Shown piece by piece: positions 1 to 64,000 of a DNA stretch of 64,000 bases; position 1 is the first letter of the stretch, and each line of letters opens with the position of its first letter. Under the pieces are notes generated by a model. That model had not been told where the DNA came from and searched no databases. It saw nothing but the letters and a program-made list of their open reading frames with translations. The DNA lies in the IMG/VR virus record IMGVR_UViG_3300044451_000175, positions 1 through 64,000 of that record; one strand, 5' to 3'. The stretch comes from a virus. A program made the position numbers and the translations under genes.

Positions 1-622
1 GGATGCAGTGTCCCCCACCGCCGCTCCTGTAAAGAGGGCAGACGCCGTTGCTGTCTACGTTGGCAAAATCGTCGCCAACCATGATTCCGAGCGGGCAGCA
101 GAAGCCGAGGTTGATGGCTTGGCAGATCTCGTCAAACGAGTTGCACTTGTAAGCCATGAACAGCTTGAAGCGGGCCGCTTGGTTGTACGCCTCTTGCGGG
201 AACTGATTCTGGAACATCGCCCCACGCGGCAGAACCCCGTCTGGACAAGCTCCGTACCTCTTCAGCGACATCAAAGAACTGGAAATCATCGCGCCGGCAT
301 CGCGCCCGCCGTTGATCAGTCCGTAAATGAAGTAAGGGGTGAAGTTCTGAGTCGGGTTACCCTGCTGCTTCCAAACGAGTTCCATGCCGGACGCCGCGCC
401 GTGGCCGACGCACGAAGACGTGCTGCCCTGGTTCAGAATCCTGTTGTTGTACACCGGGGCGAGGTCGATTTCCCTCAACGCCGCTTGCGCGAATACTTGC
501 GAGCCGAAGTTGGCGAAGTCGTGGTTGTTGTCCGATGGGATGCAACCAAGAACGCGGTACTGCCCGTCGAATTTGATCGACGGCAGACGGCTGATCGATT
601 TTGGTCCGATTCCGAATACCAT
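1..622 (-). CDS. Papain-like (C1-type) cysteine peptidase, 3' end cut by window edge
   Basis: At least 207 residues are present; the frame runs off the left edge without a stop. Two papain-family signatures are in the right order: an N-Q-G-S-T-S-S-C-V-G-H-G stretch (oxyanion-hole Gln, then the catalytic Cys) near residue 70, and a G-G-G-G-H-C-I stretch at the edge, where papains carry the catalytic His. The predicted role is proteolysis; the substrate is unknown. There is no obvious signal peptide. The ATG follows 1 nt after the TAA of the upstream secreted-protein gene, so the two are probably co-transcribed and translationally coupled. The C-terminal Asn/Trp part is not visible. Confidence 0.75.
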   Translation of the reverse strand, partial: MVFGIGPKSISRLPSIKFDGQYRVLGCIPSDNNHDFANFGSQVFAQAALREIDLAPVYNNRILNQGSTSSCVGHGAASGMELVWKQQGNPTQNFTPYFIYGLINGGRDAGAMISSSLMSLKRYGACPDGVLPRGAMFQNQFPQEAYNQAARFKLFMAYKCNSFDEICQAINLGFCCPLGIMVGDDFANVDSNGVCPLYRSGGGGHCI

Positions 623-623
623 G

Positions 624-1361
624 TTACCTCACATACTTGTTGATGATGGTGATCACGTCCTGCTCCGTGTTCGGAACGCCGAGTTCGGAGGTGTTCAGCA
701 CCTGTCCGCTGGCGCTTTGCAAGATCATCGTGGGTTGCCCCCCGTTCTTGTTCACAAGACCGTCAAGCTTCTTGGTGGCGACGGTAGGGTTGCTCTTGTC
801 GTAAACTCTCAGGAACCCGCCTTTGTCCGCGATGGTCTTCCGCAGGCTGGCGTTGTTCAACAAAGCGGCCAGTTCCGGGGTCGCGTTGTTCAGATCGATC
901 ACGAAAGTCAGGTGGAACTTTCCTGCGACCGGCTGAGGCGGATTGGGGTTCGGGTTGGGATTCGGGTTCGGGTTGGGTGGTGGTTGGGGTCCGCTGACCA
1001 CAACCGAAGTTCTGACGAACTCGGTTTGTTTGCCGTCAACCAGACCGATGGCAAAGACGTTCACGACCACGCCCGGCGTCGTAGGCACCGATACGATGAT
1101 CGAGTTGTTCGTGTCGTTGGCGACGAACTTGACTTTGACGTTGCTTATGACCAGCCACTTGACGGTTCCTTTGCATTTCGCGGTGATACTAACGAAGCCC
1201 TCGTCCGGCGCGACAGTTTGATCGCCGGGGAGTTCGAGTCCTTCTACTTTGTTCACTGCCGCAGCCGGCAGCGGTGCGGCCGGTGGCTCTTGGGCGAAAG
1301 CGAGCGTTCCGGCACCAAGTAGCGTCAGAGCGAACAGAAAGGATCTGAGTCGTTTCATCAT
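624..1361 (-). CDS. Secreted two-domain protein with Pro-Asn repeat linker
   Basis: 245 residues. Residues 1-23 form a classical Sec signal peptide (Lys/Arg start, hydrophobic core, cleavage expected after Ala-Phe-Ala). Residues about 35-122 look like an Ig-like beta domain. A (Pro-Asn)n linker covers about 126-144, and a C-terminal alpha/beta domain follows (about 148-245) whose pattern resembles a thioredoxin fold without a CxxC motif. A strong GGAGG site precedes the first ATG. It is directly upstream of the papain-like gene, suggesting a secreted or surface pair. I do not recognise the family, and the domain readings are inference. Confidence 0.7.
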   Translation of the reverse strand: MMKRLRSFLFALTLLGAGTLAFAQEPPAAPLPAAAVNKVEGLELPGDQTVAPDEGFVSITAKCKGTVKWLVISNVKVKFVANDTNNSIIVSVPTTPGVVVNVFAIGLVDGKQTEFVRTSVVVSGPQPPPNPNPNPNPNPNPPQPVAGKFHLTFVIDLNNATPELAALLNNASLRKTIADKGGFLRVYDKSNPTVATKKLDGLVNKNGGQPTMILQSASGQVLNTSELGVPNTEQDVITIINKYVR

Positions 1362-1408
1362 GGGTTCCTCCTGTCGGGGTAATAACTGGAGTATCTATCC
1401 TCGTGAAT

Positions 1409-1437
1409 CAGATTTGTCAGTGTTGGGCTGCTATAAT
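1409..1437 (+). promoter_or_regulatory. Extended -10 promoter for the candidate small RNA
   Basis: TATAAT at 1432-1437 is preceded by TG one base away (extended -10). The -35 position (1409-1414, CAGATT) is weak. Transcription would start near 1444, just at the first hairpin of the candidate RNA. Confidence 0.5.
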
Positions 1438-1440
1438 GCA

Positions 1441-1599
1441 GTGTGCGGGTCGGTAATCCTGCACACCAACCGTCGATGTGTTTTCGGCGGGAGGCGTCAC
1501 GGCTGAATGGCTGTGTTCGTCGTTGGTTCTCCTTGTCAGTTGCCGCCGATGGGCAACTGGAACGACCGGCGGGATGGCTCGCCGGTCGTTCTTTTTTTT
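1441..1599 (+). ncRNA. Candidate structured small RNA ending in an intrinsic terminator
   Basis: The interval between the secreted-protein gene and hldE contains no convincing gene but has a run of hairpins: 1441-1449 with 1458-1466 (GTGTGC/GCACAC core), 1465-1470 with 1522-1527 (ACCAAC/GTTGGT), and 1537-1544 with 1552-1559 (CAGTTGCC/GGCAACTG), followed by a terminator. With the extended -10 just upstream this makes a plausible independent transcript of about 155 nt. The class is unknown. It could instead be a long leader of hldE, but the strong terminator argues against that. Confidence 0.45.
1561..1599 (+). terminator. Rho-independent terminator
   Basis: A perfect 11-bp stem (AACGACCGGCG with CGCCGGTCGTT) and an 8-nt loop are followed by eight T residues. 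It lies only 15 nt before the hldE start. Confidence 0.85.
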
Positions 1600-1614
1600 G
1601 ACTATTATCTAGGT

Positions 1615-2937
1615 ATGGATAAAGTCTCAGAGATAATCGACAGGTTCATTCGCGCCGACCTCGCCAAGACCTGCACAGTATCCGTCGTCGGCGACGTGAT
1701 GATTGACGAATACTACGACGTTTCGGTGGATCGGGTTTCCCCCGAATTTCCAATCAAGATCATGAAATCGCGGCACGACCGTTGCAGCCGGGTTCCCGGC
1801 GGCGCGGCGAACGTCGCGATGCAATTCACCAAGTTCAACACGCGGGTATATCTGACCGGCATCACAAGCCAGATTATGCCTTTGATGCCTCAGCGGTTCG
1901 TCAAGGAACACAGTCCCGTCGATTGCGGTCTGCCGATCCCGATCAAGAAGAGGTTTTACCAGGGCGACTTCCCAGTGGCCCGTTGGGACGTGGAGGAAAA
2001 GTTCTACGGCATGGGTGCCGACCACATCGGTTGGAAGTTCGATGATTTTGAACTCAAAGAATCGGATGTCACGGTTTTCAGCGATTACGACAAAGGGTTG
2101 TTTCACTCAGGTTGGCAAAAGAAGTTCCTGTCTGATCGCATTTCCATTGTGGACCCAAAGGGAGACTTGAGTCGGTGGTACGGCTGCACCGTTCTCAAAC
2201 CCAACTCCGTCGAAGCCAAGCAACTCACGGGCGAGGACGATTGGAAGCGACAGGCCGACAAGCTCCGAACGATTGTCGGGTGCCGGGACGTGGTGATTAC
2301 GCAGGGAGACAAGGGGGTGTGCGGACTGACGCCCGAAGGCTATTTCGAGTACCAGCCGCCGCACAAAGTCGGAGCGAACAGTGTAATTGGGGCGGGGGAC
2401 TGCTTCATCGCTTTCTTGGCGATGGCGATAGCTCACGGGATGACCACGGCCGAGGCTTCGACGGTTGCGTTCGAGGCCGGCGCGATCTACGTTCAAAGAA
2501 AACACAACCGGCCGTTAAAGCCGGCCGAACTGTTGTCGAAACGTTCTGGCGAGCAGATCGTCTTTACAAATGGCTGTTTCGACATACTCCACGCCGGACA
2601 CATCAGCACCCTCGAATTCGCTAAAAATCAGGGTGATATTCTTGTTGTCGGGGTGAATTCCGACGAGAGCATTCGACGCCTGAAAGGTGAAAAACGTCCC
2701 GTCAACAAACTCGAAGATCGGATGAAAGTCTTGTCGGCGATGAAGTATGTGGACTGTGTGATCCCGTTCGACGCGGACACACCGCTCGAACTGATCAAAT
2801 ACGTCCGGCCGGATATTGTGGTCAAGGGAGGCGATTACAAACCGGAAGACGTGGTCGGAAATGAACTGGCCGAGGTGATTATCGCGCCGGTCGTGAGCGG
2901 GTTGTCCACGACCGGCTTGATCAGCAAGCTCACTTAG
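1615..2937 (+). CDS. hldE: Bifunctional heptose-7-phosphate kinase / heptose-1-phosphate adenylyltransferase (HldE/RfaE-like)
   Basis: 440 residues in the usual HldE order. The N-terminal PfkB-type kinase (about 1-300) has V-V-G-D-V-M-I-D, a P-G-G-A-A-N-V-A substrate loop and the G-A-G-D-C-F anion-hole/catalytic Asp motif. The C-terminal nucleotidyltransferase (about 310-440) has T-N-G-C-F-D-I-L-H-A-G-H. HldE phosphorylates D-glycero-D-manno-heptose-7-phosphate and later adenylylates the 1-phosphate to make ADP-heptose for LPS core. The ATG at 1615 is chosen because the frame further upstream runs through the terminator; no good Shine-Dalgarno site is visible. In a phage it may feed surface-sugar remodelling together with the glycosyltransferases at 25.8-28.3 and 42 kb, or make an immune-signalling heptose metabolite; both are inference. 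Confidence 0.88.
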   Translation: MDKVSEIIDRFIRADLAKTCTVSVVGDVMIDEYYDVSVDRVSPEFPIKIMKSRHDRCSRVPGGAANVAMQFTKFNTRVYLTGITSQIMPLMPQRFVKEHSPVDCGLPIPIKKRFYQGDFPVARWDVEEKFYGMGADHIGWKFDDFELKESDVTVFSDYDKGLFHSGWQKKFLSDRISIVDPKGDLSRWYGCTVLKPNSVEAKQLTGEDDWKRQADKLRTIVGCRDVVITQGDKGVCGLTPEGYFEYQPPHKVGANSVIGAGDCFIAFLAMAIAHGMTTAEASTVAFEAGAIYVQRKHNRPLKPAELLSKRSGEQIVFTNGCFDILHAGHISTLEFAKNQGDILVVGVNSDESIRRLKGEKRPVNKLEDRMKVLSAMKYVDCVIPFDADTPLELIKYVRPDIVVKGGDYKPEDVVGNELAEVIIAPVVSGLSTTGLISKLT

Positions 2938-3259
2938 AGTGGTCGTGGTCGCAACACTTGCCGGCCTTCTTGCTTTTGCCGGGACACTTATCGCAGACGC
3001 AGTTCTCGCACTTACACTCGGTACAGCCGCAGTCTTTGCACCCGTCGCACTTGACGGCGACGGCCGCTTTCACCTTACCTGCGCACTTGGGGCATTTGCA
3101 GTTCTCGCACTTGCAGTCCTTGCAGTCGCACGGGTCGCAGTTGCAGCCTGCCTTGACGCCTAAGACCTTGTTGTGGACGACCGGGCAGTATTTCACCGCC
3201 GCGAAGGTGCCACCGACACCGAGGGCTAGTCCGAGGACTAGGATGAATAGGGTTCTCAT
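2930..3259 (-). CDS. Cysteine-rich membrane-anchored protein, probable metal binder
   Basis: 109 residues. An N-terminal hydrophobic segment (about 2-22) acts as signal or anchor. The rest has very dense Cys in C-x-C and C-x-x-C spacings (blocks around 38-60 and 70-100, such as CDCKDCKCENCKC), separated by an Ala/Lys/Val stretch, and ends in H-D-H. The composition resembles a metallothionein or a repeat-type metal-binding domain exported to the envelope. A GGAG site precedes the ATG. It converges on hldE with an 8-bp overlap. I know no named family for it, and the metal-binding role is inferred from composition only. Confidence 0.65.
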   Translation of the reverse strand: MRTLFILVLGLALGVGGTFAAVKYCPVVHNKVLGVKAGCNCDPCDCKDCKCENCKCPKCAGKVKAAVAVKCDGCKDCGCTECKCENCVCDKCPGKSKKAGKCCDHDHSK

Positions 3260-3367
3260 GTTTGCTCCTTTTGGTTTACGACGCGGCTGCGTCTACTGCC
3301 TGACGAAGATGTCGTAACAAGTTCGTCGCAGTCTCTACATACTGTAGTCGTGCCGGTCACAATTATT

Positions 3368-3643
3368 ATGGGCAAGAAACGCTACTCACGTCAACAGATT
3401 GCGAAGCTTTCAAGAGGGGGCTGCTATTTCTGCGGCGAGAGCAACTACGACCTTCTCGACGCCCACCGGGTCATTCCCGGTGCGGAGGGCGGGAAGTACA
3501 ACGATCACAACATACTGGTGATTTGTTCAAACTGCCACCGCCGCACTCATACGGGTTCGATCCGCATAGATAGGAAGTACCTTTCGACATCGGGGAAGTG
3601 GGTGCTTCACTGCTGGATCGACGGGGAAGAGAAATGGATCTAG
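3368..3643 (+). CDS. HNH endonuclease
   Basis: 91 residues. A C-Y-F-C-G zinc knuckle, then D-A-H-R-V-I-P-G-A-E-G-G-K-Y, then N-H-N-I-L and C-S-N-C-H-R-R-T-H give the complete HNH/zinc-ribbon signature. Such free-standing HNH enzymes in phages are commonly homing endonucleases. There is no Shine-Dalgarno site before the ATG. A TAACAA-17-CATACT promoter-like pair at 3315-3343 would give a very short leader. Confidence 0.8.
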   Translation: MGKKRYSRQQIAKLSRGGCYFCGESNYDLLDAHRVIPGAEGGKYNDHNILVICSNCHRRTHTGSIRIDRKYLSTSGKWVLHCWIDGEEKWI

Positions 3644-3653
3644 GAGTAGCATG

Positions 3654-3872
3654 ATGACTTTTTGGGAGTTCCTCGAAGCCGCACAGACCAAACGGGTCGC
3701 GATGTACGGCATCGGCAAGAACAAGCGGATGGACAGTTCGCGTTCGCCCGGTCGCCTCGGCGTCTTGTTCAAGGCTGTAAACCCGGCCGATCTGGGCGTG
3801 AAGGTCGTTTGGAACATGCAGGCCGGTAAAGTCGGCCAGAAACCTAAAACGAGTGGCGTCATTGGAAAGTAA
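3654..3872 (+). CDS. Small protein with capsid-targeting-like N-terminus
   Basis: 72 residues beginning MTFWEFLEAAQTKR, which fits the pattern F-x-[E/D/Q/N]-[F/W/Y]-[L/V/F] shared by eleven proteins here (see findings). The remainder is basic with no recognised domain. GGAG stands 7 nt before this ATG; an ATG 3 nt earlier is also possible. It probably is co-transcribed with the HNH gene. The cargo role is inferred from the motif only. Confidence 0.6.
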   Translation: MTFWEFLEAAQTKRVAMYGIGKNKRMDSSRSPGRLGVLFKAVNPADLGVKVVWNMQAGKVGQKPKTSGVIGK

Positions 3873-3936
3873 ACTATTCTGTCTCAGAAACATTCGGCTC
3901 AACCGTCTGTTGAATCACCCGAAAACCAAGATCCCG

Positions 3937-4083
3937 ATGGTCATGGACCGTACTGCGGCCGAGGGCATGCTCGCCGCGTGCCATGAGTATCTCGACGCTT
4001 CGGGCCTATCTTCAAGCAAGTCCGATTTCGTGATCGAGGAGGCGAATGCGGAAGTGTACCCAGTGCAACAAGAGAAAAGTTGA
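3937..4083 (+). CDS. Small unknown protein, start uncertain
   Basis: 48 residues from this ATG. The same frame is open back to a GTG at 3853, which would give 76 residues and overlap the previous gene. There is no clear ribosome-binding site at either start. Its end overlaps the next gene, which does have a strong site. It could be an unused frame. Confidence 0.3.
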   Translation: MVMDRTAAEGMLAACHEYLDASGLSSSKSDFVIEEANAEVYPVQQEKS

Positions 4084-4216
4084 CATGCGTCTCGCGGAAC
4101 TGCCTGTCAACGCGCCGCAGCAAGAACAGCCGAAACAGTCCGAACCCGCCGTCAAGTTCGTCCCCGACTACTCTTCGCAAGAACGCCAACGAATTCTGCG
4201 TGCCAGAATTCGCTGA
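4046..4216 (+). CDS. Small CxxC protein
   Basis: 56 residues: MRKCTQCNKRKVDM at the N-terminus (one CxxC knuckle, half a zinc ribbon), a Gln/Pro/Glu-rich middle and a basic tail ending in L-R-A-R-I-R. A perfect GGAGG site ends 5 nt before the ATG, which makes it more convincing than the overlapping frame. No family is recognised. Dimerisation around one zinc is conceivable. Confidence 0.6.
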   Translation: MRKCTQCNKRKVDMRLAELPVNAPQQEQPKQSEPAVKFVPDYSSQERQRILRARIR

Positions 4217-4234
4217 CCGTTCTCTGATACGGAC

Positions 4235-4840
4235 ATGATCTATACCGGAACCGATCTCAAAGTACGGATATGCAGCCGCCCGACGCACTACCACCATTGG
4301 ATGTCGTTCGCCTGCTACGCGAGCCTGTCGAGATACCTGCCGGACGCGAAAGTGGAGTTGGCGGTTCCGGGTCGTGCGAACTTTTTCTTCGACTGGGCCA
4401 GACGCTTCAAGATCCCCATAATTCAGAAACAAGAAATGTCTGTCCGCGAAGCGGCGAACGTGTGTTTGCCGATTGTCCCGCCGCCCGGAGCGTTCGGGGT
4501 TCTGGCGATTGCACCGGAGTGTATCGCGGTTCGACCCTTCGATTTGACGACGCCGAGTGTGGTCAACGAATCGGGTACGGCGTGCTTGTTTCGCGGCGGC
4601 GAAATGGTGGTGTCCAATTCGCTGTGCGGTTCGGCGCGTTCGGACGCCGCGTCTCCGTTCGCGGACGTGACTGATGGGGTCGGCCGTTTCGATCCGAAGA
4701 AATGGTCGGAAAAGACGGGTTGTTTTCTGTCGGAAGTAGATCTGTTTTCATCTGAAGGCATGAGTTCTACGGAGTGGGCCGTGATGAAAGAATGGAAGAA
4801 AACGGCGGCAGTCATTGCCACTCTTTTTGCCTCACGTTGA
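4235..4840 (+). CDS. Unknown protein, 201 residues
   Basis: I do not recognise this protein. It is a compact globular-looking sequence with an N-terminal half rich in aromatic and hydrophobic residues (T-H-Y-H-H-W-M-S-F, N-F-F-F-D-W-A-R-R) and a Ser-rich C-terminal half. No signal peptide is seen. There is no Shine-Dalgarno site; instead TGATAC stands 4 nt before the ATG, as at several other genes here (see findings), so it may be translated from a near-leaderless transcript. Confidence 0.6.
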   Translation: MIYTGTDLKVRICSRPTHYHHWMSFACYASLSRYLPDAKVELAVPGRANFFFDWARRFKIPIIQKQEMSVREAANVCLPIVPPPGAFGVLAIAPECIAVRPFDLTTPSVVNESGTACLFRGGEMVVSNSLCGSARSDAASPFADVTDGVGRFDPKKWSEKTGCFLSEVDLFSSEGMSSTEWAVMKEWKKTAAVIATLFASR

Positions 4841-4873
4841 CCGCCAAAAATCCAAACCAGAGCGAGGTTTACA

Positions 4874-5173
4874 ATGCCGATGTACGAATTCAAATGCAAA
4901 GATTGCGAAGCTAAATACGACGACATCACCAGTTACGACGACACGGAAGTGTACGCCGACGTGTTTTGCCCCAAGTGCAAATCGCCCAACAAAACAAGGC
5001 TTTTGAGCGTGTGCGCCCCCATCCCCAACACCAACTCTCACGACTACAGGTACTGGAAGAAACGCGAGTCTGATCGCGACTTGAGGCAGGCGGCTCAGGA
5101 CGCTCAAGGTTCGACGCCCTACAATGCGATTGACGACATCAGCAGTGGCGACTACTTCGGCGAAGTGAAATAA
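4874..5173 (+). CDS. FmdB-type zinc-ribbon protein
   Basis: 99 residues. M-P-M-Y-E-F-K-C-K-D-C at the N-terminus and F-C-P-K-C about 25 residues later match the FmdB/regulatory zinc-ribbon pattern (MPxYEFxCxxC, then CPxC). The C-terminal part is polar and probably disordered. Members of the family are often small regulators of unknown mechanism. GAGG precedes the ATG. Confidence 0.7.
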   Translation: MPMYEFKCKDCEAKYDDITSYDDTEVYADVFCPKCKSPNKTRLLSVCAPIPNTNSHDYRYWKKRESDRDLRQAAQDAQGSTPYNAIDDISSGDYFGEVK

Positions 5174-5186
5174 TTTGGGAAGATAC

Positions 5187-5216
5187 TTGCATTTGAAGGG
5201 GTAGTCAGTCTACGAT
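5187..5216 (+). promoter_or_regulatory. Sigma-70-type promoter of the prkA operon
   Basis: TTGCAT at 5187-5192, an 18-nt spacer, and TACGAT at 5211-5216. It lies about 100 nt before prkA, leaving a leader that contains short hairpins. Confidence 0.55.
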
Positions 5217-5315
5217 CATAAAGGTGACTGCTAATCGTCAACCCAATCCTTCAGGACAAGACGCTCATGAAGACCCACATCACCAAGACGGTCCAGCCGG
5301 TAATCAGGAGTCAAC

Positions 5316-7445
5316 ATGAACGAAGTTCCTACCAGCAACAAGGCCGTGTCTTTGCTGGACCGGGTAGCCGGTAAGTACGACAAGCGGCAGTTCCAGAAGC
5401 TCAACGAAGAGATGAGCTTCGGCGAATATCTGGAGATGGTCCAGAAGAACCCCCGCATCGTGCGTAACGCACACCAGCGTGTCTTCGACATGATCATGTC
5501 GAAGGGGTCGTACACCTTCGAGCGTTACCGCAAGACCCTGACCCACTACAACTTCTTCGATGACCCGGAAATCCCGATCTTCGACCTCGAAGAACCGCTC
5601 GATGAACTGGTGAAGTTCATCAAGGGTGCGGCCGGCGGGTTCGGCACCGAGAAGCGTGTTCTGCTCCTCCACGGCCCGGTAGGGTCGGCCAAGTCCACGA
5701 TCCTCCGCTTGCTCAAGCGGGGTCTGGAGAAGTACAGCCGCACCGACGAGGGCGCGTGGTACACCTTCAAGTGGGTCAACCTGCCGACCGGCTCGGACGG
5801 GATCTACACCCACACCGAAGACGAATGCCCGATGCACGAGGAACCCCTCAAGCTGATGTCGCTTGAGCGGAACCCCGGCGAAACCAAGTCCATGCGCGAA
5901 GCGTTCGTGGACGAACTCAACGTCACGCTGTTGGAGAGCGTGCCGGAAGAGAAACGGACCACACAGTACACGCTGCGGGTCAAGGGCGAACTGAACCCCC
6001 GCTGCAAGAAGTTCATGAGCGAACTGCTGAAGCGGTACGGCGGCGACTGGAAGCAGGTGGTCGAGAAGCACATCCGCGTGGTCCGCAAGGTTCACAGCGA
6101 GGCCGACCGCGTGGGCATCGCGACGTTCCAGCCGAAGGACGAGAAGAACCAAGACAGCACGGAACTGACGGGCGACATCAACTTCGCCAAGATCCCGCAC
6201 TTCGGTTCGGACAGTGATCCTCGCGCCTTTAACTTCGACGGAGAGTTCTGCGTCGGCAACCGGGGCATTGTCGAGTTCATCGAAATGCTCAAGTTGGAGA
6301 CGGCGTTCCTCTACGACCTCCTCGGAGCGTCCCAAGAGCAGAACATCAAGCCCAAGAAGTTCAGTCAGATCGGCGTGGACGAGATCATCATCGGCCACAC
6401 CAATCAAGCCGATTTCGACAAGCTCAAGAACAACCAGTTCATGGAAGCCCTCCGCGACCGGACGGTGAAGATCGACGTTCCCTACGTCACCCGCTGGAAG
6501 CACGAGATCAAGGTGCTGGAGCAGGACTACGGTTCCGGCAAGGTGCGTCAGCACGTTGCGCCACACACCCTCGAAATCGCCGCCCTGTGGGGCGTCCTGA
6601 CGCGGTTGCAGGACGACAAGGACGGCAAGATCGACCTGATCCAGAAGGCCGAACTGTACGACGGGAAGCTGCTTCCGGGGTGGACCGAGGACTCGGTCAA
6701 AGAACACATCATGAAGCACCCCGGCGAGGGCATGACGGGCGGCGTGAGCGTGCGGTACATCCAAGACAAGATCTCGAACTGCTTGTCGGCCCGCCACGAC
6801 TACATCAACTTCTTCATGGTCTTGAACGAGATCAAGGAAGGGTTGAGCAACCACAGCCTGATCACTCACAAGGACCAGATCAGCCGCTACCTGACGTGCG
6901 TGGAACTCTCCATCAAGAAGCTGGACGAGATCCTGAAGGCCGAGGTGCAACGCGCACTCGTCGGCGACGAGGACGCAATCGTCCGGCTGTGCGCCAACTA
7001 CATCGACAACGTGATGGCGTACATGTCGAAGGCGAAGGTGAAAAACAAGATCACCGGCCGCGACGAGCCGCCGGACGAGCGTCTGATGCGGAACATCGAG
7101 AGCCGCATCAAGATCCCCGATCAGGGGGCCGACGACTTCCGCCGGACCATCGCCGCGTTCATCGGCGATCTGGCCCACAAGAAGCAAGAGTTCAAGTGGG
7201 ACAGCAATCCGCTCCTCAAGAAAGCCCTCGAAGCGAAGCTCTACGAGGACACCAAAGACCACATCAAGCTGTCGGCCCTCAACGTGAGCGGTGCGACCGT
7301 GGTGCAGCCCGACCTGCAAGAAAAGATCGACGCGATCAAGACGCGGTTGATCAAACAGTACGGCTACAACGAGCAGTCGGCCAGTGACGTACTCGACTAC
7401 GTCGGCTCGATCTTCGCTCGCGGCGACCTCGCCGAGAAGGACTGA
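5316..7445 (+). CDS. prkA: PrkA-type serine protein kinase (YeaG family)
   Basis: 709 residues, slightly longer than E. coli YeaG. The N-terminal part contains the AAA/P-loop motif G-P-V-G-S-A-K-S-T (near residue 120) and the C-P-M-H-E-E-P-L region typical of PrkA; the C-terminal half carries the kinase-like region of the family. PrkA proteins are Ser/Thr kinases or AAA proteins tied to starvation, nitrogen stress and sporulation in hosts. It starts an operon prkA - two small genes - yeaH - spoVR, the same partner set as the bacterial yeaG-yeaH-ycgB genes. A clear site precedes the ATG. In a phage it may hold the host in a stress-adapted state; this is inference. Confidence 0.88.
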   Translation: MNEVPTSNKAVSLLDRVAGKYDKRQFQKLNEEMSFGEYLEMVQKNPRIVRNAHQRVFDMIMSKGSYTFERYRKTLTHYNFFDDPEIPIFDLEEPLDELVKFIKGAAGGFGTEKRVLLLHGPVGSAKSTILRLLKRGLEKYSRTDEGAWYTFKWVNLPTGSDGIYTHTEDECPMHEEPLKLMSLERNPGETKSMREAFVDELNVTLLESVPEEKRTTQYTLRVKGELNPRCKKFMSELLKRYGGDWKQVVEKHIRVVRKVHSEADRVGIATFQPKDEKNQDSTELTGDINFAKIPHFGSDSDPRAFNFDGEFCVGNRGIVEFIEMLKLETAFLYDLLGASQEQNIKPKKFSQIGVDEIIIGHTNQADFDKLKNNQFMEALRDRTVKIDVPYVTRWKHEIKVLEQDYGSGKVRQHVAPHTLEIAALWGVLTRLQDDKDGKIDLIQKAELYDGKLLPGWTEDSVKEHIMKHPGEGMTGGVSVRYIQDKISNCLSARHDYINFFMVLNEIKEGLSNHSLITHKDQISRYLTCVELSIKKLDEILKAEVQRALVGDEDAIVRLCANYIDNVMAYMSKAKVKNKITGRDEPPDERLMRNIESRIKIPDQGADDFRRTIAAFIGDLAHKKQEFKWDSNPLLKKALEAKLYEDTKDHIKLSALNVSGATVVQPDLQEKIDAIKTRLIKQYGYNEQSASDVLDYVGSIFARGDLAEKD

Positions 7446-7510
7446 TCGCGGAAAGTCCCCCGTCAACTTCGACGGGGGACTCCCTACGGGTTTTTACGAG
7501 AGGTACACGA

Positions 7511-7756
7511 ATGAAAAAGTACATCTGCGACATTACCGGCAAAGAAGTTTCGGGTTCAGATTACGTCGAAGTTCGGACATACAATTCAAACTCTCGTGAC
7601 CGACACGGCGACCTGATTTCATTCAAAGTGGAAGGATTCGACAGGGAACTCGAACCCGAACTGGAACAACTCTATCGGGACGCGGATAGGGCCGCTGACA
7701 AGGCCAAAACCGAGTTCATCGAAAAGGCACTCGCCCGGCTCCGCAAGGGCAAGTGA
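7511..7756 (+). CDS. Small unknown protein inside the prkA operon
   Basis: 81 residues, with a short beta-type N-terminus (K-Y-I-C-D-I-T-G-K-E-V) followed by a charged amphipathic helix (about 40-78, Glu/Arg/Ala-rich, coiled-coil-like). An inverted repeat lies between prkA and this gene (CCCCCGTCAACTTCGACGGGGG type, 7456-7480) and may be an attenuator or processing site. No family is recognised. Its place between prkA and yeaH suggests a function linked to them. Confidence 0.65.
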   Translation: MKKYICDITGKEVSGSDYVEVRTYNSNSRDRHGDLISFKVEGFDRELEPELEQLYRDADRAADKAKTEFIEKALARLRKGK

Positions 7757-7766
7757 CGAGGAATCA

Positions 7767-8009
7767 ATGTCCACACCCGCCGCTGCCAACCCGTGGTTGG
7801 GACGCAAGTTCAACCGCGACATGTTGGAGAAGATCAAAGAGAAGTTTCTAGACGCCTGGGAGGACGACGAGACTTACGGTCACGTCGCCGCCCGTCTAGA
7901 TTCCGATCTATTGGACTTCTTCTTCAACTGTCGGATTGAAGAAGTTGACGAAGACGACGACGACACCATGATCGTCAAGTTCCGTATTCCGCCGGCCAGC
8001 GGCACATGA
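7767..8009 (+). CDS. Small acidic unknown protein inside the prkA operon
   Basis: 80 residues. It has a basic N-terminal part with a helix (about 18-45) and an acidic patch, E-V-D-E-D-D-D-D-T, near 62-70. It is 10 nt after the previous gene and 10 nt before yeaH, each with GAGG-type sites, so it belongs to the operon. No family is recognised. Confidence 0.65.
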   Translation: MSTPAAANPWLGRKFNRDMLEKIKEKFLDAWEDDETYGHVAARLDSDLLDFFFNCRIEEVDEDDDDTMIVKFRIPPASGT

Positions 8010-8019
8010 GGAGAAAACA

Positions 8020-9246
8020 ATGCCGAGACGCATCCAAGAAGACCACAAGGACTTTCGTGATGTGGTTTCAGGGCGTATCCGCAAGGCTCTGAAAAAGTTC
8101 ATCAAGTCCGGTAAGTTCACCCGCGCTCGCGGTCGCAACGGCAAGATCACGATTTCGATCCCGCAGATCGACATCCCCCACATTGTCTTCGGTGACAACG
8201 AAGAGGGGATCGGACGCGGTCGCGGCAAACCGGGTGACATCATCGACCAAGACCCGCAGCCGGGTCAGGGCGGGGGTGACGGCGACGAGCAAGAGGGGAT
8301 CATGATCACCCTCGAACTTGATGACGTTCTCCGCTTCATGCAGGACGAACTCGAACTGCCTCAACTGCTGCCCAAGCAGAACCAGACGTTCGAGGACGTG
8401 GAAATCAAGTACATGAACATCTCGCTCGTCGGGCCTGAATCGCTGCGGCACACTCGTCGCACGATGTTGCAAGCCCTGAAGCGGATGGCGTCTACGGGCG
8501 AGATCAACAAGCTCCACAAGATTCCCGGCTCGACAGACTCGGTGAAACTGATCCTGCCGATCAACAGCGACAAACGCTACCGGCAGTTCAGAGAGGTCCG
8601 CATCCCGTCGTCCAACGCGGCGATCATCTTCGCTCGCGACGGTTCGGGGAGCATGGACATCGAGAAGTGCGAGATCGTCAGCGACATGGCGTGGTGGATC
8701 AAGGTCTGGATCAAGCGGTTCTACCAGCGGGTCGAACTGGCTTGGGTCTGGCACGACACCGGCGCGAAAGAAGTTGACGAAGACACGTTCTTCCGGCTCC
8801 GCAACGGCGGCGGAACCACGGTTTCGTCCGCGTTTGACCTGATCGCCAAGATGTTCGACAACAGGTTTCCGCCCGACAAGTGGAACATCTATGTGTTCTA
8901 CTTCACGGACGGCGAGAACTGGGGCGACGACAACCCGAAACTCATCAAGAAGTTGAAGGAAGAGTTCGGCCCCCGTGTCGCCAACTTCGTCGGCATCACT
9001 CAGGTGCTGGCCTACAGCTATCAGGGCAGCGTCAAGGAAGCGATTGACGACGCCATCGATGACAACGAACTGGACGAGGAACACATCAGGACTGTCAGCA
9101 TCGGTCCCGAAATGGAACACGATGACGACAACCCGATGATGATCTACGACGTTCCGAGTCTCAGCGAAGACGAACGGGACGACCAGATTCTTAACGGCAT
9201 CCGTCAGCTTTTGGGCAAGAACCAAAAACAAGCGACCGACAGCTAA
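8020..9246 (+). CDS. yeaH: YeaH/YhbH family protein (DUF444), von Willebrand A-like
   Basis: 408 residues. Its N-terminus is rich in Arg, Lys and Gly, as in YeaH. The central domain carries a MIDAS-like metal site, R-D-G-S-G-S-M, near residue 208, followed by the expected G-G-G-T-T-V-S-S motif near 265. DUF444 proteins are encoded with PrkA and SpoVR in many bacteria and act in the same stress pathway; the biochemical role is not firmly established. The gene lies between prkA and spoVR with short spacers and a GAGG site. Confidence 0.88.
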   Translation: MPRRIQEDHKDFRDVVSGRIRKALKKFIKSGKFTRARGRNGKITISIPQIDIPHIVFGDNEEGIGRGRGKPGDIIDQDPQPGQGGGDGDEQEGIMITLELDDVLRFMQDELELPQLLPKQNQTFEDVEIKYMNISLVGPESLRHTRRTMLQALKRMASTGEINKLHKIPGSTDSVKLILPINSDKRYRQFREVRIPSSNAAIIFARDGSGSMDIEKCEIVSDMAWWIKVWIKRFYQRVELAWVWHDTGAKEVDEDTFFRLRNGGGTTVSSAFDLIAKMFDNRFPPDKWNIYVFYFTDGENWGDDNPKLIKKLKEEFGPRVANFVGITQVLAYSYQGSVKEAIDDAIDDNELDEEHIRTVSIGPEMEHDDDNPMMIYDVPSLSEDERDDQILNGIRQLLGKNQKQATDS

Positions 9247-9270
9247 GTCGCTCGAAATAGGGGACAGAAC

Positions 9271-10890
9271 ATGGCTTCTCGATTCATGGCCGGTATGCCA
9301 CTGCTGATGGGCGACAACACGGTTCCAGGCGCACCGATGCCGAAGGAACTGAAGGAACTGATTCCGACCATCTTCAAGGTATGCACGGAGTTCGGCCTCG
9401 ACTACTACCCGACCGTCGTCCAACTCCTCACCTACGACGAGGTGAGCGAGATCGCGGCCTACGGCGGGTTCCCCGTCCGCTACCCCCACTGGCAGTGGGG
9501 CATGGAGTACGAAGAACTCCAACGCGGCTACGAGTACGGGATGCACAAGATCTACGAGATGGTGATCAACAGCAACCCGTGCTACCTGTACTGTCTGCAC
9601 AGCAACACGCTGGTGGACAACATCACGGTGATCGCGCACGCCCTCGGCCACTGCCACTTCTTCAAGAACAACGTGTTCTTCGAGCCGACGCAGAGGTTCG
9701 CGCGTGACTACAACATGATCAACGAACTCGCGAACCACGGCAACCGGGTTCGCGAGTACATGGGTCGTTGGGGCAAAGAAAAGGTCACCGAGTTCATCGA
9801 CCACATCCTCCGCATCGACTCGCTCATCGACCCCGCCTCGGCGTGGGACGAGAAAGAGTCGAAGGACGTGGTCGTTCGCGACACCCGCAAGTACCAGCAA
9901 CCGCGTCGGCTCAAAGTCGATCAGGGTCGCCGGCACATGGAAGACTGGATCAACCCGCGTGAGTGGAAGGAACGCGAGAAGAAGCGGATCACCAAGAACG
10001 AGGCGTCCGAAGACCTCGGTCTGTTCGGGGGGCCGCTGAAGGACATCATGGGGTTCCTCCGGGTCAACGCCCCGCTCCGTCCGTGGCAGGCCGACATCTT
10101 CAGCATGCTCTACGAGGAAGCCCTGTACTTCTCTCCGCAGGGCAAGACGAAGATGATCAACGAGGGCTTCGCGTCGTGGGTGGACTTCAACATCATGGCG
10201 CGAATGGGGTACATCGGCCTCGGCCAGAGTCATCACTCGGCCGGCATCATCGAGTACGCCGACCACAAGATGGGCGTACTCGGCGGTCACTACTCGCTCA
10301 ACCCGTACAAGCTCGGCTTCAGCATCCTGCTCGACATCGAGGAGCGGTGGGACAAGGGCCAGTTCGGGAAAGAGTGGGACGAGTGTAAAGACCTGAAGAA
10401 GAAAGAGGCGTGGGACACGAAGGCCATGCTCGGCAAGCAGAAGGTGTTCGAGGTCTGCCGCAACTACGACGACCCGACCCTGATCGCCGAGTTCTTCACC
10501 GAAGACCTCTGCCGCAAGATGGAGTTCTTCACATGGAAGCATTACCCGAACGGCGACACGAAGTACGAGAGCAACGACTACCCGGCGATCAAGGCCAAGC
10601 TGATGCGGCGGTTCATCAACCGTGGTCTGCCCGACCTGAAACTGGTCGAGCCGAACTATCGCGGACGCGGGTATCTGCTGCTCGAAGACTTCAGCGAACC
10701 GGGCCACACGCTGTACGACCCGTACCTGCGAGAAGTGCTGACTTCGATCCGCTACCTGTGGAACAACGACGTGGTCGTCGTGACTAAGAACAAGGACGGC
10801 GCGGAGATCGTCTACCACTGCCACGGGTCCGACGCCGACAAGGGCGTGTCGGTCAAGTCGCGTGAAGCGTACCTGAAGGACGGATACTAA
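9271..10890 (+). CDS. spoVR: SpoVR family protein (YcgB-like)
   Basis: 539 residues, close to family length. Conserved stretches include P-H-W-Q-W-G-M-E-Y near residue 70, A-H-A-L-G-H-C-H-F-F-K-N-N near 120 and N-E-G-F-A-S-W near 293, all typical of SpoVR/YcgB. SpoVR affects spore cortex formation in Bacillus and biofilm or stress traits elsewhere; the molecular function is unclear. It ends the conserved trio, and its stop overlaps the next small gene. Confidence 0.9.
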   Translation: MASRFMAGMPLLMGDNTVPGAPMPKELKELIPTIFKVCTEFGLDYYPTVVQLLTYDEVSEIAAYGGFPVRYPHWQWGMEYEELQRGYEYGMHKIYEMVINSNPCYLYCLHSNTLVDNITVIAHALGHCHFFKNNVFFEPTQRFARDYNMINELANHGNRVREYMGRWGKEKVTEFIDHILRIDSLIDPASAWDEKESKDVVVRDTRKYQQPRRLKVDQGRRHMEDWINPREWKEREKKRITKNEASEDLGLFGGPLKDIMGFLRVNAPLRPWQADIFSMLYEEALYFSPQGKTKMINEGFASWVDFNIMARMGYIGLGQSHHSAGIIEYADHKMGVLGGHYSLNPYKLGFSILLDIEERWDKGQFGKEWDECKDLKKKEAWDTKAMLGKQKVFEVCRNYDDPTLIAEFFTEDLCRKMEFFTWKHYPNGDTKYESNDYPAIKAKLMRRFINRGLPDLKLVEPNYRGRGYLLLEDFSEPGHTLYDPYLREVLTSIRYLWNNDVVVVTKNKDGAEIVYHCHGSDADKGVSVKSREAYLKDGY

Positions 10891-11165
10891 TGGGCAGGCA
10901 ACTGCTTCAAGTAGAAGATATTCTGTATTACCGGGACAAGGTACTCGACAACGACCCCTATGTCGAGTACGTTGGGTGGGAGTTCCCTGACGGGAAGATC
11001 CTTCTGCTTCATCCGGTCGTTAAAATCTTCGAGTCGGTGGACCACATCCGCCGACACCCCGGATCGACACTGTGTCTGCAAACGGTTGCCAGACCAGACG
11101 GAACCAAAGACTACCTGCCACCAGAAAACATGAAAAAGAAATGGTGGCAGTTCTGGAAAAAATGA
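10890..11165 (+). CDS. Small unknown protein after spoVR
   Basis: 91 residues. It starts at the last base of the spoVR stop codon (TAATG), so it is translationally coupled. The sequence is mixed alpha/beta and ends in a very basic aromatic tail, M-K-K-K-W-W-Q-F-W-K-K, that could touch membrane or nucleic acid. No family is recognised. Position suggests a link with the PrkA-YeaH-SpoVR set. Confidence 0.6.
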   Translation: MGRQLLQVEDILYYRDKVLDNDPYVEYVGWEFPDGKILLLHPVVKIFESVDHIRRHPGSTLCLQTVARPDGTKDYLPPENMKKKWWQFWKK

Positions 11166-11329
11166 TGGAAGTGAACATTTTCCACAACGAAACTGCTCAG
11201 GACGTGATGGAGCAGCTTCGTTTCATCCTGATGGAGTTCGGCGTCAAACTCGAAGTCAAAGAGTCTGACAAAGAAAGTACCACTTACAAGTTCTCGCACG
11301 CATTGCCGCTCGAAAAACCCGACGAATGA
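11162..11329 (+). CDS. Small unknown protein
   Basis: 55 residues, starting with an ATGA overlap with the preceding stop. It is a short amphipathic protein (N-E-T-A-Q-D-V-M-E-Q-L-R-F-I-L-M-E-F-G-V helix, then a beta-type part). It is too small for a family call; coupling with its neighbour supports that it is real. Confidence 0.5.
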   Translation: MMEVNIFHNETAQDVMEQLRFILMEFGVKLEVKESDKESTTYKFSHALPLEKPDE

Positions 11330-11353
11330 CGTGCGGTCCAAGTAGATACGGTC

Positions 11354-12046
11354 ATGAAAAAGAAGAAACCCGTTCTACCGCCGTCATACGACATCTTCGA
11401 CGCCCTGAATCAAGTCCACCGCGACAGCATCTGTACGGAAACCAGAGAGATCTGGCTGCACAGTACGCACGCGGGCGACGACGAACCGGGCGTCGAATAT
11501 CGTATGGCGACGATGTTCCTCAAGAACCTCAACCTTCTTGAGAAGGACGGGAGCCGCCGGCCCATACTCGTTCACATGCACGTTACGGGCGGCGAGTGGA
11601 ACGACGGGATGGCGATCTACGACGCCATCAAGCTCTCCCCCTGTCCGATCACCATCATCGCCTACGCTCAAGCGTCCTCGATGTCGGGAATCATCCTCCA
11701 AGCCGCCAAAACCCGGCTGATGATGCCCAACTGCGAGTTCATGGCTCACACCGGCAGTCTCGACACCAACAACGAAACCCTTGTCGCTTTCAAGCTCGCG
11801 CAGCGGAACATGGAGTGTCACAAGCTGATGCTCTCGATCTTCGCCGAGCGGTGCATGAAGGTCGAAAAGTACAAGGGTCTGGCTCTCGAAGAGGTCATGG
11901 CGAAGATCGACTGGTGGATGAAGAACGACGGCGAGATCAACATCCTCGCGGCCGAGGCCGTCGAGAACGGGTTCGCCGACGCCGTGATCGGAAGCAAAGA
12001 ATACCCCACGGTTTATGACGCCTGGGGACGAATCATGTCCGGCTGA
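11354..12046 (+). CDS. clpP: ClpP-like serine protease
   Basis: 230 residues of the ClpP/crotonase fold. The catalytic Ser lies in A-Q-A-S-S-M (Ser109), the His in F-M-A-H-T-G-S (His132), and an Asp at about 192 precedes the I-L-A-A-E-A-V-E-N-G-F-A-D stretch that matches the ClpP end motif. ClpP degrades proteins as tetradecamers with an AAA+ unfoldase; no Clp ATPase is seen here, so it may use host ClpX/A or act on the prohead. There is no Shine-Dalgarno site; TAGATAC sits 4 nt before the ATG, as in the late-type genes. Confidence 0.78.
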   Translation: MKKKKPVLPPSYDIFDALNQVHRDSICTETREIWLHSTHAGDDEPGVEYRMATMFLKNLNLLEKDGSRRPILVHMHVTGGEWNDGMAIYDAIKLSPCPITIIAYAQASSMSGIILQAAKTRLMMPNCEFMAHTGSLDTNNETLVAFKLAQRNMECHKLMLSIFAERCMKVEKYKGLALEEVMAKIDWWMKNDGEINILAAEAVENGFADAVIGSKEYPTVYDAWGRIMSG

Positions 12047-12048
12047 TC

Positions 12049-12077
12049 TTGACAGTGGCTCTCGCCTTTCTTAAAGT
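12049..12077 (+). promoter_or_regulatory. Sigma-70-type promoter before the dnaE-N operon
   Basis: TTGACA at 12049-12054, a 17-nt spacer, and TAAAGT at 12072-12077. It starts right after the clpP stop, and transcription would begin near 12085, before two small reading frames and dnaE-N. Confidence 0.7.
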
Positions 12078-12101
12078 TGCTCTACCTCAGAGGGCAGGGC
12101 C

Positions 12102-12224
12102 ATGCTTGGTTTTGAACACCTTCACAGCGGTTTCGATTTTTCGATTCTGGATCAGTTCGTCACATGGGAACCCGACCATGAACCAATGGTTGAAGGCGAT
12201 TTGGATGCGGAGTGCGTTTCCTAG
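12102..12224 (+). CDS. Short open frame resembling the first residues of DnaE-N
   Basis: 40 residues beginning MLGFEHLHSGFDFSILDQF. Compared with residues 7-23 of the downstream polymerase half (G-L-E-H-L-H-L-H-T-D-F-S-L-L-D-G-F) it matches at 11 of 17 positions. It may be a decayed duplicate of the PHP start, a leader peptide, or chance. A weak AGGG site precedes it, and its end overlaps the next gene. Confidence 0.35.
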   Translation: MLGFEHLHSGFDFSILDQFVTWEPDHEPMVEGDLDAECVS

Positions 12225-12414
12225 CGGGACACAGGTACGCATCACCGGCAACCACACCCTGGTAAAAGGGTCTTTGGTTTTGAACTGCACTGGTCTGACT
12301 GGCATAGTTGACCGCTATTGCCATTGGTCCGACTGTTTCGTTGTGCTTCTGGACGATCCGCCGCACCACGAACTCTGGCTCGGCGAACTGGAGATCCAAA
12401 AGGTATTACCATGA
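12205..12414 (+). CDS. Small unknown SH3/KOW-like protein
   Basis: 69 residues from this ATG (an in-frame ATG at 12178 would add 9). The pattern G-T-Q-V-R-I-T-G-N-H then K-G-S-L-V-L-N-C-T-G-L-T-G-I-V-D and F-V-V-L-L-D-D is that of a small beta-barrel such as SH3/KOW. Its stop overlaps the dnaE-N start (ATGA), so the two are coupled. The function is unknown. Confidence 0.5.
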   Translation: MRSAFPSGTQVRITGNHTLVKGSLVLNCTGLTGIVDRYCHWSDCFVVLLDDPPHHELWLGELEIQKVLP

Positions 12415-13832
12415 GCATCCCTGTCACCGGCCTGGAACACCTTCACCTGCACACGGATTTCTCGCTTCTCGACGGGTTCGGGATGGTGGAGGAGTACACG
12501 GAGCGGTGGAAGAAGCACGGCCGCTTCCTGTGCATCAGTGACCACGGGATGATGGGAGCCGTACCGCGCCAGATCAAAGCCTGTGAAGCCGTCTGCGAAG
12601 AACTCAAAGACAAAAACGCCTTCTCGCCCATCTTCGCCTGCGAACTTTACGTCAACCGCTACCACACCGAAGCCACGCCCGACGTTGCCAGCCGCGAAAA
12701 GCTGCTCGCGGGCATGAACCCTGATGAAAAGGCCGGTTTCAAAGTCCGTGGCAGTCACCTGCTCGCCATCGCCTACAACGAAGTTGGCTACAGTAACCTC
12801 GTCAGAATGACGACGTGGGCGTACCTGAACGGTTTCTACGGCAAGCCCCGCGTCAACTACGAACAACTTCTGAAACACAAAGAGGGTCTGATCTTCACGA
12901 GTTGCTGCTACAACTCCGAGATCGGTCGCGCCTTCGAGTACGGCGGGACCAGTTACGAAGAGAAGCGTGACGCCGCCGCTGTCGTCATCGAGCGGTACAT
13001 TCAGATGTTCGGTTCGGAATACTTCTACCTCGAAATCATGCTCCTCGATTTCGAGAAACAAAAACCCTACGACAAGTTCATCATCTGGGCGGCAGATAAG
13101 TACAAGCTCCGTCTGATCGTCACCAACGACTGCCACTACTGTCTGCCCGAAGACTCCGAGTACCAGCGTCTGATGTTGATGCAGCAGACCGGAAAGACAA
13201 TCAAAGACATTCAAAAGGCACTCAACGAAGAGGGCATAAAAGACCTGTTCGAGCTTCAGGACCAAAACTTGTGGATGAAGACCGAAGAAGAACTGAATGA
13301 CATGTGGGTGAAGAAGTACAGCGACACTATCGATCTGGACATCTTCCAGTGCGCCAAAGCGAACACCGTCAAGATCTGCGAGATGTGTAAGGGCGTGAAG
13401 CTCGACCGCCGCAACAAACTGCCCAAGCTCAAGAACGCCGAGGACGAACTCCAAACCCACATCCTGAATGGGTTCAAGGAACGCCACATCGTCGGCAAAC
13501 ACTACAAGGCTCGCGCGGCTCAGGAATACGAACTGATCTGTCGCAAGGGGTTCGCGTCTTACTTCCTGATTCAGAAGAAGATGGTGGACGAAGCCCGGCG
13601 GTACTACCGCGACGTGCTGAAGCTCGGAAGTGGCTACGAGGCTGTGGGTCCGGGCCGTGGGTCGGCCGTGGGCGCACTCACCTGCTATCTGTTGGGCATC
13701 ACCGACGTTGACCCGGTGGAAGAAGATCTGCTGTTCGACCGCTTCTTGAGCGACAGTCGCGGCGGTCGGCAGATCAAACTGCGGTTCTCGAACATCGACC
13801 CGATCATCACCAAAAAAGAAGAAGCCGCTTGA
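12411..13832 (+). CDS. dnaE: DNA polymerase III alpha subunit, N-terminal half (PHP domain plus palm start)
   Basis: 473 residues. A PHP domain occupies about 1-275, with metal-ligand motifs H-L-H-L-H-T-D-F-S-L-L-D, I-S-D-H-G-M-M-G and V-T-N-D-C-H-Y. A DnaE-type palm start follows, including Y-E-L-I-C-R-K-G-F-A-S-Y-F-L and the nucleotide-binding loop G-P-G-R-G-S-A-V-G-A-L near 432, then L-L-F-D-R-F-L. It stops just where the catalytic P-D-x-D-x-D motif should follow; that motif is in the separate gene at 19258. No intein features are visible at the C-terminus. The last residues (K-K-E-E-A-A) are encoded by a terminator stem for the opposite strand. It probably assembles with the C-terminal half. 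Confidence 0.88.
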   Translation: MSIPVTGLEHLHLHTDFSLLDGFGMVEEYTERWKKHGRFLCISDHGMMGAVPRQIKACEAVCEELKDKNAFSPIFACELYVNRYHTEATPDVASREKLLAGMNPDEKAGFKVRGSHLLAIAYNEVGYSNLVRMTTWAYLNGFYGKPRVNYEQLLKHKEGLIFTSCCYNSEIGRAFEYGGTSYEEKRDAAAVVIERYIQMFGSEYFYLEIMLLDFEKQKPYDKFIIWAADKYKLRLIVTNDCHYCLPEDSEYQRLMLMQQTGKTIKDIQKALNEEGIKDLFELQDQNLWMKTEEELNDMWVKKYSDTIDLDIFQCAKANTVKICEMCKGVKLDRRNKLPKLKNAEDELQTHILNGFKERHIVGKHYKARAAQEYELICRKGFASYFLIQKKMVDEARRYYRDVLKLGSGYEAVGPGRGSAVGALTCYLLGITDVDPVEEDLLFDRFLSDSRGGRQIKLRFSNIDPIITKKEEAA

Positions 13833-13844
13833 GGCGGCTTCTTC
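13812..13844 (-). terminator. Terminator of the minus-strand gene, inside the end of dnaE-N
   Basis: An 11-bp stem (GAAGAAGCCGC 13818-13828 with GCGGCTTCTTC 13834-13844) has a 5-nt loop and, read on the minus strand, is followed by TTTTTT. It therefore ends transcription of the acidic-protein gene while encoding the last codons of the polymerase half on the plus strand. Confidence 0.7.
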
Positions 13845-13847
13845 GGG

Positions 13848-15086
13848 TCACATGTCGTCGTCTTCTTCCCACGGCATCTTTTCATGCTCGTCGTCTTCGT
13901 CGTCCGAGTCGTCGTCGTCTTCGTCATCGAGGTCGTCATCCCCGCTTTCATTGTCGTCATCTAGACCCAGATCGTCGCTGAAGTCGAGTTTGTGGTCGTC
14001 ATCCCCGCCTTCATCTCCCATCCCGCCCTTGCCCGGAGGTGGCGGCGGGCTGTCTTCGTCCCCGCCGGCCATGTCGTCCATCTCCCCGCCGAGGTCCGGC
14101 TTCTCGCCGCTGTCTCCGAGGTCGTCGCCGCCCATGTCACCCTTGCCCGGTGGCGGTGGCGGCATGTCTTCGTCACCGCCTTCGCCCGGACCACCTTCAT
14201 CATCCAGATCGAGGTTGTCTCCAACATCGCCGCCGTCTTCGTCCCCTTCGCCGTCGTCGTCTAGATCGAGGTCGTCCTCTTCGTCGCTGACTTTACGTTT
14301 CTCTTCTGACGGGTCAACGTCTTCGATGTCCATGCTGTCGTCGTGGGCCGGCTCGTCAACTTCTTCGCGGATCGCATGTTCGAGACGCCGCTGGAACGCT
14401 TCGCCCTTTTTGCTTTCGATGATCTTGGCGAGAGCTTTGAAAGCCTCTGGGATCGTCAGCAAGTCGTTCACGAGAGCTTGAACCCCTCCGCTCCGGTTGA
14501 TTTCGCGGACGAGGGCGTTACGCAAGTTGGCGTTCTCGTTGGCGAGGTACGCGACGTACCGAATCGCCTGAACCGGGTCCGGGTAGAACGCGCCGGCCGA
14601 GTGCGCAACGACGTGCGGTGCCTTTTTGCTCTTAACGTTCTCGGTCAGCCCCTTCTTGACGTGCTTGGCGAATTCGGCCGTCGTCATGCCTTTGGTGGCT
14701 TTGAGGAACGATTCGGTGGTCGTGGGACCGCCCTTCGGCCAACTTGCCACGGACTTTCCGCCGGACACGCCCTGTGTGGACTTGCTCACTCCGTTTTTGC
14801 CACCGTACCAGCCGTCACCCGGCTCGTACACGAGTCCTTTGTCGCCCATGTGTGCGAAGCCGCCCTTTTCAGCCTTCTTGGGGGCTTTGTCGGTGCCGCT
14901 CTTGTACGGCGCGGGCGTACCTTTGCTGCCGACGTTGGGGACTTCCCAATTCTTGCCTTTGGTCGAGCCTTTCTTGGGGCTTTTCTCTTTTGGGCCTTTG
15001 TAGTCTGGGGTCGCTTCGACTGGCGGTGCGGTGACGACTTTCCCTTTAGAGGAAAGGTACTCTTTGAATGTCTTGAACGATTTCAT
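13848..15086 (-). CDS. Acidic-tailed protein with capsid-targeting-like N-terminus, possible prohead core or cargo protein
   Basis: 412 residues. The N-terminus MKSFKTFKEYLSSKGK fits the shared F-x-E-[FWY]-L motif and closely resembles T4 internal-protein targeting sequences. A basic, Lys/Gly/Pro-rich region (about 17-165) is followed by a helical region (about 190-280). The last 145 residues are almost solid Asp/Glu with two P-P-P-P-P-G-K-G repeats. This charge layout suggests a scaffold, prohead-core or DNA-mimicking protein. GGAGG precedes the ATG, which I prefer to an upstream in-frame start because of the motif. The role is inferred. Confidence 0.7.
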   Translation of the reverse strand: MKSFKTFKEYLSSKGKVVTAPPVEATPDYKGPKEKSPKKGSTKGKNWEVPNVGSKGTPAPYKSGTDKAPKKAEKGGFAHMGDKGLVYEPGDGWYGGKNGVSKSTQGVSGGKSVASWPKGGPTTTESFLKATKGMTTAEFAKHVKKGLTENVKSKKAPHVVAHSAGAFYPDPVQAIRYVAYLANENANLRNALVREINRSGGVQALVNDLLTIPEAFKALAKIIESKKGEAFQRRLEHAIREEVDEPAHDDSMDIEDVDPSEEKRKVSDEEDDLDLDDDGEGDEDGGDVGDNLDLDDEGGPGEGGDEDMPPPPPGKGDMGGDDLGDSGEKPDLGGEMDDMAGGDEDSPPPPPGKGGMGDEGGDDDHKLDFSDDLGLDDDNESGDDDLDDEDDDDSDDEDDEHEKMPWEEDDDM

Positions 15087-15096
15087 GTTCCTCCGG

Positions 15097-15534
15097 TTAT
15101 TGCAATGGCCGTGCGGCAGGACCACTGCTCTGGCCGATGAGTGTATTTAGGAAGACTTCGACCAACTCGTCCAAAGTTGTTTGATTGGTCTTCAACTCGC
15201 TCAGTCTCTTCGCGATGTATGTGACGATGCTGATGTTGGCCGGCTGAACCGCCGCTTGGAAAATGGCGACCGCGATCTTCGGAACCAGATTCCGTTCTCG
15301 CGCGGCTTCGTAAATGGCTTCATAGGCGGCGTCAAGGCGGTTCTTGTCCTTCGGCACCTTACTCAGTCTCTTGACGAGTTCTTGTGCCGCCCCCATCGCT
15401 TTGCTGCTGGCCGAGGGTGGGGAATACGGTTTTTCGCCCGTGCCGGACGCAACACGGTCCAGTCTGCGTTCACCGCGACTCGGCACCAGACCGGCGAGGG
15501 CTTCGGCCACCCATTCGGTGAACTTCGTTTCCAT
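15097..15534 (-). CDS. Helical protein with capsid-targeting-like N-terminus
   Basis: 145 residues beginning METKFTEWVAEALAG, which fits the motif and contains a V-A-E triplet of the kind T4-type prohead proteases cut after. The rest is predicted to be helical (repeated A/L/E/K patterns). CCGGAG precedes this ATG; upstream in-frame starts lack the motif. It is 10 nt upstream of the acidic-protein gene, probably the same transcript. Confidence 0.65.
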   Translation of the reverse strand: METKFTEWVAEALAGLVPSRGERRLDRVASGTGEKPYSPPSASSKAMGAAQELVKRLSKVPKDKNRLDAAYEAIYEAARERNLVPKIAVAIFQAAVQPANISIVTYIAKRLSELKTNQTTLDELVEVFLNTLIGQSSGPAARPLQ

Positions 15535-15580
15535 GCTTCTCCGGTAGAAATCTTTGTCTCGAAGGTATATACTTGCAACT

Positions 15581-15817
15581 ATGATTTCTTTCCGCGAGTA
15601 TCTGGAACGCGACCGGCTCAAGAAGCACGTTCGCCACCACAACACGACAAAAGCGTTGGAAGACGCTTTTCCGGGTGAAGAACTGGACAAAGCCAAAAAC
15701 GCGGTCTATACTAACTGGCGTGGAAGGAATAAGAGAGCCGCGATGAGGAAATTCATCGCGGACAAGGATACGAAGTGGGCGAATCTTTGGGGTAAGATCC
15801 GAAACGACGCTGACTGA
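15581..15817 (+). CDS. Small basic protein with capsid-targeting-like N-terminus
   Basis: 78 residues beginning MISFREYLERDRLKK; the remainder is basic with several Trp, Lys and Arg. No Shine-Dalgarno site is present; TATATAC lies 8 nt before the ATG, so the transcript could begin at or next to the start codon. It is divergent from the minus-strand motif genes and ends 6 nt before the tmRNA. Confidence 0.6.
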   Translation: MISFREYLERDRLKKHVRHHNTTKALEDAFPGEELDKAKNAVYTNWRGRNKRAAMRKFIADKDTKWANLWGKIRNDAD

Positions 15818-15823
15818 GTAAAT

Positions 15824-16198
15824 GGGGATGAAAAGGTTTCGATACGGTACGGAGGTTGTGAGTTGCACGCCGTGGTTGAGCGAAGGGCCACGTTAAAAAT
15901 CGTTCAAACTCCATCTGGCAAAACCAGTGGTCTGCGTCTGGTGGGCGACCGCCCGGCGCTCCGTCTCGCGGCTTGACCGCGACGGGTCCGCGAGGGACTT
16001 CAGATAACTCGCGGGTCCGCAACACATCTGGATCGGTCATCAGGGTTGCTCCCTGACTGATGGCCGGAACTACCAGGGAAGCTTGCTCGTGACCTTGATG
16101 TCGGTAAGAGGTTACGGGGACTCCAGGCCCGACTAAGCGTGTGAACGAAATTTACAGTTGAAGTAGCGTACACGCGGGTTCGACTCCCGCCATCTCCA
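15824..16198 (+). ncRNA. ssrA: Transfer-messenger RNA (tmRNA)
   Basis: 375 nt. The tRNA-like ends pair (5' GGGGATG with 3' CATCTCC). The 5' part has TTCGATACGG and the 3' part has GACTAAGCGTGT and the T-arm CGGGTTCGACTCCCG, all as in tmRNAs; CCA is not encoded. The most likely tag starts at GGC (15917) and encodes GKTSGLRLVGDRPALRLAA before TGA at 15974-15976, ending in the Leu-Ala-Ala proteolysis signal and beginning with Gly-Lys-Thr like the Bacillus tag. A second pairing-rich region follows (pseudoknots). tmRNA with SmpB rescues stalled ribosomes and tags nascent chains; no smpB gene is seen here, so host SmpB would be used. Confidence 0.92.
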
Positions 16199-16201
16199 CT
16201 A

Positions 16202-16237
16202 GAATACCCCGCGATTGCTCGCGGGGTATTCTTGTTT
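16202..16237 (+). terminator. Terminator after tmRNA
   Basis: A perfect 13-bp stem (GAATACCCCGCGA with TCGCGGGGTATTC) with a 4-nt loop is followed by TTGTTT. Confidence 0.85.
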
Positions 16238-16250
16238 CCAGAGGCAGATC

Positions 16251-16781
16251 ATGTTCGCAATCTTCTCCGGTCAGCACGACGATCATCAACTCGACGGCAT
16301 ATTTTCGACGCAAGAGAAAGCCGATGCCGCTCTTGTCGAAGTCTCGAAGATCCGCGACCATGCTGTCATTTCTCAAATCGTTGTTGACGAGTTGTGCGGG
16401 CGAAAAGCGATCCCTCATTGGCGTGCAACAGTAAACGTGGCTACTGGTGAGCTTTTGTTCGACAAAGAAGACGGATCGTATCGATTCTACGAGGGTGTGA
16501 GTTACAACTGGGAAGATGCTCCCTACCCCGAACTCGACACTTATGTCAATGTGATTCAGATAATCCCTTACCGTCACAACGGCTACATCCCGAAAAACTT
16601 CTCAGTCTTCTCGGCCAAAAGTCAGGAAGCCGCAAGAGAGTTGGCGCTTGCGGCGTGGGCGGAACTGAATCGGAGGCTCGATTTAAGCAAGATCTACCAC
16701 GCGACCGGCTCGATCTGGTATCCGAAGGAATTGACCGAAAAACTGTACGAAGACGGGGTTTGCAAATTCCCTTCGGCTTGA
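16251..16781 (+). CDS. Unknown protein, 176 residues
   Basis: It begins M-F-A-I-F-S-G-Q-H-D-D, a short beta strand then helix pattern, with a K-A-D-A-A-L helix near 27 and a second half rich in Tyr/Trp/Asn. The ATG at 16251 has AGAGG upstream; an in-frame start 36 nt earlier lies in the tmRNA terminator and is rejected. No family is recognised. Confidence 0.6.
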   Translation: MFAIFSGQHDDHQLDGIFSTQEKADAALVEVSKIRDHAVISQIVVDELCGRKAIPHWRATVNVATGELLFDKEDGSYRFYEGVSYNWEDAPYPELDTYVNVIQIIPYRHNGYIPKNFSVFSAKSQEAARELALAAWAELNRRLDLSKIYHATGSIWYPKELTEKLYEDGVCKFPSA

Positions 16782-16814
16782 TCGGTCTATATTGTCGTCG
16801 TGGTGACTGCTGGC

Positions 16815-16843
16815 TTGTTCGTGACCTCCCTTTCTGATAGACT
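16815..16843 (+). promoter_or_regulatory. Sigma-70-type promoter
   Basis: TTGTTC at 16815-16820, a 17-nt spacer, and TAGACT at 16838-16843, 30 nt before the next start codon. Confidence 0.5.
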
Positions 16844-16873
16844 TTCAAAGTCACTCAGTTACGGAGTTTAGCG

Positions 16874-17131
16874 ATGTTTTCCAAAGCCGGTCACTGGATT
16901 TCTTACAAGTGGTTCTCGTTCATCCTCTGGGCCTTTCCCAGTCGCGCCGAACGGTTCCACGAACGTAAAGGTATGAGAAGGGCAATCGGCGGGCGGTGGG
17001 GTCTGTGGGAAGTTGACATGGGCGGCTGGATGGGGAAGTTTCACATCTGGTTGCGATCCCAATGCGAACACTACCCTTCCCCGCCGTTCGCCACCTCAAC
17101 TGAACCTCTGGAAACGGAAGAGTACAAATGA
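16874..17131 (+). CDS. Small unknown protein
   Basis: 85 residues, aromatic and basic in the N-terminal two thirds (W-I-S-Y-K-W-F-S-F-I-L-W near 8-19 may be amphipathic or membrane-associated). Its stop overlaps the start of the lipoprotein gene (ATGA), suggesting a coupled pair. No family is recognised. Confidence 0.55.
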   Translation: MFSKAGHWISYKWFSFILWAFPSRAERFHERKGMRRAIGGRWGLWEVDMGGWMGKFHIWLRSQCEHYPSPPFATSTEPLETEEYK

Positions 17132-17523
17132 AGCGTCTCATCTTGGCCGTCGCCCTGTTCGCTCTCGTCGGCTGCGGCCCGACTCTGTACGAACTGAAAC
17201 AACGTACCACCTCGGATTTGAACGTCATCGCTCAAGAGTGGGACGGGAAGGCGAATCCCCCCGATCTGAAGGGCCGGCTCGATCCGTGGGGCAACCAGTA
17301 CCAAGCCGCCGTGACAAAGGAAAAGCTCAACTACAAGTTGAGCGTCCGGTCGCCCGGACCAGATCGTCTGCCGTACAATTCTGATGATCTTGTCGTCACG
17401 CGACAAGCCGCTCACGGCGAAACCACACAGAATCTCGAAAACGAGGGATTCTTTTACTCCATCTCGAAGGGCATCTTTGGCGGCGCACGCGACGGCGTCA
17501 CCGGCAAAGAGTCCAAAAAGTGA
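17128..17523 (+). CDS. Lipoprotein with pseudopilin (GspG-like) C-terminal motif
   Basis: 131 residues. A short signal ends in a lipobox, L-V-G-C (Cys16), so it should be an exported lipoprotein. The region D-P-W-G-N-Q-Y-Q (about 50-57) followed by V-R-S-P-G-P-D-R-L-P-Y-N-S-D-D-L (about 75-90) matches the calcium-binding C-terminal part of type II secretion major pseudopilins, but there is no pilin-type N-terminal helix. It may be a surface protein borrowed from a secretion system, or a decoy for it; that is inference. Confidence 0.7.
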   Translation: MKRLILAVALFALVGCGPTLYELKQRTTSDLNVIAQEWDGKANPPDLKGRLDPWGNQYQAAVTKEKLNYKLSVRSPGPDRLPYNSDDLVVTRQAAHGETTQNLENEGFFYSISKGIFGGARDGVTGKESKK

Positions 17524-17558
17524 TCAGCCCGAACCTCTAACGACCGGATGAGGACAAT

Positions 17559-18041
17559 ATGTCACTCGTACTTTCCAGCAGCAACCCTCGCGTCCGCGTG
17601 AAGACCTACGGCTTCGCCGAGGAAGTGGTCACGATTACATGTGAGGATCAGTGGAAGCCGCCGTTCCGACAAGTGGACGTGCCGATCAAGAAGTTCCTAC
17701 AAATGGCGACAAGCTTCTTCCAGAGCTACGTCAGCGGCCAAGAAGCGCCGGCGTCAATTCGGATGTGTGGGGACCGGGTGCTGATGAATCTGGCCGAAGG
17801 GTGTCTGTTCGACGTGGCGGCGTGTGATTTGTTTCACATGATTCGCTACGTCATGACCAACACCGACGTGCGGCCTAACGACCCAAGACACCAGTTCTTC
17901 GAGTCGTGCAAGAGTCTGCCGAGGCCGAAATCGGAGGCGAACGGCACCGTGGACGTGATGATTCGATTCTTACAGGACGCCAAGATCGTGCCGGGCTTCA
18001 ATACCCACCTCGGCAATAATTCAACTCGATACCAAGTCTAG
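17559..18041 (+). CDS. Unknown protein, 160 residues
   Basis: I do not recognise it. There is a beta-rich N-terminal half (V-R-V-K-T-Y-G-F, E-V-V-T-I-T-C-E-D) and a helical C-terminal half. Cys residues at about 29, 72 and 84 are scattered without a metal motif. GAGGA precedes the ATG. It lies upstream of the AAA+ ATPase but has a promoter between, so it is probably separate. Confidence 0.55.
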   Translation: MSLVLSSSNPRVRVKTYGFAEEVVTITCEDQWKPPFRQVDVPIKKFLQMATSFFQSYVSGQEAPASIRMCGDRVLMNLAEGCLFDVAACDLFHMIRYVMTNTDVRPNDPRHQFFESCKSLPRPKSEANGTVDVMIRFLQDAKIVPGFNTHLGNNSTRYQV

Positions 18042-18042
18042 G

Positions 18043-18072
18043 TTGGATTCTTTGTTTATGGTCTGTTATACT
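18043..18072 (+). promoter_or_regulatory. Sigma-70-type promoter before the AAA+ gene
   Basis: TTGGAT at 18043-18048, an 18-nt spacer, and TATACT at 18067-18072, 28 nt before the start codon; CAGGAGG lies between. Confidence 0.6.
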
Positions 18073-18100
18073 TCCTGAGTCACCACTCAGGAGGTATGAC

Positions 18101-19150
18101 ATGAGCGACGACAAAGAACTCAACGATATACTCGACGCTTCGCCCTCTCGCCGTCGTCGGCGGGACAGGGCCGACCACGACGAATCTCCCGCCGTCTGCG
18201 AAAAAGGGGTCGATCCCGACGCATGGTCGCGGAGCAACGTTCAATGGACGAGCGGCGACGACCTCCGCTTCATCCCCGCCGCAAAGACGTGCCGTAAGCT
18301 TCCGCCCGGCGCATACGAAATCAAGTCCAATCCGAACGTCGGCACTTACTTCGAGAAGATCCCCGTCAGCATCGACGGGCTGGTGCGGTTTCCCCAAGCC
18401 AACACCGACAAGGTGCTTCTGGAGATCCAGAAGTTCTGGGAACGCGAAGCACTGTTCCGCGAGTACCGTCAGACCTACAAACGCGGCATCCTGATGTGGG
18501 GACCGCCCGGCGGCGGTAAGTCATGCTGCATCAAGTTCGTGATGAAGGACGTGATCGAGGAACGCAAGGGCATCGTGATCAAGTTCACGAACCCGCACAT
18601 GTTCGTTGAGGGCATGCGGATTCTGCGTGAGATCGAGCCGAACACGCCGGTCGTGGTGCTGCTCGAAGACATCGACTCGACCATCGAGCGGTGGAGCGAG
18701 ACGGAAGTTCTCAACATCCTCGACGGCGTGGACAAGATCGACCGCGTGGTCTTCCTCGCGACCACCAACTACCCCGAACTCCTCGGCGCGAGAATCATCA
18801 ACCGGCCGAGCCGCTTCGACAAGCGGTTCAAGATCGACAAGCCGAACCCGGAATCGCGGATGATCTTCCTCAAGCACATCCTGTGCGACGAGGCGCGGGC
18901 GGCGAAAGAGAAACTGACCCCCGAAAAGCGGGAGCAGTTTATCAAGAAGCGTGCCGCCGAACTGGGCATCAATCTCGACAAGTGGGTGCGGGACTCGGAC
19001 GGCTTCAGCATCTCGCACCTGAAGGAACTGTTCATCGCCGTCATCATCCTCGGCGACGAGTACGCCGACGCCATCAAGACCCTGAAGTCGATGAAGGATC
19101 AGATCAGGCACGGCGACGACGACGGCACCACGAAGATGGGCTTCATTTGA
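18101..19150 (+). CDS. AAA+ ATPase
   Basis: 349 residues. An Asp/Arg-rich flexible N-terminus is followed by an AAA+ module: Walker A G-P-P-G-G-G-K-S (134-141), Walker B V-V-V-L-L-E-D-I-D-S (about 184-193), a sensor-1 region A-T-T-N-Y-P-E and an arginine-finger-type N-R-P-S-R-F-D. It is closest in look to single-ring FtsH/Bcs1-type ATPases; the substrate is unknown. It may remodel proteins for replication or feed the ClpP-like protease. An 18-bp hairpin follows. Confidence 0.8.
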   Translation: MSDDKELNDILDASPSRRRRRDRADHDESPAVCEKGVDPDAWSRSNVQWTSGDDLRFIPAAKTCRKLPPGAYEIKSNPNVGTYFEKIPVSIDGLVRFPQANTDKVLLEIQKFWEREALFREYRQTYKRGILMWGPPGGGKSCCIKFVMKDVIEERKGIVIKFTNPHMFVEGMRILREIEPNTPVVVLLEDIDSTIERWSETEVLNILDGVDKIDRVVFLATTNYPELLGARIINRPSRFDKRFKIDKPNPESRMIFLKHILCDEARAAKEKLTPEKREQFIKKRAAELGINLDKWVRDSDGFSISHLKELFIAVIILGDEYADAIKTLKSMKDQIRHGDDDGTTKMGFI

Positions 19151-19159
19151 AGCGGCGGT

Positions 19160-19202
19160 CAATGCAAGAACCCGGCCGCAGAATGGCCGGGTTCTTGCAT
19201 TG
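19160..19202 (+). terminator. Long perfect hairpin after the AAA+ gene
   Basis: An 18-bp perfect stem (CAATGCAAGAACCCGGCC with its complement) with a 7-nt loop. There is no T-run, so it could be a processing or termination signal. The right arm overlaps the -35 of the dnaE-C promoter. Confidence 0.6.
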
Positions 19203-19228
19203 ACAACACAAAGAAACCCATCGATAAT
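19200..19228 (+). promoter_or_regulatory. Strong sigma-70-type promoter of dnaE-C
   Basis: Consensus TTGACA at 19200-19205, a 17-nt spacer, and GATAAT at 19223-19228. Thus the C-terminal polymerase half is expressed from its own promoter. Confidence 0.75.
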
Positions 19229-19257
19229 TTGCTGTCCACCAGCCAGCGAGATCAATC

Positions 19258-22113
19258 ATGAAGAACGAGGAAGTTGACACACTTCGCATGATGTGCAAGG
19301 ACGCCCTCGCCGCACGCAACCTTCAAAACTGCCCGATTCACACCAAGCGACTGAAGTGGGAGATCGCCGAGATCAAGGCCCAAGACGAGGCCGCGTACTT
19401 CATCGACCTTCACGCCCGTGGCGTGAAGTACCCCAAGAACGAAAACAACCTTCTCGTCGCGTGGCTGCTCGGCATCTGCGACGACTATGAGATCGAGAAA
19501 GACCCTGAGTGCAACTACGGGGAGTTCCCCGACATTGACGTGGACTACCTCAAGGTGGTCCGCGACTACCTGAAGAACGAGTGGGCGTTGAAGGAGTTCG
19601 ACGGCCAGGGCTTCCATACTTGCAGCATCGGCAACTACAACACCTTCGGGATCAAGCAGGGCTTCATCGAGTGCGCGGTCACCTACGGGGAAGACCGCCA
19701 CGAGATCAACGCCATCACCAAGCAACTCAAACTCAAGGACGACGAGGGCAAGGGGCTGACGTTCGACAAGGCTCTCGAACTGTATCCCGAACTCAAGGCG
19801 TATTCCGAGAAGTACCCGCACATCGCGCGGGCGGTGAAGAAGATGCTTCACCGAAACAAGAACATGGGGAAGCACGCGGGCGGTCTGATCATCGCCGACA
19901 GCCCCATCGACAACCTCGTGCCGCTCGTCAAGAACGCGAAGGACGGGAGCATCAGTTCGGCGTGGGTGGAGGGTCTGCACGGTCAGGACTTGGGGCCGGT
20001 AGGTCTGATCAAGTTCGACATGCTCGTCATCGCGGACCTTGAACGGATCGCGATGATCAACCGGATCATCAAGAAGCGGCACGGGCTTCAGGGCGTGTGC
20101 GCCAAGCCGGAAACGCCGGACTGGGACTGGAGCGACGGCAGCTACCGCCACGACCCGAAGACCCTCGAACTGGCGAACAAGGCCGACCTTCTGGGCATCT
20201 TCCAGTTCGACTCGGACGGGATTCGGAAGTTGGTCCGCGAGGGCGGGGTGACCAACTTCCGCGACATCGTCGCGTACAGTGCGATCTACCGGCCCGGCCC
20301 GCTCAACATGAAGATGGACAAGGCGTACACCGAGCGGAAGCACGGCCGGGAGGAGTACACCGTACACCAACTGCTCGAAAAGTACCTCGGCTACACCTAC
20401 GGTGTCATGTGCTTCCAAGAGCAGGTAATGCAGATGCTCCACTTCGCGGGCAACATCCCGCTGAAGGATACCTACGCCGTCGTCAAAGCCATCGCCAAGA
20501 AGAAGGTCAAGGGTTTCGCCAAGTACAAAGAAAAGTTCATGAAGAACGCGGCGGTCAATCTCGGCCTGACCGAAGAACAGGTTGTCCACCTGTGGGGTCA
20601 GATCGAGAGCTTCGCCGAGTACGGTTTCAACCGCTCGCACAGTTGTGCGTACAGCTACATATCGGCGCGTCTGCTGTATCAGAAGGCCAACTACCCGTTG
20701 GAGTTCTGGGCCGGCACGCTCGCGTGCGAAGAAGACACTGACACGCTGAACCTGTACCGCCGTCAGGCTCAACGGGCCGGGGTGTCGCCGAACTACATCG
20801 ACCTGAACAAGAGCCACCACACTTTCAGCATCTGCGACGAAGACAATCAGATCTACATGGGCTTCGGAAACATCAAGGGCGTGGGCGAAGCCGCCGCCCG
20901 GAAGATCGTGGAGGTGCGAGAGGCGGGCGGGCCGTTCAAGGGCATCGAAGATTTCATGCTGCGGTACGGAACCGACGCGAAAGTTCTCCGCGCCCTCATC
21001 GGGTTGAGACTGTTCAAGGAAAGCGACCCAGTGACGCTCGCGAAGTTCGTGGAGAACTACAAGGAGTACATCACCAAGCAGCGGCAGCGGCACCAGCGGT
21101 ACAAGGACAGCATGGAACGCTACGACGCCAAGATCAAAGAACTGGTTCCGACCAATCTCCACCCTTTCATTTACCGGGACGGTTTCCTAGACAGCGTTCA
21201 GAAGAAGCTCGACAAGGACTTGGAGAAGGAAGTCGAGATCGAGGAAGAGTACGAAACTGGCGAGACGCAAGAGATCGAAAAGGTCGTTCGCGTTCCGAAG
21301 AATGACAACAGCGAGGCTTACGAGGCCGGCGAAGACATTCTTGTTTACGAGGCCGGCGAGGGCGATCAGGACTACGAGGACGTTGAAGCGTACACCGAGG
21401 TTGTCGAGAAGGTGACCGTTCCGGTGATGGCCACTCGGATCATCAAGAAGCTGAAGAAGTACAACCCGTATAAGCAATTGAAGAAGGAGTTTCAGTTGCG
21501 GGCGCGGACCATGAGCCAGTACGTCGAGCGGAACGAAGAAGAGGCGAAGAACACGCCGAGTCTGGCGACGTTCAATTCGTCGTCCGTCACCATCGACCCG
21601 AAATACGTCGCCCTGCTCCGCTCGCGGTTGCAGTCCGAGGTGACGTATCTGGGGTTCGAGTGGCAGACGGAGATGGAACGCAGCCCGGATTTCAACCCAG
21701 ACACGCCGCACACTTACGACGACGCGGAGATTCTGGCTTCGCAGGGGAAGAGTACCGTGATGCTGGACGGCCAGATCATGGAAGTGCAAAGTAAATTGGC
21801 GAAGAACAAGCGGACGAAGTACCACTCTCTTGTATTGATAGACGCACTCGGTCGGCGCGGGTACATCAACGTATGGTCGGACGACTGGGAGCGGTGCAAG
21901 GACATTCTCAAGAAGGGGAACTTGGTCCGCTTGGTGGTCCGACAGCCCACCAAAGGATTCAGCAGCTACTCGCTGTGGTCCCCTCGCGACCGTCGCAGCG
22001 GTCTGGGCGGTGTCGTCCAAGCCGTCCGTCTGATGAAGGCGGAAGAAGAAACGCTGTCGGAAGACGACTTCGAGAAGAAGATGACCGAATTAACCGGGGA
22101 GACAGATGAGTGA
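19258..22113 (+). CDS. dnaE: DNA polymerase III alpha subunit, C-terminal half (catalytic palm, fingers, OB domain)
   Basis: 951 residues. The N-terminal ~85 residues repeat, in degenerate form, the palm segment that also ends the other half (R-L-K-W-E-I then L-L-V-A-W-L-L-G-I), but the G-P-G-R-G-S loop is lost. The catalytic motif F-P-D-I-D-V-D-Y is near 88-95 and the third Asp lies in V-G-L-I-K-F-D-M-L near 250. K-H-A-G-G-L-I-I-A, R-P-G-P-L-N-M-K-M and F-N-R-S-H-S-C-A-Y follow as in DnaE, then a helix-hairpin-helix region (G-I-G/G-V-G-E-A) and an OB-like domain near 830-930. It has no PHP domain. It should need the 12411 product to rebuild a complete palm. Confidence 0.88.
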   Translation: MKNEEVDTLRMMCKDALAARNLQNCPIHTKRLKWEIAEIKAQDEAAYFIDLHARGVKYPKNENNLLVAWLLGICDDYEIEKDPECNYGEFPDIDVDYLKVVRDYLKNEWALKEFDGQGFHTCSIGNYNTFGIKQGFIECAVTYGEDRHEINAITKQLKLKDDEGKGLTFDKALELYPELKAYSEKYPHIARAVKKMLHRNKNMGKHAGGLIIADSPIDNLVPLVKNAKDGSISSAWVEGLHGQDLGPVGLIKFDMLVIADLERIAMINRIIKKRHGLQGVCAKPETPDWDWSDGSYRHDPKTLELANKADLLGIFQFDSDGIRKLVREGGVTNFRDIVAYSAIYRPGPLNMKMDKAYTERKHGREEYTVHQLLEKYLGYTYGVMCFQEQVMQMLHFAGNIPLKDTYAVVKAIAKKKVKGFAKYKEKFMKNAAVNLGLTEEQVVHLWGQIESFAEYGFNRSHSCAYSYISARLLYQKANYPLEFWAGTLACEEDTDTLNLYRRQAQRAGVSPNYIDLNKSHHTFSICDEDNQIYMGFGNIKGVGEAAARKIVEVREAGGPFKGIEDFMLRYGTDAKVLRALIGLRLFKESDPVTLAKFVENYKEYITKQRQRHQRYKDSMERYDAKIKELVPTNLHPFIYRDGFLDSVQKKLDKDLEKEVEIEEEYETGETQEIEKVVRVPKNDNSEAYEAGEDILVYEAGEGDQDYEDVEAYTEVVEKVTVPVMATRIIKKLKKYNPYKQLKKEFQLRARTMSQYVERNEEEAKNTPSLATFNSSSVTIDPKYVALLRSRLQSEVTYLGFEWQTEMERSPDFNPDTPHTYDDAEILASQGKSTVMLDGQIMEVQSKLAKNKRTKYHSLVLIDALGRRGYINVWSDDWERCKDILKKGNLVRLVVRQPTKGFSSYSLWSPRDRRSGLGGVVQAVRLMKAEEETLSEDDFEKKMTELTGETDE

Positions 22114-22675
22114 CATTGTGATCACCAACGAGAATTTCAGCCAGCACTTCCACGACGTGCGGACCAACAGTCCCAAACGCGGGCAGGTGATGGCTCGGTA
22201 CGCTGCCACGGCCGAACTGGTGGACGGCGATTTGAAGCGGGACATCATCGACATGTTGTGCCTGCACGAGCAGATCGAGTCGGTCATGAAGATCCTCCGC
22301 AAGCTCGCCGGCGCGACGGAAAAGGATGCCATCAAGATCCCGCTGGAGATGTCGCGTGACCTGTTGACGATGACGCCCGACGAGGTGGCCGCGAAGCCCT
22401 ATCCTTACGTCTGTGAGTTCTTCTTCTATACGAAGAAGGAACTGATCCCGGTCGATCCGCACTGGACGTGTATCAGCATCGACAACTTGGAGCAATTCCT
22501 CGACGCGGCCGACAACAAGTGCAAAATGACTGCCCGCGTCCTTTCTGACGAGGAGAAACCGAAGGTCGAGCCTACATACGGGCATGACGAAGCAGGAAGC
22601 TCCGGTACGGCGTGTACTGACGACAGAGAGGCCGAGGCCGGGTCAATTTTCGACATCGATCCAAGCACACCCTGA
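22106..22675 (+). CDS. Unknown protein, 189 residues
   Basis: It starts inside the end of dnaE-C (8-nt overlap, GGGGAG site), so it is co-translated with the polymerase half. The body is helical (about 1-110) with a central Y-P-Y-V-C-E-F-F-F region; the last 35 residues are low-complexity acidic/Ser and overlap the next gene by 92 nt in another frame. No family is recognised. Confidence 0.6.
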   Translation: MSDIVITNENFSQHFHDVRTNSPKRGQVMARYAATAELVDGDLKRDIIDMLCLHEQIESVMKILRKLAGATEKDAIKIPLEMSRDLLTMTPDEVAAKPYPYVCEFFFYTKKELIPVDPHWTCISIDNLEQFLDAADNKCKMTARVLSDEEKPKVEPTYGHDEAGSSGTACTDDREAEAGSIFDIDPSTP

Positions 22676-23123
22676 CGGCACGATGGTTTCCGGTCAGTGG
22701 TGGGACTGTCGGGAGTTGTTTCAAGAAGACTTTACGAAGCGGACGACCACAATTCTGTTAGCGCACCGGCAAGGTCACTTCAATCGAGTCAGGTCTTTCG
22801 TGTCTCTGGCCGAAGAGATCCTCGGCGTCTCGAACTCCGAGATCGGGCCGACACAACGCAAAACGATCAGCCACATCCTCCCATCGGACTTTTGGGTGAA
22901 CTGTCCGATGAGGAGGAGCTTGTTTTCCATCTTGTTGCGTGTGGCCTTGAAGTACGAGGGTGATTTTGACGAGGCTGTTGAGAAGAACCACTACGCTCAG
23001 AAAACCAAACCGGCCATCGAGCGGTTCTTTGCGGGCTACACCCACTACACCGGGCGGATGACCGGCTGGTGCGACCAGTTCGCCGGCCGATCTTCCAAGA
23101 GAGTCGAGAGATTGTTGGTGTGA
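22584..23123 (+). CDS. Unknown protein, paralogue of the 51586 product
   Basis: 179 residues. It shares with the protein at 51586 an N-terminal V-L-x(5-6)-P-G-x-F pattern and a core F-W-x-[DN]-C-x-x-R-R-S-L-x-[TS]-I-L-L-R, then T-K-P-A-[IV]-x-R-F-x-x-G-[FY]-T. The N-terminal similarity supports the ATG at 22584 although it lies 92 nt inside the preceding gene. The function is unknown. Confidence 0.65.
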   Translation: MTKQEAPVRRVLTTERPRPGQFSTSIQAHPDGTMVSGQWWDCRELFQEDFTKRTTTILLAHRQGHFNRVRSFVSLAEEILGVSNSEIGPTQRKTISHILPSDFWVNCPMRRSLFSILLRVALKYEGDFDEAVEKNHYAQKTKPAIERFFAGYTHYTGRMTGWCDQFAGRSSKRVERLLV

Positions 23124-23164
23124 GCTTCTAAATAGTTGGTGCCTAAGCACGCAAAGGATGAACA

Positions 23165-23824
23165 ATGAGCAAAATACTTGGACCGGAATTTGACGACTGG
23201 GTCGCACAATGGGAGAAGGCGCAATCTGACGGCACGTTCGAGAACGCGCCGAAGCCGCCCGTTCAAAACAACAACAGTTTCTTCGGCATGAACTATTCGA
23301 CCGAGGATTCCGACCTTCCGCCGGGCGATGCGGACACCCAATACTGGAACCAAGTTTACCAGCGTTCCGACCATTCCGGCCAAGCCCCGGACATCGCCGC
23401 TCCAGAAGAGATGTTGACCGAAACCAAGAAAAAGCCGGTCGAGAAGAAGCCGGAACCGCCCAAGAAGAAGGTCAAGCCCCTACCCGAACGGCGTCCGCTG
23501 AACGAAGAGGCCGTCGATCCGAACATCAAGAAGATCGTGAAGGGCAACCAAAACAGTCCGAACCCGATTTACTACTACAGTGCCGGCAAGGACCAAGAGC
23601 CGCACGTCACGCCGAACTTCACTGACGGCCCGAAGATGCGCGAACTGATCGACCTCAAGTTGAAAGTTCACGCTCTGGAAGGCAAGGTCAACACTATGAT
23701 TGGAGAAGGTAAGCCCGACACGCAGGTGGACAAAGTCGAGAGGGAACTTCGCAAAATTCGTGAAAAGCTCGATGAACTGAGCGACACCTTGAACGGCGGA
23801 TGGGCAGGCTCAATAGAGGACTAA
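23165..23824 (+). CDS. Unknown protein with Pro/Lys linker and C-terminal coiled coil
   Basis: 219 residues. The N-terminal segment (1-60) is polar; a P-E-P-P-K-K-K-V-K-P linker lies near 95-110; a coiled coil occupies about 155-205 (L-K-L-K-V-H-A-L-E-G-K-V heptads). It could be an oligomeric structural or adaptor protein. The site AAAGGATG precedes the start. No family is recognised. Confidence 0.6.
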   Translation: MSKILGPEFDDWVAQWEKAQSDGTFENAPKPPVQNNNSFFGMNYSTEDSDLPPGDADTQYWNQVYQRSDHSGQAPDIAAPEEMLTETKKKPVEKKPEPPKKKVKPLPERRPLNEEAVDPNIKKIVKGNQNSPNPIYYYSAGKDQEPHVTPNFTDGPKMRELIDLKLKVHALEGKVNTMIGEGKPDTQVDKVERELRKIREKLDELSDTLNGGWAGSIED

Positions 23825-23827
23825 CTC

Positions 23828-24376
23828 ATGGCGTTGAAACCCTGGACCGCACCAGAAACGGTCAACAAGTTGCTCGAAAAAGTCTTTGACAAACACCACG
23901 GCGACCGACTGACTAACCTGAAGATCTCAGTTAGTTTTGACGATTCCAAGCCGTTCGCCAAGAACAAGATGAATCTCGGAAAACTGGTGAAGGTCAGGGA
24001 TCTTGACAAGTTGCACATGTCCGTCAAGTACGACTACTACGTCGTGGTTTCTTCGGATTTGTGGCACTCGGCGTTGAACGATCACCAGCGGGAAGCCTAT
24101 ATTGACCTGCACCTGACCCGATTGGCTCCCGAATACCAGCCCGTGACCGTTGTCGAGGGCAAGAAAAAGAAGGTGGTGAAGGACCAGTGGGGTCGGGTAG
24201 AATACACAAAGGATCTCAAGCTGGATGCTAACGGCGATCCGATATGGCGTGTGTCGCCGATTGACCTCTACACTTGTGCCGAAAACGCCCGCAAATACGG
24301 GCTTTGGCTTGAGGCGATGGAGGAGTTCGACGCGGCTTGTCGGCACGGGAAGGCCACTGCTAAGGACCAGCAGTAA
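23828..24376 (+). CDS. Putative phage metallopeptidase-like protein, active site degenerate
   Basis: 182 residues. The order W-H-x-x-L-N-D-H-Q-R-E-A-Y-I-D-L-H-L-T-R-L resembles phage putative metallopeptidases, whose usual motif is D-H-E-L-x-H; here the Glu and second His are missing, so catalysis is doubtful. The downstream K-K-K-K-V-V-K-D-Q-W-G-R stretch is basic. It follows the coiled-coil gene with 3-nt spacing, suggesting the same transcript. Confidence 0.5.
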   Translation: MALKPWTAPETVNKLLEKVFDKHHGDRLTNLKISVSFDDSKPFAKNKMNLGKLVKVRDLDKLHMSVKYDYYVVVSSDLWHSALNDHQREAYIDLHLTRLAPEYQPVTVVEGKKKKVVKDQWGRVEYTKDLKLDANGDPIWRVSPIDLYTCAENARKYGLWLEAMEEFDAACRHGKATAKDQQ

Positions 24377-24397
24377 GCCGCTATACCAGAGGGGAAA

Positions 24398-25555
24398 ATG
24401 AGTAAGTCAGAGAAGACCGCCGGGTTGACCGAATCGACCGGCGGCGAGAAGCATGGTCAAGATTCGGACGACAATTCCAAGCAAGATTCAGACCGTAAAC
24501 CTACCTGTCTGGACCGCGCCTACAAACTCTGTGCGGAGCGGCTCCAAGACGCACCTCGTCGGGTGGCGATCTTCGCCCACCCGGTTCCCGACCCTGACGC
24601 CATCGGCTCGATGATGGGCCTGTCGTGGTTCATGCGGAAAGCCTTCGATGTCGAGGTGGACTGCTTCTACGACGGTGTCATCAGCCACCCGCAGAACGTC
24701 TCCGTGGTAAACCTTCTTGACCCCGAACTCAAGAACATGGAAGACTTCCAGACGCAGAACTATGCGTTGCGGATGCTGGTGGACACCGTTCCGTCGCACG
24801 CCGCAGTCGGCAAGAACCAAGTCGATTTCGACTTGGTGTTCGACCACCACAAGGAAACTCCCAACGGCGGTTTCCGTGGCATCTTCGTCAATCTGAAGGC
24901 CGGTAGCTGTTGCGCTACCATCTACCAGTTCATCAAGTCGCGCGGCCTCGCGTTCGACTCCGGTAACGACCGGGACAGCCAGATCGCGACCGCGATGATG
25001 GTCGGCATCGCCACCGACACCGAGAACCTGCTCTCGGACGACACGACCGAGTACGAGTTCGAGGCGTACTGGAAGCTGTTCCCGTACCGCGATTCGGACG
25101 CACTGAAAAAGATCGTCAACTACAAGCGGCCCAAGTCGTGGGTGGACGCGAAAGCGAACGCTTCTCGTGAAGCGGTCATCAACGGCGAGGGCGTAGGCGT
25201 CGTCGGCCTCGGCTTCATCAACAGCCGCCAACGCGACCTGATCGCCGACGTTGCCGACGAGATGTCCACATGGGTCAACGTCGAAACCGCAATCGCTTTC
25301 GCGGTCGTGGACGGCGACCGGATCGAAGGTAGTGTTCGCTCCACGAACCCCAGTGTTTCGGTTCCGGCCTTGTGCAAGGAACTGGGCATGAAGTGCGGTT
25401 CCGGCGGCGGCAAGCTCGGCAAGGGTGCCTACCGCTACGGTCTGGGCGGCGTGTCGGTCGAAGAGGACGAGGAAGAGGATACACGGGCCAAGATGTGGGA
25501 GTTCATCAAGACGAAGGAAACCCGCCGAATCACAAAGATTGCTCGCGGTAGCTGA
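24398..25555 (+). CDS. DHH-family phosphoesterase (NrnA-like)
   Basis: 385 residues. A polar N-terminal extension (~45) is followed by DHH motifs: H-P-V-P-D-P-D-A-I-G-S (61-71), F-D-H-H-K near 148, and I-A-T-D-T-E-N-L near 210. The DHHA1-type end has a G-G-G-K-L-G-K-G region near 345. Such enzymes hydrolyse short oligoribonucleotides (nanoRNA), pAp or cyclic dinucleotides using Mn ions. In a phage this could recycle nucleotides or remove signalling dinucleotides; substrate is not readable from sequence. A terminator follows. Confidence 0.82.
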   Translation: MSKSEKTAGLTESTGGEKHGQDSDDNSKQDSDRKPTCLDRAYKLCAERLQDAPRRVAIFAHPVPDPDAIGSMMGLSWFMRKAFDVEVDCFYDGVISHPQNVSVVNLLDPELKNMEDFQTQNYALRMLVDTVPSHAAVGKNQVDFDLVFDHHKETPNGGFRGIFVNLKAGSCCATIYQFIKSRGLAFDSGNDRDSQIATAMMVGIATDTENLLSDDTTEYEFEAYWKLFPYRDSDALKKIVNYKRPKSWVDAKANASREAVINGEGVGVVGLGFINSRQRDLIADVADEMSTWVNVETAIAFAVVDGDRIEGSVRSTNPSVSVPALCKELGMKCGSGGGKLGKGAYRYGLGGVSVEEDEEEDTRAKMWEFIKTKETRRITKIARGS

Positions 25556-25578
25556 AAACTGTTAAGATCGCGCGTGTA

Positions 25579-25618
25579 AATAGCGTCGTGCCGTTTTGTG
25601 CGGCACGACGCTATTATG
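25579..25618 (+). terminator. Terminator after the DHH gene
   Basis: A 15-bp perfect stem (AATAGCGTCGTGCCG with CGGCACGACGCTATT) and a 7-nt loop, followed by a weak A/T tract. Confidence 0.7.
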
Positions 25619-25631
25619 ATTTAGGAGGCGT

Positions 25632-25892
25632 ATGACGCAGAGCGAAGTGGTTAAACTTCAACCACAACCGGCAGAACAGCAGATCCATGTGGCCGATTAT
25701 GTGCCGAACCAACCACGATTCAGCATCCGCTGTCAAAAGTGTCGTTGGGCGGTTGTGAACGGCGGCACGCGACCCGAACTCGCCGGTCTTCACGAGATCC
25801 CGAACAATTGCCCGACCTGTGGCAAAGCGAGGCAGTTCAAGTGTCCGAAGTGTGGCCGACCGGCGAAAATGACGCGAGTCAAGGGTGCCTGA
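25632..25892 (+). CDS. Double zinc-ribbon small protein
   Basis: 86 residues. Four CxxC knuckles are spread across the second half: R-C-Q-K-C, N-C-P-T-C, K-C-P-K-C plus one partial. It probably binds one or two zinc ions. GGAGG precedes the start. The following gene begins inside it in another frame. The function is unknown; the family is broad. Confidence 0.65.
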   Translation: MTQSEVVKLQPQPAEQQIHVADYVPNQPRFSIRCQKCRWAVVNGGTRPELAGLHEIPNNCPTCGKARQFKCPKCGRPAKMTRVKGA

Positions 25893-27115
25893 TCCACAAG
25901 AAGGGCGACCTCCCTTCTTGTAGCGGCAGGTTCGTTCCGCACATCAACTACGTTGACGGGAACGGTCTTTATCGCGGCAAAGAGAACACCCCCGCCGAAC
26001 TCAAGTTCAAGGTGTTCAAGTTTTCCAACAGGAAGCGTCCCGACGACATCAACAAAAGACTCATCGTCTCCGTCTTCAGCGAATTCGGGTGTGAGTCCCT
26101 GGCAGTCAACTACTGCTTGCCGTTCCTGTTCAATACACAGCCGCAATACTACCGGATCGCGGTCAGTTGGTACGGCCGCGAGTACCTCTATCGCCACTTG
26201 GTGGACGAGTTCTGGGAGCTTGAGGAGCCGCACCAGTGGCTCCGCGAGTACAGCCGGGCGTTCGCCCACGAGTCGAAAACGATGGACAAGATCGAACGCG
26301 CCCTGTCGCAACAAGGCGTGTTCCTCCCCGCCGCCGTGTTGGGCAACTTCTGCGTCGGCTACTTCTGCACGCAGTGCAAGATTTACTGGGGCGATCCGAC
26401 CAACAGCGCAAAAGTCTGTCAGCAGTGCAAAAGCCCGCACCTCGTCCACAGCATGTTCTCCCGCGTTCCAGAATTCCGACCCCACATCACTCCGGTCCCG
26501 CGTCCCGGCCCCGAAGCGATGAAGAAGGTCGCTCACATGGTCAAGCCGAATATGGTCGGCATTTTCGCGCGGCGGCGAGTCTCTTATGGCAGGAACCTGT
26601 CTGCGGATTTTTACGCCGATCTGATCCGGCGTTTGGAATCGATGGGCTACAACGTGATTTGGCTCGGAGAGAAGCAAAGTACACTCCCGTGTCCGCTGCC
26701 GCACGTCACGGACTTTTCACGCATGCCAGAATCGCGTGATCTCGAACTCACCCTGTCGATCATTTCGCAGTGCAAGTTCACGGTCCAACTTTGGACGGCC
26801 TCAACACGGTTTGCGGCGATGATGGGGGTTCCGTACCTGATCGTGGAGACGCCGGACCAAATCGCCGGCCCGCCCGGACAGGAAGGCATTCGCCTCGCTC
26901 TTTTGACGAAGAGTTACAAGCACAAGAAGATGGTGTACTCGCACTTCCGGTGTTTCGAGGACGACACCCCTGGCGGGCTGGCCGCAATTGAGAGGGGCAT
27001 CAGGGAAATGGAAGCCGGCAACTTCAAGGACGTGATCGGCCCGGTCGAGAACGAGTACAACGTCATCAAAAAAATGTCACAGTGCAAAGTATGGGACAGT
27101 ATGGAGGACAGGTGA
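25841..27115 (+). CDS. Glycosyltransferase-like protein (GT9/heptosyltransferase-like C-terminal half)
   Basis: 424 residues from a GTG with GAGG 8 nt upstream; the start is uncertain because no ATG is available near the conserved part. The N-terminal half contains a zinc knuckle pair (Y-F-C-T-Q-C ... V-C-Q-Q-C) near 190-215. The C-terminal half has N-M-V-G-I-F-A-R-R-R, G-Y-N-V-I-W-L-G-E-K and S-x-x-S-x-C-K-F-T-V-Q-L-W-T-A-S-T-R-F-A, like heptosyltransferase-type GT-B folds. With hldE it could add heptose or similar sugars to surface glycans. The assignment is by pattern only. Confidence 0.55.
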   Translation: MSEVWPTGENDASQGCLIHKKGDLPSCSGRFVPHINYVDGNGLYRGKENTPAELKFKVFKFSNRKRPDDINKRLIVSVFSEFGCESLAVNYCLPFLFNTQPQYYRIAVSWYGREYLYRHLVDEFWELEEPHQWLREYSRAFAHESKTMDKIERALSQQGVFLPAAVLGNFCVGYFCTQCKIYWGDPTNSAKVCQQCKSPHLVHSMFSRVPEFRPHITPVPRPGPEAMKKVAHMVKPNMVGIFARRRVSYGRNLSADFYADLIRRLESMGYNVIWLGEKQSTLPCPLPHVTDFSRMPESRDLELTLSIISQCKFTVQLWTASTRFAAMMGVPYLIVETPDQIAGPPGQEGIRLALLTKSYKHKKMVYSHFRCFEDDTPGGLAAIERGIREMEAGNFKDVIGPVENEYNVIKKMSQCKVWDSMEDR

Positions 27116-28251
27116 ACCGACTGGATCTCAAAGAGTACCTCGATTTGGCCTGCAAGCGTAACGGCCTCATCCGGCACTCCTACGAAGACAAGAACATCCC
27201 CAACGAGTTCGAGAACATTTGCGTCATGCCGTTCTTCGGCGACACGCGGCACACGTTCTTGGCTTCGAGTCTGTTGATGAGGCGATACCGAGAGGAGACA
27301 AAGGGGTCCAAATACTTTGTGCTGATCTCTTGGCCGGGCCATCAGAACTTGTTCTCGTGTGCCGACGAATTCTGGTCGCCAGATCCGAGTCTCGCCAAGA
27401 AGTTGTTGTCCGGTGTCAGTCGGTTTTCAAACAAGTCCGACGCCTATTCGTTGATGTTGACCGGCGTCCTCGAATCGTTCCGCGACGTGTCGAAGCCAGA
27501 GGTTTTCAACGAGTACCACTACAACGGCATCCAACAGGCGTTCTGGGATCGTTACCGTCACGTCAAGGTTTGGTTGCCTCAGATCTCTTCGCACGCCGTT
27601 TTGAACAAGGAATTCAGTCGGGAGGTCGCTGCGGCTCCGGGGTACAAGGTGTTGCTGTTGCCGACGCTGTCTGTCGATTCGTGGAAGTTGGGGCGAGTCG
27701 TCCAGACGCCGGTCCACAGAGACTTCTGGATCGCTCTGGTCAAACACTTGAAGCGTGAGGGTTTCGCGCCGGTCGTAGTCAGGAACTACAACACCTACGA
27801 CATCAGCCAGGATACCGCCGCCGACGCGGTCCATTTGGCCGATCCCGATGTCAACAAGCTGACTGCGGCGATGAGGCTGTGCGGGTGCGTTCTCGACGTG
27901 TTCAACGGTGCGTCTAGGTACGCGATAGCGGCCCGGACGCCTTACCTGTGCTGTGACGAGCGGTCGCGGTATTTTGGGAGCCGGGACTACGAGGTAGACG
28001 ACCTGTGCGGGTCTAAGGTGCCGCGAGAGTACGTCTATACTTTTTCTTCAATTTGTCAGATGCCGGCCCCCTATTGGGAACCCTCGCTATTTCGGCACGT
28101 TACAATGAAGCTGCAAGAGTTTCTGCCGGGCCTCGACCGTGATCGCTGGCCGCTGACGACAGAGACGAACCAGATTGTTCCTTACGACTCCGTGCGGAAG
28201 ATCAAAAGGAAGAAACTGGGTACAAAACTTCTCAAGATTATTAGGGACTGA
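27112..28251 (+). CDS. GT-B-like protein, probable second glycosyltransferase
   Basis: 379 residues from a GTG overlapping the preceding stop (GTGA) with a GGAGG-like site. The pattern of the C-terminal half (P-V-V-V-R-N-Y-N-T-Y, C-G-C-V-L-D-V-F-N-G-A-S-R-Y-A-I-A-A-R-T-P-Y-L) parallels the previous protein, where a sugar-donor site would lie. The N-terminal half begins with a nucleotide-site-like G-D-T-R-H-T-F-L. The pair may work as a two-step sugar transfer, or one may be regulatory. Assignment is tentative. Confidence 0.45.
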   Translation: MNRLDLKEYLDLACKRNGLIRHSYEDKNIPNEFENICVMPFFGDTRHTFLASSLLMRRYREETKGSKYFVLISWPGHQNLFSCADEFWSPDPSLAKKLLSGVSRFSNKSDAYSLMLTGVLESFRDVSKPEVFNEYHYNGIQQAFWDRYRHVKVWLPQISSHAVLNKEFSREVAAAPGYKVLLLPTLSVDSWKLGRVVQTPVHRDFWIALVKHLKREGFAPVVVRNYNTYDISQDTAADAVHLADPDVNKLTAAMRLCGCVLDVFNGASRYAIAARTPYLCCDERSRYFGSRDYEVDDLCGSKVPREYVYTFSSICQMPAPYWEPSLFRHVTMKLQEFLPGLDRDRWPLTTETNQIVPYDSVRKIKRKKLGTKLLKIIRD

Positions 28252-28260
28252 GGGCTTTAT

Positions 28261-28545
28261 ATGTCAGTCGCGAATGTTCGGGTGGTTGCGAGCAACACGT
28301 CGTACAACGCCACCCGCGATGAACGTGATCGGAACTTCAAGCATTTGTTCAAGGCTTTCAAGAGGGCGGTCGGTGCGGCCGGCGTGTTGAAGGAGTACAA
28401 GCGTCACGAGAGCTACGAGAGTCCTGCCAGGAAGAAACGCAGGAAGAAGCGTGAGTCCATGATCAACGCCTTGCGAGCCAAAATGCGTGAAAGCTTCCCG
28501 TACAGCAACAAGGACAAACCCAATAAAGAGAGGGAAGTTGAGTAA
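28261..28545 (+). CDS. rpsU: Ribosomal protein bS21 homologue
   Basis: 94 residues. The bS21 layout is clear: a short beta start (M-S-V-A-N-V-R-V-V), F-K-H-L-F-K-A-F-K-R-A-V-G-A-A-G-V-L-K-E-Y-K-R-H-E-S-Y-E-S-P, then A-R-K-K-R-R-K-K-R. It is longer than cellular bS21 (about 70) by a C-terminal Lys/Glu tail. bS21 sits near the anti-Shine-Dalgarno end of 16S rRNA, so a phage copy could bias initiation. A GAGGG site precedes it; the next gene starts 8 nt before its stop. Confidence 0.85.
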   Translation: MSVANVRVVASNTSYNATRDERDRNFKHLFKAFKRAVGAAGVLKEYKRHESYESPARKKRRKKRESMINALRAKMRESFPYSNKDKPNKEREVE

Positions 28546-28840
28546 AGGCAAAAAGCAGGACATCGCCAGCTTCAGCATGCCGATGGCGATGCAGGAAAAG
28601 CTCAAGCGGGTCAAAGAGAAAAAGGGTATCAAGTCGGTCAGCAAGCTCGTGCGTGATCTTGTTGACCGATATGTCATCGAAGACGACGACGTGGTGCCTG
28701 TAGTTCTGAAAGTACCCGCCCAACTCAAGGGCAACCCACAAGCACTCCGTCAATGGCTCGACAACCGCATTCCGAACGTCGTCGCGGCCCTCAGCCAGCC
28801 CGAAAAGGTGGAGAAGAGTGAAGAAAGCGATGAAGAATAA
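28538..28840 (+). CDS. Ribbon-helix-helix (CopG/Arc-like) DNA-binding protein
   Basis: 100 residues from TTG with GAGGGAAG upstream. A-S-F-S-M-P-M-A-M-Q-E-K-L-K-R-V-K-E is a beta strand then helix, followed by S-V-S-K-L-V-R-D-L-V-D-R-Y-V, the standard RHH dimer layout; a mixed acidic tail follows. It probably represses a phage promoter, possibly its own. Overlap with rpsU and def suggests one operon. Confidence 0.65.
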   Translation: MSKGKKQDIASFSMPMAMQEKLKRVKEKKGIKSVSKLVRDLVDRYVIEDDDVVPVVLKVPAQLKGNPQALRQWLDNRIPNVVAALSQPEKVEKSEESDEE

Positions 28841-29309
28841 GTCGCTCGTTGCGTATTCGGAGGTGCCGAGGAAGACCGAAGAGGTCAGCCGCGACGATCC
28901 GGCCGAAGTTTTCAAAAAGCTGAACTGTCTGCGGGTCATCTGCGCCCGCGAACGTGGGATCGGCCTCGCCGCCGTCCAAATCGGTATGACCGACCGGATG
29001 TTCGTAGTCCGCAACCCGGACGACAGCTTCAGGTTCTTCATCAACACCAAGTATCTCCCGGTCGGCGAGCAAACTTTTACCAGTTGCGAGTCGTGCCTCT
29101 CCATCCCCGGTCGCATGTTTCTTGTTCCCCGAAAGAGCGAGATCCGGGTGGTCGGGACGGAAGTGTTTGTCGGATCTGAGGTTACGTTCAAGGATGTCGA
29201 TTTTACCGAGTCGGACCCGCTTTACTCGGCGGTTTTCCAGCACGAGATCGACCACTGCGACGGGGTGATGATCAACGAGGTAGGTCAGGAAATTCGGGTT
29301 CGATGTTAA
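28818..29309 (+). CDS. def: Peptide deformylase
   Basis: 163 residues with all three family motifs: G-I-G-L-A-A-V-Q-I-G (47-56), E-S-C-L-S-I-P-G (91-98; the usual motif is E-G-C-L-S, so Gly is replaced by Ser) and H-E-I-D-H (142-146). The metal ligands Cys, His and His are in place. It removes the formyl group from new protein N-termini. The GTG start overlaps the preceding gene. Phage deformylases are known; here it sits with bS21, pointing to translation re-tuning. Confidence 0.88.
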   Translation: MKKAMKNKSLVAYSEVPRKTEEVSRDDPAEVFKKLNCLRVICARERGIGLAAVQIGMTDRMFVVRNPDDSFRFFINTKYLPVGEQTFTSCESCLSIPGRMFLVPRKSEIRVVGTEVFVGSEVTFKDVDFTESDPLYSAVFQHEIDHCDGVMINEVGQEIRVRC

Positions 29310-29318
29310 AAGAACGGC

Positions 29319-29347
29319 TTTACGACTTGGCCGGTTCTGCCTATACT
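29319..29347 (+). promoter_or_regulatory. Sigma-70-type promoter
   Basis: TTTACG at 29319-29324, a 17-nt spacer, and TATACT at 29342-29347, 32 nt before the start at 29380. Confidence 0.65.
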
Positions 29348-29379
29348 GAAAGTCGTGCCAACGGATCATTGGAGATTCC

Positions 29380-29655
29380 ATGCTCAGTCGTAAGCACTTG
29401 AACGACGTGTGTCTTCTGTATTCTGGAGACTCACGTCGTTGCCGTTTTCTCACGCAAGACGATTCCGACCCCTCGAAGTGGCACTGTTTGAAGCTTACCT
29501 CGCGCCGTCAGGACATAGACGTTGAAGTGGCCGATTTCATCAAAGACTGTCGGCGGAAGGGTCAAGACCCTGCGAAATCTGGGATGCCGCTCGGTGACAA
29601 CTGCGGCGGCTACCCTGTATTGAAGAACATCAATCAGGGCTATGATTGCCCATAG
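29380..29655 (+). CDS. Small unknown protein
   Basis: 91 residues. Cysteines (C-L-L, C-R-F, H-C-L, D-C-R, N-C-G-G, D-C-P) are scattered, possibly a metal site. GGAG lies before the ATG and a good promoter upstream. No family is recognised. Confidence 0.6.
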   Translation: MLSRKHLNDVCLLYSGDSRRCRFLTQDDSDPSKWHCLKLTSRRQDIDVEVADFIKDCRRKGQDPAKSGMPLGDNCGGYPVLKNINQGYDCP

Positions 29656-29690
29656 GTGAAAAAACCGCAAACCATGATCTATATACGATC

Positions 29691-30221
29691 ATGGAAGACA
29701 TGACAGGAAAGGTTCTCAACCGCCAGAAGGTCATCGAGATCGTAGAGGGGACAAAAAGACCTATCCTCTGGAACGTAAGATGTCTAAACTGCGGTGCCGA
29801 GAGAACTAACAATCGCGCCAACTTCTTAAAGGGGTACGGTTGTAAAACGTGTAGTATGCTCGCAAAGGGCCAAGCTGGTCTGAACAGGTTGTTTAGACAG
29901 TACAAGCGACAAGCGAAGAATCGTGGATTCCAACTTACGCTTGAAGACTTGAAGTTTTTGAGTGGTTCCAATTGTCACTATTGCGGTGTGGTTCCTCAAT
30001 CCGTGATATACGGCAACTCTCCAGGGACTTGGAGTGAGTATATGTACAATGGAATCGACCGCAAAGATAACACCCAGGACTACGTTCTGACAAACTGCGT
30101 CTCCTGTTGTTGGCGTTGCAATAGAACATTTGGTCCTTTGTTTGATTACGAAGAAAAACTGATACTCGCCGAGGCGTTGCGAAAAATCGACCGGCGGCGA
30201 CAAAGTCAAGACTGTCCCTAA
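29691..30221 (+). CDS. HNH homing-type endonuclease
   Basis: 176 residues. An N-terminal zinc knuckle (C-L-N-C-G ... C-K-T-C, about 35-65) is followed by a basic helical linker and the nuclease: C-H-Y-C-G, then N-G-I-D-R-K-D-N-T-Q-D-Y-V-L-T-N-C-V-S-C-C-W-R-C-N, the usual phage HNH pattern. Its ATG has TATATAC 4 nt upstream and no Shine-Dalgarno site; the same 15 bases occur before the minus-strand gene at 44020. It is free-standing, not in an intron. Confidence 0.78.
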   Translation: MEDMTGKVLNRQKVIEIVEGTKRPILWNVRCLNCGAERTNNRANFLKGYGCKTCSMLAKGQAGLNRLFRQYKRQAKNRGFQLTLEDLKFLSGSNCHYCGVVPQSVIYGNSPGTWSEYMYNGIDRKDNTQDYVLTNCVSCCWRCNRTFGPLFDYEEKLILAEALRKIDRRRQSQDCP

Positions 30222-30259
30222 TCCGGCCGTTTTCATCAGTCACCCGTGGAGACTCGCGT

Positions 30260-30667
30260 ATGAGCGATCAAGTCTTGGACGACGATTTGGATGAGGACAA
30301 GAAAGACCAGCCCACAGTCAAGGACGTGGTCGCGGACGCGAAGTTGTGGATGGGCAGTTACTTCTCGGACAAGCCCTACTACTGCGGCGGTTCGATACCC
30401 CATCACATCCTCTACAACCAGAAGCGGATCAACCTCGTCCTCGACTGCACGTTCGATCACGCGATGGACATCGCCCACGAAGCGTTGGAGAAGAACTTGA
30501 CCGACGAGGACTGGGAATACATCGATGCCGGCGGGGTCGGCCCTGACATCAAAAGCCTGATTTCCGTGCTACATAGCATGTCGGACGAGAAGGTGCCGCA
30601 GGAGTACAGTCCGGGCATGCTGGTCGTCTACCTCGAACTCTGCATGGGTCTTGATGTCGCGTATTGA
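30260..30667 (+). CDS. Unknown acidic protein, 135 residues
   Basis: An acidic N-terminus (D-D-D-L-D-E-D-K-K) is followed by a compact region with H-H-I-L-Y-N-Q-K-R near 48-56 and two helices. No catalytic signature is recognised. A TATGAG start follows a GTGGAGAC site. Confidence 0.55.
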   Translation: MSDQVLDDDLDEDKKDQPTVKDVVADAKLWMGSYFSDKPYYCGGSIPHHILYNQKRINLVLDCTFDHAMDIAHEALEKNLTDEDWEYIDAGGVGPDIKSLISVLHSMSDEKVPQEYSPGMLVVYLELCMGLDVAY

Positions 30668-31040
30668 ATTCGTCTGGACGCCTGAGATGGACCTGTGGTT
30701 CATCTCAGGCGATTTCTTTGAGCAGCCCATCCCCCGCGAAAAAGAGTACCTGCTCAAGTATTTCGAGTCGCGGCTCCAGCGGCAGTTCGTGAGATACTTT
30801 TTGTTGTTTCGGTCGCCGCGAAACTTCACCGATCACACCGGCCTTCGGGTTCTCCCGCTCTGGCTTCGCAAGCTCCGCAAGAAGATGAACATTCTCGAAA
30901 CCGCCCACGCGAAGGCGAAGGCGGATTTTGATTTGGAGCTTGTAGCAAAGATCGAAACCGGCGTATATAAGGTATGTCACTCCTCACGTTCAAAGACTGG
31001 CGCAAAAAGCAAAACGAGTCCAGTCCACAAACCCGTTTGA
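30654..31040 (+). CDS. Unknown protein, 128 residues
   Basis: It overlaps the previous gene by 14 nt and the next by 67 nt. The N-terminal half is aromatic (W-T-P-E-M-D-L-W-F-I-S-G), then long basic helices follow (about 75-110). The tail lies inside the next gene in another frame and is Ser/Lys-rich, so the true end may be functionally dispensable. No family is recognised. Confidence 0.5.
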   Translation: MSRIEFVWTPEMDLWFISGDFFEQPIPREKEYLLKYFESRLQRQFVRYFLLFRSPRNFTDHTGLRVLPLWLRKLRKKMNILETAHAKAKADFDLELVAKIETGVYKVCHSSRSKTGAKSKTSPVHKPV

Positions 31041-31198
31041 TGCAAGGTATCGCGCGAGGCAACTACCCGCCGACCGCGTCCCCGTTCACCCACTCCACGC
31101 CGGCTCCGTGGCAGTTGGACGCCAACGAAAAGGCGCTGAAGAAGGGCAAAAAGCGTAAGCATCGGAAGAAAAAGGGCGGTGCGAAAAAAAAAGACTGA
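30974..31198 (+). CDS. Basic protein with capsid-targeting-like N-terminus, possible frameshift
   Basis: 74 residues beginning MSLLTFKDWRKKQNESS, matching the shared motif, followed by a Pro/Ser/Thr middle and a very basic C-terminus (K-K-G-K-K-R-K-H-R-K-K-K-G-G-A-K-K-K). TATATAA stands 3 nt before the ATG. The stop follows nine A residues (31184-31192); a -1 shift there continues in frame for ~60 codons (next entry). The basic tail would suit DNA binding in a capsid. Confidence 0.55.
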   Translation: MSLLTFKDWRKKQNESSPQTRLMQGIARGNYPPTASPFTHSTPAPWQLDANEKALKKGKKRKHRKKKGGAKKKD

Positions 31199-31374
31199 AG
31201 AGGCCGAAGAAGATCGACCGGCCTCGTCCGTTCAACGGCAGTCTTGACCAGTGGGTTGCGGCGGCGGATAATCTTGAGAAGGCTCTTTTGAAACTCAAAG
31301 ACGCCCGATCCAAAGCCAAGTTGAAGAAACCCAAAGCCAATGAACGAGATAACCCTCAATCAAAAACAACATGA
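31189..31374 (+). CDS. Open frame without a start, possible -1 frameshift extension of the 30974 gene
   Basis: About 61 codons read well as protein (R-P-K-K-I-D-R-P-R-P-F-N-G-S-L-D-Q-W-V then a helical A/L/K-rich stretch) but have no ATG, GTG or TTG near the beginning. The A9 run just upstream (31184-31192) is a classical slippery sequence for -1 shifts or polymerase slippage. Alternatives are a sequencing indel in the homopolymer or a decayed gene. Its end overlaps the next gene by 35 nt. Confidence 0.4.
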   Translation, partial: KRLKRPKKIDRPRPFNGSLDQWVAAADNLEKALLKLKDARSKAKLKKPKANERDNPQSKTT

Positions 31375-31777
31375 CGACATGGAGGTCGTTGTCGATCAGA
31401 GCGGCAGCACGTTTCTCATCGTCGCCGTTCAACACAAGGATTCGTCTCGGAACACACTGAACCGGATCACCTGCAAACGTGGCGTGCCGATGGCCGGACA
31501 CGTTTACGACTCCAAACAAGACTGCTACTTCTTCCCTTGCGTTGATTACTTGCTGATCGGCACCATCAATGCCGCCGCCCACGTCATCTCCAAGAGCAAC
31601 GGCTGGTCGCTCCGCGTTCCCATCGCCCTGTCGATCATTCCCGGCCTGCTCGAAGACGTTCAGAAGTCCGACCTCAAGCATTTTGTGGAGTCGTATGACC
31701 CAGAACAACACACTTTCAAGTACCTCCAACTCATCGACGCCAACGAGTCGTACCCTCCCGTCAAACAATCGGTATGA
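31340..31777 (+). CDS. Unknown protein, 145 residues
   Basis: Beta-rich N-terminus (M-E-V-V-V-D-Q-S-G-S-T-F-L-I-V-A-V) and helical end. Cys at 46 and 62-65 are not in a known metal arrangement. There is no clear ribosome-binding site. Family unknown. Confidence 0.55.
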   Translation: MNEITLNQKQHDDMEVVVDQSGSTFLIVAVQHKDSSRNTLNRITCKRGVPMAGHVYDSKQDCYFFPCVDYLLIGTINAAAHVISKSNGWSLRVPIALSIIPGLLEDVQKSDLKHFVESYDPEQHTFKYLQLIDANESYPPVKQSV

Positions 31778-31799
31778 CGATCTGCCGCTGGCCGTCACA

Positions 31800-32123
31800 A
31801 TGGTCGCGAAGTCCCTGACACGCTACGGCGTGGCGGCGGTCATTTGCGACCGCCAGCTTTTCGCCATCGGACAGGGCGACACGGCCGAACTCGACGCGGT
31901 CGCGGCGTTCGGAACTGACCTCAACTCGGCCACGATGTACACGACCCGTAAACCCGACCAAGCGGTCATTACGCTTCTGGAAAAGTGCGGGCTGCGGCGG
32001 ATCGCGGTTTTGCAGACGGCACCGGACGGACACGATTCGTCGCGCGGGATCGTGGACTACTTGGGCGGGTGCGTTTTCCGCATGAGGGACATGATGAAGT
32101 CTTTGCCGGGGATGGATAGATAA
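31800..32123 (+). CDS. Unknown protein, 107 residues
   Basis: From the ATG at 31800: M-V-A-K-S-L-T-R-Y-G-V-A-A-V-I-C-D-R-Q-L-F-A-I-G-Q-G. The start resembles the strand order of deaminase-like folds, but the CxxC zinc motif is missing, so I do not call it a deaminase. Longer in-frame starts in the previous gene are possible. It ends 5 nt before the next start. Confidence 0.5.
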   Translation: MVAKSLTRYGVAAVICDRQLFAIGQGDTAELDAVAAFGTDLNSATMYTTRKPDQAVITLLEKCGLRRIAVLQTAPDGHDSSRGIVDYLGGCVFRMRDMMKSLPGMDR

Positions 32124-32128
32124 GCTTC

Positions 32129-32923
32129 ATGGGATGCTCGAACTCTAATATGTCGGTCAACGCCACGTTTCCGACCGTCGATACAAACACCTGCCCCGAC
32201 CGTCTCGGATGTCCTCCGGGCGTTTGCCCCGATTTCACAATCCGCCGTCACGACACCAAGCCGCCCTTCAAGGTACATGTCGAAGACTGCGACGGCGCTT
32301 TGGATCTGCAAGACAAGGTCGTTGAGTTCAGCATGTGGGCGAAGGCCAAGCTGAAGACCGACATCACCACTTCCGACTTCACCCTCTCTTTTGCCGACCG
32401 CATCGGATTCGATCAGGTACTCGAAGGCGACATCTTGATCTTCGACCGCGCTCGCGGCCCGGAACACATGAAGGTGATCGGGTTCGATGAGGACAACTAC
32501 ATCGTCATCGTCCAGCGGGCCGTTAACGGCTCGTCACCCTCGAATTGGAAGAAGGGGACCGTCATCAGGATCATGAAGGAGATGAGTGCGCCCGCCTCGT
32601 CCGAACTGATCCTCCAAGACATCGTCAACAAGGACGGTACGACGGACAAAGACCAGTTGACCGACAGTTTCCTCGTCTACGAGTGGCAGCCGAGGGACAC
32701 CTGCCTGCCGGGGTGCTACTGGGCCGAGTTCAAACTACTTTCTTTGAAGTTGATGGAAACAGACCCAGGTGGGGACGAAGACGACACTACTATAACGATG
32801 ACGATTTCTCCTTCCGACGCCGGATGCAAATTGGGCGAGGGGGTAGAATGGGTTAGACGTTTCCCGGTCAGCGGTGAAGGTTATCTGATTAAGGTGTTCG
32901 ATAGTCCCACCGCAGAACTATAA
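32129..32923 (+). CDS. Probable fibre/baseplate structural protein with BppU-like N-terminal domain
   Basis: 264 residues. The N-terminal part has two Cys-rich patches (N-T-C-P-D-R-L-G-C-P-P-G-V-C-P). The section D-L-Q-D-K-V-V-E-F-S-M-W (about 57-68) resembles the beta-sandwich opening (D-L-T-G-x-T-V-x-F-x-M) of phage baseplate upper proteins and other phage tail modules. The rest is beta-rich. It is likely a tail or baseplate component; this is inference. TAGATAA precedes the ATG by 5 nt, though that also contains the upstream stop. Confidence 0.45.
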   Translation: MGCSNSNMSVNATFPTVDTNTCPDRLGCPPGVCPDFTIRRHDTKPPFKVHVEDCDGALDLQDKVVEFSMWAKAKLKTDITTSDFTLSFADRIGFDQVLEGDILIFDRARGPEHMKVIGFDEDNYIVIVQRAVNGSSPSNWKKGTVIRIMKEMSAPASSELILQDIVNKDGTTDKDQLTDSFLVYEWQPRDTCLPGCYWAEFKLLSLKLMETDPGGDEDDTTITMTISPSDAGCKLGEGVEWVRRFPVSGEGYLIKVFDSPTAEL

Positions 32924-32935
32924 CGGAGAGGGAAC

Positions 32936-34591
32936 ATGCCGACGACAGCGGAGTTTCAGGTCGAGCGTCTCGAAAACGCCGGCATCAAACACGTTTTCAC
33001 AGTGCCGGGCGATTTCTGCTTGGGCTTGTGCGATGCGATCTCCAAGAGCAAGATCAAGCTCGTCAACTGTGCCGATGAAGCGTCGGCCGGTTTCGCCGCA
33101 GACGCCTACGCACGGGTTCACGGCATCGGGTGTGTGCTTACGACCTACAACGTCGGCACCCTGAAGTTGTGCAACGCCATCGCCGGGGCATACGCCGAGC
33201 GGTCGCCGGTCATCGTGTTGGCGGGTGCGCCGGGCATGAACGAGCGGCACGAGGACTTCAAGCTGCACCACATGGTTCGCGGCTTCAACATGCAACAGAA
33301 GATCTTCAAGGAACTGACGTGTGCGTCCGTCGTACTTGACGACCCCGTCAGAGCCGCCTTCAAGGTCGATGAAGCGATGGAAGAGATGTACTGGCACCGC
33401 CAGCCCATCTACATCGAGATCCCCCGCGACGTGGCGAACATGCGGGTGAAGTACGACGTGTACCAGCAGGGTACGCCGAAGTCCCAGACGAACAACCAGC
33501 CCGCGATGAAAGAGGCGATGTCCGAAGCCGTCTCGATGCTGCGGGACGCCAAGCGGCCGGTCATCTTTGCCGGCGTGCAGCTACAGCGGTTCGGACTCGG
33601 CAAACAGATGCTGCGGTTCGCGGAAAAGAACAACCTGCCGTTCGTTACGACACCCCTCAGCAAATCGCTGGTGGACGAGCGACACGACCTGTTCCTCGGC
33701 GTTTACGCCGGGATGAGTACCGAGTCGCGGGTGAAGCAGTACGTCGATCAGAGCGATTGCGTGTTGATCTTGGGGGAGATGTTGACCGACATCACTCTGG
33801 GGTTCCAGAAGGCACAGTTCAAGACGGAGAACAGCATCTTCGTGACGGCGGAAGGGTTGGCGATCTGCAACCACAACTATCGCGGAGTTCGGTTCACCGA
33901 CTTCTGTGCGGAACTGTTCAAGGTGACATCCGTGAATCACGACCACCCGGTCATTGAGGTGCCGGGCAAGCCGGCTTACAAGCCCGAACCGGAAAAGAAA
34001 CTGACGGTGCAGCGGTTTTTCGACAAGGTCGAGTCGGTTTTGAACGAAGAGACGGTGGTGTGCGCCGACATCGGGGAGAGCCTGTTCGGTTCGATGCACA
34101 TGAACATGAACGGCGGGGAGTTCATCTGCCAAGCGTTCTACACCAGCATGGGCTTCGCGATCCCCGCCGCCTTGAGCGTCGGGTTGTCGAAGCCGGCAAT
34201 GCGTCCGCTGGTTCTGGTCGGCGACGGTGCGTTCCAGATGTCCGTGGCCGAATTGGGGACCATCGTCAAACAAGGTTTGAATCCCATCGTGTTCGTGCTG
34301 AACAACAGCGGGTACGGAACCGAGCGTCTGCTTTTGGACGGCCCCTTCAACGACATTCCGGCGTGGGAATACCACAAAGTAGTTGAAGTGTTCGGCGGCG
34401 TCGGGTATAAAGTGCAGACCGAAGGCGAGTTGGAAGAGGCCGTCAAAGCCGCTCTCCAAAACAAGAAATTGACTGTGATCAACGTTGTAGTTGATCCCAA
34501 AGACACGTCTTGGTCCCTCAAACGTGCAACCGAGGGCTTCAAGGCAAACCGCTTCCTAGAAGAAGCGAACAACACGAACGGAAGGAAATAA
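32936..34591 (+). CDS. Thiamine-pyrophosphate 2-oxoacid decarboxylase (pyruvate/indolepyruvate decarboxylase type)
   Basis: 551 residues, full family length. All four catalytic residues of pyruvate and indolepyruvate decarboxylases are in place: Asp26 (V-P-G-D-F), His111-His112 (L-H-H) and the late Glu in N-N-S-G-Y-G-T-E. Glu48 (A-D-E-A-S-A-G-F-A-A-D-A-Y-A-R) activates the cofactor, and G-D-G-A-F-Q-M-S binds its diphosphate with Mg. It would turn a 2-oxoacid (pyruvate, indolepyruvate, phenylpyruvate) into an aldehyde and CO2. The HH pair separates it from acetolactate synthases. A GAGAGG site precedes the ATG. An aldehyde dehydrogenase lies 2 kb downstream. Confidence 0.85.
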   Translation: MPTTAEFQVERLENAGIKHVFTVPGDFCLGLCDAISKSKIKLVNCADEASAGFAADAYARVHGIGCVLTTYNVGTLKLCNAIAGAYAERSPVIVLAGAPGMNERHEDFKLHHMVRGFNMQQKIFKELTCASVVLDDPVRAAFKVDEAMEEMYWHRQPIYIEIPRDVANMRVKYDVYQQGTPKSQTNNQPAMKEAMSEAVSMLRDAKRPVIFAGVQLQRFGLGKQMLRFAEKNNLPFVTTPLSKSLVDERHDLFLGVYAGMSTESRVKQYVDQSDCVLILGEMLTDITLGFQKAQFKTENSIFVTAEGLAICNHNYRGVRFTDFCAELFKVTSVNHDHPVIEVPGKPAYKPEPEKKLTVQRFFDKVESVLNEETVVCADIGESLFGSMHMNMNGGEFICQAFYTSMGFAIPAALSVGLSKPAMRPLVLVGDGAFQMSVAELGTIVKQGLNPIVFVLNNSGYGTERLLLDGPFNDIPAWEYHKVVEVFGGVGYKVQTEGELEEAVKAALQNKKLTVINVVVDPKDTSWSLKRATEGFKANRFLEEANNTNGRK

Positions 34592-35205
34592 TGCACAACA
34601 ACTCGAACCCTGCTCAGGGCAACCAGCAACAACCGTACCGGCCGCAGCCACAGGGCAACCGCCCGTGGCAGAAACGCGACGACCGGCCACCTGAGAAGGG
34701 CAGGCACCGCATCAACCTGAACATTCGTGTTCCAGAGGTGCGGGTTGTGCAGGACGGCAAGCAACTCGGCGTCATGCGGACGAGCGAAGCGATGGCCCTC
34801 GCGACGGAAGCGGGGCTGGATCTGGTCGAGATCGCGCCGCAGGGTCGTCCACCCGTCTGTTCGATCATGGACTACGGACAGTTCAAGTACCAAGAGAAGA
34901 TCAAACAAAAAGAAAACGACAAGAAGCAGCGGGAAGCTTCGCACCAACTCAAGGAAATTCGTCTATCCCCGACCATCGGCGATAACGACATCGCCGTCAA
35001 GGTCAAGCAGGCGAAGGGCTTCTTGGCCGAGGGCAAGAAGGTTCAGGTGGTGGTCGTTTTCCAGCGGCGTCAACTCAGTCACAAGGACATGGGGTTCGAG
35101 GTCGCGAAGAAGTTCATCGACGCCCTCGGCGAAGAGGTGACTGTCGAGGCGCAACCGAAACTCGAAGGCAACAAGCTCACCTGCCGAGTTGCCGCGAAGC
35201 CGTAA
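34591..35205 (+). CDS. infC: Translation initiation factor IF-3
   Basis: 204 residues. A Gln/Pro/Asn-rich N-terminal extension (about 1-35) precedes a normal IF-3: I-N-x-N-I-R-V-P-E-V-R-V-V, L-V-E-I-A-P-Q-G-R-P-P-V-C-S-I-M-D-Y-G-Q-F-K-Y, a Lys-rich linker helix and the C-terminal domain with E-I-R-L-S-P-T-I-G-D-N-D and F-Q-R-R-Q-L. IF-3 keeps subunits apart and checks start codons. The start overlaps the decarboxylase stop (TAATG) with GAAGGA before it. A phage copy could favour phage or leaderless messages; that is inference. Confidence 0.9.
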   Translation: MHNNSNPAQGNQQQPYRPQPQGNRPWQKRDDRPPEKGRHRINLNIRVPEVRVVQDGKQLGVMRTSEAMALATEAGLDLVEIAPQGRPPVCSIMDYGQFKYQEKIKQKENDKKQREASHQLKEIRLSPTIGDNDIAVKVKQAKGFLAEGKKVQVVVVFQRRQLSHKDMGFEVAKKFIDALGEEVTVEAQPKLEGNKLTCRVAAKP

Positions 35206-35208
35206 AAC

Positions 35209-36378
35209 ATGGTTCCAGACGCCAAAGAGTTCAACCGGGCGGTCATCGACCGCCTGAAGGGTTCCGGCCCGCCCGTCACCTCGTGTGGCGAGTGGTACGC
35301 CGACTTCGTAGCACTGCCGGAAGACGTGGTCGAAACGGTCTTCGGCACCGCCGGGGTCAACCTGCAATACTTCCTCGGCCAGATGGACCTGAAACACCCC
35401 GATCTGCGGGACAACGTCGAAGAACGGATCTTCAACTCTCATTCGTCTACAACATTCGGCTCAATGGTCGGGCTGGTCAAACTAGCCATCGATTCCAACA
35501 AAAAAGAACTGCTGCCGGCCCTCTCGCAAGTCGATTTCATCCCCCGCGATTTGTACGAACAGGCCGACACCGAAAGACACATCAGGTGCCTGAAGGATGC
35601 AGTCACCCGCCAAGAGTATCGCAAAAACAAGAAATCTCAGGCCGTTGACACCGCGACGTTCTCGCGGCGCGGCGAAGAGATCTGGAACATGCAGCCCGCG
35701 TCGTTCGTTTCTCTGATGCGGTACGAGAAGGCTTACGACGAAGAGGTCAAGGCGGCGAAGCACCGTGCGAAGAGGTTCCGCGACCTCGGCTGTGTCGCGA
35801 TGGCCGGCGAGGTCATGAAGTCGGTCGAATTGTTCGAGTCGCAACTTTCCGACTCGTATCTCGGCTTCAACCGGCTTACCTTCAACTCCGCGTTGGTGAT
35901 CCTCGCCAAGTGGCACAAGTACGACTTCACCGCGCCGTACATTCTGTCGGCTTGGCCCACCGAGCGGAACTACAGGATCTTGGTTCCCGCCCGTTACTTC
36001 GCCGACTACGATTTCTTCGAGAAGTCCGAAGAACAGGCGATGTGCTGGAACTACAGCCCACGGATCTACCCGCTCGCGGATCTGGAACCGTTGACGCCCG
36101 ACATGAAAGAAATCATCGGGCTGTGCGAGGAACACCCGCAGTACGGCAACCGGCCGCTGTTCGATCACTATGTCGTGATGTTGCCGGGCGTAGATTATCC
36201 GTCGTTTCGCGAGAAGTCATACACGTTCCGAAGCGACACCGGCTCTTTGACGAGCTTCGATGACTACAACAAAGCTCGGCACTCTCTCGACCGCACGCTC
36301 TTGCACGCCGGCGCGTTCAGCGGGGTCGTGATGGGCGAACGCGACGGCAAATGCTACTTCATCTCAGTTTGGAGTTAG
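35209..36378 (+). CDS. Unknown protein, 389 residues
   Basis: I do not recognise it. It is rich in aromatic and charged residues with mostly helical patterns in the first 200 residues and mixed structure later (N-Y-R-I-L-V-P-A-R-Y-F-A-D-Y-D-F-F). There is no signal peptide, transmembrane segment or metal motif. It lies 3 nt after infC and 3 nt before the IscA-like gene, so the same operon. Confidence 0.6.
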   Translation: MVPDAKEFNRAVIDRLKGSGPPVTSCGEWYADFVALPEDVVETVFGTAGVNLQYFLGQMDLKHPDLRDNVEERIFNSHSSTTFGSMVGLVKLAIDSNKKELLPALSQVDFIPRDLYEQADTERHIRCLKDAVTRQEYRKNKKSQAVDTATFSRRGEEIWNMQPASFVSLMRYEKAYDEEVKAAKHRAKRFRDLGCVAMAGEVMKSVELFESQLSDSYLGFNRLTFNSALVILAKWHKYDFTAPYILSAWPTERNYRILVPARYFADYDFFEKSEEQAMCWNYSPRIYPLADLEPLTPDMKEIIGLCEEHPQYGNRPLFDHYVVMLPGVDYPSFREKSYTFRSDTGSLTSFDDYNKARHSLDRTLLHAGAFSGVVMGERDGKCYFISVWS

Positions 36379-36381
36379 ATC

Positions 36382-36717
36382 ATGAATCTCATCGTTACCG
36401 AAAAGGCGTTGAAGGAACTGCGGCACATCATGGCCGATCAAAACTTCGACGCCAACGTCACCTACGCCCGCCTCACCATCCTCGGCGGCGGATGTTCCGG
36501 GTTCCAGCACAAGTTCCACCTTGATGAGAACTTCAATGAGAAGACCGACATCCTTGTGGAGATCGATGGGCTGAAGTTCGTGACGGACAAGAGGTCGGCT
36601 CTGTACCTCGACGGCACCACGGTCGATTTCCTCGAAGATTTGAACAAGAGGGGTTTCAAAATGAGCAATCCCTCGATAAAGTCAACCTGTGGATGCGGTT
36701 CGAGTTTTTCAATGTGA
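36382..36717 (+). CDS. iscA: A-type iron-sulphur carrier (IscA/ErpA/HesB-like)
   Basis: 111 residues. The three conserved cysteines are present: G-G-G-C-S-G-F near 36 and C-G-C-G near the C-terminus (106-109). Such proteins hand Fe-S clusters to target enzymes. TTGGAG precedes the ATG. The same proteins have been seen in large phages; the client here is unknown, none of the neighbours is an obvious Fe-S enzyme. Confidence 0.85.
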   Translation: MNLIVTEKALKELRHIMADQNFDANVTYARLTILGGGCSGFQHKFHLDENFNEKTDILVEIDGLKFVTDKRSALYLDGTTVDFLEDLNKRGFKMSNPSIKSTCGCGSSFSM

Positions 36718-36736
36718 ATCATTTCTGGAGATCCAG

Positions 36737-38194
36737 ATGAAGAATTTCATCGACGGCAACTGGACCGATCCGAAGAACGGGGAATCGCTCTCCAAGTTCG
36801 ACCCCTGTACCGGGAAGGAAGCCTACAAGGTTCCCAACTCGACGCGAGAAGATGTCGAAGCGGCCGTCTACGCGGCGAAAGCCCGTCAACCCGCTTGGCG
36901 GGCGAAGGGCAGGGTTCGTCGGGCCGAAGTCCTGTCGGACGTGGTCGCCGCCCTGAAGAACAACGTCGATTTGTTCACGAAGCTCATCAGTCTGGAAACC
37001 GGCAAGCACCAGAACGAGGCGAAGGCCGAAGTCCTCGAAAGCCTACACATGCTCGAATACACGGTCGCGCAAGGGCGGGCCGAGTGCGGGCAGTGGCTTC
37101 CGTCCGAACTGCCGGAACGCGACATCGCGATCATCAGGAAGCCGAAGGGTGTGGTGGGCATCATCAGCCCGTGGAATTTCCCGATGGCAATCGGGGGTTT
37201 CTGGTGTGCGGCTCCCGCGTTGCTCGAAGGTAACGCGGTGGTCTGGAAGCCGAGTGAGAACACGGCACTCGTTGCCGAAGCCGTAGTCAAGATGTACGCG
37301 GAGGCGGGTCTTCCGCCCGGTCTACTCAACCTCGTCCACGGTGGAGGTGTGACCGGCGCGGATCTGGTGAAGGAAGATGTGGACCACATCTGCTTCACCG
37401 GCTCACGGGACGTGGGCCAATACATCCGCCGCGTGTGCGCTGAAACGTGGGGCAAAACCTGCTCGCTGGAGACTGGGAGCAAGTCTGCCGTCATCGTATT
37501 CTCGGACGCCGACGTTGACTTCGCGGTCAACGCTTGCATTCCAAGCGCATTCAAGACAACCGGCCAGCGGTGCGTTTCCGCTGGCCGGTTGCTCGTACAA
37601 CGTGATCGGTGGGGCAGTTTCGTAGACGCCTTCGTCGCCGCCGCCCGAAAGATCACATGGGGCAACCCGTTCCAAGAGAACGCACCGTACTACGGCCCGC
37701 TCATCACCGAAAAACAGATGCACCGCGTCCTGCGGTACAACCAGATGACCCTGAAGCACGCCCTGCTCGAAGGCAAGTGCGAGGAGATGGACGGCGGCTA
37801 CTACATGTCGCCGCACATTTACAAAGCCGAATGGGACAATCTGGCTCTCGCCGTGCCGCTCCGCGAAGAGGTCTTCGGCCCACACGTCGCCATCATCCCG
37901 TTCGACACGGTGGACGAAGCCATCAACATCTACAACGACACGCCCTACGGCTTGTCGTTGGGGGTGATTACCCCGGACGCCGTTAAAGCCCGGCAATGTC
38001 GTGAAGGGTGCGAGTACGGGATGGCCTACTGGAACAACGGGTGTGTCGGTGCGGAGAGCCACGTTCCGTTCGGAGGCGTCAAGGCGAGCGGCTACGGCGG
38101 CGCGAGTGCGGCCGGGACGTTCGACACCACCTCCCACAAAGTTGCGTGGAGCAGCAACTACGGAGAAATCGGGTTCCCGCAAGGTCTGAAGTAA
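36737..38194 (+). CDS. NAD(P)-dependent aldehyde dehydrogenase
   Basis: 485 residues. The family signatures are: cofactor motif P-W-N-F-P (near 143), the Glu region L-E-T-G-S-K-S (usual E-L-G-G-K-S, so Gly-Gly is partly changed), catalytic Cys in G-Q-R-C-V-S-A-G, and E-V-F-G-P late. It oxidises an aldehyde to the acid. With the decarboxylase at 32936 it would complete a 2-oxoacid to acid route. GGAG precedes the ATG at 36737. Confidence 0.85.
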   Translation: MKNFIDGNWTDPKNGESLSKFDPCTGKEAYKVPNSTREDVEAAVYAAKARQPAWRAKGRVRRAEVLSDVVAALKNNVDLFTKLISLETGKHQNEAKAEVLESLHMLEYTVAQGRAECGQWLPSELPERDIAIIRKPKGVVGIISPWNFPMAIGGFWCAAPALLEGNAVVWKPSENTALVAEAVVKMYAEAGLPPGLLNLVHGGGVTGADLVKEDVDHICFTGSRDVGQYIRRVCAETWGKTCSLETGSKSAVIVFSDADVDFAVNACIPSAFKTTGQRCVSAGRLLVQRDRWGSFVDAFVAAARKITWGNPFQENAPYYGPLITEKQMHRVLRYNQMTLKHALLEGKCEEMDGGYYMSPHIYKAEWDNLALAVPLREEVFGPHVAIIPFDTVDEAINIYNDTPYGLSLGVITPDAVKARQCREGCEYGMAYWNNGCVGAESHVPFGGVKASGYGGASAAGTFDTTSHKVAWSSNYGEIGFPQGLK

Positions 38195-38209
38195 ACGGCC
38201 GATCAAATT

Positions 38210-38245
38210 AAGAAATCCCGGTTCGATGACCGGGATTTCTTGTTT
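38210..38245 (+). terminator. Terminator after aldehyde dehydrogenase
   Basis: A 13-bp perfect stem (AAGAAATCCCGGT with ACCGGGATTTCTT) and a 6-nt loop are followed by GTTTGG. Confidence 0.75.
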
Positions 38246-38306
38246 GGTAACTACAATAGGTGTCAGGAGAACCTGAATCTGAAAGACAACAAGAAAAGGA
38301 TGAGAC

Positions 38307-38687
38307 ATGTCCAAGCACAAGCCACTGATCACTCTCGAAGGTTCCGACGTTCCGGGCCTCATTCTCGCCAACGGCGAGACGGTGACGAAGAGAATCCTCT
38401 CCGTCAACCCCTGCGGCAGTCAAGTTTTGGTAGAGCTTTTGACTTACAACGAACAGAACCCAAGTACCGTCTTGACGAGCGGCAAGTTCAACAAGGACGA
38501 AGCACGTCACGGTTGGGTCCGCAAGTTGGGGCCGAGTGTGAAGACCGCTGACTGGAACTTCAAGGCGGGCGACCGCGTCCTCATCAACGGCACCGGCACC
38601 CCGGTCCCGAAGTTCGGCGACAGCGACCGCGAGTGGGTGCTGCTTGAGCCGTACACGCTCAAGGCGGTTCTGGAGGAAGGGTACTAA
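38307..38687 (+). CDS. GroES-like co-chaperonin
   Basis: 126 residues. The fold pattern V-N-P-C-G-S-Q-V-L-V-E-L, then G-W-V-R-K-L-G-P-S-V and the F-K-A-G-D-R-V-L-I-N-G segment, and L-L-E-P-Y-T-L-K-A-V-L-E-E at the end, follows GroES; the mobile loop region is different and the protein is longer than GroES (97). T4 gp31 is a precedent for a phage co-chaperonin. It is followed 12 nt later by dnaJ. Confidence 0.6.
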   Translation: MSKHKPLITLEGSDVPGLILANGETVTKRILSVNPCGSQVLVELLTYNEQNPSTVLTSGKFNKDEARHGWVRKLGPSVKTADWNFKAGDRVLINGTGTPVPKFGDSDREWVLLEPYTLKAVLEEGY

Positions 38688-38699
38688 GCACGAGGTCAG

Positions 38700-39767
38700 A
38701 TGGACTACTACCAAGTCTTCGACCTCCCCAAAACGGCAACACAGGACGAGATCACCAAAAAGTATCGCGTTCTAGCCAAGCAATATCACCCGGACAGAAA
38801 TCCGGGTGACAAGGCTGCCGAAGACAAATTCAAAGAAATCAGTGCGGCATATGACGTGATCGGCGACCCGGAGAAGCGTTCCTTCTACGATGCGCACGGT
38901 CACGCACCCGGCCGACGTTCAGCACCGCCCCCGCCACGACCCAGTACCGTTCAGGCTTCGGACTTCTACAAGTCCGTGTTCAACACGTTCTTCGGCGGGG
39001 ACGTGAGCGGCCGGCACGTCCAAGTCCGGCTCGAAATCGATCTCGAAGACACACTCAAAGACATCGTCAGAAACGTCACATACTCCAAACGCAAAACGTG
39101 TCCGACGTGTCGCGGGTGCGGGGCTTCTTCGTTCAAGCCGTGCGGCCACTGCCTCGGCAGCGGCCAAGTCACCAAGACCGAAAACCCGCCGTTCGTTTTC
39201 ACCGGCCCGTGTCCGCACTGCCAGGGACAGGGCAAGACCGACGCCGTTAGGTGCGGGGACTGTAGCGGCAGTGGCTACAGTCTGATCAAGGACTGCAACA
39301 TCGACGTGAAGATCCCGGCCGGTATCGATCAAGGCATGCAGGTCAGGGTTCGCGGCGCGGGCGAGGCCGGCTCTCCGGGCGAACCGCCCGGAGATCTGTT
39401 CGTCGTGGTGTTGATCAAGAAGCACGAGTTCTTCTCGCGAGAAGGGGCCAATCTCACCATCGAGATCCCGGTCAGTTATTCCACTTTGGTAGCCGGCGGC
39501 GAGATCCTGATCCCCACACTCGACAAGACCTTCATGAGTGTGAAGGTTCCTCCCGGCACTCAGAACGGCACCCGGTTCCGTCTCAAAGGACGCGGGATGC
39601 CCGACATTCAGAAGCCCAAGAACACCGGCGACATTCTCGCGTCGGTCAAGTTGGAAGTTCCGCAGGGCGTGGACGACGAGTACAAAGAACTGATCGAGAA
39701 GCTGAGAGAGGTCGAGGCCAAGAACCCGTCGCCGAGGGTGAAAGCATATTCGGATCGCGTCAAGTGA
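38700..39767 (+). CDS. dnaJ: DnaJ co-chaperone
   Basis: 355 residues with the full type I layout: J domain with His30-Pro31-Asp32, a linker, four C-x-x-C-x-G-x-G repeats (C-P-T-C-R-G-C-G, C-G-H-C-L-G-S-G, C-P-H-C-Q-G-Q-G, C-G-D-C-S-G-S-G) and C-terminal substrate-binding domains. It would stimulate host DnaK. The usual Gly/Phe linker is replaced by Pro-rich sequence. Confidence 0.92.
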   Translation: MDYYQVFDLPKTATQDEITKKYRVLAKQYHPDRNPGDKAAEDKFKEISAAYDVIGDPEKRSFYDAHGHAPGRRSAPPPPRPSTVQASDFYKSVFNTFFGGDVSGRHVQVRLEIDLEDTLKDIVRNVTYSKRKTCPTCRGCGASSFKPCGHCLGSGQVTKTENPPFVFTGPCPHCQGQGKTDAVRCGDCSGSGYSLIKDCNIDVKIPAGIDQGMQVRVRGAGEAGSPGEPPGDLFVVVLIKKHEFFSREGANLTIEIPVSYSTLVAGGEILIPTLDKTFMSVKVPPGTQNGTRFRLKGRGMPDIQKPKNTGDILASVKLEVPQGVDDEYKELIEKLREVEAKNPSPRVKAYSDRVK

Positions 39768-40125
39768 TGTGGCAGGACTGAACTTTCGACGGCATCTTGC
39801 TCCTGTCGGTGGGGTTCCTCTGGAACACCACCGTCGCCGTTTTACCGAGTCCCGGTGATCCCTTGATCCGGCGGAACTGGTCCCATGTGAAGAACAGTTG
39901 TGTGCCGTCCTCCATCTGCATCATGATGGGATTTTTGTCTTTGATAAGGAGTGCGATTTTACCGACTTTTGTTAGACTGGGAAGTGCCAGATCCATGCTC
40001 GGTAGGGTGACCGGCTGACTCATCATGTTGTCGGGCTGTTCGCTCCCGGTCCAGTTCGACGGCAATATCGCCGCAGAACCGCCGTTGAGATACTCCATTA
40101 GTGTCACGAAGCCTTTGAAGTTCAT
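39760..40125 (-). CDS. Protein with capsid-targeting-like N-terminus
   Basis: 121 residues from MNFKGFVTLMEYLNGG, with the F-x(n)-[LIV]-x-E pattern in the first 12 residues. An ATG 24 nt upstream is also possible. TAAATAC lies 6 nt before this ATG. The rest is beta-rich. It is divergent from the 40148 gene with start codons 20 nt apart, and its end overlaps dnaJ's stop by 8 nt. The function is unknown. Confidence 0.55.
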   Translation of the reverse strand: MNFKGFVTLMEYLNGGSAAILPSNWTGSEQPDNMMSQPVTLPSMDLALPSLTKVGKIALLIKDKNPIMMQMEDGTQLFFTWDQFRRIKGSPGLGKTATVVFQRNPTDRSKMPSKVQSCHIT

Positions 40126-40147
40126 ACTCTGGTATTTAGGAGCCGAC

Positions 40148-40426
40148 ATGAAGCTTTCGGTCAAATCCTGCAATCTGATCGCCGTGAGCGTTGCCGTCGA
40201 AACCGATTCGGGCGTTACGATTACCGTTCCGGTTTTTTACGACCCGCTTAACCAAGAGGTCATCTTCGTGGACGACAACGCCGCGTGGAACCATGAAGAG
40301 TTTTCCGCAGCGATCAGGGACTATATGAAGAGTGCGGCGAGCGAAACCTCGATCCCCGTCAACGAAGAAACGTGGAGCCAAATCCGCACCCTGAAAGCCC
40401 TCGCCAAACCACCTTCAAAGAAGTGA
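40148..40426 (+). CDS. Small unknown protein
   Basis: 92 residues with a beta-rich first half (S-V-A-V-E-T-D-S-G-V-T-I-T-V-P-V-F) and a helical C-terminal half. AGGAG precedes the ATG and overlaps the divergent promoter element. No family is recognised. Confidence 0.55.
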   Translation: MKLSVKSCNLIAVSVAVETDSGVTITVPVFYDPLNQEVIFVDDNAAWNHEEFSAAIRDYMKSAASETSIPVNEETWSQIRTLKALAKPPSKK

Positions 40427-40429
40427 CCA

Positions 40430-41047
40430 ATGCCGCAAGCAGAGAAAGCAATCTTCAGTGTCGTCAACCTCACGGACGCCAACAAGAGCCTGTCCGAGCG
40501 TGAAAAGAAGCTCCGAAAGTCTTGCAATTTGAACCCGATCACGCTGAAGCATGTGATCGATTACATCAACTTGCAGGACATCTCGGCCGAATTGAAAGAC
40601 GTGTTGCGGAAGAAGGCCAGTCGTTACCCCAACCAAGCGTTGCAGCAGTTCGTGGACAATTTCAAAAAGACTTTGGCCGTCGAACACCGCAAACTCTACA
40701 AGGGCTATGTCATTCCGACATCAGATCAGACAAAACCGGATTCGGCCGAAGTCGTCAAGCCGATACGCCGCGCCCCCGAACCTAAGCCGACGATCAAGCC
40801 GAAGAAAATTGTGGTCGAAGAAATCGTGACGGCCCCGGTTGCACCCGAACCCATTCCCGAACCCGAAAAGAGGCCGGTTGAAGATCCGTTCGATGTTGGC
40901 GTTGAACTGCCGTTCCCGACCGAGATAAAATTTGCTGAAATGCCGCCGCCGAATCCGGCACTCAGACCGCCCATGCCGCCTGCCCCGCCCGCGAGCAAGA
41001 AATTCGTTCCGTTTTCGGCCACCCTTAACCCGGAGGACTTCGAGTGA
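40430..41047 (+). CDS. Unknown protein with Pro-rich tail
   Basis: 205 residues. A helical N-terminal domain (1-90), then a Pro/Glu/Lys-rich disordered middle and a Pro-rich end. The site is weak. It overlaps the next gene by 4 nt (GTGA). It could be an adaptor. No family is recognised. Confidence 0.55.
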   Translation: MPQAEKAIFSVVNLTDANKSLSEREKKLRKSCNLNPITLKHVIDYINLQDISAELKDVLRKKASRYPNQALQQFVDNFKKTLAVEHRKLYKGYVIPTSDQTKPDSAEVVKPIRRAPEPKPTIKPKKIVVEEIVTAPVAPEPIPEPEKRPVEDPFDVGVELPFPTEIKFAEMPPPNPALRPPMPPAPPASKKFVPFSATLNPEDFE

Positions 41048-41481
41048 ATGTTCCCGTCAAGATCATCGCGGTTTCGGATCGCTACATCCCGCAGTACAAG
41101 ACCGAAGGTGCCGCTTGCGCCGACGCCGTCGCGTACTTGCCGGACAGACTGATGATCCCCCCGAAAAAGGTCGCCAAGATCCCTCTGGGGTTCAGCATCG
41201 CTCTCCCGCTCGGTTGGGAGATGCAGATCCGGTCGCGGAGCGGTCATGCCAGCAAAGGGATCATCGTCGCAAACGGCATCGGAACCATAGATTCCGATTA
41301 CAGAGGTCCGGTTACCACACTCCTCTATAATTCAACGGACGAATCGTTCTTCGTTGAAGATGGCGACCGTGTGGCTCAGGTGAGTATCCAGCCGACACCT
41401 CGTATCGTGTGGGAACGAACGGAGTTTCTGGAACAGACCGTAAGAGGTGAAGGTGGCTTTGGATCAACAGGAAACAAGTAG
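41044..41481 (+). CDS. dut: dUTP diphosphatase
   Basis: 145 residues with the five trimeric dUTPase motifs: A-A-C-A-D-A-V (1), R-S-R-S-G-H-A (2), N-G-I-G-T-I-D-S-D-Y-R-G (3), R-V-A-Q-V-S-I-Q-P (4) and R-G-E-G-G-F-G-S-T-G (5). It hydrolyses dUTP to dUMP and keeps uracil out of DNA. The GTG start overlaps the preceding stop. Confidence 0.92.
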   Translation: MNVPVKIIAVSDRYIPQYKTEGAACADAVAYLPDRLMIPPKKVAKIPLGFSIALPLGWEMQIRSRSGHASKGIIVANGIGTIDSDYRGPVTTLLYNSTDESFFVEDGDRVAQVSIQPTPRIVWERTEFLEQTVRGEGGFGSTGNK

Positions 41482-41500
41482 GTTCAAAGGCGAGAACGCA

Positions 41501-41740
41501 ATGGACGATGCCCGGCAACAATTGTCGGACATGATGGTCAAGGACATGATCGCCGAGATCGACGCCGACACCATTCGGCGTTACAAGCTCGGTCAGCGGA
41601 TCGTTCAGACCGAACACGGCCCCGAATGGACTTACTTCGTGGACGCGAACAACAAGGTGGTTGACCAGAACGGGTTCCTGCTCGACAACGAGGGCTGCCC
41701 GACTGGTCAACGCGGGACATTTACATCTGGAGTTGAATGA
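41501..41740 (+). CDS. Small unknown protein
   Basis: 79 residues from MDDARQQL; a GTG 54 nt upstream in the same frame is possible. Acidic helical first half, and a Gly/Asn-containing beta second half. It overlaps the next gene's start by 4 nt. No family. Confidence 0.5.
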   Translation: MDDARQQLSDMMVKDMIAEIDADTIRRYKLGQRIVQTEHGPEWTYFVDANNKVVDQNGFLLDNEGCPTGQRGTFTSGVE

Positions 41741-41991
41741 AGGCTTACGTCGCATTGACAATTGCAAACGAGATCGACGGGCGGGCAACGGTGGTAAGGG
41801 CCGACAAAGCGTCCGCGTCCCGCGAAAAGCTTGAAGAGTGGATGAGATCACGTCAGTCAAGTTGGCGCGAACAGATCCGTCTCGGCCCGCCCCCGCAACA
41901 GGGGTTCAACGTGGGCAACCAACCCCCTCAGACCATCATCGACTGTGTCTGTCAGACGCAAGTCATCGAAATCGAAGTTGACGAAAACTAA
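41737..41991 (+). CDS. Small unknown protein
   Basis: 84 residues. An N-terminal alpha/beta part (M-K-A-Y-V-A-L-T-I-A-N-E-I-D-G), a Gly/Pro/Gln-rich loop, and C-V-C near the end. Coupled to the previous gene by an ATGA overlap. No family. Confidence 0.5.
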   Translation: MKAYVALTIANEIDGRATVVRADKASASREKLEEWMRSRQSSWREQIRLGPPPQQGFNVGNQPPQTIIDCVCQTQVIEIEVDEN

Positions 41992-41999
41992 GGAGGACC

Positions 42000-42743
42000 G
42001 TGCCTACAGACAAGATCCCGCACAACCCGCTTGAGGGAGATAGGCCAGAAATCACCCTCAACCTGCACGACGGCAGCGATGAGCAGGTGAGTATCGTCGT
42101 CGTTCACAAGGACCGGCCCGAATACCTGAACATATGCCTTCAATCCATTGCGACGTGCAGCTACAACAACAATTACGAGTTGATTGTTGTCGATAACGCA
42201 TCGGGGAAAGAGTCGCAGGAATACCTCGATGACATTCAGGGCGACGTGAAGGTCATTCGCAACTCTACGAATCTGTACTTCTCGGCAGCCGCGAACAAGG
42301 GCGCACAGGCGGCAGACAAAGCCTCCAAGTACCTCGTCTTCATGCACCCGGATGTGGTTGTCCTCAACCCCGCGTGGCTCGACCTGATGATCAGCGTCAG
42401 CGAATCCACCAAGAGCGGACTCGTCGGACTGGAACAGGGTCGATACCTTTTCGGTTCGCAGAAGGTGGACTTCATTCAGGAATGGTGCATGCTGATGACC
42501 AAAGAGTGCTTCAAGGACGTTGGCCCGTGGCCGGAAGAACTACCGCAGATCGGCCACAGCTTCCTGATGACCGTGAAGGCCACTCAGAAGGGTTACCGCC
42601 CGCAGATGATGTCTACGGCGGTTTGCCACCACTACAAATCCTTCAGCTTGGACATCAACGAATTTGAGAGGATGACCGAGAAGGCGATGACGACGATCCC
42701 GAAACTGATCTCGGTCGCGCAGAGTATCCCGGTCGGTCGATAA
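42000..42743 (+). CDS. Family 2 glycosyltransferase
   Basis: 247 residues from GTG with GGAGGA upstream. The GT-A fold is readable: S-I-V-V-V-H-K-D-R-P-E-Y-L, L-I-V-V-D-N-A-S-G and F-M-H-P-D-V-V-V (the D-x-D-like donor motif). It transfers a sugar from a nucleotide donor to an unknown acceptor. It might decorate virion or host-surface glycans. Confidence 0.82.
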   Translation: MPTDKIPHNPLEGDRPEITLNLHDGSDEQVSIVVVHKDRPEYLNICLQSIATCSYNNNYELIVVDNASGKESQEYLDDIQGDVKVIRNSTNLYFSAAANKGAQAADKASKYLVFMHPDVVVLNPAWLDLMISVSESTKSGLVGLEQGRYLFGSQKVDFIQEWCMLMTKECFKDVGPWPEELPQIGHSFLMTVKATQKGYRPQMMSTAVCHHYKSFSLDINEFERMTEKAMTTIPKLISVAQSIPVGR

Positions 42744-42751
42744 GGAGTCAG

Positions 42752-43216
42752 ATGGGCAATCCGAAAAGGCACATCATGGGCAGTGACATTTTCATTGCCC
42801 GTCCGGTCATGGACACCGAACACAATCGAGTCACTTTCACGGTTTGGCAGGGACACGGTTACAACCAACCGGCCGAGCATTACGACGAGATCCAAGTCAA
42901 CTTCTATTCGGCCCCTGATGTCATTTTGCAATACTCGAACGGCAACACCACAAAAGACGAGTGGCGTCGGTACTTCAGGTACAACTTCAAGGACTTGAAT
43001 CTTGTTTCAAAAGAGCAGGATTTGCTCGCCGAGTATTTCGTCTACACCTACAGTTACGGCGAGTTCAAAGACGAGCATTTCGCTTACGACGACCCCGAAC
43101 TCGAACGCGACATTCCGATGGGCAAGTTCGCCGGCAAGACTCTGGAAGAAGTAGCTGAGTACAAGCGGCTGAACAAGTACCAGTTCAAGTCGAACTTCAA
43201 ACCCCGCGATTCTTGA
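42752..43216 (+). CDS. Unknown protein, 154 residues
   Basis: A single mixed domain with many aromatic residues (Y-F-V-Y-T-Y-S-Y-G-E-F) and a charged helical end. AGGAG precedes the ATG. Its end overlaps the convergent minus-strand gene by 20 nt. No family is recognised. Confidence 0.55.
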   Translation: MGNPKRHIMGSDIFIARPVMDTEHNRVTFTVWQGHGYNQPAEHYDEIQVNFYSAPDVILQYSNGNTTKDEWRRYFRYNFKDLNLVSKEQDLLAEYFVYTYSYGEFKDEHFAYDDPELERDIPMGKFAGKTLEEVAEYKRLNKYQFKSNFKPRDS

Positions 43217-43586
43217 ACGGGTCAACCAACACCCAACGTCGGCCGATTTTCTCGTAGCCGACTTTGGCACAGGCTTTCTTGTTTCTGGTTTTGCTGCAAA
43301 GTGTGTCGCAGGCCGAACGTTTTCTTTCGTTGAAGCATGCGTTTTTCAGAGCATCTATCTGCTCTTGGGTCAAAGGCTTGAAGTGATCGCCGTAGGCGTC
43401 CCAGGCCGCTTGTGCGGCCTGTGCGACCGGCTTGCTGTTCAGACCGAGTTCGTTGCCGGTTGGCAAGCCGGCCATCTGCGCGGCCACTTCCGCCCCGCTT
43501 TTGGCTAAGGCACCGAGCCAGCCCCACCCTTCGTCTTGTCGCTTTTCACGTTCGATCAGCCACTCTGAGAACTTCATGGTATTCAT
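43197..43586 (-). CDS. Protein with capsid-targeting-like N-terminus
   Basis: 129 residues beginning MNTMKFSEWLIEREKRQDEG: the shared motif followed by a L-I-E triplet that fits T4-type prohead cleavage. A hydrophobic Gly/Ala stretch (about 20-45) and two Cys pairs near the end follow (A-C-F-N-E, A-C-D-T-L-C, K-A-C). Start overlaps the upstream gene's stop (ATGA) with AAGG before it. Its role as capsid cargo is inferred. Confidence 0.65.
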   Translation of the reverse strand: MNTMKFSEWLIEREKRQDEGWGWLGALAKSGAEVAAQMAGLPTGNELGLNSKPVAQAAQAAWDAYGDHFKPLTQEQIDALKNACFNERKRSACDTLCSKTRNKKACAKVGYEKIGRRWVLVDPFKNRGV

Positions 43587-44020
43587 TTCGGCACCTTGTT
43601 TTTGATGAAATCGACCCACGCCTCGTGGTGGTGGGTCAGCGGCGGGTGTTTGGTGTAGCAGGCCGCGTAAGCCATGCAGAAGTTTTCTTCGTCGTTGTCT
43701 TGGTTCTGTTTCTTGTTCTTCTTGGCACAGGCCGTCCACGCCTTCTTCAGTTCCGGCGTCATCAACTTTTCCCACACCATGTGGCCGATCTCGTGTAGTG
43801 TGGTGAACTCGCGGCCGTAATTCCACGGGCCGGCGACCGTCACGGTCTTCCCTTTGATCAACCCGATGTGTTCGTCGTCGCCCTTCAGGGTGTTGCCTGG
43901 GACGTACTTGAACTTGAACCCTTTCATGAGGTCCGCGTGTTTCTTGGGAAGCTTCTTCAACATCGCCTTGATGTTGCGTTCTTCCTCTTCCGCTTCTAAA
44001 AGGAACTGACTGAAGTCCAT
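43583..44020 (-). CDS. Zinc metallopeptidase-like protein with capsid-targeting-like N-terminus
   Basis: 145 residues: MDFSQFLLEAEEEERN (motif with a L-L-E triplet), then a domain with L-H-E-I-G-H-M-V-W-E, the H-E-x-x-H-x-x-W-E zinc site, near 76-85, and a later N-F-C-M-A-Y-A-A-C-Y helix and H-H-H near the end. The third ligand is not certain. It would be a small zincin. TATATAC stands 4 nt before the start, and the gene is divergent from 44037. Confidence 0.72.
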   Translation of the reverse strand: MDFSQFLLEAEEEERNIKAMLKKLPKKHADLMKGFKFKYVPGNTLKGDDEHIGLIKGKTVTVAGPWNYGREFTTLHEIGHMVWEKLMTPELKKAWTACAKKNKKQNQDNDEENFCMAYAACYTKHPPLTHHHEAWVDFIKNKVPK

Positions 44021-44036
44021 GATCGTATATAGATTG
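44021..44036. promoter_or_regulatory. Divergent promoter-like element between two motif genes
   Basis: Only 16 nt separate the two start codons. GTATATAG can be read both ways: TATATAC four nt before the minus-strand ATG and TATATAG four nt before the plus-strand ATG. There is no room for Shine-Dalgarno sites, so the transcripts would be leaderless. Confidence 0.5.
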
Positions 44037-44831
44037 ATGCTAAACTCGTTTTCAAACTGGTTCCGCGTAGATGAGGCCGCGAACGTGGAATATCAGGAAG
44101 GTCTTGTCGCTTCGTTCTTTTCCAAGCGGATCGCCGAAGCCGTCAAGAAGTTCTTCGAGGAGGACCGGCGGGAGTCTCTGCCGTACTACCTTTCTCAGAT
44201 CGTCACTGGTGACGTGAAGGACGATGTCGGCGTTTTCCCAATCCCTTCGCAGATCGGGCGTGTCAGTCTGACGCCCGATTTCAGCGGCTGGAAGGTCGAG
44301 TTGAAACCCGCCAACGAGCGAACCTATGCGTTCGCCGGCGCGGGGAACATCGGCATCCCGTATGACAAGTCGGTTCTGAGAAACGCCCAGTCTTTTGAAG
44401 ACCCGGCGGTTGACGGCATGTTGAGTCGCATGGACGACCAACTCGTTCACGAGTGCAGCCACATTTCCACCTCGAAGATCGGGGACGACGCAACGATTAA
44501 GGGCAAGCCCTACTGGGAGAGGTTTCAAAAGGGAAGCCCGGAATACGCAGAGGCTCAGATCAAGTATTACACCGATCCGGGCGAGGTTCGCGCTCACGCC
44601 CGTCAATACGCGAACATTTATCTGAAACGATACGGGAGCGACTTCGACCGTCGCAAGTTCGAGCAGATGGCGTGGAGCGACAACAAGTTGCACAGGTTCG
44701 TAAATCGGCTCAGGGATAAGGGTGTTCAGGGGCAGTTCCCGCAGTTGAGCGAGAGGATGTCTAAGGCGTATTCGGACTTCATGAGTTCGGTGGAATACTT
44801 TGTGGACCAGGGACGGATTATTTTCAGTTGA
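44037..44831 (+). CDS. Zinc metallopeptidase-like protein with capsid-targeting-like N-terminus
   Basis: 264 residues beginning MLNSFSNWFRVDEAAN, matching the motif loosely. A zincin site H-E-C-S-H is near 140 (H-E-C-S-H-I-S-T), with D-P-G-E-V-R-A-H-A-R near 180 as the probable third-ligand or support helix. An ATG 18 nt upstream is in frame but lies on the divergent element. It would be delivered with the virion if the motif works as in T4. Substrate unknown. Confidence 0.7.
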   Translation: MLNSFSNWFRVDEAANVEYQEGLVASFFSKRIAEAVKKFFEEDRRESLPYYLSQIVTGDVKDDVGVFPIPSQIGRVSLTPDFSGWKVELKPANERTYAFAGAGNIGIPYDKSVLRNAQSFEDPAVDGMLSRMDDQLVHECSHISTSKIGDDATIKGKPYWERFQKGSPEYAEAQIKYYTDPGEVRAHARQYANIYLKRYGSDFDRRKFEQMAWSDNKLHRFVNRLRDKGVQGQFPQLSERMSKAYSDFMSSVEYFVDQGRIIFS

Positions 44832-44850
44832 GCGACCCTACAATACAGGC

Positions 44851-45558
44851 ATGGGCAAAGCTTCAAAAGCATCAAAAAATCCAAAAGGCGAGAAACCAAT
44901 GTCTCCTCGTCGCAACTCAACCGGGTCGTACCGACTCGAATTCCTCAACCCCGCTCAGAAGCTCGCTTGGGCCACAATCGATTCACACGACGTGTGTTTC
45001 CTTGTGGGTCCGGCCGGTACGGGCAAGACACAACTGGCGACCGCTTACGCGATCCAGAGGTTCTTGGCCGGCGAGTGCCGCAAGATCTTCATCACTCGAC
45101 CGATTGTCGAGGCCGAAGAGAAGTTGGGGTTCCTTCCGGGGTCGTTCGAGGAAAAGGTCTACCCGTACATGCTGCCGATCTACGACTCCATCGAAAAGTG
45201 TGTCGGTCTAGACACCCCGATGGCCGAGAAGATCAAGAAGTGTCTCGAAGTCGCGCCGCTGGCGTACATGAGGGGTAGAACCCTTGAGAGTGCCGTGTGT
45301 ATCCTTGACGAAGCCCAAAACTGCACACGCAGCCAAATCAAACTGTTCCTCACCCGTCTCGGTGCCGACTCGAAGATGATTGTCACCGGCGACCCGATGC
45401 AGAGCGATTTGCGTGGCGGTACCGAAGGACTCGAAGACGTTCTGGACGATCTCTCCGATCTCGAAGGAATCGGCATCGTGGAAATGAAGGCCGACGCCAT
45501 CGTCCGTCACCCGCTGGTCGGAAAGATCATCGAGAGATTCGAGAGGCCGCGTGAATGA
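44851..45558 (+). CDS. phoH: PhoH-like ATPase
   Basis: 235 residues. A basic N-terminus (1-25) then P-loop G-P-A-G-T-G-K-T (53-60), the ...I-L-D-E-A-Q-N Walker B region and T-G-D-P-M-Q sensor motif typical of PhoH. Common in large phages and proposed to act on RNA or in phosphate stress, role unsettled. TACAATAC ends 4 nt before this ATG and no Shine-Dalgarno site is present; a longer in-frame start exists but overlaps the previous gene. Confidence 0.88.
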   Translation: MGKASKASKNPKGEKPMSPRRNSTGSYRLEFLNPAQKLAWATIDSHDVCFLVGPAGTGKTQLATAYAIQRFLAGECRKIFITRPIVEAEEKLGFLPGSFEEKVYPYMLPIYDSIEKCVGLDTPMAEKIKKCLEVAPLAYMRGRTLESAVCILDEAQNCTRSQIKLFLTRLGADSKMIVTGDPMQSDLRGGTEGLEDVLDDLSDLEGIGIVEMKADAIVRHPLVGKIIERFERPRE

Positions 45559-45959
45559 ACGCACTCTACGATAAAGGCCGTCAGAAGTTCTTGGAAGGGG
45601 CCGTCGCTTGGTTGACCGACGACATCAAGTGTTGTCTGGTCAACGGCACCGATTACACCGTTAACCTCGGCTCTGACGAATTTCTCTCCGACATTCCCGG
45701 TGCGGCGATCATCGCCACCAGTGGCAATTTGGCTTCCAAGACAAGCACTGGTGGTGTCGCGGACGCCGCCGACATCAATTTCACAGCGGTTAGCGGCGAC
45801 CAAATCGACGCAATTGTGATCTACAAGGACACCGGCTCGGACGCCACCAGTCCGTTGCTGCTCTACTGTGACAGCGGCGTCGGCTTGCCTTTTACTCCTA
45901 TCGGATCTGACATCCTTCTCGGATGGGAAAACGGGTCCACGAAGATTTTCAAGCTGTAG
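45555..45959 (+). CDS. Phage virion-type structural protein
   Basis: 134 residues beginning M-N-A-L-Y-D-K-G-R-Q-K-F-L-E-G, then L-V-N-G-T-D-Y-T-V-N-L, S-G-N-L-A-S-K-T, G-V-A-D-A-A-D-I-N-F-T-A-V-S-G-D and I-V-I-Y-K-D-T-G. This layout is familiar from many phage genomes, where it lies in structural modules. It is probably a tail or head decoration component. The start overlaps the phoH stop (ATGA). The assignment is from pattern memory. Confidence 0.65.
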   Translation: MNALYDKGRQKFLEGAVAWLTDDIKCCLVNGTDYTVNLGSDEFLSDIPGAAIIATSGNLASKTSTGGVADAADINFTAVSGDQIDAIVIYKDTGSDATSPLLLYCDSGVGLPFTPIGSDILLGWENGSTKIFKL

Positions 45960-45991
45960 CAATTTAGCGTAAGTCTGCTGTAAATAGGACG

Positions 45992-48067
45992 ATGGCAGAC
46001 ATCGATCAAGTAGACGACACTGGTAGCGAAGAAGCGGTGGGAAGTCCGACTTTGGGCTTTCTTTACATCGGCGGCGGCACCATCTACGTCGGTAGCATTG
46101 GTAGTAACGTACCAAGCAACCGACTGGATTTTCCGCTGGAGCTTTCTTGGTCCGTTAACAAGACGATCTCCTCCAAGCTCAGTTTCGAGTGGTCGGTAGG
46201 GGAACAGCCGAACTATTGGTTCCGTGTCGTCGGCGATTGCCAGCAGACCGACCAGTGCAGTTCTTCGATGCCGATCAGCACCCCTCAGCGTTGCATGCAG
46301 GGGTCTTACTTCATGACGATGGTGTTGGCGACATCCCCACAAGACGTGTGCCGTCAGCTTTCCAAGAGCAATTTCGTTTGGCGTATCACGGAGATGGGGC
46401 GGTTTTCCACCCCTGCGAACGCCGAAACAGCAAGGGCGATGGCAGACGCGGGGTTGATCGACCTCAACTGTAACACCCTGATTCCGGTTCCGTTCTCGCA
46501 GTTCGCCGACTGCTTGCAATTCAACTTGTCGGGCGACGAAGTCGTCGCTGTCGGCGGTTACATGAAGGTGTACGACACCTTCTTCAGCTACGAAGGCACG
46601 GGCGGTTTCGCGATCTCAGGATCGGCCGAAAGCCCAGACCCGAACGAACTGGAAGGGAGCGGCGGGTTCCACCTCGGCGGCGGCGCGACCTACACGTCTA
46701 CTCAGTTCAACTACGTTGGAAGTGGCGGATTCCACATCGGCGGCGGTGCGTCGAATACGAGCAGTCAGTTCAACGTTTCCGGCAGCGGCGGGATTCACGT
46801 CGGCGGCAGTGCGGACGTTACTTCTACGCAGTTCGATGCGGAAGGCGAAGGCGGATTCCATCTAGGCGGCAGTGCCGAATCCGTAGTCAGGTTGTCGTTC
46901 ACTTCGAGCGGGTACGGAATTTTCGGCCCCACTTTTGCGGGCGTCCAGTTGAAGGGTTCTGCGGCCGTCGCCGCACAATACTACTTCAGCTACGAAGGGA
47001 CGGGCGGGTTCCACATCGGCGGGTCCGGTGTCGGCGCGAGCAGTCAATTCAACGCAGAGGGCAGCGGCGGGTTCCACATCGGCGGTGAAGTTTTGACGAC
47101 TTCCCCCGATTACAACCCCGAAGGTAGTGGCGGGTTTGAACTCGGCGGCGGTGCCGAGTCGTCTTTCAGTCTGGAGGCGTCCGGCAGCGGCGGCGCTCAC
47201 CTGGGCGGCAGTGCGTTGACTTCTTTGAAGTTGCCGGCGGTTGGTAGTGGCGGGTTCCACATCGGCGGCGGCGGGTTGGGCAACAGGTTCTTCGGTAGCG
47301 GCGGCTTCCACTTGGGCGGCAGTGCCGTTGTCGATTCGACTTGGAAGGGCGAGTACATTGACGAGGCCGGTTGGGACGCCGTTTGTTTGGATCTTTCTCC
47401 GAACTTCGGTGCGGGGACGCCGACCCTTTATGTTCCGACCGTATCGACCGTGAATGTTTGCGGTGCGAGGGGCATACCCACTAGCTTGCAAGTGGTTCAG
47501 AATTTCTCCGGGTCGAAGTTGCTGGACAACTTCCTGACCCGCAACGGACTGACCTTCCCGAACATTTTGAAGATCAGCTATCGCCGGTCCAGTGGGACTT
47601 GGCACGGCACATACCAGTACCGTGGTGCGGCCAACGACGTTTCGCGCGAGCGGTGGAACTTCTTCGTGGAGTTCGGTTGTGTGTCGGACGCCTACGGCCT
47701 TTCGGTTTCGCCGGTTTGGAAGTTCGACTTCAACGTGACGCGGGTCAACGAGCAGAGCGGACTCAGCTTCGACACGCGGATCTTGTCGTATTTCAATACC
47801 GAACCGCTGTCTGGCTACTTTAACAAGAATGGCGTGGACCTGAACCTGGGATTGAATCCGAAGACGAAGGTCTTGAACATCATTTCCTCGAACGCGGTTC
47901 TCCAAGAGGTGACGCTGTTCGACGGCATCGGACTTTTCTCGCCGGCCGCGTGGGGAACGAAGGACTTCCAGTACCGCGTACAACTGGTCGGCACCTTCAG
48001 TCAGTCGCCGAGCTACGACATCTTCCCGGTCTTCCCGAAACCGGAGGAGTACGCAGTAACAGTTTGA
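45992..48067 (+). CDS. Glycine-rich repeat protein, probable fibre or spike
   Basis: 691 residues. An N-terminal module (about 1-190) is followed by ~11 repeats of ~21 residues, each with G-S-G-G-F-H-[IL]-G-G-[GS] as core (about 200-450), then a C-terminal domain of about 230 residues. Regular Gly-Gly-Phe-His repeats suggest a beta-solenoid, as in tail fibres and adhesins. A TGTAAAT -10-like element and AGGA lie upstream. It is the largest structural candidate; receptor unknown. Confidence 0.65.
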   Translation: MADIDQVDDTGSEEAVGSPTLGFLYIGGGTIYVGSIGSNVPSNRLDFPLELSWSVNKTISSKLSFEWSVGEQPNYWFRVVGDCQQTDQCSSSMPISTPQRCMQGSYFMTMVLATSPQDVCRQLSKSNFVWRITEMGRFSTPANAETARAMADAGLIDLNCNTLIPVPFSQFADCLQFNLSGDEVVAVGGYMKVYDTFFSYEGTGGFAISGSAESPDPNELEGSGGFHLGGGATYTSTQFNYVGSGGFHIGGGASNTSSQFNVSGSGGIHVGGSADVTSTQFDAEGEGGFHLGGSAESVVRLSFTSSGYGIFGPTFAGVQLKGSAAVAAQYYFSYEGTGGFHIGGSGVGASSQFNAEGSGGFHIGGEVLTTSPDYNPEGSGGFELGGGAESSFSLEASGSGGAHLGGSALTSLKLPAVGSGGFHIGGGGLGNRFFGSGGFHLGGSAVVDSTWKGEYIDEAGWDAVCLDLSPNFGAGTPTLYVPTVSTVNVCGARGIPTSLQVVQNFSGSKLLDNFLTRNGLTFPNILKISYRRSSGTWHGTYQYRGAANDVSRERWNFFVEFGCVSDAYGLSVSPVWKFDFNVTRVNEQSGLSFDTRILSYFNTEPLSGYFNKNGVDLNLGLNPKTKVLNIISSNAVLQEVTLFDGIGLFSPAAWGTKDFQYRVQLVGTFSQSPSYDIFPVFPKPEEYAVTV

Positions 48068-48090
48068 AAACCATGAATTTGGAGGAATGA

Positions 48091-48687
48091 ATGATTGAAA
48101 CGCTTGCAACCACACTGATCGTCATCTTCTGTGTGTTGATCTTCTTGGCCCAGTCAGCGGGCATAGCCAGTTTCTTTTTCTTGCTCTCGCAGAACCGCAA
48201 GTTGGCGGCTGCGAACGCCCAGTTGTTGGCCGACGCTGTACAACGCGATGCGAATCACAAAAAGGTCGAAGACTTGTTCAAGGAACTGGTCGAATTGACC
48301 TCGAAGGGGGTCAACGCTCACGCGGCAGTTACGGATCAACAGAAGAAGATCGAGGACTCGTTGAAAGAGGTGGTCAACGGTCAGTTCCAACTCGCGAACC
48401 TCACGACCGAGGGCATCAAGGCCACCACTGAGTACGTCGGCAAGACCTCGAAGGCGATGACGGACAGCGTCTTCGACTTGATCGAGAAGAACACCGACGA
48501 CGTGTTGAAGCTGAACACCGAAAACGCCCAGAAGGTGTACGACTCGCTCTACGTCAACATCCAGATGATGAACTCTCTGATGAGTGCGATGGGTTACCGG
48601 CCGACCGGACCCGTCGAACCCGGCCTACAAGACCCGAAGCGGGGACAGAACTATTCCGCGCCACCGGCCCCATCCGAGGGCTTCTAA
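48091..48687 (+). CDS. Membrane-anchored coiled-coil protein
   Basis: 198 residues. An N-terminal transmembrane segment (about 5-33, L-I-V-I-F-C-V-L-I-F-L-A-Q-S-A-G-I-A-S-F) is followed by long helical/coiled-coil regions (about 35-160) and a Pro/Gly-rich tail. It resembles methyl-accepting or spanin-like stalk proteins only in shape. GGAGGAATGA precedes the ATG. No family is recognised. Confidence 0.65.
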   Translation: MIETLATTLIVIFCVLIFLAQSAGIASFFFLLSQNRKLAAANAQLLADAVQRDANHKKVEDLFKELVELTSKGVNAHAAVTDQQKKIEDSLKEVVNGQFQLANLTTEGIKATTEYVGKTSKAMTDSVFDLIEKNTDDVLKLNTENAQKVYDSLYVNIQMMNSLMSAMGYRPTGPVEPGLQDPKRGQNYSAPPAPSEGF

Positions 48688-48720
48688 CTCCCTAAAATGA
48701 AGATATGGCGGGGGTTAACG

Positions 48721-49680
48721 ATGAACTACAAGAGCTTCACCAGCCGTAGGGCTTTCGGCATCGAGCTTGAGACATCTCAGACGTTGTCGCAGAGCAAGAT
48801 CAAAAAACTGATTACCGAGAAGCACCACCGGCCGGTGACGGTCAAGGAGTTCATGCACTCCAAAAACAACCGCAACTGGCACGTTAAAACCGACGCCAGT
48901 TGCGGCGGTCCTGGGGAGAGCTATGGCCTCGAAGTGGCGAGCTACAAGGGGTCGGGCGTCGAAGACATGATCTCGATTGCAGACACGGCCCAACACCTTC
49001 GAGACAACGGTCTAAAGGTGAACCGGAACTGCGGCCTGCACGTCCACGCCGATGTCAGCGATTTCACAACTCAGCACGTCGGATTTTTGTTGGCGCGGTG
49101 GATCGCCATAGAGCCGTGGATCTTAAACGCGGTTCCGATCCGTCGCAGTTTCAGCGTTTACTGTCGCGGCCTGCGATACGTTCGGCCGCTCAAGGACAAG
49201 ATCTACACCGCAAACGAGCTTTGGGAACACTTCAAACCCGACAACCCCGCCTACACCAACGGCTTGTTCGGGTTGGAACTTCAAATGCCGCAGGACTACC
49301 GCCGGGTCGCTTTGAACTTGGTCAACTTCAACGACGAACACCTGAAGGCGCGTAAAAAGCGGTGTACGGTCGAGCTTCGGTTGCCGGAAGGAACGCTGCG
49401 GCGGGTTGATGTGAAAAACTGGCCCCGGTTCTTCGTCAATTTGGTTGACGCCGCGTTCCGAGACAAGAAGACCGTTCCGTTGACCGCCGAAACACTTGAC
49501 GAGTTTTTTGACGCCTGTGGGGTCGGTCACGAGGGCGATTTTTCCATCCTCAGTCCGGGCCTTCGGGAGACTAAACTCTGGCTCCTGCACCGTTTGCGAA
49601 AGTACCACTTCAAGCTCGATTCTAAGGCCATTGACGATTACATCCATCGGATGACTTGGCCCGAAAAACTGGCCTTCTGA
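48721..49680 (+). CDS. Amidoligase-family enzyme
   Basis: 319 residues. F-G-I-E-L-E-T (about 12-18), D-A-S-C-G-G-P-G-E-S-Y-G-L-E-V and N-R-N-C-G-L-H-V-H-A-D-V-S-D are the signature strands of the glutamine-synthetase/ATP-grasp-like amidoligase family. Such enzymes form amide bonds; in phages and their relatives roles are poorly known (peptide tagging or cell-wall chemistry are suggested). Start at 48721 preferred (GGGGG upstream). Confidence 0.7.
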   Translation: MNYKSFTSRRAFGIELETSQTLSQSKIKKLITEKHHRPVTVKEFMHSKNNRNWHVKTDASCGGPGESYGLEVASYKGSGVEDMISIADTAQHLRDNGLKVNRNCGLHVHADVSDFTTQHVGFLLARWIAIEPWILNAVPIRRSFSVYCRGLRYVRPLKDKIYTANELWEHFKPDNPAYTNGLFGLELQMPQDYRRVALNLVNFNDEHLKARKKRCTVELRLPEGTLRRVDVKNWPRFFVNLVDAAFRDKKTVPLTAETLDEFFDACGVGHEGDFSILSPGLRETKLWLLHRLRKYHFKLDSKAIDDYIHRMTWPEKLAF

Positions 49681-49831
49681 ACTCGTATATAATTGACTTG
49701 ACCGGGTTGACGAATTGTGTCATCTTGGTCACCAGACGAGTTTCTGCAAGTTGATTTAGGTCAACCGCAGTTTCTCGGCCTTACTACCGACTACTACCGA
49801 CAAGTACCGAACACTAACCCGAAGGACCACC

Positions 49832-50338
49832 GTGAATACTACCGTATCCACCAACGACCAACTTGTGACCGACCACATCCGTTTCGCCGATTCCATTGCG
49901 GCCCGGCGTAAGCGGAGAATCCCGCCCTGCGTCTCGCTCGAAGAACTCCAGTCTGCGGCCTACATGGGGCTGGTGGACGCATCGAAGCGGTACGACGGGC
50001 AGCAGGCGTTCAAGACGTTCGCCGGGCCGAGGATCGAGGGAGCGATCACCGATTACCTCCGCGAACTGCGTTGGGGCAGCCGCCGCTCGCCGGTGAAGAC
50101 CCAAGCCGTTGGCGAAAGCGACCGCAGCAACGAAACGGAAGTGAACGATCTGTTCGAGGTTGCCGGCCGTTTGGCAAACGACAACACCAGAGAGATTCTG
50201 AAGTGGCACTTTGTCGAGGGGCAGACGCAGAGCGAGATCGCGTCGAGGCTTGGGAAGACCCGTTCTTCCGTCAACCAGACGATTCAGAACTTTGCAAAAG
50301 AGGCGCGGTCGCGTTGGACGCAGGAACGCCTCTGTTGA
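49832..50338 (+). CDS. Sigma-70-family sigma factor (group 3/4-like)
   Basis: 168 residues from GTG. A region-2-like part (D-H-I-R-F-A-D-S-I-A, S-L-E-E-L-Q-S-A-A-Y-M-G-L-V-D-A-S-K-R-Y, F-K-T-F-A-G-P-R-I-E-G-A-I-T-D-Y-L-R) and a region-4 helix-turn-helix (T-Q-S-E-I-A-S-R-L-G-K-T-R-S-S-V-N-Q-T-I) are joined by a short linker with no clear region 3. It resembles FliA/SigB-type factors. It is a good candidate to read the TA[TGA]ATAC elements upstream of virion genes; this is inference. Confidence 0.82.
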   Translation: MNTTVSTNDQLVTDHIRFADSIAARRKRRIPPCVSLEELQSAAYMGLVDASKRYDGQQAFKTFAGPRIEGAITDYLRELRWGSRRSPVKTQAVGESDRSNETEVNDLFEVAGRLANDNTREILKWHFVEGQTQSEIASRLGKTRSSVNQTIQNFAKEARSRWTQERLC

Positions 50339-50348
50339 GGGCCGAACA

Positions 50349-50582
50349 ATGACGGCGAAGGCGCGAGAAGATTGGCGTGCGAACGTCAAGACTATGGACG
50401 GCCTTCGCCGTCGTTATTCCCACCTGCACCCGTTGATCCTTCAGCGGACCATCGAACGTGCGGAGTCGGCCGGCGAGGTGTTCGACATTCTCGAAGCCAT
50501 GCCGCTGGCGTATCCCGTGGTGTGGGACTCAGAGACACGCAGGTGGGTCGAGCCGCCTGACATCTGGTTGGAAAACAAATGA
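50349..50582 (+). CDS. Small unknown protein
   Basis: 77 residues: helical, basic first half and W-D-S-E-T-R-R-W-V near the end. Follows the sigma factor by 10 nt; overlaps the next gene by 4 nt. No family. Confidence 0.5.
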   Translation: MTAKAREDWRANVKTMDGLRRRYSHLHPLILQRTIERAESAGEVFDILEAMPLAYPVVWDSETRRWVEPPDIWLENK

Positions 50583-51196
50583 AGTTGTACGAAAAATTCC
50601 TCTCTCGATTGGGCCTCGATCTGCCCGTCATCGAACACTCTTCCAATTGGTCGTTCTTGTTTCGGACCTACGGTGACGGGTGGCTGACACCCTTCATCAC
50701 CATGAAGGTCGATTGGGTCTGCCCCGAAAACCGCGTCGGCTACTACCAACTGCTTTTCCACCAGCCCATTCACGACGGCTACTCCATCCGCCGCTTCTTC
50801 GAGGAGTACAAGCAGCTTCGTTTGACTTGGGACGAGTACGACACCTTCTTCGAGAACTGGGAGGTTCGTCGCTACATCAAGCCGGGAATGCAAGAAAGTC
50901 TCGAACCCGTTTACGGCGACGATCTCGTCCTCCGCGCCTGGGAGGTGTTCGTCTACACTCACGACAGTTGGATCGCGAAGCAGCCGTCCGAGTTTCGGAT
51001 GTACGTCGAGAACGTCATTGACGACACCAAGTCAAAAGACCAGCGACTGGCCGCGTACCAGAACGCTTTGATTTTCATGTCGAACTGCGAGCCGTCTGCT
51101 TTAAGGGTCTGGAAGAACGAAATCTTTGAACGGTGGAATAATAACTACGCTCACTGGTTGGGTAAGTTCCTGACCCCCGAAGGAAAGAAAGCATGA
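50579..51196 (+). CDS. Unknown protein, 205 residues
   Basis: Aromatic-rich, mixed alpha/beta, with W-S-F-L-F-R-T-Y-G-D-G-W-L-T-P near 24-38 and several Trp later. Coupled to both neighbours by ATGA overlaps. No family is recognised. Confidence 0.55.
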   Translation: MKLYEKFLSRLGLDLPVIEHSSNWSFLFRTYGDGWLTPFITMKVDWVCPENRVGYYQLLFHQPIHDGYSIRRFFEEYKQLRLTWDEYDTFFENWEVRRYIKPGMQESLEPVYGDDLVLRAWEVFVYTHDSWIAKQPSEFRMYVENVIDDTKSKDQRLAAYQNALIFMSNCEPSALRVWKNEIFERWNNNYAHWLGKFLTPEGKKA

Positions 51197-51561
51197 AAAG
51201 AAAAATGTCAGTCTGCAAGATCTGGATGATCGGATCTCCCGCTTTGGTGTTGGGCATCGCCCACTACTCCGAAGACGACCCGAACGACGCATATTGGACG
51301 AAGTTCCAGTTGTTCACTGGGGAAGAGTATCTCGAATCCGCAGATCCCGGTTTGAAGAATTACGCCGCGAAGAACGTCAAGTACCACGGCGACACGATAA
51401 TCCTTGTCGGCAAGCAACTTCAAGTTTTGAAGAAGGTCCACGACTTCGATCTGGGCGAGGCACCTTCCGTCGAAATCACCAAAGAGGAGGCCGACCTCTT
51501 GCACAAGGAACTGGCCGTAGACGGCTGGCAGGATTTCGACTGGGAAACTTGGGGCAAATGA
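51193..51561 (+). CDS. Unknown protein, 122 residues
   Basis: Starts M-K-R-K-M-S-V-C-K-I-W-M-I-G-S-P-A-L. It is acidic in the C-terminal half, ending D-W-E-T-W-G-K. Overlaps the preceding gene by 4 nt; AGGAAAG precedes the ATG. No family. Confidence 0.55.
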   Translation: MKRKMSVCKIWMIGSPALVLGIAHYSEDDPNDAYWTKFQLFTGEEYLESADPGLKNYAAKNVKYHGDTIILVGKQLQVLKKVHDFDLGEAPSVEITKEEADLLHKELAVDGWQDFDWETWGK

Positions 51562-51585
51562 CCTTCCGCCTTTAACTGGAGCAGT

Positions 51586-52236
51586 ATGGGTGCGACTTTT
51601 GGCGATCAAAAGTCCGTCCTGATCGTTGACGAAAACCCCGAACCCGGTCGGTTCGCGTTGTACGCGGACCCGCCGAAGCAGCCCTCTTGGGAGAAGTGTC
51701 GGGAGAAGTTCGCGGCGATGATCAAACCGGAGACGCCGGGTTTCTTGTTCAGTCACAGCCCGACTCAGGGGACGCATGTCGCGGGATTTCTTTCTAAGTC
51801 CGAAGACATACTTGATCTGAATCTACGAAGTGTGTATTCTTTGACCGACCGGGAGAACGTCCTGTGGGTCGAGCCGGCACGTTTTTGGATGGACTGCTGG
51901 ATTCGTCGCTCGCTGCTCACCATCCTGCTGCGGTGCGGGATGTACTACGACTGCGGCAGCGACAACTACGAGGATGCGTTGTTTGGCAAGGGCGATGAAA
52001 AGGATCAAGCCCGTGAGTACACTAACCGGACGAAACCGGCTGTGATGCGGTTCATGTTCGGGTTCACCAAGTTTGTGATGCCCGAAGGGATGTCCGAGCC
52101 GACCGGCGTAGTCCAGTCAAAAATCTGGGTGGACGTTTTCAACAGCAAGACGACGCAGGAACTGAAATCGATTCTGGTGGCCGAAACACCCATGCCCTGT
52201 TTCGGCCGACTCGGAGCAGACGCAATCTGGGCATAG
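51586..52236 (+). CDS. Unknown protein, paralogue of the 22584 product
   Basis: 216 residues. Shares the F-W-x-[DN]-C-x-x-R-R-S-L-x-[TS]-I-L-L-R core and T-K-P-A-[IV]-x-R-F-x-x-G-[FY]-T with the 22584 protein and has an extra C-terminal ~40 residues. The pair lies 29 kb apart. Function unknown. Confidence 0.65.
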   Translation: MGATFGDQKSVLIVDENPEPGRFALYADPPKQPSWEKCREKFAAMIKPETPGFLFSHSPTQGTHVAGFLSKSEDILDLNLRSVYSLTDRENVLWVEPARFWMDCWIRRSLLTILLRCGMYYDCGSDNYEDALFGKGDEKDQAREYTNRTKPAVMRFMFGFTKFVMPEGMSEPTGVVQSKIWVDVFNSKTTQELKSILVAETPMPCFGRLGADAIWA

Positions 52237-52245
52237 GAGACAAAT

Positions 52246-52563
52246 ATGCTGAACCTCACCGATGAAACTTTCAAGGCCGAACTCGCGAAGCCGGGTGTTC
52301 TGGTGGTCGATTTCTGGGCCGTCTGGTGTCCCCCGTGCCGCGCCATGTCACCCGTTCTCGACAAGGTAGCCGCCGCGTTCCCGAACGTGACCTTTGCGAA
52401 GGTCAACGCCCCGGAGAACAGTGAACTATCGACCGAGTATCAGATCCAGACCATCCCGGCGTTCTTGATTTTCAAAGACGGCAAGCTGGTACACCGCTGG
52501 AGCGGTTCGTGCAGTGCCGAGCAGTTCGGACAGATTTTGAAGGACCACGGTGTAACCGGCTGA
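52246..52563 (+). CDS. trxA: Thioredoxin
   Basis: 105 residues with the full thioredoxin fold: W-C-P-P-C active site (27-31; the usual W-C-G-P-C has Pro for Gly, which normally alters redox potential), cis-Pro in T-I-P-A-F-L-I-F and D-G-K-L-V-H-R-W. GGAGAC lies before the ATG. Confidence 0.9.
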   Translation: MLNLTDETFKAELAKPGVLVVDFWAVWCPPCRAMSPVLDKVAAAFPNVTFAKVNAPENSELSTEYQIQTIPAFLIFKDGKLVHRWSGSCSAEQFGQILKDHGVTG

Positions 52564-52589
52564 ACAAACCGGGGAATTTTGTCTATAGT
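52561..52589 (+). promoter_or_regulatory. Promoter overlapping the thioredoxin stop
   Basis: TGAACA (52561-52566), a 17-nt spacer, and TATAGT (52584-52589). It would drive the 52627 gene and possibly those downstream. Confidence 0.5.
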
Positions 52590-52626
52590 GACCCTGTTCC
52601 AGACATTCCCCAGTTACGAGACAGCC

Positions 52627-53010
52627 ATGAATACGCCTGCAATGCAGTTCAAAGACGCCGACGCCGCGAAGAAGTGGGAAGAGGGTTTGAGCAAGAACAC
52701 CGACTCCTACGGTCGCGGCGTGTACACCTACGCATCGCGGTGGGCGCTGCTGATGGAGCAGAAGCTTGCCGAGGGCAAGAAACTTCAAGAGGTCGCCGAG
52801 AAGACCTCGCACGAGGCCGATACGGAAGGCATCACCGGGTACATGTACGGGTGCGCCGTGGGCATCCTCGCGACCGTGTGGGTCCACGGCGAAATGCTTC
52901 GCCGGTGGCACAACAAGGAAATCCAAATCGGGACCGAGGGCGATGAGGCCAACGAGAAGCCCGGAGCCGTTCTCAGCCCGGCCCTGCTCGGCGTCTCCCA
53001 GAGCAACTAA
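52627..53010 (+). CDS. Unknown helical protein, 127 residues
   Basis: Helical: D-A-D-A-A-K-K-W-E-E-G-L, W-A-L-L-M-E-Q-K-L-A-E-G-K-K-L-Q-E-V-A-E-K. A glycine-rich G-I-T-G-Y-M-Y-G-C-A-V-G-I-L-A-T-V-W stretch (about 73-90) may be a short membrane or packed helix. Family unknown. Confidence 0.55.
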   Translation: MNTPAMQFKDADAAKKWEEGLSKNTDSYGRGVYTYASRWALLMEQKLAEGKKLQEVAEKTSHEADTEGITGYMYGCAVGILATVWVHGEMLRRWHNKEIQIGTEGDEANEKPGAVLSPALLGVSQSN

Positions 53011-53039
53011 GAAACCGGCATCCAACAGAGGACCGAACA

Positions 53040-53870
53040 GTGAGTTCCCCCAACGTGTTCTTTACGTCCGATACGCACTTCGGACACGACAATATCATGA
53101 AGTATTGTCGGCGCGACAAGTTCATGACGGCCGAAGAAGTTCAGATGCTCGACGCTTCCGACCGGGGCGAGATCGACCAGCGGAAGGTCCGCATCAGTCC
53201 GGCGAGCATCGACCGGATGAACACCGCGATGATCGACAACATCAACGCGGTTGTCAAGCCCAACGACGTGCTGTGGCACTTGGGGGACGTGTTCTGGGGT
53301 CACAACAACTTCGACTTCGCGAAGTCGATCCGCGACCGGATCAACTGCAAGACGATCCACCACGTCTGGGGCAACCACGACGAACCGGAGATCGTGTCGC
53401 TGTTCGCGTCCTCGCAACACTATGCCGAGGTGGTGGTCGAACACCAGAAGATCTTCATGTGCCACTACCCGATGCGGGCGTGGGACAAGAGCCACAAGGG
53501 TTCGTGGCAACTCTACGGCCACGTCCACGGCGGCAAGTGGGACGAAGACAAGTACGGTCTGGAAGCCAAAACTCGTTCGGCTCTCGAAGGTCGCTTCCGT
53601 GGGACTATCGACAAGTTTTACAAGGAAATGGGCCTGAACGTCAGTAGTGCGGTCGATTCGTGGGTGGGCGATCTCGCCCGGCTACTGTCGCAAGACGTGG
53701 CCGACGAGAACTGCCACATGCTGACGCTGGACGCGGGTGTCGATACGCACGACTATCGGCCGTGGAGCATGGACGAACTCCGCGCCGAACTCAAGCCGAA
53801 GCTGGAAGCGGCTCGGTTGCGTCGTGAAGCTGAAAAGGCCGCGATCCCGGCCGGTTCCCGCAAAGCCTGA
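53040..53870 (+). CDS. Metallophosphoesterase
   Basis: 276 residues from GTG with AGAGGA upstream. Motifs: S-D-T-H-F-G-H, W-H-L-G-D-V-F-W-G, W-G-N-H-D-E, M-C-H-Y-P-M and Y-G-H-V-H-G, the complete calcineurin-like dinuclear-metal set. The C-terminal extension (about 190-276) is helical. Substrate unknown; could be a nucleotide, phosphoprotein or DNA end. Confidence 0.88.
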   Translation: MSSPNVFFTSDTHFGHDNIMKYCRRDKFMTAEEVQMLDASDRGEIDQRKVRISPASIDRMNTAMIDNINAVVKPNDVLWHLGDVFWGHNNFDFAKSIRDRINCKTIHHVWGNHDEPEIVSLFASSQHYAEVVVEHQKIFMCHYPMRAWDKSHKGSWQLYGHVHGGKWDEDKYGLEAKTRSALEGRFRGTIDKFYKEMGLNVSSAVDSWVGDLARLLSQDVADENCHMLTLDAGVDTHDYRPWSMDELRAELKPKLEAARLRREAEKAAIPAGSRKA

Positions 53871-53891
53871 TCTTGTTCCCAGAGACGAGCC

Positions 53892-54332
53892 ATGCAACGG
53901 ACGAGAATGACTTTCGCTCAGTTTGACGAACAGTTCATCGTAAAAGGTGGACTGTTCCTCGCCGTCCACTCGAAACTCGCAACCAACTGCAACGGCGACC
54001 GCGTCAAAATCTTCGAGATCGATTTGATCTGCGAATGGCACGGCACAGACAAGCTCCGCTACTTCGCCGTCGAGTTCGACACCGAGAAGCAATACGACCG
54101 CATCGTAGTATACCTGAAACTCTGCGCCGACCTCCTTCGGGATTCGGTCCTTTCCAGCATCGATACGCTCGATGAGTTCGAGGCTGCCGGCCCGCGTACC
54201 GAAACACACGCATGCCTCGTTTGTGCGGGGCGGGGTCTGGTTTGGGAACGCATGGTAATTTCGGGGGTTGAAAGCAACGCTAGTTACTGCCCCAATTGCA
54301 GTGGCGCAGGCAAGACCACTCACCCGGTGTAA
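53892..54332 (+). CDS. Unknown protein with zinc knuckles, tandem duplicate of the next gene
   Basis: 146 residues. N-terminal 100 residues match the following gene (F-x-x-F-x-x-x-F-I start, R-V-[KR]-[IL]-x-x-x-D-[LM]-I-C-E-W, then F-D-T-E near 70). The C-terminal part is different: C-L-V-C ... C-P-N-C, probably zinc. A GAGAC precedes the ATG. Function unknown. Confidence 0.6.
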   Translation: MQRTRMTFAQFDEQFIVKGGLFLAVHSKLATNCNGDRVKIFEIDLICEWHGTDKLRYFAVEFDTEKQYDRIVVYLKLCADLLRDSVLSSIDTLDEFEAAGPRTETHACLVCAGRGLVWERMVISGVESNASYCPNCSGAGKTTHPV

Positions 54333-54333
54333 A

Positions 54334-54774
54334 ATGAAACGCGACCGCATTGACTTCGCCACGTTCAAGGCGAATTTCATCGACCACCCGGACGGCTACT
54401 TCTCGGTCTATTCCAATCTGGAAGAGGACTACGAGGGGAACCGTGTCAGGTTACTGTTGCTCGACATGATCTGCGAGTGGCGGCTCGATGACGGGTGCAT
54501 CAAGTTTGTCGAGGTGCCTTTCGACACCGAGGAAGAGTTTAAGCAACTCATCGCGTACCTCCGCGTTACCGCCGGTCTGCTCAATGCCGCGATTTTGGAG
54601 CGGATCGGCGAACTGTCCTATACTGAGAGCAGACCCGAATCGGAGGCCGTTCCTTTCCCTCCGAGCAGTCTCCCGAAACTGTCCGACGAGAAGCTGGAAC
54701 AGATCAGGAAACAGGTGGTCAGCTACGAGCTTTCGCTGCTCGCGGACGCTCTGCGTGAACAACGGGGAGAATGA
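54334..54774 (+). CDS. Unknown protein, tandem duplicate of the previous gene
   Basis: 146 residues beginning M-K-R-D-R-I-D-F-A-T-F-K-A-N-F-I. Shares the N-terminal domain with the preceding protein but replaces the zinc part with a helical tail. One nucleotide separates the genes. Divergence after duplication, function unknown. Confidence 0.6.
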   Translation: MKRDRIDFATFKANFIDHPDGYFSVYSNLEEDYEGNRVRLLLLDMICEWRLDDGCIKFVEVPFDTEEEFKQLIAYLRVTAGLLNAAILERIGELSYTESRPESEAVPFPPSSLPKLSDEKLEQIRKQVVSYELSLLADALREQRGE

Positions 54775-54775
54775 C

Positions 54776-55219
54776 ATGTTCGGTTTGTTCGGCTGGCTGT
54801 TCGGTCGGAGTTCCAACAAGGGGAAATCGCCCAAGAAGCCCGTCGAACCCGAACGGCTTCGATTCGTCAAAGCTCTTTGCGAGCGTAATCCAGAGGTCAA
54901 CAAGTCCCCCGGCCAGTGGTCGTTGGGTTACATGTACACCTTCTGCATGATTTTCCCTGACGGCATCAAGATTGAAGTCGAATACAACATCGTGCGGCGC
55001 GAGTGGGACATGGAAATCTGGAGTGCCAACGCCGGCACCTTCCTGTACTACTACGACTGCCTCGACCGCAAGCCTTACGAAACCATCGACTACTTGATTG
55101 ATCGTTTCGGCTTGCAGGCCAAGCTGAACAGGGCCATCGCAGAGAAGAAAGCCCGCGAAAGCAAGAAGAATGATCAAGTCGCCAAAATCAAGGCGAAATA
55201 CCTCGGAGATCAGTCGTGA
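54776..55219 (+). CDS. Unknown protein, 147 residues
   Basis: A hydrophobic N-terminal strand (M-F-G-L-F-G-W-L-F-G) is followed by a Lys/Pro stretch, a beta-rich central part (D-G-I-K-I-E-V-E-Y-N-I-V) and a Lys-rich helix. The N-terminus may be membrane-facing. GGGGAG precedes the ATG. Family unknown. Confidence 0.55.
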   Translation: MFGLFGWLFGRSSNKGKSPKKPVEPERLRFVKALCERNPEVNKSPGQWSLGYMYTFCMIFPDGIKIEVEYNIVRREWDMEIWSANAGTFLYYYDCLDRKPYETIDYLIDRFGLQAKLNRAIAEKKARESKKNDQVAKIKAKYLGDQS

Positions 55220-55554
55220 CTCGTGACATTGAAGACAAGGCGACAGAACGCGCCAGAAAAGTCGATACCACTCTGTTGCCGTTCAAGTCCTCGGCGACGG
55301 ACTGGCTGACGTGGATCAACGACGCCGGACAGTGGATGTTCATCGAGAAGGCGGTCGTAGCCGCCGCCGCAACCCACTACGGTTACGAGTTCGACGCCGC
55401 GTTCAAGTGGGTGGGACAGACCATTCTCGACTGGTTGCAGAAACCGGAGAACGCCATCAGGCCGCGTGAGATCTGGAACTTCAACTTCCGTGGTGGGTTC
55501 AGTGTGAAGTTCGGCGCGTTCCAGAACCAGTGTTTTGTGTTCATGCCGCGATAG
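55216..55554 (+). CDS. Unknown protein, 112 residues
   Basis: GTG start overlapping the previous stop. Helical N-terminal half; W-N-F-N-F-R-G-G-F-S-V-K-F-G-A-F near the end. A strong palindromic hairpin follows. Family unknown. Confidence 0.55.
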   Translation: MTRDIEDKATERARKVDTTLLPFKSSATDWLTWINDAGQWMFIEKAVVAAAATHYGYEFDAAFKWVGQTILDWLQKPENAIRPREIWNFNFRGGFSVKFGAFQNQCFVFMPR

Positions 55555-55555
55555 C

Positions 55556-55590
55556 GAAGAAGCCCCGGAGATCTCCGGGGCTTCTTGCTT
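55556..55590. terminator. Bidirectional terminator hairpin
   Basis: A near-perfect palindrome (AAGAAGCCCCGGAGA with TCTCCGGGGCTTCTT) between convergent genes. T tracts are weak in both directions. Confidence 0.65.
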
Positions 55591-55889
55591 TAGAACGTCA
55601 GTTCCGAGGCCGCGAACGACAAGAGCATGCCGTTGTCGAGTGCGACGAGCCAGTTCGGAACCGAAACTCTGGCCTCCGACACTTTCTTGACTTTCTCTTT
55701 GCCGTACTGGTTTTTCTTGTCGAGCTTCACTTTGAACTCGTGGATGTACGGATAGGTGTATGGCCCGGCCAACACCGTACCCATCAAGTCCTGAAGTGCG
55801 CCCCCAACGGAATTGACTTTGACCCGCTTGCCCTCGTCGTTTCGTCCCTGGACGAGTGTGGCATCATCGGACAGTTTGGGATGGAGCAT
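55590..55889 (-). CDS. Unknown protein, 99 residues
   Basis: Convergent on the previous gene. Mixed structure: S-D-D-A-T-L-V-Q-G-R-N-D-E-G-K-R-V-K-V near the start, basic K-L-D-K-K-N-Q-Y-G-K-E-K-V-K-K in the middle, and hydrophobic end. No clear site; a short A/T-rich stretch precedes the ATG. Family unknown. Confidence 0.5.
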   Translation of the reverse strand: MLHPKLSDDATLVQGRNDEGKRVKVNSVGGALQDLMGTVLAGPYTYPYIHEFKVKLDKKNQYGKEKVKKVSEARVSVPNWLVALDNGMLLSFAASELTF

Positions 55890-55967
55890 AGCAATTAAGT
55901 AGTAACCCGGCTCAGAATTTGCTCCTGCGGCATACGATAAGAGATCGGCAAAAATCTGGAATTAGGG

Positions 55968-55996
55968 TTTACAAAGTCCGGGGGTTTGTCGATACT
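55968..55996 (+). promoter_or_regulatory. Sigma-70-type promoter of the non-coding region
   Basis: TTTACA at 55968-55973, a 17-nt spacer, and GATACT at 55991-55996. It lies upstream of the second, stronger promoter. Confidence 0.6.
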
Positions 55997-56043
55997 GAAA
56001 TTGTGACGGGTGGGACGCGACGAGCAAATAAAACAACGACAAG

Positions 56044-56072
56044 TTGACAAACTGCTCCGAACGGCCTACACT
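56044..56072 (+). promoter_or_regulatory. Strong sigma-70-type promoter of the structured RNA
   Basis: Consensus TTGACA at 56044-56049, a 17-nt spacer, and TACACT at 56067-56072. Transcription would begin near 56079, just before the first long helix. Confidence 0.7.
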
Positions 56073-56257
56073 GACTTGACAAGACACCGGAGACACGCCG
56101 TGCCGGGTAGGATCGAATGAATGGGCGACGTTCGGTCGCCGGCACGGTGTGCTTATGGCGGTCGGTTTGAAACGGCAAGCACGCAAAAACGGACAACGTT
56201 CAACTAAGATTGCGTTCTCCAAACTTGTGCGACCCGTATGCCTTCCGACCGCCTCCT

Positions 56258-56352
56258 GGGGGAGTAGCTCAGAGGCCAGAGCGCAATCTAGGGAGCCGAT
56301 TAAAAACCGGCAAACGTGATTGAGGTCGTTGGTTCGACTCCAACCTCCCCCA
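56258..56352 (+). tRNA. tRNA-like domain with a 29-nt anticodon loop
   Basis: Acceptor GGGGGAG/CTCCCCC (7 bp), TA at 8-9, D-arm GCTC/GAGC, anticodon stem CAATC/GATTG, a 5-nt variable loop and T-arm GTTGG-TTCGACT-CCAAC are all perfect. The anticodon loop is not 7 but 29 nt (56289-56317), itself containing GCCG/CGGC. No anticodon can be assigned. It is either a tRNA with a 22-nt insertion or a tRNA-shaped domain of the large RNA. No CCA is encoded. Confidence 0.6.
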
Positions 56353-56757
56353 CTCGGCAGGATGTTAGTAGCGGACTACATTACACCAACACCAATGTGT
56401 CTCTACGATTTTTTGCCTGCCACAACATGCCCCTGGTGGGGCGATCTGCCGGAATGGGCGACGGCAGACGTAACGCCAGGGGCTTCTTAAATCCAGAACG
56501 GGTCAGCGAAAAAGCACCAACGGCATGTAAGAGTGCCTACCCGTTCTGGACTCGTCTTCCGCCTTATCAGCGGAAGTGGTGGAGGCGACGGTGTCACCAA
56601 CATCGCTGCCCTTCGGAGAGTAAACTCCGAGCGACTCCGGTCGCGAAACAAATCTGGTGGATCGCTGGCTACTGCCGGCCCCCGGAGTACAGTCTTCGGA
56701 CGGGCTTGACCCGGAAACAAAACTGATGTGGAGTTCCTGTAAAAAGGGGCTTCATAT

Positions 56758-56829
56758 GGGGAGCAGGTGTCAAGGGACACGTCCTGGCTAATCACCGGGA
56801 AGAGTGGGGTTCGATTCCCCGGCTCCCCT
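56758..56829 (+). tRNA. tRNA-like gene, loop would give anticodon AAT
   Basis: Acceptor GGGGAGC/GCTCCCC, T-arm TGGGG-TTCGATT-CCCCG, D-arm GTGT/ACAC with a short loop, anticodon stem CCTGG/CCGGG and loop CTAATCA. The anticodon would be AAT (Ile). Position 37 is C instead of the usual purine and the discriminator is T, so it may be a tRNA mimic or a diverged tRNA. No CCA encoded. Confidence 0.55.
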
Positions 56830-57044
56830 CTGGCGATGGGGATATACCCCTCGCCTCTCACTCGCAACATTTTTGACCCGGTCGGGGTGCGATCCCCGTG
56901 GGTATGCAGTAGCGGGTGTACATTCATGAAAAGCGGAGGGACGTAATGTCCGAACACTACCAGAGGGGACCGCCCCTGAGAATGTACTACCCCTATATGG
57001 CACCCATGTCCGCATACCGCATCTGATCGCGCGGGCCGGGTGAC

Positions 57045-57081
57045 AAAAACCCCAGTGAAACCCACTGGGGTTTTTGTTTTT
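57045..57081 (+). terminator. Terminator of the structured RNA
   Basis: A 13-bp perfect stem (AAAAACCCCAGTG with CACTGGGGTTTTT), a 5-nt loop, and a T-rich tail. Confidence 0.85.
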
Positions 57082-57096
57082 CAAGATAGATACAGC

Positions 57097-57891
57097 ATGC
57101 ACACCGTCTTCGCCGAGTGGCTGTTCGAGCGGACCACCGATCCCGAACGCCGCGCCAGAATCGACAAGGCTTTCAACACCCTGAAGGCGTTCATGGAAAA
57201 GGTCGTCAAAGAAGACACCTTCTCCGACTACTTCCAGACGGACGGCGACTTCTACTACTTCTTTCCCTGCGTCAAGCACCTGCCCGAAGTCTTCAAAGGG
57301 AACATGGAGTTCATCGCTCAGAAGTTCGACAAGGAAGCTCAACAAGACACGAACCCTCTGATGGGCCAGCAGATCGACTACAGCGGCGGGTTCAACTTCC
57401 TCGACCACGATCCGCCGCTGTTCACCTTCGTCTTCCAGACCGACCGCAAGACGTTCATCCAGAACTTTCCGAAGTATTGTGCCAACTGGTTGTCACAGGT
57501 TCGGCAGACCTTCAATCACGAGTACAACCACTACCTCGACTGGCTCGACTCGGACGGGAAGGCGATCCCCGCCAAGAACATCTGGAACGCCGGCGCGGGC
57601 GAGGCCCAACGGAAGAAATACTTCAACTCGACGCACGAGGTCAACTCGTTCTTCACCGACATGGTGATGGACGACTTCGAGTTCGTGCGGGGCGGGATGT
57701 TCTCGAAGATGCCGCCGGCCAAGAAACTCGCGGTGTTCGAGAAGATGTACGGCCGGGACGCTCGCGAGTACGTCGCCAAGTTCTGGACCCGCAAACAGGG
57801 CTTCTCCGAGTTCTCCACGGAAACCCGCAAGCGGCTGTCGAAACGACTGTACGCCGCCTACCAGCAACTGAAGGCCGAAATCTCGGCTTGA
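57097..57891 (+). CDS. Zinc metallopeptidase-like protein with capsid-targeting-like N-terminus
   Basis: 264 residues beginning MHTVFAEWLFERTTDPE, with the motif and a L-F-E triplet. The zincin motif is H-E-Y-N-H-Y-L-D-W-L near 147, with T-H-E-V-N-S-F-F near 188 as the likely third-ligand helix. TAGATAC lies 3 nt before the ATG and no Shine-Dalgarno site is present. It would act after delivery if packaged. The target is unknown. Confidence 0.72.
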   Translation: MHTVFAEWLFERTTDPERRARIDKAFNTLKAFMEKVVKEDTFSDYFQTDGDFYYFFPCVKHLPEVFKGNMEFIAQKFDKEAQQDTNPLMGQQIDYSGGFNFLDHDPPLFTFVFQTDRKTFIQNFPKYCANWLSQVRQTFNHEYNHYLDWLDSDGKAIPAKNIWNAGAGEAQRKKYFNSTHEVNSFFTDMVMDDFEFVRGGMFSKMPPAKKLAVFEKMYGRDAREYVAKFWTRKQGFSEFSTETRKRLSKRLYAAYQQLKAEISA

Positions 57892-57897
57892 AATGTC

Positions 57898-57914
57898 GCG
57901 CAATTTCGGAGACT
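57898..57914 (+). repeat. 17-bp direct repeat, copy 1
   Basis: GCGCAATTTCGGAGACT occurs in this intergenic gap and again, identical, at 59871-59887. Both copies lie within 20 nt of a stop codon. Confidence 0.6.
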
Positions 57915-57930
57915 GTTTTCCCCGTGCTTG

Positions 57931-57954
57931 TTGGTAGTGTTCACACTCTACCAA
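57931..57954. promoter_or_regulatory. Operator-like inverted repeat
   Basis: TTGGTAG and CTACCAA frame a 10-nt centre that itself contains GTG/CAC. It lies about 10 nt before the 57965 start and could be a repressor site or small hairpin. Confidence 0.35.
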
Positions 57955-57964
57955 TGAGGGAAAC

Positions 57965-58273
57965 ATGCTGCACTACGTCACGCCGGAAATGGGCGACAAG
58001 GCTCCCGAAAGCGCCAAGACGTTCGCCAAACTCGCCCACTACGGCCGGCACTATTTCCTCGATTCCACCCTCGGCCCGGACGTGATCAAGGGCATGGGAG
58101 TCGTCTACCGTGGGCAGTACAAGGAAGACGCCAGCGACGACCCCCTCAAGATGGAACTGCGTTGCGAGAAGGGTTCCAAACTCGCGAACCACTACAGCTA
58201 CAAGGTGACCATCCGGGCGTTCGAGAAACTTGGTAAAACCATCGACATCGCAGTGGACTGCCCACTGGATTAA
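57965..58273 (+). CDS. Unknown protein, 102 residues
   Basis: A mixed alpha/beta small domain; GAGGG precedes the ATG. Contains two Cys and no known motif. Followed by the zinc-ribbon gene with AAGGAG between. Family unknown. Confidence 0.55.
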   Translation: MLHYVTPEMGDKAPESAKTFAKLAHYGRHYFLDSTLGPDVIKGMGVVYRGQYKEDASDDPLKMELRCEKGSKLANHYSYKVTIRAFEKLGKTIDIAVDCPLD

Positions 58274-58281
58274 GGAGCAAC

Positions 58282-58695
58282 TTGTCAGAGATCGCTGTAG
58301 TTTGTACGCACTGTCAGAATCCGATGAACGTCCCGAAAACGTTCACCGGCCGGTTCGCCGAGTTCCATTGCAAGAACTGCGGCCGGTCCTTCGGTGTGAC
58401 CCCGACCGACTCTCAGGTCCGCACTCTCAGTCGCGGCGCGGAGTCGATGAGGGGGAAGGTCGCCGAGCAGATGGCTAAGGCCGGGCAAGAGATCCTCGGC
58501 CTGCCCGTTCAACTGACCCAGATGAAAGAGGTCAAGTGGGCGGTCCAGTGCCGAGTCGAAGCTGTCACCCCCACAGGGGTCGCCATTCCGCTCGGAATTG
58601 TTCGATTTTCTGATGCGGGCAAGGTGTATTCCGAGCAATCCGGGTCTACACTGTCCGAGATCATGGACCGCGTAGACCCCAAATCCCGATGCTAA
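58282..58695 (+). CDS. Zinc-ribbon protein
   Basis: 137 residues from TTG with AAGGAG 6 nt upstream. C-T-H-C-Q-N-P and C-K-N-C-G-R-S in the first 40 residues form one zinc ribbon; a helical region follows (about 55-85) and a beta-rich end. Nucleic-acid or protein adaptor possible. No named family. Confidence 0.65.
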   Translation: MSEIAVVCTHCQNPMNVPKTFTGRFAEFHCKNCGRSFGVTPTDSQVRTLSRGAESMRGKVAEQMAKAGQEILGLPVQLTQMKEVKWAVQCRVEAVTPTGVAIPLGIVRFSDAGKVYSEQSGSTLSEIMDRVDPKSRC

Positions 58696-58704
58696 GGTGC
58701 TTCA

Positions 58705-59574
58705 ATGGGACGTGAAGTTCGTCGTGTGCCGGCCGATTTCAACTGGCCGCTCAAGAAGGTCTGGTCGGGCTTTCAGATGCCCGACGAACTTCACAGTCTC
58801 CCTTGCTACCACTGCGGCGGGCAGGGCGTGAACGCGGCCACCCGCGTTCTGTCCGATAGCTGGTACGATCAGGCCGGTTTCGTGATGGTGGGCTACCAGT
58901 TCGCACCGCACGTCACGGACGCAGAGATCGCCGAGATGGTCAAGAAGGCCGGTGGGCGGTGGACGTACCGTTACGGCCAAGACCGCAACGGGAACGTCGC
59001 GGAACGCCCGCCGTGGAAGGTCATCGGCGACTATCGCGGCTGGTGTCACGACCTCACCCAAGACGAAGTTCAGCTTCTCTTCGATGAGGGTCGTTTCTAC
59101 CGGCTCAAAGAAACGGGCGTCTGCCCCACCGCCGCTGAGATCAACGAGGCGTACCAGCACGGCATGGGCCACGACGCCATCAACATGTGGATCTGCGTCA
59201 AGGCCCGCGCACAACGCATGGGCATCTACGGCCACTGCACCCACTGCAACGGTGAAGGCCGACTCTGGCGGGACGAAGAACACAAGCGGTTGCACGAAGA
59301 GTGGCAAGAGACGCCCGTTCCCGAAGGTCCGGCCTACCAAATCTGGGAGACGGTCAGTGAGGGTTCGCCCGTTTCGCCGGCCTTCTTGAAACCAGAAGAC
59401 CTCGCGCGGTGGATGGTGCGTAACGACGACTCCGTCACCAGCGGCACCAGCTTCGAGGGGTGGGTCAAGTTCATCACGAAGGTCGGGTTCGCGCCGAGTG
59501 GTGTGGGCGTCGGCGGCAACATCAAGAGCGGCGTCGAGACACTTTCCGAACGTGTCGAAGAGGACGATCAGTGA
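58705..59574 (+). CDS. Phage-type unknown protein with two CxxC pairs
   Basis: 289 residues. Starts M-G-R-E-V-R-R-V-P-A-D-F-N-W-P, a start I have seen among phage proteins of unknown function. Two zinc knuckles: C-Y-H-C-G-G-Q-G near 34 and C-T-H-C-N-G-E-G near 170, reminiscent of DnaJ-type C-x-x-C-x-G-x-G. Probably an adaptor or chaperone-like protein. Overlaps the next gene by 4 nt. Confidence 0.65.
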   Translation: MGREVRRVPADFNWPLKKVWSGFQMPDELHSLPCYHCGGQGVNAATRVLSDSWYDQAGFVMVGYQFAPHVTDAEIAEMVKKAGGRWTYRYGQDRNGNVAERPPWKVIGDYRGWCHDLTQDEVQLLFDEGRFYRLKETGVCPTAAEINEAYQHGMGHDAINMWICVKARAQRMGIYGHCTHCNGEGRLWRDEEHKRLHEEWQETPVPEGPAYQIWETVSEGSPVSPAFLKPEDLARWMVRNDDSVTSGTSFEGWVKFITKVGFAPSGVGVGGNIKSGVETLSERVEEDDQ

Positions 59575-59864
59575 AAATCTCCGTCACGCAGGCCGACATC
59601 GATCAGGCCGCGAATTGGCAAGAAGACTTGCAACGAAACCCGGTCGCGTGGGCGATTCGCCGGACGACCGGCATTCCAACCTCGGCCGGGCCGGGCGCGG
59701 CGGTGATCGACTACTGCACGCCGTGGCAGTCCGAGTGCTGGTTGCCGGACGAGATCATCGACTGGCTCGAAAACTTCAACAACGGCGAGGAGGTCGAGCC
59801 GATTGAGTTCGAGATCGATTTCGATCTGGAGGCTCACGAGACGCGGCGGGCCGGTCGGCGATAA
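59571..59864 (+). CDS. Small unknown protein
   Basis: 97 residues from GTG overlapping the preceding stop. Acidic second half (E-E-V-E-P-I-E-F-E-I-D-F-D-L-E-A) and basic tail. Family unknown. Confidence 0.5.
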   Translation: MKISVTQADIDQAANWQEDLQRNPVAWAIRRTTGIPTSAGPGAAVIDYCTPWQSECWLPDEIIDWLENFNNGEEVEPIEFEIDFDLEAHETRRAGRR

Positions 59865-59870
59865 ACTTCG

Positions 59871-59887
59871 GCGCAATTTCGGAGACT
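59871..59887 (+). repeat. 17-bp direct repeat, copy 2
   Basis: Identical to 57898-57914 and again just after a stop codon. Role unknown. Confidence 0.6.
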
Positions 59888-59941
59888 CGGTCTGGGCGGT
59901 TTCTAAGTGGTGGAGACGGTTTCGCGAACGGGAGACGGGCC

Positions 59942-60253
59942 ATGACGTTCGGCGACGAAGTGATGGTGATCGAACGGCTGGTGCGGTGTGGTTCGGGAGT
60001 CAACTACAACTCCCGAACCATGTATCCGGCCTTGATCGGTAAAACCGGCGTCGTCAAGTTCTACGACGACGAGGCGTACAACACCGACTACCCGACCGGG
60101 TACGAGCGTGTGACTGTGACGGTCGAGATCGACGGGAAGGAACACGACGTGGACGGCGCACACGTCGTCAAGGTGTGTCAGGTGTGCAAGCACATGGGTT
60201 GTCGCGGCGGCGAACATACCTACAACCAAACCTGCCTTTGCACTCGGAAGTAA
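59942..60253 (+). CDS. Unknown protein with C-terminal Cys cluster
   Basis: 103 residues. Beta-rich N-terminal part (F-G-D-E-V-M-V-I-E-R-L-V, S-G-V-N-Y-N-S-R) resembles a small beta-barrel; the end V-C-Q-V-C-K-H-M-G-C-R-G-G-E-H-T-Y-N-Q-T-C-L-C is Cys/His-rich, likely zinc-binding. GGGAGAC precedes the ATG. Family unknown. Confidence 0.6.
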   Translation: MTFGDEVMVIERLVRCGSGVNYNSRTMYPALIGKTGVVKFYDDEAYNTDYPTGYERVTVTVEIDGKEHDVDGAHVVKVCQVCKHMGCRGGEHTYNQTCLCTRK

Positions 60254-60254
60254 C

Positions 60255-60485
60255 ATGAAGATCTTCTCACGCATCACCGTTTACCAGATGCTCGACGGGA
60301 TGGAGAAGCGGGGTGACATCAACGGTCGCCCCTACAACTTCTCGCTGACCGTGACCTTCTACAAGCTGAAGGCCGGGTTCAAGTGGACCCTTGATAGCGG
60401 GAACCGGGTACGAAACCTTCGCGGGCCGTTCGCGACCATCGAAGAGGCTGAAGCTGCGGCGAAAACCCAACTCGAAGCTTTCTGA
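60255..60485 (+). CDS. Small unknown protein
   Basis: 76 residues. Beta-type start, A-E-A-A-A-K-T-Q-L end. One nucleotide after the previous stop. Family unknown. Confidence 0.5.
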   Translation: MKIFSRITVYQMLDGMEKRGDINGRPYNFSLTVTFYKLKAGFKWTLDSGNRVRNLRGPFATIEEAEAAAKTQLEAF

Positions 60486-60493
60486 GGTGTCCA

Positions 60494-61123
60494 ATGTTTG
60501 ACGAAGTGACCCAAGAGTTCATCGACAGCATGGAGTGGTCGCCGGAAACCCCGGACGACATCAAGAAGCTCGTGATCGGCAACCTCAAGGGGCTGTCGAT
60601 CATGATGGAGACGCGGCACAAGCAGCGTCCCAAACTGTACCTGTTCATCGCGCGGAAGGACAGCAGCGAGGATTACTGTCGCGGCCACCGAATGGCGAGC
60701 TATAGTTCCGACTTCGAGATGAAGAACTTCCTCACCCGCGACGAACTGATCAAGTTGTGGGCCGAGTACCTTCAGAAGAACATGAACCTCGACTGCAACG
60801 AGTCGGGTTACGCCTTCGCCGTCTTCCGCGACGGAACCAAACTGTTCGATGACCATGTTACGTTCGACGGCGGCGAGCGGTTCGGCTACAACACCGACGA
60901 GTATTACGCCAACTACGAACGGCTCGAAGTCGAAGAGGCCGACTGCAACGTCGAGATGACCGAGATCTACGCTCTGGTACGCGAAGCGGCCAACAAGCTG
61001 CAAGGTGCCAAACTCACGCAGGAAGAACGCGAGAGGGCCGAGAGAGCTAACGCCGATGCTGCCGCCGCGAAGGAAAACCGCCGGTTGCAGTTCCTCCAAC
61101 TTCAGAAGGAGTTCGGACAATGA
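60494..61123 (+). CDS. Unknown protein with C-terminal helix
   Basis: 209 residues. N-terminal mixed domain (about 1-150; contains D-Y-C-R-G-H-R-M-A-S-Y) and a long basic/acidic helix (about 165-205, E-E-R-E-R-A-E-R-A-N-A-D-A-A-A-A-K-E). TGAGG precedes the ATG. Possibly a structural or coiled-coil protein. Family unknown. Confidence 0.55.
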   Translation: MFDEVTQEFIDSMEWSPETPDDIKKLVIGNLKGLSIMMETRHKQRPKLYLFIARKDSSEDYCRGHRMASYSSDFEMKNFLTRDELIKLWAEYLQKNMNLDCNESGYAFAVFRDGTKLFDDHVTFDGGERFGYNTDEYYANYERLEVEEADCNVEMTEIYALVREAANKLQGAKLTQEERERAERANADAAAAKENRRLQFLQLQKEFGQ

Positions 61124-61563
61124 GTCGCCGTCAAAGTGCCTACGAGATGCCGCCGCCCCCACCGCCCCCGCCTCTGGTGCCGATCAGAGGACGTTTCGAC
61201 GCCGGTCGCGTGCCGGACTACTACGCCGAGCGTGGGTGGTGCGAGGAATGGGCCGGTTGGAACAAGTTGACCGTCTGCACGCAGAAGTACCTGCGTGATC
61301 TGCTGCGGCAACTGTGGGAGAACAAGAAACATCACGGGGAAAACCCGATTGTTTCGATCCACGTCAAGAACCCGTCCGGCAAGGGCAGTCGGATTCACGA
61401 GTGCTGCCGCGTGGACGGCTGGCAGACCGGGTTCGAGGCGGAATACAACCGCGAGATCGAATACTTCTGTGTGACCGAGACGGCGCTCTGCACGGACGGC
61501 AAAGACCACCAGTTCTGGCACAAGTTCAAAATCGAGGATGTCATCTGGGTGATGGTGACGTGA
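61120..61563 (+). CDS. Unknown protein with Pro-rich N-terminus
   Basis: 147 residues: M-P-P-P-P-P-P-P-P-L near 12-21 then a W-C-E-E-W-A-G-W-N and mixed domain with S-R-I-H-E-C-C-R-V-D-G-W. Overlaps the previous gene by 4 nt. A terminator follows. Family unknown. Confidence 0.55.
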   Translation: MSRRQSAYEMPPPPPPPPLVPIRGRFDAGRVPDYYAERGWCEEWAGWNKLTVCTQKYLRDLLRQLWENKKHHGENPIVSIHVKNPSGKGSRIHECCRVDGWQTGFEAEYNREIEYFCVTETALCTDGKDHQFWHKFKIEDVIWVMVT

Positions 61564-61565
61564 AT

Positions 61566-61600
61566 GAGAAGGCCGGGCAAAGCGCCCGGCCTTCTCTCTT
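61566..61600. terminator. Terminator
   Basis: A 13-bp stem (GAGAAGGCCGGGC with GCCCGGCCTTCTC), 5-nt loop, then TCTTT. It lies between convergent genes. Confidence 0.8.
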
Positions 61601-61812
61601 TACTGCGATCTCGCACAGTCGGGACAGATCACGAGTTCCTTCACGATCTGTTTCCCGACCCCTCCGTTGTCGATGCACTCCATGTGATCGAACTTGCCGC
61701 GTTTGAATACGGGCTTGTACCGGGCGGGGTGGACTACTTCTTGGTAAAACGTGACCTTGTGCTGCTTCACCCTCGGTTGGGTGACGTTCCTGCAATTGGA
61801 GCAGACGTACAT
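61600..61812 (-). CDS. Small zinc-ribbon protein
   Basis: 70 residues beginning M-Y-V-C-S-N-C-R-N-V, then K-H-K-V-T-F-Y-Q-E-V-V and near the end I-C-P-D-C, the layout of a common small zinc-ribbon family. A longer in-frame extension to 61896 lacks a good start. Function unknown. Confidence 0.65.
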   Translation of the reverse strand: MYVCSNCRNVTQPRVKQHKVTFYQEVVHPARYKPVFKRGKFDHMECIDNGGVGKQIVKELVICPDCARSQ

Positions 61813-61896
61813 TGTCTCGGCCGTTTTTGGATTGCCTTCTCGACAGGCCGAAGCCGGAAGGGTAAAGTGAGGTACACCGTATTGTGGGAGTTTCAA

Positions 61897-62130
61897 ATGG
61901 AAGATATGAGCAAACTCGAAAAATTGCTGGACGTACCGATTGTCTTCGGGCTACAAGCTCAGGGACACATCCCCACGATCCAGAAGATGCTCGCGGCCGG
62001 CGCGACGTGGAAGGAGATCGGAAACAAGATCGGCTGGTGCCAAAACACCGCCAAAGAACACTACGAACGCTACCTTCAAAGGGAGAACGGCAATGCAAAG
62101 GGAAAGACACCCGCTGCCGATGGAGTCTGA
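61897..62130 (+). CDS. Small helix-turn-helix-like protein
   Basis: 77 residues from ATG with GGGAG upstream. I-P-T-I-Q-K-M-L-A-A-G-A-T-W-K-E-I-G-N-K-I-G-W is a helix-turn-helix-type pattern (about 29-52), then a basic tail. Probably binds DNA. It overlaps the next gene's start by 38 nt. Confidence 0.55.
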   Translation: MEDMSKLEKLLDVPIVFGLQAQGHIPTIQKMLAAGATWKEIGNKIGWCQNTAKEHYERYLQRENGNAKGKTPAADGV

Positions 62131-62401
62131 CGAGATGGCCGAAGCCCTCCGGGTTTCGCATTGCGACCGCAAGAGGCAGAACCACAAGTGTCAGGGCGTC
62201 GTCACCATCGCCCCCGGCCAACTGCGGCTCGACTGCAAACTGTGCGGCGAGGATCGGCACACGCTGGACGAGACGATGGTTCTGGTGCGAGAGGCCAGAG
62301 AGATCTGTGACATCGTCGGCGTGAACTACGACGCACTGGACGCTCAGAAGAGACGTGAATTGTTGTTGGCGGTACTGGATCTGGCTCAGAACGGCCTGTG
62401 A
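62093..62401 (+). CDS. Unknown protein with zinc knuckles
   Basis: 102 residues, start at an ATG with GGGAG upstream. C-D-R-K-R-Q-N-H-K-C and C-K-L-C (zinc pair) in the first 45, helical end. Likely coexpressed with the small helix-turn-helix gene. Family unknown. Confidence 0.55.
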   Translation: MQRERHPLPMESDEMAEALRVSHCDRKRQNHKCQGVVTIAPGQLRLDCKLCGEDRHTLDETMVLVREAREICDIVGVNYDALDAQKRRELLLAVLDLAQNGL

Positions 62402-62405
62402 CGCA

Positions 62406-62451
62406 CTCAGTCCGGCAGATTCCACATTGCTGCTTCCTCTGCCGGACTGAG
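62406..62451. terminator. Long hairpin
   Basis: A 14-bp perfect stem (CTCAGTCCGGCAGA with TCTGCCGGACTGAG) and an 18-nt loop between convergent genes; no T-run. Confidence 0.6.
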
Positions 62452-62457
62452 GGTTGT

Positions 62458-62883
62458 TCACTCGAAGTAGAAGTTGAAGTCGGCTCTCAACACGTTGATC
62501 TGCTTGTCGGCTTTGCCTTCGTCCAAAACAAACGTTCCCAAGATGAGCTTGCGTTCGCCTGCGGTCCTGTCTTCCATCTCTTTTTCGATTTGGAACAACT
62601 TCTCGATGATCTCGTTCAGATCCTGCCGCCACATGGTGTGGATTCTGCCTTTGAATGACATCCGCCATCGGTCAATCGATTGCAGGCTGAAGGAGATCAT
62701 CGGCAGGTTGATCTTATCGACGCCCTTCTCGATGTCTTCGGCGACCAGTTCACGCGGGAGCAGCGAGGTCGATTTCTCTTCGCTGGCGTAAATCGTTTTG
62801 ACTTGGTGTTCTTTGCCACTCTTGTCTCGTACCGTCACTTTTTGAAACAGCTTCATCAGTGCTTCTTCGTTCTCGCGGATCAT
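62458..62883 (-). CDS. Possible tail-sheath-stabiliser / tail-completion-like protein
   Basis: 141 residues. K-T-I-Y-A-S-E-E-K-S followed by I-N-L-P-M-I-S-F-S-L-Q-S-I resembles the P-I-x-Y-G-x-K ... L-P-x-x-x-F-E-I-T-G-I arrangement of T4 gp15-like tail completion proteins. It would join tail and head. The similarity is in pattern only. GAGGAAAA precedes the ATG; M-K-L-F at residue 10 is another start. Confidence 0.35.
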   Translation of the reverse strand: MIRENEEALMKLFQKVTVRDKSGKEHQVKTIYASEEKSTSLLPRELVAEDIEKGVDKINLPMISFSLQSIDRWRMSFKGRIHTMWRQDLNEIIEKLFQIEKEMEDRTAGERKLILGTFVLDEGKADKQINVLRADFNFYFE

Positions 62884-62964
62884 TTTTCCTCGGTTGTTTG
62901 AACTCCTCGGTCGGCATCTACATCTTAGTCACTTGTTTTCTTTTGGTTTGGGGTAGATACCGTT

Positions 62965-63846
62965 ATGCACGACCTCAAGTTCTCCGATTGGCTCAACGTC
63001 CAAGAAATGGCGCTCAGGAAAATGGAACTGGTGCCGCCGCACAACCCGGACGATCCGAAATCCGCTTGGGGGCCAAAAGGCCGCAAGTACGGTTGGGACG
63101 ACACCGACCGCAAGCTCGTCACGTCCGAGGGCGGCGTGAAGAAATTCACGAAGCTGTTCGCGAACACCGAGTGGGACTTCGAGTTTTACCTCGTGCGGTC
63201 CAAAGAAGCCGCGAAGTGGGTCGAACACGGCGAAGTGACGACAGAGTGGGTTCACGATAACATCCCGCAGATGGCGACGTACCAACCGGCCGAAGACGCC
63301 ATCAACGTGATCTTCACCAACAACACCGGCGCGGAGAAGATGCACTTCTCGGCGTGGACCGCCGCTCACCGCTTGGGCCACGTCATCCAAAGGAGTCCGA
63401 ACGTCGAGTATTGGAAGGAGTTCACGGCCGGTCTTCAAAGACAAATGGAAGGCATTCTGAGCCGCCACTACAACCACAAGGCCACCAGAGCTTTCTACGG
63501 CAGTAGTTTCCCAGACCAGAAGACGGAGAAGTTGCTCGGCCGACTCGCGACGAACATGGGTACGATGCGGTCGGCTCGCCAAAACAACATCCGCAACTAC
63601 TTCGAGTTCGCCTACGAACTCCTGGCCCAGTTCCTGACGACCAAGAACAAAGTTCAGTTCAACGGGCAGTTGGAGCGGATGCTCGCGACCAAGTTCGCGT
63701 GGGGCAAGCCGAGCGGCGGGGCGTACCAGAAGTACGACTCCGACAAAGAACAGATCGCGAGCGAGGTGGAGGACATCGCCGATTACTGTAACGAGTACCT
63801 CGAAGAAGTCATGCGAGAGTGCGTCGGCCGAACATTCGTGATGTAA
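62965..63846 (+). CDS. Metallopeptidase-like protein, degenerate zinc site, with capsid-targeting-like N-terminus
   Basis: 293 residues beginning MHDLKFSDWLNVQEMAL, matching the motif. A W-T-A-A-H-R-L-G-H-V-I-Q stretch near 127 sits where zincins have H-E-x-x-H, but Glu is Arg, so catalysis is unlikely unless another residue takes over. TAGATAC is 4 nt before the ATG, with no Shine-Dalgarno site. It may be a packaged pseudo-enzyme or binding protein. Confidence 0.65.
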   Translation: MHDLKFSDWLNVQEMALRKMELVPPHNPDDPKSAWGPKGRKYGWDDTDRKLVTSEGGVKKFTKLFANTEWDFEFYLVRSKEAAKWVEHGEVTTEWVHDNIPQMATYQPAEDAINVIFTNNTGAEKMHFSAWTAAHRLGHVIQRSPNVEYWKEFTAGLQRQMEGILSRHYNHKATRAFYGSSFPDQKTEKLLGRLATNMGTMRSARQNNIRNYFEFAYELLAQFLTTKNKVQFNGQLERMLATKFAWGKPSGGAYQKYDSDKEQIASEVEDIADYCNEYLEEVMRECVGRTFVM

Positions 63847-63850
63847 CACA

Positions 63851-63890
63851 ACGACCCAGGTGGCAATGATCCATCTGGGTCGCTGAACTT
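63851..63890 (+). terminator. Terminator-like hairpin
   Basis: CGACCCAG/CTGGGTCG with an inner TGG/CCA, followed by CTGAACTTTT. Confidence 0.6.
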
Positions 63891-63898
63891 TTGGGGTT

Positions 63899-64000
63899 AT
63901 GATTGGTCCGGCTCGCTCTGTGGTGCAAACGCTAAACGGGCTTGAATCAGCCCTTTCACTCCCACAGGGAGCTATCCTTGACGACATGCCCTTCCTCTAT
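63899..64000 (+). CDS. Start of an unknown protein, cut by window edge
   Basis: 34 codons from ATG with GGGG upstream (M-I-G-P-A-R-S-V-V-Q-T-L-N-G-L-E-S-A-L-S), open to the window edge. Helical, no motif visible. Confidence 0.5.
   Translation, partial: MIGPARSVVQTLNGLESALSLPQGAILDDMPFLY

Follow-up and report, generated by a model that had tools for sequence, protein, structure and literature searches.

A predicted, structured phage transcript with two tRNA-like domains and a candidate Y RNA that may serve a phage-encoded Ro60

What RNA would be made from about 1 kb of phage DNA that holds no gene and lies in a contig rich in tRNAs? The window (the whole stretch of 64,000 nucleotides that was analysed) makes up the first 64 kb of a virus contig of 188,369 bases, and its first-pass annotation had raised the possibility of a giant RNA like GOLLD or ROOL, or else of a new class. 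Our analysis points elsewhere, in that the gene, instead of being a new GOLLD/ROOL-type giant RNA, is probably half of a viral machine that handles RNA, and we consider it fairly likely that the transcript is a precursor of tRNA mimics and of a minimal Y RNA serving the Ro60 protein of the phage. By their DnaE-like polymerase, the closest relatives are very large metagenomic phages (LR756511.1, 595 kb; IMG/VR contigs of 341 and 527 kb), and since the aligned relatives are just ~41-43% identical in this protein, DNA-level homologues of the 1-kb region are not expected. The polymerase is encoded in two genes (window 12318-13832 and 19258-22113), with a tmRNA detected by Rfam (15824-16201) and other genes in between. 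ARAGORN places 48 tRNA genes in the contig beyond the window, the majority at 67-91 kb, and spacers of this main array (contig 67100-68480; L008:3100-4480) contain long perfect hairpins, e.g. GAACCCTCGCC...GGCGAGGGTTC. The protein encoded downstream of the region (57097-57888) has no homologue in the phage collection, in the three related records searched or in IMG/VR.

The absence of genes is upheld by a codon-usage model of the contig, which sees no credible gene in 55890-57039, and the strong structure claimed for the RNA is equally clear in computation. The minimum free energy of the 1003 bases is -463 kcal/mol vs. -371 ± 8 for 60 dinucleotide shuffles (z -11), and among 40 one-kb windows of the same contig the region scores best (z -11.7), with the runner-up at -6.1 and the spacers of the main tRNA array at -4.3 to -5.2. 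No shuffle equals the 5' domain, the 3' domain (Table 1) or the middle part (56354-56757; z -6.8), so the structure is not confined to the tRNA domains, and the plus strand folds better than the minus strand by 30 kcal/mol (-461 vs. -431). The promoter and terminator ascribed to the region are both present (Table 1), as are all of the complementary segments named earlier (GGCGGTCGG/CCGACCGCC at 56157/56245, TCCAGAACGGGT at 56492/56539, GTACATTC/GAATGTAC at 56918/56980 and GGTATGC/GCATACC at 56901/57012). Lone 8-base complements are within chance expectation for 1 kb; the weight rests on the 12-13-bp hairpins, the terminator and the nested series of the 3' domain, which are beyond chance. The partition function mainly favors local hairpins, and long-range closing pairs reach only 0.4-0.55.

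Table 1. Features of the 1-kb region and its borders, in window positions.
Feature	Position	Strand	Basis
Sigma-70-type promoter TTGACA-17-TACACT	56044..56072	+	10/12 consensus bases; a scan of 2 kb should contain 0.5 such sites
Predicted transcript, chain of folded modules	56079..57081	+	Codon model without a gene, fold vs. shuffles, strand comparison
5' domain: hairpin 56094-56151 and long helix GGCGGTCGG/CCGACCGCC (56157-56165 with 56245-56253)	56085..56256	+	Fold; z -4.4
tRNA-like domain 1: acceptor, D and T arms normal, anticodon arm enlarged	56258..56352	+	ARAGORN and Rfam, 52.7 bits
Candidate Y-RNA-type Ro-binding stem	56354..56425	+	Held-out covariance model, covariation, pairing probability
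Y stem, helix 1	56356-56361/56416-56421	+	Fold/model
Y stem, 5' loop ATGTTA	56362-56367	+	Fold/model
Y stem, helix 2, one bulged C at 56372	56368-56376/56399-56406	+	Fold/model
Y stem, TACAT	56377-56381	+	Fold/model
Y stem, 3' loop GATTTTTTG	56407-56415	+	Fold/model
Hairpin GCCCCTGGTG/CGCCAGGGGC, inner TCTGCCG/CGGCAGA	56429..56483	+	Fold
12-bp hairpin TCCAGAACGGGT/ACCCGTTCTGGA	56492..56550	+	Fold
13-bp hairpin, ends directly 5' of tRNA-like domain 2	56726..56757	+	Fold
tRNA-like domain 2: regular acceptor and T arms, 5-bp D arm closing a 4-nt loop, CTAATCA as anticodon loop	56758..56830	+	ARAGORN only
3' domain: five nested helices (ACCCGGTC, GTGCGATC, GGTATGC, GGGT, GTACATTC and complements)	56876..57041	+	Fold; z -3.2
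Strong intrinsic terminator, 15-16-bp stem and T run	57042..57078	+	Fold

A permissive Rfam search of 55800-57200 listed none of GOLLD, ROOL and HEARO, and the whole contig matched neither the GOLLD (RF02032) nor the ROOL (RF03087) model at E up to 10; the proposed GOLLD or ROOL identity is thus not supported. Nor does 56354-56425 call for a wholly new class, as a putative Y-RNA-type stem there has relatives and a protein partner in the genome; the other domains remain without homologues. No homologue was found of the full 1 kb or of the ~900 bases outside the Y stem (5', middle and 3' domains). With the 1 kb as query, blastn returned short T-arm and terminator-like matches only from 50,697 phage records and short pieces only, mostly T arms, from nine related records; a covariance model of the 3' domain (R1) matched only itself in ten phage records, an exact viral pattern scan for the 12-bp helix gave no match, and local alignment of the region to the tRNA-array heads of related phages did not rise above the best shuffles. 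With most of the transcript lacking a homologue, it may yet prove, as a whole, to be a new large RNA that contains a Y stem.

Both tRNA-shaped domains were recovered, each with an abnormal anticodon or D arm. The anticodon stem of domain 1 (CAATC/GATTG) encloses a 29-nt loop, including a GCCG/CGGC hairpin, rather than the usual 7-nt anticodon loop with U33, and position 33 is an A when counted from either side, which makes U33 impossible. An intron in this domain was considered and ruled out, as no single excision yields U33. Domain 2 is absent among the Rfam tRNA matches, falling below the tRNA cut-off, and its D arm is irregular. In related phages, tRNA genes with enlarged or interrupted arms recur. 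On the minus strand of LR756511.1 (287.9-291.5 kb; L038), tRNA genes are interrupted by ~52-nt inserts of pseudoknot-like layout (ACTTGGA..GAAAG..TCCCC...AAGCTTACAAAC) that also occur free, in what look like circularly permuted copies. About a dozen copies are present, and this insert has no match in Rfam. In the related phage G006, two tRNAs at 98422 and 104137 (L205:10422-10550 and L205:16137-16264) carry a near-identical ~55-nt insert between anticodon-stem positions 28 and 29, the removal of which restores a regular stem and loop. Two phages, G001 (L031 near 14483-14605) and G004 (L204:1714-1837), have tRNAs behind homologous genes with a common insert in the anticodon arm, GGCTGAAAATGCC..ATAGT, a pattern seen in only three IMG/VR contigs. 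G001 also holds a 136-nt tmRNA-like sequence (292391-292502; L034) in which only a very short stretch separates the two tRNA-like halves.

The stretch directly behind tRNA-like domain 1 is, on well-supported computational grounds, a candidate Ro-binding stem of Y-RNA type. In G006, the Rfam YrlA model (RF02553) matches end to end at a tRNA-array head behind tRNA-Met, and the bases behind domain 1 share the layout of this match and the string GCGGA(A)CTACATT. A descriptor derived from the common layout, with the window sequence in view and hence not independent for the window copy, recovered three new copies in the contig (83010, 84404 and 84613) and a further one in G006, each of them behind a tRNA. 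In its strict form it gave seven matches, every one within the tRNA arrays of two phages, and three more that look like chance in 2.26 Mb, where shuffles predict about one. Because of the lack of independence, a covariance model (R2) was trained solely on the copies at 83010, 84404 and 84613, with one loop base deleted in one row. Across the whole contig (188 kb) R2 ranked the window copy fourth after its own training rows (E 2.3e-8) and added a fifth copy at 85334-85419 (E 2e-4); it also found one copy in G006 (E 4e-6). In a 6-kb search with filters off, the window copy scored E 7e-10 and nothing else fell below 2. Two other tRNA-rich related phages, W01 and G002, some of the related records being fragments, gave no convincing stem by R2 or descriptor, and neither search found one in about 41 kb each of the phages Myrna and Limpid, both of which have Ro60.

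Ten stems were compared, five from this contig, three from G006 and two from Myxococcus phage Mx1, and all ten start 1-4 nt behind the 3' end of a tRNA or tRNA-like gene. The three training copies already had all 14 pairs paired with double-sided changes in seven (score 0.81 vs. 0.26 shuffled), and in the ten-stem alignment, for which loops were hand-trimmed and the bulged C of the window copy omitted, 97% of cells are paired and double-sided changes occur in 14/14 pairs (score 1.02, compared with 0.30 after shuffling and at most 0.19 after sliding). With such trimming, and with members found partly by pairing, the shuffle control is a generous one, and the held-out search is the stronger test. 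The unpaired ATG, TACAT and TTG are invariant in 10/10 stems (the descriptor had required TACA, ATG and TG), and a G-U pair in helix 2 that it had not required is kept in 8/10. Within the predicted transcript the window stem has a pairing probability of about 0.9; imposing it on the full fold carries a penalty of 1.6 kcal/mol. This copy thus has the two helices, asymmetric internal loop and conserved loop bases of a Y RNA.

Is the stem a YrlA RNA? The Rfam YrlA model aligns along its whole length with the G006 stems (E 9e-7 and 1e-5), at 33.3 and 29.5 bits vs. a gathering score of 69, and the model does not list the window copy at E up to 10. Its loop is just 22 nt (56377-56398) and contains no tRNA-like domain, which sits outside and upstream; the loops of three other copies in this contig likewise have none. 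We therefore did not file the window copy as YrlA, as both the RF02553 cut-off and an in-loop tRNA-like domain are lacking, and named it a Y-RNA-type Ro-binding stem. Matches of the YrlA model to tandem tRNAs (G002 167303 and G000 87932 among them) were set aside, as YrlA looks like a permuted tRNA and is mimicked by a T arm with a D arm behind it. The tRNA-array heads of G006 (L205 4900-5150) and G002 (L029 near 7000-7250) are homologous, consisting of a promoter, tRNA-Met and a structured RNA, and end in a short conserved reading frame that starts MLVS and contains GITCPC.

A Y RNA would find its protein partner in the same genome, as the contig encodes a 597-residue Ro60/Rsr at 132725-134518. 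This protein matches TROVE (31.6 bits; cut-off 23) and vWA_Ro60 (52.6 bits; cut-off 27.7), its best chain match is Deinococcus Rsr (2nvo, E 5e-18), ahead of Ro60 chains of other organisms, and it keeps the metal-site motif DVSGSM; AlphaFold from sequence without an alignment gave an uninformative model (pLDDT 38). Beside the gene, an Rfam search gave no match. Ro-like proteins were matched in 186 phage records, and TROVE proteins have been noted in a jumbo-phage survey (PMC7824862); TROVE was not matched in G002, G006 or W01, of which some records are fragments. The nearest phage Ro60 is that of the isolate Mx1 (OR576727), whose TROVE gene lies within a tRNA-rich region. The two Mx1 stems, behind tRNA-Pro (L220:45170-45294) and tRNA-Ile (L220:45522-45626), are not annotated as Y-RNA-type; both have ATGC, TACAT and GATTTTG, and the first holds T-arm and D-arm hairpins in its loop.

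Bacterial Y RNAs either anchor Rsr to PNPase or act as a gate on its ring, and in this way direct the decay and quality control of structured RNA. In YrlA, the basal stem tethers Rsr and the tRNA-like domain binds PNPase, giving a machine that degrades structured RNA (PMC8394870). The region is probably transcribed as one RNA, a chain of folded modules, in which the best-understood unit would be tRNA-like domain 1 with, 3 nt downstream, a minimal Y RNA (56354-56425) of the kind gripped by Ro60/Rsr. By analogy with YrlA and Rsr, RNase P and 3' processing at tRNAs or tRNA-like domains would probably free the Y stems, at least four more of which lie directly behind tRNAs in the main array, and the freed stems would bind phage Ro60 and so steer decay or quality control of host RNA or of the many tRNAs of the phage. 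The tRNA-like domains may be mere processing signals or may replace the missing tRNA-like arm of the usual YrlA.

Other readings of the locus were considered. The whole 1 kb may be one composite giant Y RNA, with the Ro-binding stem and complete tRNA mimics as separate modules that carry phage Ro60 to tRNA-handling enzymes, a version we regard as possible but doubtful. An intact 1-kb ornate RNA of the GOLLD/ROOL kind or a new such class, for example an RNA-only cage with the tRNA-like parts and Y stem as linker passengers, would account for the length, the z of -11, the nested 3' domain and the tRNA-rich phage, and GOLLD does sometimes carry tRNAs in a linker and lie near tRNA islands (PMC12286853). 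However, permissive searches gave no GOLLD/ROOL match, the predicted pairing is mainly local and the 3' domain has no second copy in the phage records searched, and such an RNA seems unlikely to us.

Decay of tRNA genes, with both tRNA-like domains as pseudogenes and the hairpins as spacer structure of no function beyond processing, would suit a contig in which dozens of tRNAs include some below the tRNA cut-off, spacers are hairpin-rich and neither domain has a normal decoding arm. It is made very unlikely by a structure far above that of the main-array spacers, by a Y stem conserved with compensatory change and by a promoter and terminator of its own. The recurrence of enlarged anticodon arms in related phages would also fit decoys against host tRNA-cutting defences, whereby domains with no anticodon loop to cleave would tie up anticodon nucleases or tRNA sensors and the Y stem would only aid stability or delivery; this has a slimmer chance still, as it leaves the Y stem and Ro60 unexplained.

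Ro60 and its Y RNAs form an ancient pair for RNA quality control, known as lupus autoantigens in animals and from few bacteria. To our knowledge, annotated phage Ro60 genes are common and their RNA partners mostly unknown. The stem family behind phage tRNAs, together with an isolated phage that has the same stems and Ro60, can serve as a search model and opens the role of phage Ro60 to direct testing. It further hints at a route by which Y RNAs could emerge next to tRNA genes, and at non-decoding tRNA mimics being carried by tRNA-rich phages for RNA control.

With GOLLD and ROOL the region shares large size, structure and a phage setting near tRNA islands, and GOLLD can contain tRNAs, but there is no covariance-model match here and neither the conserved 3' region of Rfam GOLLD nor the ROOL fold was found. 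Y RNAs have been reported in mycobacteriophages, and in Listeria phage CKA15 abundant non-coding RNAs near tRNA genes, with strong housekeeping-type promoters (TTGAC/TATAMT) and an Rsr-like gene alongside, are proposed by the authors to be Y RNAs (PMC12282133); those RNAs were measured whereas ours is predicted, and the likeness is one of description. Like YrlA with Rsr/Ro60, the window copy has a paired Ro-binding stem, an ATG-type 5' internal loop, CUA/TACAT behind helix 2, a 3' loop ending in UUG, a Ro60 gene in the genome and tRNA mimics nearby, but its 22-nt loop is free of a tRNA-like domain, several copies exist, each behind a tRNA or tRNA-like gene, and the Rfam model misses it. Mx1 differs in the long loops of its stems, of which at least one contains tRNA-like arms, and no 1-kb composite transcript was seen; however, its Ro60 is 41% identical over 96%, and its two stems have the same conserved bases and likewise stand behind tRNAs.
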